Shown one piece after another: positions 1 to 10,120 of a stretch of 10,120 nucleotides of DNA. Source of the stretch: Nitrospinota bacterium. GTDB taxonomy: Bacteria > UBA8248 > JACPRG01. Within the stretch, counting starts at the first letter, position 1. The number at the start of each line of letters is the position of its first letter. The position numbers and the translations under genes were made by a program. Location of the stretch: assembly GCA_030740135.1 (NCBI GenBank), contig JASLXW010000112.1, positions 1-10,120 of the forward strand, written 5' to 3'. The notes beneath the pieces were generated by a model that saw nothing but the letters and a program-made list of their open reading frames with translations, had not been told where the DNA came from and made no database searches.

Positions 1-240
1 CCGATGGCGGATCCCTTCGTTGTAGCCGCCCCAGTCAAAGGGCAAGGTTGATGTGAATATCCCGGGGATGGCGATCTGACTGGGGCAGCCCACCGCAAAA
101 TGGTTCACACAATTCACACCGTTCCGGGCAAGGCGGTCCAGATTCGGCGTCAAGGCCGGCCGATACCCCGAAATCCCCAGCCGATCGAAGCGCAAGGCAT
201 CTATGATAATCAACACAATGTTCGGACGGTTCCCCTTCAC
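1..240 (-). CDS. Sulfatase-like (alkaline phosphatase superfamily) hydrolase, N-terminal part
   Basis: Only the first 80 or so codons are in the window; the gene runs off the left edge. The translation opens with the superfamily N-terminus: RPNIVLIIIDALRFDRLG (a beta strand followed by the first metal-ligand Asp, residue 14), then the TPNLDRLARNGV helix at residues 31-42. The nucleophile region reads GCPSQIAIPG at about 51-60. Classical sulfatases have C-x-P-S-R there; this protein lacks that spacing and the Arg, so arylsulfatase activity cannot be assumed, and a phosphatase, phosphodiesterase or phospho-group transferase is equally possible. I chose the GTG at 240, which has AAGGAG about 12 nt upstream and directly precedes the conserved start. 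In-frame ATGs at 309 and 393 are alternatives; they would add a basic, low-complexity extension with no good ribosome site. It is the last visible gene of the glycan operon, 180 bp after spsF. The fold is fairly sure, the reaction unknown. Confidence 0.75.
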   Translation of the reverse strand, partial: MKGNRPNIVLIIIDALRFDRLGISGYRPALTPNLDRLARNGVNCVNHFAVGCPSQIAIPGIFTSTLPFDWGGYNEGIRHR

Positions 241-420
241 GGCGAACTCAATCTCCTTCCGTTGCTCCAAACGCGGCGGGGTTCGACTCTCTATCGGGCC
301 TGGATCCATCCCCCGGAAGCCGGGTTGACGGCGCGGCCGCCGTCGGGATACGCCCGCGGACTCCGTCCCCTTTTTCCCTCCCGGCCGGCCCATCTGTCCA
401 AATTGAGCGTGGCGTTCGGA

Positions 421-1176
421 TCAGGCCGTTCTAACCGTATTTTCGACTTGTGCATTGATCGCCAGGAGATCCGGATGGCACGTCAGGAGGGCGACGACGT
501 CCAACCAGGAGAAACCCGGGTTCTCGGGTAAAAGGGCCTCAAAAACCCTTCGCACAAATTCATAATCCTCCGTCTCATCCACGCACAATCGCAAATGAGA
601 GAAATCGGTCTCATACTCCACGGAGGACAACTGAAATTCACCCGTCGGCAGACCTTCGCAATTCCGGCCGTGGATATAAGGCGTAACGTGCTCCCGGTGG
701 TAGGGGTGCCGGGCCTCGGCGGCAGCCCGCTCCAACGCGGCACGGCTGAAAACCTCCGTATCCAAGCCCTGGGGATAGGTTCGGCGAAGGATATTGGAAA
801 CATAGTCTACAGAATCAGCGCGGTCTTCGTAATGCCGAATGACCCGATCGACAACCTTCGGGTCGATGAAGGGACAATCCCCGGTCAGACGCACAACGAC
901 GTCCGCTTGAGAACGCTCGGCCGCTCCTCGATAACGGTCCAGGACGTCGGACTCGCTCCCGCGAAAACACAGAACGCCGAATGTCCGGGCAACCTCTTCC
1001 ACCTCGTCGTCCTTCTCCCGATCCGACGTGGCCACCCGGATTTCGTCAATCGTTTCGCACCGCTTGACCCGATCCAGCATAAGCGAGAGCAGCGGACGGC
1101 CGCAGGCCTCCATAAGCACCTTTCCGGGAAGGCGCGAAGAACCCATTCTCGCCTGGATTACGCACACGACCTTCAA
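421..1176 (-). CDS. spsF: SpsF-type cytidylyltransferase (CMP-sugar synthetase family)
   Basis: A 251-residue protein of the CMP-NulO synthetase/SpsF family (cytidylyltransferase-3 fold), close to the usual family length. Visible motifs are QARMGSSRLPGKVL at residues 8-21 (nucleotide-binding loop), the IRVATS strand at 46-51, RGSESDVLDRY at 72-82, RLTGDCPFIDP at 96-106 (metal and substrate site) and YPQGLDTEVF at 134-143. It probably activates a NulO or related sugar with CTP in the cytoplasm; whether that sugar is the LegI product is an inference from context. The start is the TTG at 1176, whose last bases overlap the pseG stop (TTGA), with GAGGGA 7 nt upstream. An in-frame ATG at 1380 lies far inside pseG and adds 68 residues of shadow sequence. 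The overlap implies translational coupling with the PseG homologue. SpsF and SpsG also neighbour each other in Bacillus spore-coat polysaccharide loci. The family call is secure; the substrate is not. Confidence 0.88.
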   Translation of the reverse strand: MKVVCVIQARMGSSRLPGKVLMEACGRPLLSLMLDRVKRCETIDEIRVATSDREKDDEVEEVARTFGVLCFRGSESDVLDRYRGAAERSQADVVVRLTGDCPFIDPKVVDRVIRHYEDRADSVDYVSNILRRTYPQGLDTEVFSRAALERAAAEARHPYHREHVTPYIHGRNCEGLPTGEFQLSSVEYETDFSHLRLCVDETEDYEFVRRVFEALLPENPGFSWLDVVALLTCHPDLLAINAQVENTVRTA

Positions 1177-2279
1177 GGTTCCATCCCTCGGCGCCGAGGC
1201 GCGGTCGAGGCCCAGGCAGGTTGATTGACACTCATCCTCATTGCCCGGACAATTCGCGCCGCCCCTTCTCCGTCCAACACGGTCCGTCCCTTTCTCGACA
1301 TCTCGCGGCGCAAAGCATGACCTTCCATCAACTCCTTGAGGTGTGCGGTCAAACTCGACTCGCTTACGTCCTCCCACCATCCCAGGCTCCGGGATACACC
1401 GGCCTTCTCCAGATGGTGCGCGGCGCCCTTCTGGTTATCAGCCAATACAAGAATCAAATTGGGCAAACCCATAAAGGCCAACTCCCAACAAGTGCTTCCC
1501 CCTCCGGAAACCGCCACATCCGCCCACGCCATCAGCTTGGACATGTCCGTTGGGTCTTCCTGAACCGTCACGTCGAGACCCAAATCATCGCCAACAGCCC
1601 GCAGAGCGCCAACCTGGGCGCCCGCCGGGCCGATCACAACGACGACCTCTAAATTCTCCACACCGTTTCCGGCCAATCGCGCGACGGCCCTCAACACCTC
1701 TGCCGCCTGATTGCCGGGATCCCCCGCGCCCAGGGTTATGAGAATCCGGCGGGCGAAGGAGGGGACCTCGCGCTCCCAATTCCTCCAGCGGAGAAACTCC
1801 TCCCGCAACAGGGCGTAACGCAGGCCCACGAGCAGGCGGGTTTCCCCCCCGCAGGCATAGGTACAGTCCTCCGCCCCGAGGTTTTGGTTCACGATGATGT
1901 CCGCGTGGTAGCGCGGCAGATGCGCCATGTCGTCCATGACAAGAACCCGGACCCCGGTTTCTTGCATTTCTTTCTGGTAGGGGGATTCGAAATGATAGCC
2001 ATCCAGCACGATCCAGTCGGGCCTGTAGTCTCTCAAGAAGTCTATGGTCCGCTCGGCGTCTTCAGGGGCAGGGTGGCTCATCGTCAGCGGGACGAGGTCA
2101 AAACCGCTCTTCCGCACCCGCGCCCGCATGGCGTCCGAATCGATGACCGAAACAAAGATCGCCTCCCCGCCCCTCGAACGGAATTCTTCGGCCAACCGGA
2201 GACACCGCATGAGGTGTCCCCCGCCCACCTCCCGGCCGGCGTCACAACGGACAACCAATCGGGGAACAGGCTCAGTCAT
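1173..2279 (-). CDS. pseG: PseG/SpsG-like UDP-sugar hydrolase
   Basis: A 368-residue GT-B-fold hydrolase related to PseG, which cleaves UDP from UDP-2,4-diacetamido-2,4,6-trideoxy-beta-L-altrose in pseudaminic acid synthesis. Diagnostic residues are RCDAGREVGGGHLMRC at 11-26, with the catalytic-type His 22 in the GGGH loop, and the MurG-like UDP-binding loop SGGGSTCWELAFMGLP at 258-273 followed by LADNQ at 279-283. Its length is typical, and no acetyltransferase domain is fused to the C-terminus. The start is the ATG at 2279, preceded closely by AGGGA; an upstream TTG at 2303 would add eight residues but has no ribosome site. The stop overlaps the TTG of the cytidylyltransferase by 4 nt. A separate LegG/NeuC-type hydrolysing epimerase is present upstream, so this enzyme may serve a second sugar or an SpsG-like role. 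The family assignment is strong; the exact substrate is inferred. Confidence 0.88.
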   Translation of the reverse strand: MTEPVPRLVVRCDAGREVGGGHLMRCLRLAEEFRSRGGEAIFVSVIDSDAMRARVRKSGFDLVPLTMSHPAPEDAERTIDFLRDYRPDWIVLDGYHFESPYQKEMQETGVRVLVMDDMAHLPRYHADIIVNQNLGAEDCTYACGGETRLLVGLRYALLREEFLRWRNWEREVPSFARRILITLGAGDPGNQAAEVLRAVARLAGNGVENLEVVVVIGPAGAQVGALRAVGDDLGLDVTVQEDPTDMSKLMAWADVAVSGGGSTCWELAFMGLPNLILVLADNQKGAAHHLEKAGVSRSLGWWEDVSESSLTAHLKELMEGHALRREMSRKGRTVLDGEGAARIVRAMRMSVNQPAWASTAPRRRGMEP

Positions 2280-2402
2280 GGTTTCCCTGGCAAAACCGGA
2301 CAAGTGAATTTCGGGATCCGATCACCGGTGGGACACCCAACTCCCGGCGCGAGGCGGCGCCTTCGTGGCAACATGGCCTTGGGGAAAGCGGGCGGGCGGC
2401 AT

Positions 2403-3068
2403 TCACCCCGTCTTCACGACATAGCTCGGGGTCATACAGAATCCGAATTTACGAATTTCGACGTTTTTGTCTTTGAAGTATTCATCGGCCGCGGCGGTCT
2501 CACCAGGAAACGTCCCGTAGTCATCCAGGATCAGAACTCCGCCCTTCAGCAAACGCGGATACAAGTATTCCAAAACCGCGGAGGAGGATTCATAAACATC
2601 CGTATCCAGATTCAACAGGGATATCTTCAACGCCGGATGCCGGTCCAGATATTCGGGAACGGTCTTCGTAATGTCCCCTTCGACGAGGTCCATGTGCCTG
2701 TCGAGGCCCTTTCGCGTGAGCACCTCCATCATCTGATCCCGCCCAATCCCCTCTTCGCCCGCCTCCTCGATAAACTTTTTCCTGAATTTCTGATCGTCTG
2801 CATAGGCTGTTTCAGGAAACTCCCCAAAGGCGTCGAACGCGATGATTTTCTTTGAATGCGTATGGCCCAACATGTCCCGGAGCATGACAAACCGGGACAG
2901 GGAAGCACCCTTGAATACGCCACACTCTATAATGGCCCCGGGAACATCCAGGGTCATCTTATAAAGCTCATAATGGGCAATGAGCTTACCGATCCGCGTG
3001 GTGTCGCACGAAAGGTAAAAATTGTTCTCGTATTCAAACGCCTTGTCGAAGTCCGGCAATTCAATCAT
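2403..3068 (-). CDS. TylF/MycF-type O-methyltransferase
   Basis: A 221-residue class I SAM-dependent methyltransferase of the macrocin O-methyltransferase (TylF/MycF) family. The SAM-binding loop is IIECGVFKGAS at 46-56, and FDAFGEFPE at 78-86 follows the second strand. LNLDTDVYESS at 152-162 and LILDDYGTFPGE at 179-190 carry the acidic residues (Asp155, Asp157, Asp182, Asp183) that hold Mg2+ and the sugar diol in characterised members. These enzymes methylate a sugar hydroxyl; in a polysaccharide locus the likely substrate is a nucleotide sugar or glycan residue, but which hydroxyl cannot be read from sequence. It starts 33 bp after the cupin stop, with a purine-rich GAGGGG about 12 nt before the ATG. 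It is followed by 123 bp without a gene before pseG; I see only a short GC-rich inverted repeat there and no T-run. Confidence 0.88.
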   Translation of the reverse strand: MIELPDFDKAFEYENNFYLSCDTTRIGKLIAHYELYKMTLDVPGAIIECGVFKGASLSRFVMLRDMLGHTHSKKIIAFDAFGEFPETAYADDQKFRKKFIEEAGEEGIGRDQMMEVLTRKGLDRHMDLVEGDITKTVPEYLDRHPALKISLLNLDTDVYESSSAVLEYLYPRLLKGGVLILDDYGTFPGETAAADEYFKDKNVEIRKFGFCMTPSYVVKTG

Positions 3069-3101
3069 GCCGCCGGCTTTCCCCTCGCACGATGTGCAGT
3101 G

Positions 3102-3551
3102 TCAGCGCTCATCGACGTTCCAGATATCCCAATAGCGGGAGTCGTATCGGACGTCATCGTCCCGCGACTCTTCCAGTGCCGAAGTGGAGAAGAAGATCAA
3201 GTTTGCGTCTTCGGTCAACGACATCGTCCCGTTGGCAAAACCCGCCGGGATGTAGAGGACAGCGGGCCTTTCGGCGGATAGAATCACGCGCTCTACAGAG
3301 AGATCCTTGGATGGACGATCCCAATTGTCGATTTTCACCGCCCCGACGAGGGCCGCCCCCTGCGCGACGAACACATATTTGGCCTCGCGGCGGTGGGCGT
3401 GCCAGGCGCGAACGAATCCAGGACGGTGGTTCCTGATCATGTAAAACCGCTTCACGCCCTCGAAGTCGAACCCGTTGACGGAGCTCAGGGCGCCCCGATC
3501 GTCGACGTGAAGCCCCCCCTCAATCACCCGAACGCTGTCCACGTTTTCCAT
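3102..3551 (-). CDS. RmlC/FdtA-like cupin sugar epimerase or ketoisomerase
   Basis: A 149-residue single-domain cupin resembling dTDP-4-dehydrorhamnose 3,5-epimerase and the shorter sugar 3,4-ketoisomerases (FdtA, WxcM C-terminal domain). It begins with GGLHVDDRGALSSV at 12-25, has the histidine-rich strand VRAWHAHRREAKYVFV at 47-62 (His51 and His53 in the place of the catalytic-base region), a substrate-pocket strand YIPAGFANGTM at 100-110, and ends in DVRYDSRYWDIWNVDER, like the tail of RmlC proteins. At this length it matches FdtA/WxcM-like domains better than the roughly 180-residue RmlC. It would act on a 4-keto-6-deoxy nucleotide sugar. Its ATG overlaps the stop of the upstream CBS-SDR gene by one base (TGATG), with GGAAG 4 nt upstream, so the two are probably coupled and may act in successive steps. 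Epimerase versus ketoisomerase is undecided. Confidence 0.82.
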   Translation of the reverse strand: MENVDSVRVIEGGLHVDDRGALSSVNGFDFEGVKRFYMIRNHRPGFVRAWHAHRREAKYVFVAQGAALVGAVKIDNWDRPSKDLSVERVILSAERPAVLYIPAGFANGTMSLTEDANLIFFSTSALEESRDDDVRYDSRYWDIWNVDER

Positions 3552-4957
3552 CAGTCTTCCAGTCCGGCCCCGTCCAACGGCGTTCCCACAAAGGCGAAGG
3601 CGTTGGTGTATTGTTTGTCTTCGTAATCTTCGATTTCCCCGTTTTTCAGAGCCTCTACAATCTCCTGGACCCCCTCTCGGACGCTGACAGAGGGGATAAA
3701 GCCCAGCATCCGCTTGGCCTTCTCACCTGAAACCCGGTAATTTCGCGGGTCAACGGCGGCCGGGTGATAGACCACCTCCGTATCCGGCAATAATTTCAGG
3801 ATGACGTCCGCCAGCTCGCCGATCCGGCGGTTCTCCCCGACGACGTTGAACACCTCATTGCCCACCTTCTCAATCGGGGACTCCAAGACCAACTGAATCG
3901 CGCGCGTGACATCGGCCACGTGTACGTGAGGACGCCACTGGTTTCCGCCGAACACCTCGAACTTCCTTTTGCGGACCGCATGGGCCGTCAACGTATTGAC
4001 CACCAGATCGAAACGCGGGCGATGAGACATTCCGAACGCCGTCCCCAATCGCAGGACACACGGAGAAAAGTTGCCCGTCCCCATTCCCAGGACCACGCGC
4101 TCGGAGTTGATCTTCATCTTTGCGTACAACGAAACGGGAGCCAGCGGCGAGCTCTCATCCAGCGTCTCGTCCGGATCCGGGCTCGTGCCGTAAACGCTGC
4201 AAGAAGACAGATACACAAAACGGTTGATCTGCAAATGATCGCAGATTCTGGCGATGGAGGCCGTCGCCAGATAGTTGATCTCGAAGGTCGTCTGAGGTTC
4301 CCGCACACAGAGGGGATCGCCCACCAGCTCCGCCAGGTGAACCACCGCGTCCGCCTTTTGAATGACGGGGACCAGGTCGTCGAGATGACGCGTGTCGCCG
4401 CACTCCATCTGAAATTTCGGATGATCCTTGAACGGATGAAGCGACGTGTCGCCGTACAGGAGCCTGTCCAGCACCGTCACGGAATAACCCGCGTCCAACA
4501 GGCGATGGACGAGCGTCGAGCCGATATATCCCGCCCCTCCGATGACCAGAACCCGGGCCGGCTTCATGGCGGCTTGCGCCCGATCCCCCACGGCGCCGCC
4601 GTGAACCATCAACTCCGTCTGCGACCGGAGGTCGACCGGAACCCCTTGATTGTCCACCACGGGAATCCACGCCGGCGTCCGCTCCTGGAACCCGGCGCTT
4701 TGCAGCAGGCGGATGATCTCTTCGTCGCTGGAGCCGTCTCGGACCACAACCGGGTCTTTCGTCATCAGCCCTTCAACGGAACTTTCCAAATCGACGCCTT
4801 CCAGGATGGCCCGGCGGATGTCCCCATCCGTCACGACGCCGATCAGGCGATTCCCCTCATCGACGACGAAAGCGATGCCGGTATTGACCCGGTCCATCTT
4901 CTGGATAGCGCGCAATATCGGATCATCGCGACGGAGGCACAGCCCTAAGATTTCCAT
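3551..4957 (-). CDS. CBS-pair fused to NAD-dependent nucleotide-sugar epimerase/dehydratase
   Basis: A 468-residue fusion. Residues 1-115 form two CBS repeats: repeat 1 carries DPILRAIQKM (12-21), FVVDEGNR (30-37) and the ligand motif GVVTDGDIRR (40-49); repeat 2 ends in IPVVDNQG. Residues 131-440 are an extended SDR: GGAGYIGS at 140-147 binds NAD, GDTR at 187-190, HLAELVGDP at 207-215, SSCSVYG at 251-257, and the Tyr278-x-x-x-Lys282 pair in LYAKMK; QWRPHVHVADV at 340-350 and DPRNYRVS at 403-410 are typical of sugar epimerases. It is not a clear LegB dehydratase. Residue 131 is a Met directly before ARVLVIGG, the normal N-terminus of unfused SDRs, which suggests the CBS part was added. The start at 4957 has AAGGG 4 nt upstream; longer in-frame starts to 5059 add residues with no domain. 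It follows legC by 61 bp and overlaps the cupin gene. The substrate is unknown. Confidence 0.85.
   Translation of the reverse strand: MEILGLCLRRDDPILRAIQKMDRVNTGIAFVVDEGNRLIGVVTDGDIRRAILEGVDLESSVEGLMTKDPVVVRDGSSDEEIIRLLQSAGFQERTPAWIPVVDNQGVPVDLRSQTELMVHGGAVGDRAQAAMKPARVLVIGGAGYIGSTLVHRLLDAGYSVTVLDRLLYGDTSLHPFKDHPKFQMECGDTRHLDDLVPVIQKADAVVHLAELVGDPLCVREPQTTFEINYLATASIARICDHLQINRFVYLSSCSVYGTSPDPDETLDESSPLAPVSLYAKMKINSERVVLGMGTGNFSPCVLRLGTAFGMSHRPRFDLVVNTLTAHAVRKRKFEVFGGNQWRPHVHVADVTRAIQLVLESPIEKVGNEVFNVVGENRRIGELADVILKLLPDTEVVYHPAAVDPRNYRVSGEKAKRMLGFIPSVSVREGVQEIVEALKNGEIEDYEDKQYTNAFAFVGTPLDGAGLED
4854..4870. repeat. 17-bp direct repeat inside the SDR-fused CBS domain (copy 1)
   Basis: CCCTCATCGACGACGAA occurs here, within the codons for VVDEG of the first CBS repeat, and again at 6558-6574 in the broken CBS frame, in the same orientation and reading frame. 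The match extends without gaps to about 4930, with roughly 54 of 77 bases identical by hand count, so it is the core of a longer homologous stretch. Confidence 0.8.
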
Positions 4958-5018
4958 TTCACCCTTTTTGCCTCGGGGCGGTGACAGCCGCCACGTGCTT
5001 GCAGAGAACAACCCCATC

Positions 5019-6524
5019 TCACGGACTGACCCCCCGAACCCATTCCAGCAGGCAATCAATCACCCGGTCCTGCTCCGTCTCCTGCAGATGCACCGAGGAC
5101 GGCAGGGCCACGCCTCGGGCGAAGAGATCCGGGGCAACCGTCACCCGGTAAGCCATCTCGCGGGCGTACATGGGAAGTGTGTGCAAAGGCTGCCACAGGC
5201 GGCGGGATTCGATGCCGCGCTCACGCAGGTGCGTCACCAGATGTGCCGCGGCGCCCTCTCCGCCGGTCTCCACGAGGACCGTAAAGAGCCAAACGGAAGC
5301 CGTCGCCCAATCCGCCGTCGGCATGCAGGACAGGCCCGGAGTGTCTCGTAAGGCCTCTCTGTATCGTTCGGCGATTTGGCGTTTGCGCTGCAGAAATTCC
5401 TTCAGCCGCTCCATCTGGGCGAGGCCTATCGCCGCACAGACATTCGTCAGGCGATAATTGAACCCGATGGCATCGTGGCTGCACTCTTCTTCCGAATCCC
5501 GGGCCTGTGTGGTCAGATGGCGGGCGCGCATCGCCAGTCCTTCCTCGTTGGAGACGAGCATCCCGCCCCCCCCGGCCGTCACCACCTTATTCCCATTGAA
5601 ACTGAAACAGGCCACGTCTCCCAGACACCCGGCGGGCCGTCCCTTGTACAGGGCGCCCAGCGCCTGACACGCATCCTCGATAACCGCCAGGCCGAACCGG
5701 CGGGCGACCTCCAGAATGGGATCCATATCGGCCGGATGGCCCAGCAATTGAACGGGCAGAACCGCCCGGATGCGGCGCCCCGTGCGCTGGTTCACAGTCT
5801 GGCCGTTTTGGACCGTTGCCTCCTCTTCCAAATAATTTCGCAGTTTCTCGGGGTCCAGGTTCCAGCTCTCGCGGTCGACATCCATGAAAACCGGATGAGC
5901 GCCGCAATAGGACACCGCATTGGCCGTCGCCACAAAGCTCAACGCCGGGACCAGGACTTCCTCATCCGGCTGAACCCCGGCCACCAAGAGAGAGATGTGA
6001 AGCGCGGCCGTCCCATTAACCGTGGCCACGGCGTGCCGGGCGCCAATCCAATCCGCCACAGCCTCCTCGAAACGAGCCACGAAGGGTCCCGCCGAGGAAA
6101 CCCAGGTGGTCTCAATGGCTTCCTGGAGATACTTCATCTCGTTTCCGGCGAACCAGGGAACAGCGAGGGAAACCTGGCCGCTCAGGTCTGCGGAGACCTC
6201 CAGGCCCACCAGGTGCATCGCACCGTCCACGATGGGAACATGGCGCAGCGACCGGCTCTGTATCAGGTGAAGGACCTCTTCCTCAGAGGCATCCGCCCGG
6301 GCGGTCACCGGGGTTGGATTCATGACCAAGCGCACCAAGGCATCTCCGCCGACACCCCGGAGCATCCCCCGGCGCAAGTCACCGTCCGTCACCGTCCCCT
6401 GAAGCCGGCCGTCCGCGCCCACAACCAGCACCAAGCCCATACCGCCGGCGTCTATCCGCCGCATCGCCTCGTGGACGGGGTCCTCCGGCGAAACCACGAC
6501 TTTATGGAAGTTACTTTTCTTCAT
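5019..6524 (-). CDS. legC: CBS-pair fused to LegC-family PLP aminotransferase
   Basis: A 501-residue fusion. Residues 8-113 are two CBS repeats with the adenosyl-ligand motif GTVTDGDLRRG at 43-53; the second repeat is degenerate (GLEVSADL, 107-114). Residues 118-501 are a DegT/DnrJ/EryC1 aminotransferase matching the LegC subgroup: WVSSAGPFVARFEE (141-154), NGTAALH (170-176, phosphate site), WNLDPEKL (221-228), RIRAVLPVQLLGHPADMDPI (251-270), VIEDACQALGA (281-291, Asp284 facing the pyridine nitrogen), FSFNGNKVVTAGGGGML (307-323, PLP lysine Lys313) and GFNYRLTN (354-361). LegC makes the 4-amino sugar from UDP- (or GDP-) 2-acetamido-4-keto-2,4,6-trideoxyglucose in legionaminic acid synthesis. 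Known LegC proteins are about 380 residues, so the CBS pair is extra. The ATG at 6524 overlaps the TGA of the CBS remnant (ATGA). A TTG at 6551 with GAGGGA 5 nt upstream is a real alternative, adding nine residues. Confidence 0.9.
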   Translation of the reverse strand: MKKSNFHKVVVSPEDPVHEAMRRIDAGGMGLVLVVGADGRLQGTVTDGDLRRGMLRGVGGDALVRLVMNPTPVTARADASEEEVLHLIQSRSLRHVPIVDGAMHLVGLEVSADLSGQVSLAVPWFAGNEMKYLQEAIETTWVSSAGPFVARFEEAVADWIGARHAVATVNGTAALHISLLVAGVQPDEEVLVPALSFVATANAVSYCGAHPVFMDVDRESWNLDPEKLRNYLEEEATVQNGQTVNQRTGRRIRAVLPVQLLGHPADMDPILEVARRFGLAVIEDACQALGALYKGRPAGCLGDVACFSFNGNKVVTAGGGGMLVSNEEGLAMRARHLTTQARDSEEECSHDAIGFNYRLTNVCAAIGLAQMERLKEFLQRKRQIAERYREALRDTPGLSCMPTADWATASVWLFTVLVETGGEGAAAHLVTHLRERGIESRRLWQPLHTLPMYAREMAYRVTVAPDLFARGVALPSSVHLQETEQDRVIDCLLEWVRGVSP

Positions 6525-6661
6525 GAATCCGATGGAACTGAAGTCGAACAACGTTGTCCCTCATCGACGACGAACACCATGTCTTCACGGACGCGACGCA
6601 TCATCTGGATGACCCGCAATAATGGATCAAGACATACGAAAATCCCAGCGGTGGACGTCAC
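6521..6661 (-). pseudogene. Broken CBS-domain reading frame (46 codons)
   Basis: Between legG and legC an open frame encodes a recognisable first half of a CBS repeat: DPLLRVIQMMRRVRED followed by MVFVVDEGQR. Over 27 residues it shares 16 with the first CBS repeat of the SDR fusion and only about 6 with the CBS of the adjacent legC fusion (hand counts). After EGQR, where a CBS domain continues with a GVVTDGD-type strand, the frame reads unrelated residues CSTSVPSDS and stops, so the rest is missing. A GTG at 6661 has GAGG 6 nt upstream, and that GAGG overlaps the legG stop. The TGA overlaps the legC ATG. It is most likely the 5' stub of a lost CBS gene, such as a CBS-nucleotidyltransferase; it might still be translated and couple legC to legG. 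I do not claim a functional product. Confidence 0.65.
6558..6574. repeat. 17-bp direct repeat inside the CBS remnant (copy 2)
   Basis: Identical to 4854-4870 and in the same frame (VVDEG codons). Homology to the SDR-fused CBS continues on the high-coordinate side but stops abruptly just below 6558, which marks the likely recombination or deletion junction next to the legC start. Confidence 0.75.
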
Positions 6662-6669
6662 AGGCCGCC

Positions 6670-7857
6670 TCAGCACTGCAGGACTTTCTGGATGGAAGGC
6701 AGTGTTATTTCCGCCAACGTCTCGGCCACCTTCTCCCCCGCGCGGCCGTCCCCGTAGATGGGGGTTGGTTCGTAACGCCCATGTTCCACTTGTGCCATAA
6801 TCGCTCGGTAAATGCTCTCCGAATCGTTGGGCGAGTCCACCACGTTGTGTCCCCGTTCCCTTCGCTGTTGTCGTATGCCCACGTTGACGACCGGCGTGCC
6901 CAGATAGCAGGTTTCCCGGATCCCCGCCGAGCTGTTTCCGACCATGCAGGCCGCATGACGCATCATATTTACGAAAATCAAAGGGCTCAAGAGATTGAGG
7001 GTAAAATATCGACCATGCGCACCGTTCCTCCGTGAGAACACTCGAATTTTCTCTACAATCTGACCGGCCCCTGCGTCCACGTTCGGCCAGAAACATATCG
7101 TATACAAATTGGTGCGGAAGACTGCGTCCAAGGTTTTGAGTATTTGCTCTTCCTGTTCTTCAAACTGCGTCGTCACCGGATGCTGGACCAGGAGCAGGAA
7201 CGGTTCATCCTCACAGAACAGCGGCTCATTCTTCCACAGGAGCTTCAGCTCCTCCGCAAACTGTTTCCGATTCAGCCCCGTCACCTCAAGGACAGAATCC
7301 GTACCGGGACATCCAACATTGAAGACGAAATCCGGGTTCTCACCCATCGCAATGATTTTCTTCCGGGCATCCTCCGTGGCCGGAAAGTGAATGTGTGACA
7401 ATTTGGTGATGGCGTGTCGAATCGATTCGTCGAAGCTCCCGGTCACCTCGCCACCTTGGATGTGCGCCACGGGGATGTTCATGGCGGACGCCGCAATCGC
7501 AGCAGACAACGCTTCGAACCGGTCACCCGGGACGACCGCCACATCCGGCCGCAGGCGCTCGAAACAAGTTGCCAGATCGCAGATCCCAAGGCCAATGGAG
7601 CGGGCCATGGCCGTTGGATTTTCGCCTTCGATGATTTGGTAAATCTTTTCGTCGATTGTGAACCCGTCATCAACGATTAGGTCCACCGTATACCCGTGGC
7701 GCCTCAGCAAATGCGCTCCGGTCACCACGGTCTGGAGCTCCAGCCTCGGGTCCCGGTCGATGGCGCGCATGACCGTCCGGCAACGGGTGTAGTCTGCCTG
7801 GTTACCGGTGACAACACAGATTTTGCGGACCGACGAAGACGCGGTGTTGGAAGTCAT
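6670..7857 (-). CDS. legG: Hydrolysing UDP-N-acetylglucosamine-type 2-epimerase (LegG/NeuC)
   Basis: A 395-residue GT-B-fold epimerase of the NeuC/LegG family, which inverts C2 and releases the nucleotide to give a free ManNAc-type sugar, here presumably 2,4-diacetamido-2,4,6-trideoxymannose for the downstream synthase. Motifs: VVTGNQADYTR at 15-25, VVTGAHL at 44-50, VVPGDRFEAL at 108-117, HIQGGEVTGSFDESIRHAI at 132-150 (NeuC-type GGE signature), QHPVT at 225-229 and the UDP-binding GNSSAGIRE at 307-315. The length is typical. The ATG at 7857 overlaps the legI stop (ATGA) and has GGAGG 10 nt upstream inside legI. An in-frame upstream ATG at 7974 lies within legI and adds 39 residues unlike the family. 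It is coupled to legI, as expected for consecutive pathway steps. UDP versus GDP sugar cannot be told from sequence. Confidence 0.92.
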   Translation of the reverse strand: MTSNTASSSVRKICVVTGNQADYTRCRTVMRAIDRDPRLELQTVVTGAHLLRRHGYTVDLIVDDGFTIDEKIYQIIEGENPTAMARSIGLGICDLATCFERLRPDVAVVPGDRFEALSAAIAASAMNIPVAHIQGGEVTGSFDESIRHAITKLSHIHFPATEDARKKIIAMGENPDFVFNVGCPGTDSVLEVTGLNRKQFAEELKLLWKNEPLFCEDEPFLLLVQHPVTTQFEEQEEQILKTLDAVFRTNLYTICFWPNVDAGAGQIVEKIRVFSRRNGAHGRYFTLNLLSPLIFVNMMRHAACMVGNSSAGIRETCYLGTPVVNVGIRQQRRERGHNVVDSPNDSESIYRAIMAQVEHGRYEPTPIYGDGRAGEKVAETLAEITLPSIQKVLQC

Positions 7858-8888
7858 TTCACGATATCCTCCGGGGTCAGCGTGACATCGGACTTCAGAG
7901 AACGGCGCGCCCTTCGACCGAGGGTCAGGCCCAGCTCGGCTGCGGGAATGCCCGTCCCCGGACGTTTGACCCATAGATTGTCTAAGGTGAACTTTTCCCT
8001 TTCTTCGATGTCCCGAATGCTCACAATGCTGGCATAGGCGAACTCGATGACCGGCTGCTCACCCGGCAAGATGTCCTTCGACCCATTGGATGCCGCATGG
8101 ATGGCACGTGACCCTTTCACCAATTCCGCCAGCTCCGCCGGCTCGATGGATATGGACACGTCCGGTCCCGGCCACTCACGAGTGATCGTAAAATGCTTTT
8201 CCAGAGCGCAAGCACCCAGAGCGACGGCCCCCAAACAGGTGTAAATTCCGATGGAATGATCACTCAATCCGACGGGTAGCCCGAACTCCCGCTTCAGTTC
8301 CAGGATTGCACCGAGGCGCACATTCTCATAGGGCGTCGGATACATAGACGTACAATGCATGAGCATGAGCGGCACGTTGTTCTTACGGAAAATTTCCACA
8401 GACTTTCGGACCGAGGGAATATCGTTCATACCCGTCGAAAGGATGACGGGTTTTCCTTTTCGGGAGATGTGTTCAAGAAAGGGCAGATTGTTGCACTCGC
8501 CGGACCCGATCTTGTAACCGAGAACCCCCATATTCTCTAAACGGTCTCCCGCCTCGCGAGAAAAAGGAGTGCACAAATAAAGGATTCCCTTCTTTTCGCA
8601 GTAATCCTTCACTCGCCGCTCCTCATTCTCCGTTAACTCGCATCTTTTGATGATGTCCCACAGGCGCTCCTCTGAAATTGCCCCGGGCTTCATGTCGGTC
8701 GGGACCATTTCCGCCTCGGTGATGTGGCATTGAAATTTGATGCAATCGGCTCCGGATTCCACGGCTGCGTCCACGAGTTCGATCGCCTTACTGAATTCTC
8801 CTTCGTGATTGATTCCGACCTCAGCGATTACGAACGGCGAAAATCCGTCACCGATCTTACGGTCACCGATCTGGAACTCAGACTTCAT
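7854..8888 (-). CDS. legI: N-acetylneuraminate/legionaminate synthase (NeuB/LegI family)
   Basis: A 344-residue sialic-acid synthase that condenses phosphoenolpyruvate with a free 6-carbon N-acetylated sugar to form a 9-carbon NulO. The N-terminal TIM barrel (about 15-260) shows FVIAEVGINHEG at 19-30, CIKFQCH at 49-55, YKIGSGE at 125-131, STGM at 151-154, and the metal-binding histidines in LSDHS (His211) and EKHFT (His232), followed by WPGPDVSIS at 239-247. A C-terminal SAF (antifreeze-like) domain spans about 285-344 with SIVSIRDIEEREKF and RPGTGIPA. The neighbouring legG and legC favour legionaminate over Neu5Ac or pseudaminate, but sequence alone does not prove this. The ATG at 8888 is preceded by GAGG 13 nt upstream, a distant ribosome site. 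It is the first gene after the largest non-coding gap in the window (8889-9083). Confidence 0.92.
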   Translation of the reverse strand: MKSEFQIGDRKIGDGFSPFVIAEVGINHEGEFSKAIELVDAAVESGADCIKFQCHITEAEMVPTDMKPGAISEERLWDIIKRCELTENEERRVKDYCEKKGILYLCTPFSREAGDRLENMGVLGYKIGSGECNNLPFLEHISRKGKPVILSTGMNDIPSVRKSVEIFRKNNVPLMLMHCTSMYPTPYENVRLGAILELKREFGLPVGLSDHSIGIYTCLGAVALGACALEKHFTITREWPGPDVSISIEPAELAELVKGSRAIHAASNGSKDILPGEQPVIEFAYASIVSIRDIEEREKFTLDNLWVKRPGTGIPAAELGLTLGRRARRSLKSDVTLTPEDIVK

Positions 8889-9017
8889 CGGACGGAGAAT
8901 CCCTCAGGTTTCGAAGTTTGGAATTGTTAGCCTGGAATCGCCAAGAACGGGAGAAGGGAGACTGAATCACGCTCCGCCGCCACAAGGGGAATCGGCATCG
9001 GCCCGGAGTACTCTCGT

Positions 9018-9023
9018 TGTCAA
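9018..9023 (-). promoter_or_regulatory. Possible -35 element (TTGACA) upstream of legI
   Basis: The 195-bp gap between the amidotransferase and legI contains a perfect TTGACA on the minus strand, about 130 nt before the legI ATG. At 17 bp spacing the sequence is CGATGC, a poor -10 match, so this may be chance. No rho-independent terminator or conserved small ORF was seen in the gap; an open frame from 9132 to 8878 resembles nothing I recognise. Confidence 0.2.
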
Positions 9024-9083
9024 TGGATCCCGAAATTCGTACTGCCTCCTCTGCAAAGCTGAACCGCTTGTCCTCCTCGAGCC

Positions 9084-10120
9084 TTACGAAACCCGATGTC
9101 TCAGCCTCCACTCTCCTTCTTCCCGCATCCAAAGATGCGGAGAGCGGAACTGATCGCAGAGCTCCGGGAATCTCTCCGGTCTTATTTCCAGGTAATCCAT
9201 GACCTCATGGAAGTATTTTTCCGGGAATTCCCCGTCGAAGCGGTGGACCAGGGCCACGCCTTCCTCCCGCGTGAGATGTCGGTTCCGGATCTCCTGGGAG
9301 GCGTCGTACGTCGCGCGGCCGATTCCAAACTTGATGTAGGTTGTGTAGTAATGAAGGCCGTCGATTCGGTCGTCGAGGCTGTTGGATTTACTATAGGTTC
9401 CCTCCGTTCGGAACGGGTTTGCCTGAAAACCCGTGTTTTCTACGGCATAGTAATAGGCCTCTTGGGGCGTCCATTTCAGGTAATATCCCAGATAATGGAC
9501 TTCTATGGGGCACCTGGCCAACTCCCTCTCGTCCGCGGGCAAGTACGGCTCAACGTCCTTCCGCGTCATACCATGCTTTTCAAAAAGCTCCTCTATGGGA
9601 ATGCCGGCTAGGCGAATCTCCGACAGGTTCTCCATCGCATAGAAGGATTTTTCTCGAAGGGAAGTCGTGTTATCGGCAAGGGGGTTTCCATGTTCCGCCT
9701 CGTTATCTCCATAGAATACAAGCGGAATGTTGTACCTCAGGGCGATTTTCGGCGCCAAGTTTTTCTGGCCCAGGATAAAGGTTTGGAACGGATGCATAAG
9801 CTTCTCGATCGCGAGACGCGTCAGCAAACGGTGGACGCGGCCGTTGGGATGGAACAGGACGTTATCCAGTCCGCCAACATCCGTCCAGTTTCGAAAATTC
9901 TGCCACCCAATATCTGTGTAGAGGATCGGCGGCCAGGTGCATGTCAGCGGATTCATGCCGTATTTGTATTTCAGGACATGGGCGGCGTATGCGCTGTCCT
10001 TTCCGCCGCTGCCGGGAACCAGACAATCGTATGAGCCGTCGCTTCGGCGAAACCGGTCGCAAAGCTCCACCAATTCCTTCTCCCGCTGGTCCCAATCAAT
10101 CTGCTCTTTCTGCTCCACGT
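9084..10120 (-). CDS. N-acetyl sugar amidotransferase (WbpG/PseA-like), 5' end cut by window
   Basis: The C-terminal 345 or so residues of an ATP-pyrophosphatase-type amidotransferase; the frame stays open to the right edge. IDWDQREKELVELCDRF precedes the PP-loop DCLVPGSGGKDSAYAAHVLK (about 31-50 of the visible part), then LTCTWPP, FILGQKNLAPKIA and VFYGDNEAEHGNP, all typical of the WbpG/PseA group. Family members are around 375-400 residues and begin with a Cys-rich metal-binding segment, which would lie just outside. The GTG at 10118 is therefore more likely an internal Val than the start. The family converts an N-acetyl group to an acetamidino group on a nucleotide sugar, using ammonia from HisH/HisF-like partners that are expected nearby but not visible here. 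It lies 195 bp upstream of legI, on the same strand. Together these suggest an acetamidino-modified NulO or uronic acid. Confidence 0.9.
   Translation of the reverse strand, partial: VEQKEQIDWDQREKELVELCDRFRRSDGSYDCLVPGSGGKDSAYAAHVLKYKYGMNPLTCTWPPILYTDIGWQNFRNWTDVGGLDNVLFHPNGRVHRLLTRLAIEKLMHPFQTFILGQKNLAPKIALRYNIPLVFYGDNEAEHGNPLADNTTSLREKSFYAMENLSEIRLAGIPIEELFEKHGMTRKDVEPYLPADERELARCPIEVHYLGYYLKWTPQEAYYYAVENTGFQANPFRTEGTYSKSNSLDDRIDGLHYYTTYIKFGIGRATYDASQEIRNRHLTREEGVALVHRFDGEFPEKYFHEVMDYLEIRPERFPELCDQFRSPHLWMREEGEWRLRHRVS

Follow-up and report, generated by a model that had tools for sequence, protein, structure and literature searches.

A pair of CBS domains is fused to the N-terminus of a LegC-like aminotransferase in a nonulosonate (sialic-acid-like sugar) cluster of a Nitrospinota bacterium, within the stretch of 10,120 nucleotides analysed here as a whole and called the window below. 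The fusion is rare but recurrent, and its CBS pair has a TDGDxRR-like motif found in the CBS pairs of several other enzymes of surface-sugar synthesis. In the NeuB loci examined, CBS-bearing aminotransferases and CBS-bearing nucleotidyltransferases show a complementary distribution, which is the new point over an earlier note made on this DNA from its letters. This distribution may reflect a ligand-sensing module that moves between early enzymes of the pathway.

The fused gene (5019..6524) lies on the minus strand, an item missing from the earlier note. It starts with ATG at 6524, has its stop codon at 5019 and encodes 501 amino acids; TTG at 6551 is a possible alternative start, adding nine residues. 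The frame is uninterrupted across the 501 codons, with the CBS part and the aminotransferase in one and the same frame, and a full-length relative exists (see below), so that the frameshift or assembly break considered at the outset is not found between the two parts. Residues 1-117 (6174..6524, minus strand), close to the roughly 115 first estimated, match PF00571 in two stretches (54.5 bits, E 1.5e-14, cut-off 24). Repeat 1 reads GTVTDGDLRRG; the TDGD noticed earlier is indeed intact, and the classical ligand motif G-h-h-T-x-x-D is present as GTVTDGD. In repeat 2, GLEVSAD matches this motif only in part. The remainder (5019..6173, minus strand) is a DegT_DnrJ_EryC1 domain (Pfam E 6.9e-109). 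The window protein reaches 460.3 bits with the NCBIfam LegC model TIGR04181, above the cut-off of 420, which places it in the LegC family and bears out the initial naming. The lysine pointed out in FNGNKVV is K313 of SFNGNK, invariant in 34 of 34 aligned rows, and we take it from family knowledge to be the PLP lysine. Pfam detects no PF00483 nucleotidyltransferase domain in the protein. In all likelihood the product functions as a LegC-type aminotransferase in the nonulosonate cluster, with a predicted catalytic activity. Third-position GC is 0.795 in the CBS part and 0.743 in the enzyme part; the codon make-up is thus alike on either side of the junction and gives no sign of a chimera.

The AlphaFold2 model of the protein, built from a 34-row alignment, has both parts well folded (mean pLDDT 94.2, pTM 0.83), and its first 110 residues form helices and strands in a CBS-like order. 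Among the best 50 of 1,987 fold matches, the solved structures at the top, a metagenomic sugar transaminase (7b0m) and GDP-perosamine synthase, give alignments of about 380-390 columns for the 501-residue query, with TM-scores of 0.69-0.70 by query length. By sequence, 56 solved structures were matched at E up to 1e-10; none joins CBS and aminotransferase in one chain, and the best stretch is in the aminotransferase part for all 56. The 23 solved-structure matches of the CBS part include no DegT enzyme by name.

How widespread is this architecture? A protein search in which 7,997 candidates were scored gave 7,734 hits, of which the best 120 were listed (119 non-self). Among these 119, a single protein, P0012, is a CBS-LegC, with 46% identity over 99% and the same layout end to end. 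Nine others are CBS-nucleotidyltransferase-LegC fusions and the rest are CBS-less in their precomputed domains. Surveys of six phyla, each named after the record from which it was reached, covered 1,407 genomes at E up to 1e-75, only the top few candidates per genome being scored. LegC-like matches spanning the CBS part were 7 of 198: 3 of 54 in the phylum of the Planctomycetota record (294 genomes), 1 of 36 in that of the Acidobacteria record (297 genomes), 3 of 67 in that of the Alphaproteobacteria record (299 genomes), 0 of 7 in that of the Dehalococcoidia record (251 genomes), 0 of 34 in that of the Desulfobacterales record (148 genomes) and 0 of 0 in that of the Zixiibacteriota record (118 genomes, none of which gave a match). 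Hence the fusion is not the common architecture of LegC proteins. L131, counted among the seven, carries only a degenerate CBS, whose 20.8 bits lie under the Pfam cut-off of 24. Matches starting inside the end of the CBS part (query start 87-99) include L142, L157, L160 and L176, with no CBS on the aminotransferase, and also G1152 and G1493.

Nor is the fusion unique to this locus, since P0012, other genomes and plasmid isolates carry CBS-aminotransferases. In order-level searches around two fused genomes, with fused queries, E up to 1e-90 and 130 genomes each, every match spanned the CBS part (3 of 3 and 4 of 4, the starting genomes included). The fusion also occurs on plasmid records that are labelled as complete and belong to four named isolates: Azospirillum sp. 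TSA2s, Rhodobacteraceae bacterium SC52, Pseudohalocynthiibacter aestuariivivens and Roseovarius pelagicus. In all four the CBS was confirmed by profile; the proteins of the last two share an identical accession. Ten CBS-aminotransferases were scored with TIGR04181, L131 included and L189-L197 excluded, and the window protein and P0012 alone pass the cut-off. The eight others, L131 among them, score 319-393 bits against 420; seven of these have LegC as their best NCBIfam model, and P0260 has PseC. The recurring architecture is therefore 'LegC-like' and not strictly LegC.

The motif of the CBS module is retained whichever enzyme carries it. A TDGDxRR-like motif, defined as [TS][DE][GARS]DxRR, is found in 16 of 17 CBS-aminotransferases besides the window, in 56 of 59 CBS-nucleotidyltransferases, in 106 of 114 CBS-SDRs and in all nine CBS-nucleotidyltransferase-LegC fusions, as well as in 3/3 CBS-UGDHs, 3/4 SIS-CBS proteins and the one CBS-GMD (1/1). 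Such conservation across enzymes of surface-sugar synthesis speaks in favour of the module having a function of its own. The classical G-h-h-T-x-x-D motif of repeat 1 behaves differently, being present in 53 of 59 CBS-nucleotidyltransferases and 108 of 114 CBS-SDRs but in only 6 of 17 other CBS-aminotransferases and absent from 11; in L129 and L130, for instance, the motif glycine is replaced (ERTVTDGD, ERTLTDGD). This low count would speak against simple nucleotide sensing, although the window protein keeps the motif.

The CBS pair has more than one candidate source. A search with the CBS pair of LegC in 5.8 billion proteins gave 23 non-self hits, of which 19 are CBS-nucleotidyltransferases, which we presume to be of the PtmE type, the analysis itself showing their domains alone; the best has 53% identity, and one of them, P0134, has a CBS detected by custom profile only. 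The remaining four are SIS-CBS proteins. The resemblance to the PtmE type first proposed from the letters is thereby substantiated; as to descent, two trees differ. A 59-row tree, using 20 of the 114 CBS-SDRs (14 of these random) and dropping short matches and the window copies P0001 and P0144, groups the window pair with the CBS-nucleotidyltransferase and SIS rows (support 90/93). In an 80-row tree, without short matches and seven near-copy loci, this grouping stands (AU p 0.478) equally with a grouping among the CBS-aminotransferases (0.42), and a pairing with the CBS of P0012 stands too (0.534); five groupings were examined and the p-values are uncorrected. The test rejects a pairing with the CBS of the SDR encoded next to LegC (AU p 0.015, among these five), and with it the idea that LegC copied its pair from that gene.

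On the aminotransferase side, a first tree containing relatives up to P0060 and the fused ones places the window LegC inside a clade of unfused LegCs (100/97), and an origin of the window protein from a CBS-nucleotidyltransferase-LegC by loss of the middle domain is not supported by this placement; P0012 may have taken such a route. In a larger, quick tree, fused and unfused states amount to four changes by parsimony. One fused clade holds ten sequences from Pseudomonadota (support 99), its three named members being Alphaproteobacteria. A second comprises L102, L108, L109, L132 and L189 together with the degenerate L131 (support 90). P0012 and the window are the two remaining lineages.

The genes of the window follow one another on the minus strand in the order WbuX, NeuB, NeuC, CBS stub, CBS-LegC, CBS-SDR, RmlC/FdtA-like isomerase, TylF-like methyltransferase, PseG-like hydrolase, cytidylyltransferase and a sulfatase-like gene running off the window end. 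The 'sulfatase-like' call is a reading of the letters, with no database match behind the name. Family models identify a WbuX-type N-acetyl sugar amidotransferase (9084..10118, minus; TIGR03573, 304 bits, cut-off 203.2), a NeuB/LegI-type synthase (7854..8888, minus; PF03102, 257.7 bits; TIGR03569, 362.2 bits, under the cut-off of 399.65), a NeuC/LegG-type UDP-GlcNAc 2-epimerase (6670..7857, minus; TIGR03568, 387.9 bits, cut-off 235.9), a PseG-type hydrolase (1173..2303, minus; TIGR03590, 216.3 bits, cut-off 153.55) and a cytidylyltransferase resembling CMP-nonulosonate synthetases (421..1380, minus; PF02348, 115.4 bits). The ATG of NeuC at 7857 overlaps the stop codon of NeuB, and the open frame of NeuC extends to 7974. 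LegB (TIGR04180) was not recognised in the 10-kb window, where the neighbouring SDR reaches 70 bits, the cut-off being 475. The cluster is identified as one for a nonulosonate and not more closely, for three reasons: LegB goes unrecognised, the NeuC type occurs together with the PseG type, and NeuB falls under its NCBIfam cut-off.

Two other CBS sequences flank the fusion. The next gene after CBS-LegC (3551..4957, minus strand) encodes an SDR-family NAD enzyme of 468 amino acids with an N-terminal CBS pair of its own, including TDGDIRRA. Searching with this CBS region returned CBS-SDRs for 114 of the 119 best-listed non-self hits, in bacteria and archaea. Upstream, between NeuC and LegC, lies a stub of 46 codons (6521..6661, minus strand; GTG at 6661), the first 37 of which resemble the beginning of a CBS pair. 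The stop codon TGA of the stub and the start codon of LegC overlap as ATGA. Pfam gives no match for it up to E 0.1; its closest sequence is the beginning of the CBS pair on the neighbouring SDR (56% identity over 32 amino acids; E-values of 1e-6 and 2e-5 in small home-made databases). The position next after NeuC is held by a CBS-nucleotidyltransferase in 19 of 43 loci having both genes, the criteria being strand and a 3'-to-3' separation of 0.9-1.9 kb, and a CBS-SDR lies downstream of NeuC at 1.1 kb in L003 and 0.65 kb in L005. The place of the stub would thus fit the head of a former CBS-nucleotidyltransferase, yet its sequence is nearest to the SDR CBS of the window.

The complementary distribution was read from 102 loci around non-spanning matches (out of 191, mostly list tops), to which L031, from a genome scan, and L131 were added, and from 16 CBS-aminotransferase loci, the window included. 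At NeuB loci, a CBS-nucleotidyltransferase is seen in 0 of 13 with a CBS-aminotransferase against 45 of 48 with an unfused LegC (Fisher p 8.5e-11, shared descent ignored). The 13 fused NeuB loci are the window, those from phylum surveys (L102, L129, L130, L132), plasmids (L189-L192) and order searches (L193, L195-L197); L131, counted as unfused and without NeuB, is outside this comparison. Removing the window and the identical L192 leaves 0 of 11 (p 1.3e-9). The exceptions among the 48 are L162, L207 (a 10.7-kb contig) and L226 (4.2 kb). In the last 40 loci, fetched after the rule had been seen, 16 of 18 NeuB loci conform, both exceptions being the 10.7- and 4.2-kb contigs. Without the NeuB filter the contrast is weaker, with 0 of 16 fused against 39 of 64 unfused loci in the first batch (p 5e-6), and the 22 later loci without NeuB have a CBS-nucleotidyltransferase in four. 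Neither CBS carrier is in view in the NeuB clusters L162, L030 and L048.

The reach of these counts depends on how much of each locus was read. The view of the window is 10 kb, and 8 of the other 12 fused NeuB loci were read within about 9 kb, so that a CBS-nucleotidyltransferase could lie outside the viewed stretch of the window or of those eight. In seven whole genomes with a CBS-spanning aminotransferase, four of which hold loci counted among the 13, CBS and nucleotidyltransferase are nowhere united in one open frame; in G1078 one match crosses both regions, but through two stop codons. The earlier note had proposed that control would be moved from the first step of the pathway to transamination. 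The first half of this proposal gains from the absence of CBS-nucleotidyltransferases at the fused NeuB loci; as for the second half, transamination is not the only destination, since the SDR encoded by the next gene bears a CBS pair as well.

CBS pairs commonly bind nucleotides and relay the signal by altered assembly. To our knowledge, no account exists of how bacteria control entry into the synthesis of legionaminic acid and related surface sugars. The CBS pair of LegC may be regarded as the TDGDxRR type that normally sits on the nucleotidyltransferase of the pathway, that is, as a ligand-sensing module moving between early enzymes, a reading that we find plausible although somewhat short of probable. 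Clusters having no CBS-nucleotidyltransferase would then carry the same kind of CBS on the aminotransferase or on the SDR, and the window on both. The pair would most likely bind a nucleotide or a CMP-sugar, the ligand being a guess, and might adjust the entry of flux during the early steps of the pathway through a change in the oligomeric state or the activity of the carrier enzyme. The simplest model would be feedback or energy sensing at these steps. In the clusters examined, no CBS pairs were observed side by side on the aminotransferase and the nucleotidyltransferase, which suggests that the pair may serve the whole pathway. The layout of L031, L139 and L202, where a CBS-less relative of the window SDR (37-44% identity) lies directly downstream of a CBS-nucleotidyltransferase, fits the rule of a CBS pair on one early enzyme or another. 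A broader form of this reading, to be held more tentatively, may be envisaged, in which the TDGDxRR CBS would be a pathway-level control module kept by the cluster while its carrier changes (nucleotidyltransferase, SDR or aminotransferase, whichever step is controlled). The window would then be in transition: LegC and SDR each have a CBS pair, and the slot that follows NeuC contains a broken head of one. If one CBS module does stay while its carrier changes, these sugars are under a control that can be moved between enzymes, and the CBS pair of PtmE itself would gain a role.

The main null explanation is that the pattern is an artefact of descent along two routes. Clusters starting from UDP-GlcNAc would need no nucleotidyltransferase of their own, CBS pairs on LegC and SDR would have arisen separately, and the complementarity would merely reflect two pathway types and shared descent. 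In agreement with this, 12 of the 13 fused NeuB loci show no nucleotidyltransferase and L132 has a CBS-less one. Placed on the tree, the comparison offers only two or three independent contrasts; the predicted direction is found in 1.9 of 2 (average over random pairings), the remaining contrasts show no difference, and the sign test gives p 0.5. The 80-row tree also leaves several CBS sources standing. What this explanation leaves unaccounted for is the recruitment of the same TDGDxRR type of CBS each time, and we consider it rather unlikely.

The main functional rival to a sensing module is docking, which also appears unlikely. CBS pairs are known to form discs, and those of LegC and SDR would join the two enzymes into a complex in which an unstable keto-sugar is passed from one to the other. 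Two adjacent genes of the window do carry CBS pairs, and in L102 the CBS-aminotransferase adjoins a CBS-GDP-mannose dehydratase. An SDR-LegC protein (P0068) and the CBS-nucleotidyltransferase-LegC fusions described above show early enzymes brought together, and the loss of the classical motif in most other CBS-aminotransferases would fit a structural role better than sensing. Against these points, a CBS-SDR is in view only at the window and L102 among the 16 CBS-aminotransferase loci, the CBS-SDR clusters L001, L005 and L006 have a plain aminotransferase, and the two CBS pairs of the window are rejected as closest kin by the uncorrected AU test.

It is less probable still that the CBS pair is a leftover of a deletion that fused a neighbouring CBS gene to legC, with little effect today. 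The broken CBS head at 6521-6661 shows that a CBS gene was broken up in the window, and the degenerate CBS of L131 would illustrate decay in a relative; however, the window protein has two intact repeats with an intact motif in repeat 1, all but one of the other CBS-aminotransferases retain the TDGDxRR-like motif, and the clade of ten, spread over different genomes and plasmids, has kept the pair. An assembly artefact joining two genes, to which the short 10-kb record might point, is largely refuted and extremely improbable, given the uniform codon make-up, the full-length relative P0012 and the same architecture on complete-labelled plasmids of named isolates and on contigs of 2.7 and 7.3 Mb.

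An archaeal legionaminic cluster has LegB and LegC under consecutive gene numbers, and in the main text of that article 'CBS' is only the name of a web server (PMC6137143). PtmE is named in two articles whose main text does not contain 'CBS' (PMC7371886; PMC13317340). Searches joining 'CBS domain' to 'legionaminic' or 'nonulosonic' found nothing, supplements and subscription papers being outside their scope, so that an earlier remark may exist; 'CBS domain' with 'DegT' led, in the records seen, to heart topics only, judged unrelated. The portions consulted of the wider literature on these sugars contain no discussion of CBS domains.

Compared with known families, the window protein shares with LegC (TIGR04181) the catalytic domain, the SFNGNK lysine and a score over the cut-off; listed unfused relatives are mostly of about 360-420 amino acids and start at the aminotransferase, whereas it has 117 additional residues of CBS. 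The PtmE-type enzymes (PF00571 and PF00483) have the nearest CBS pairs, the TDGDxRR motif and the same clusters in common with it, but in the window the pair sits on an aminotransferase instead of a nucleotidyltransferase domain. The nine CBS-nucleotidyltransferase-LegC proteins (P0017, P0019, P0020, P0021, P0024, P0027, P0045, P0048 and P0069) also unite CBS and LegC in one chain. They differ by an extra nucleotidyltransferase, placed in the middle in P0017 and P0021, by their length of 756-774 amino acids and by LegC parts that do not group with the window LegC. The SIS-CBS proteins, which we take from family knowledge and NCBIfam hits to be arabinose 5-phosphate isomerases of the KdsD/GutQ type, bear a related CBS pair on a sugar enzyme, but C-terminally and on an isomerase domain. 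The CBS-SDRs of archaeal and bacterial nonulosonate clusters (L001, L003, L005) are likewise enzymes of an early step that bear this type of CBS pair N-terminally; their catalytic domain is another one, and the aminotransferase of their clusters is CBS-less.

Finally, 52 loci were compared whose SDR shares at least 34% identity with that of the window. NeuB is present at 3 of 7 loci where this SDR has a CBS pair against 3 of 45 where it has none (p 0.026). A contig search with the SDR alignment brought up no locus closer than 51% identity, short of the 80% of P0145.

Next to the CBS-LegC gene of the window lies a gene (3551-4957, minus strand) for an SDR-family enzyme that carries an N-terminal CBS pair of its own, and relatives of this CBS-SDR family are found in both bacteria and archaea. 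At three of the loci read (L031, L139 and L202), CBS-less relatives of the window SDR lie directly downstream of a CBS-nucleotidyltransferase and are themselves followed downstream by LegC. A further case of two CBS-bearing enzymes side by side is provided by a NeuB cluster, locus L102 (8251-11042, minus strand), where a CBS-aminotransferase adjoins a CBS-GDP-mannose 4,6-dehydratase. CBS pairs are also borne by UDP-glucose/GDP-mannose dehydrogenase-type enzymes (search relatives P0254, P0255 and P0263), and the smaller, 59-row CBS-pair tree places these pairs near that of the window SDR.

LegC itself takes part in other fusions among the protein-search relatives. CBS pair, nucleotidyltransferase and LegC are joined in a single chain of 756-774 aa in P0017, P0019, P0020, P0021, P0024, P0027, P0045, P0048 and P0069. 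In P0010 and P0035, LegC is fused with a second DegT enzyme, both orders occurring, and P0068 is an SDR-LegC fusion.

The window cluster contains together a PseG-type hydrolase (1173-2303, minus strand) and a NeuC-type hydrolysing epimerase (6670-7857, minus strand), two enzyme types that usually belong to separate nonulosonate routes. Directly after NeuC stands a truncated CBS head (6521-6661, minus strand), the end of which overlaps the LegC start as ATGA. This stub would be what remains of a CBS gene that has since been lost, or else a short, coupled leader frame.
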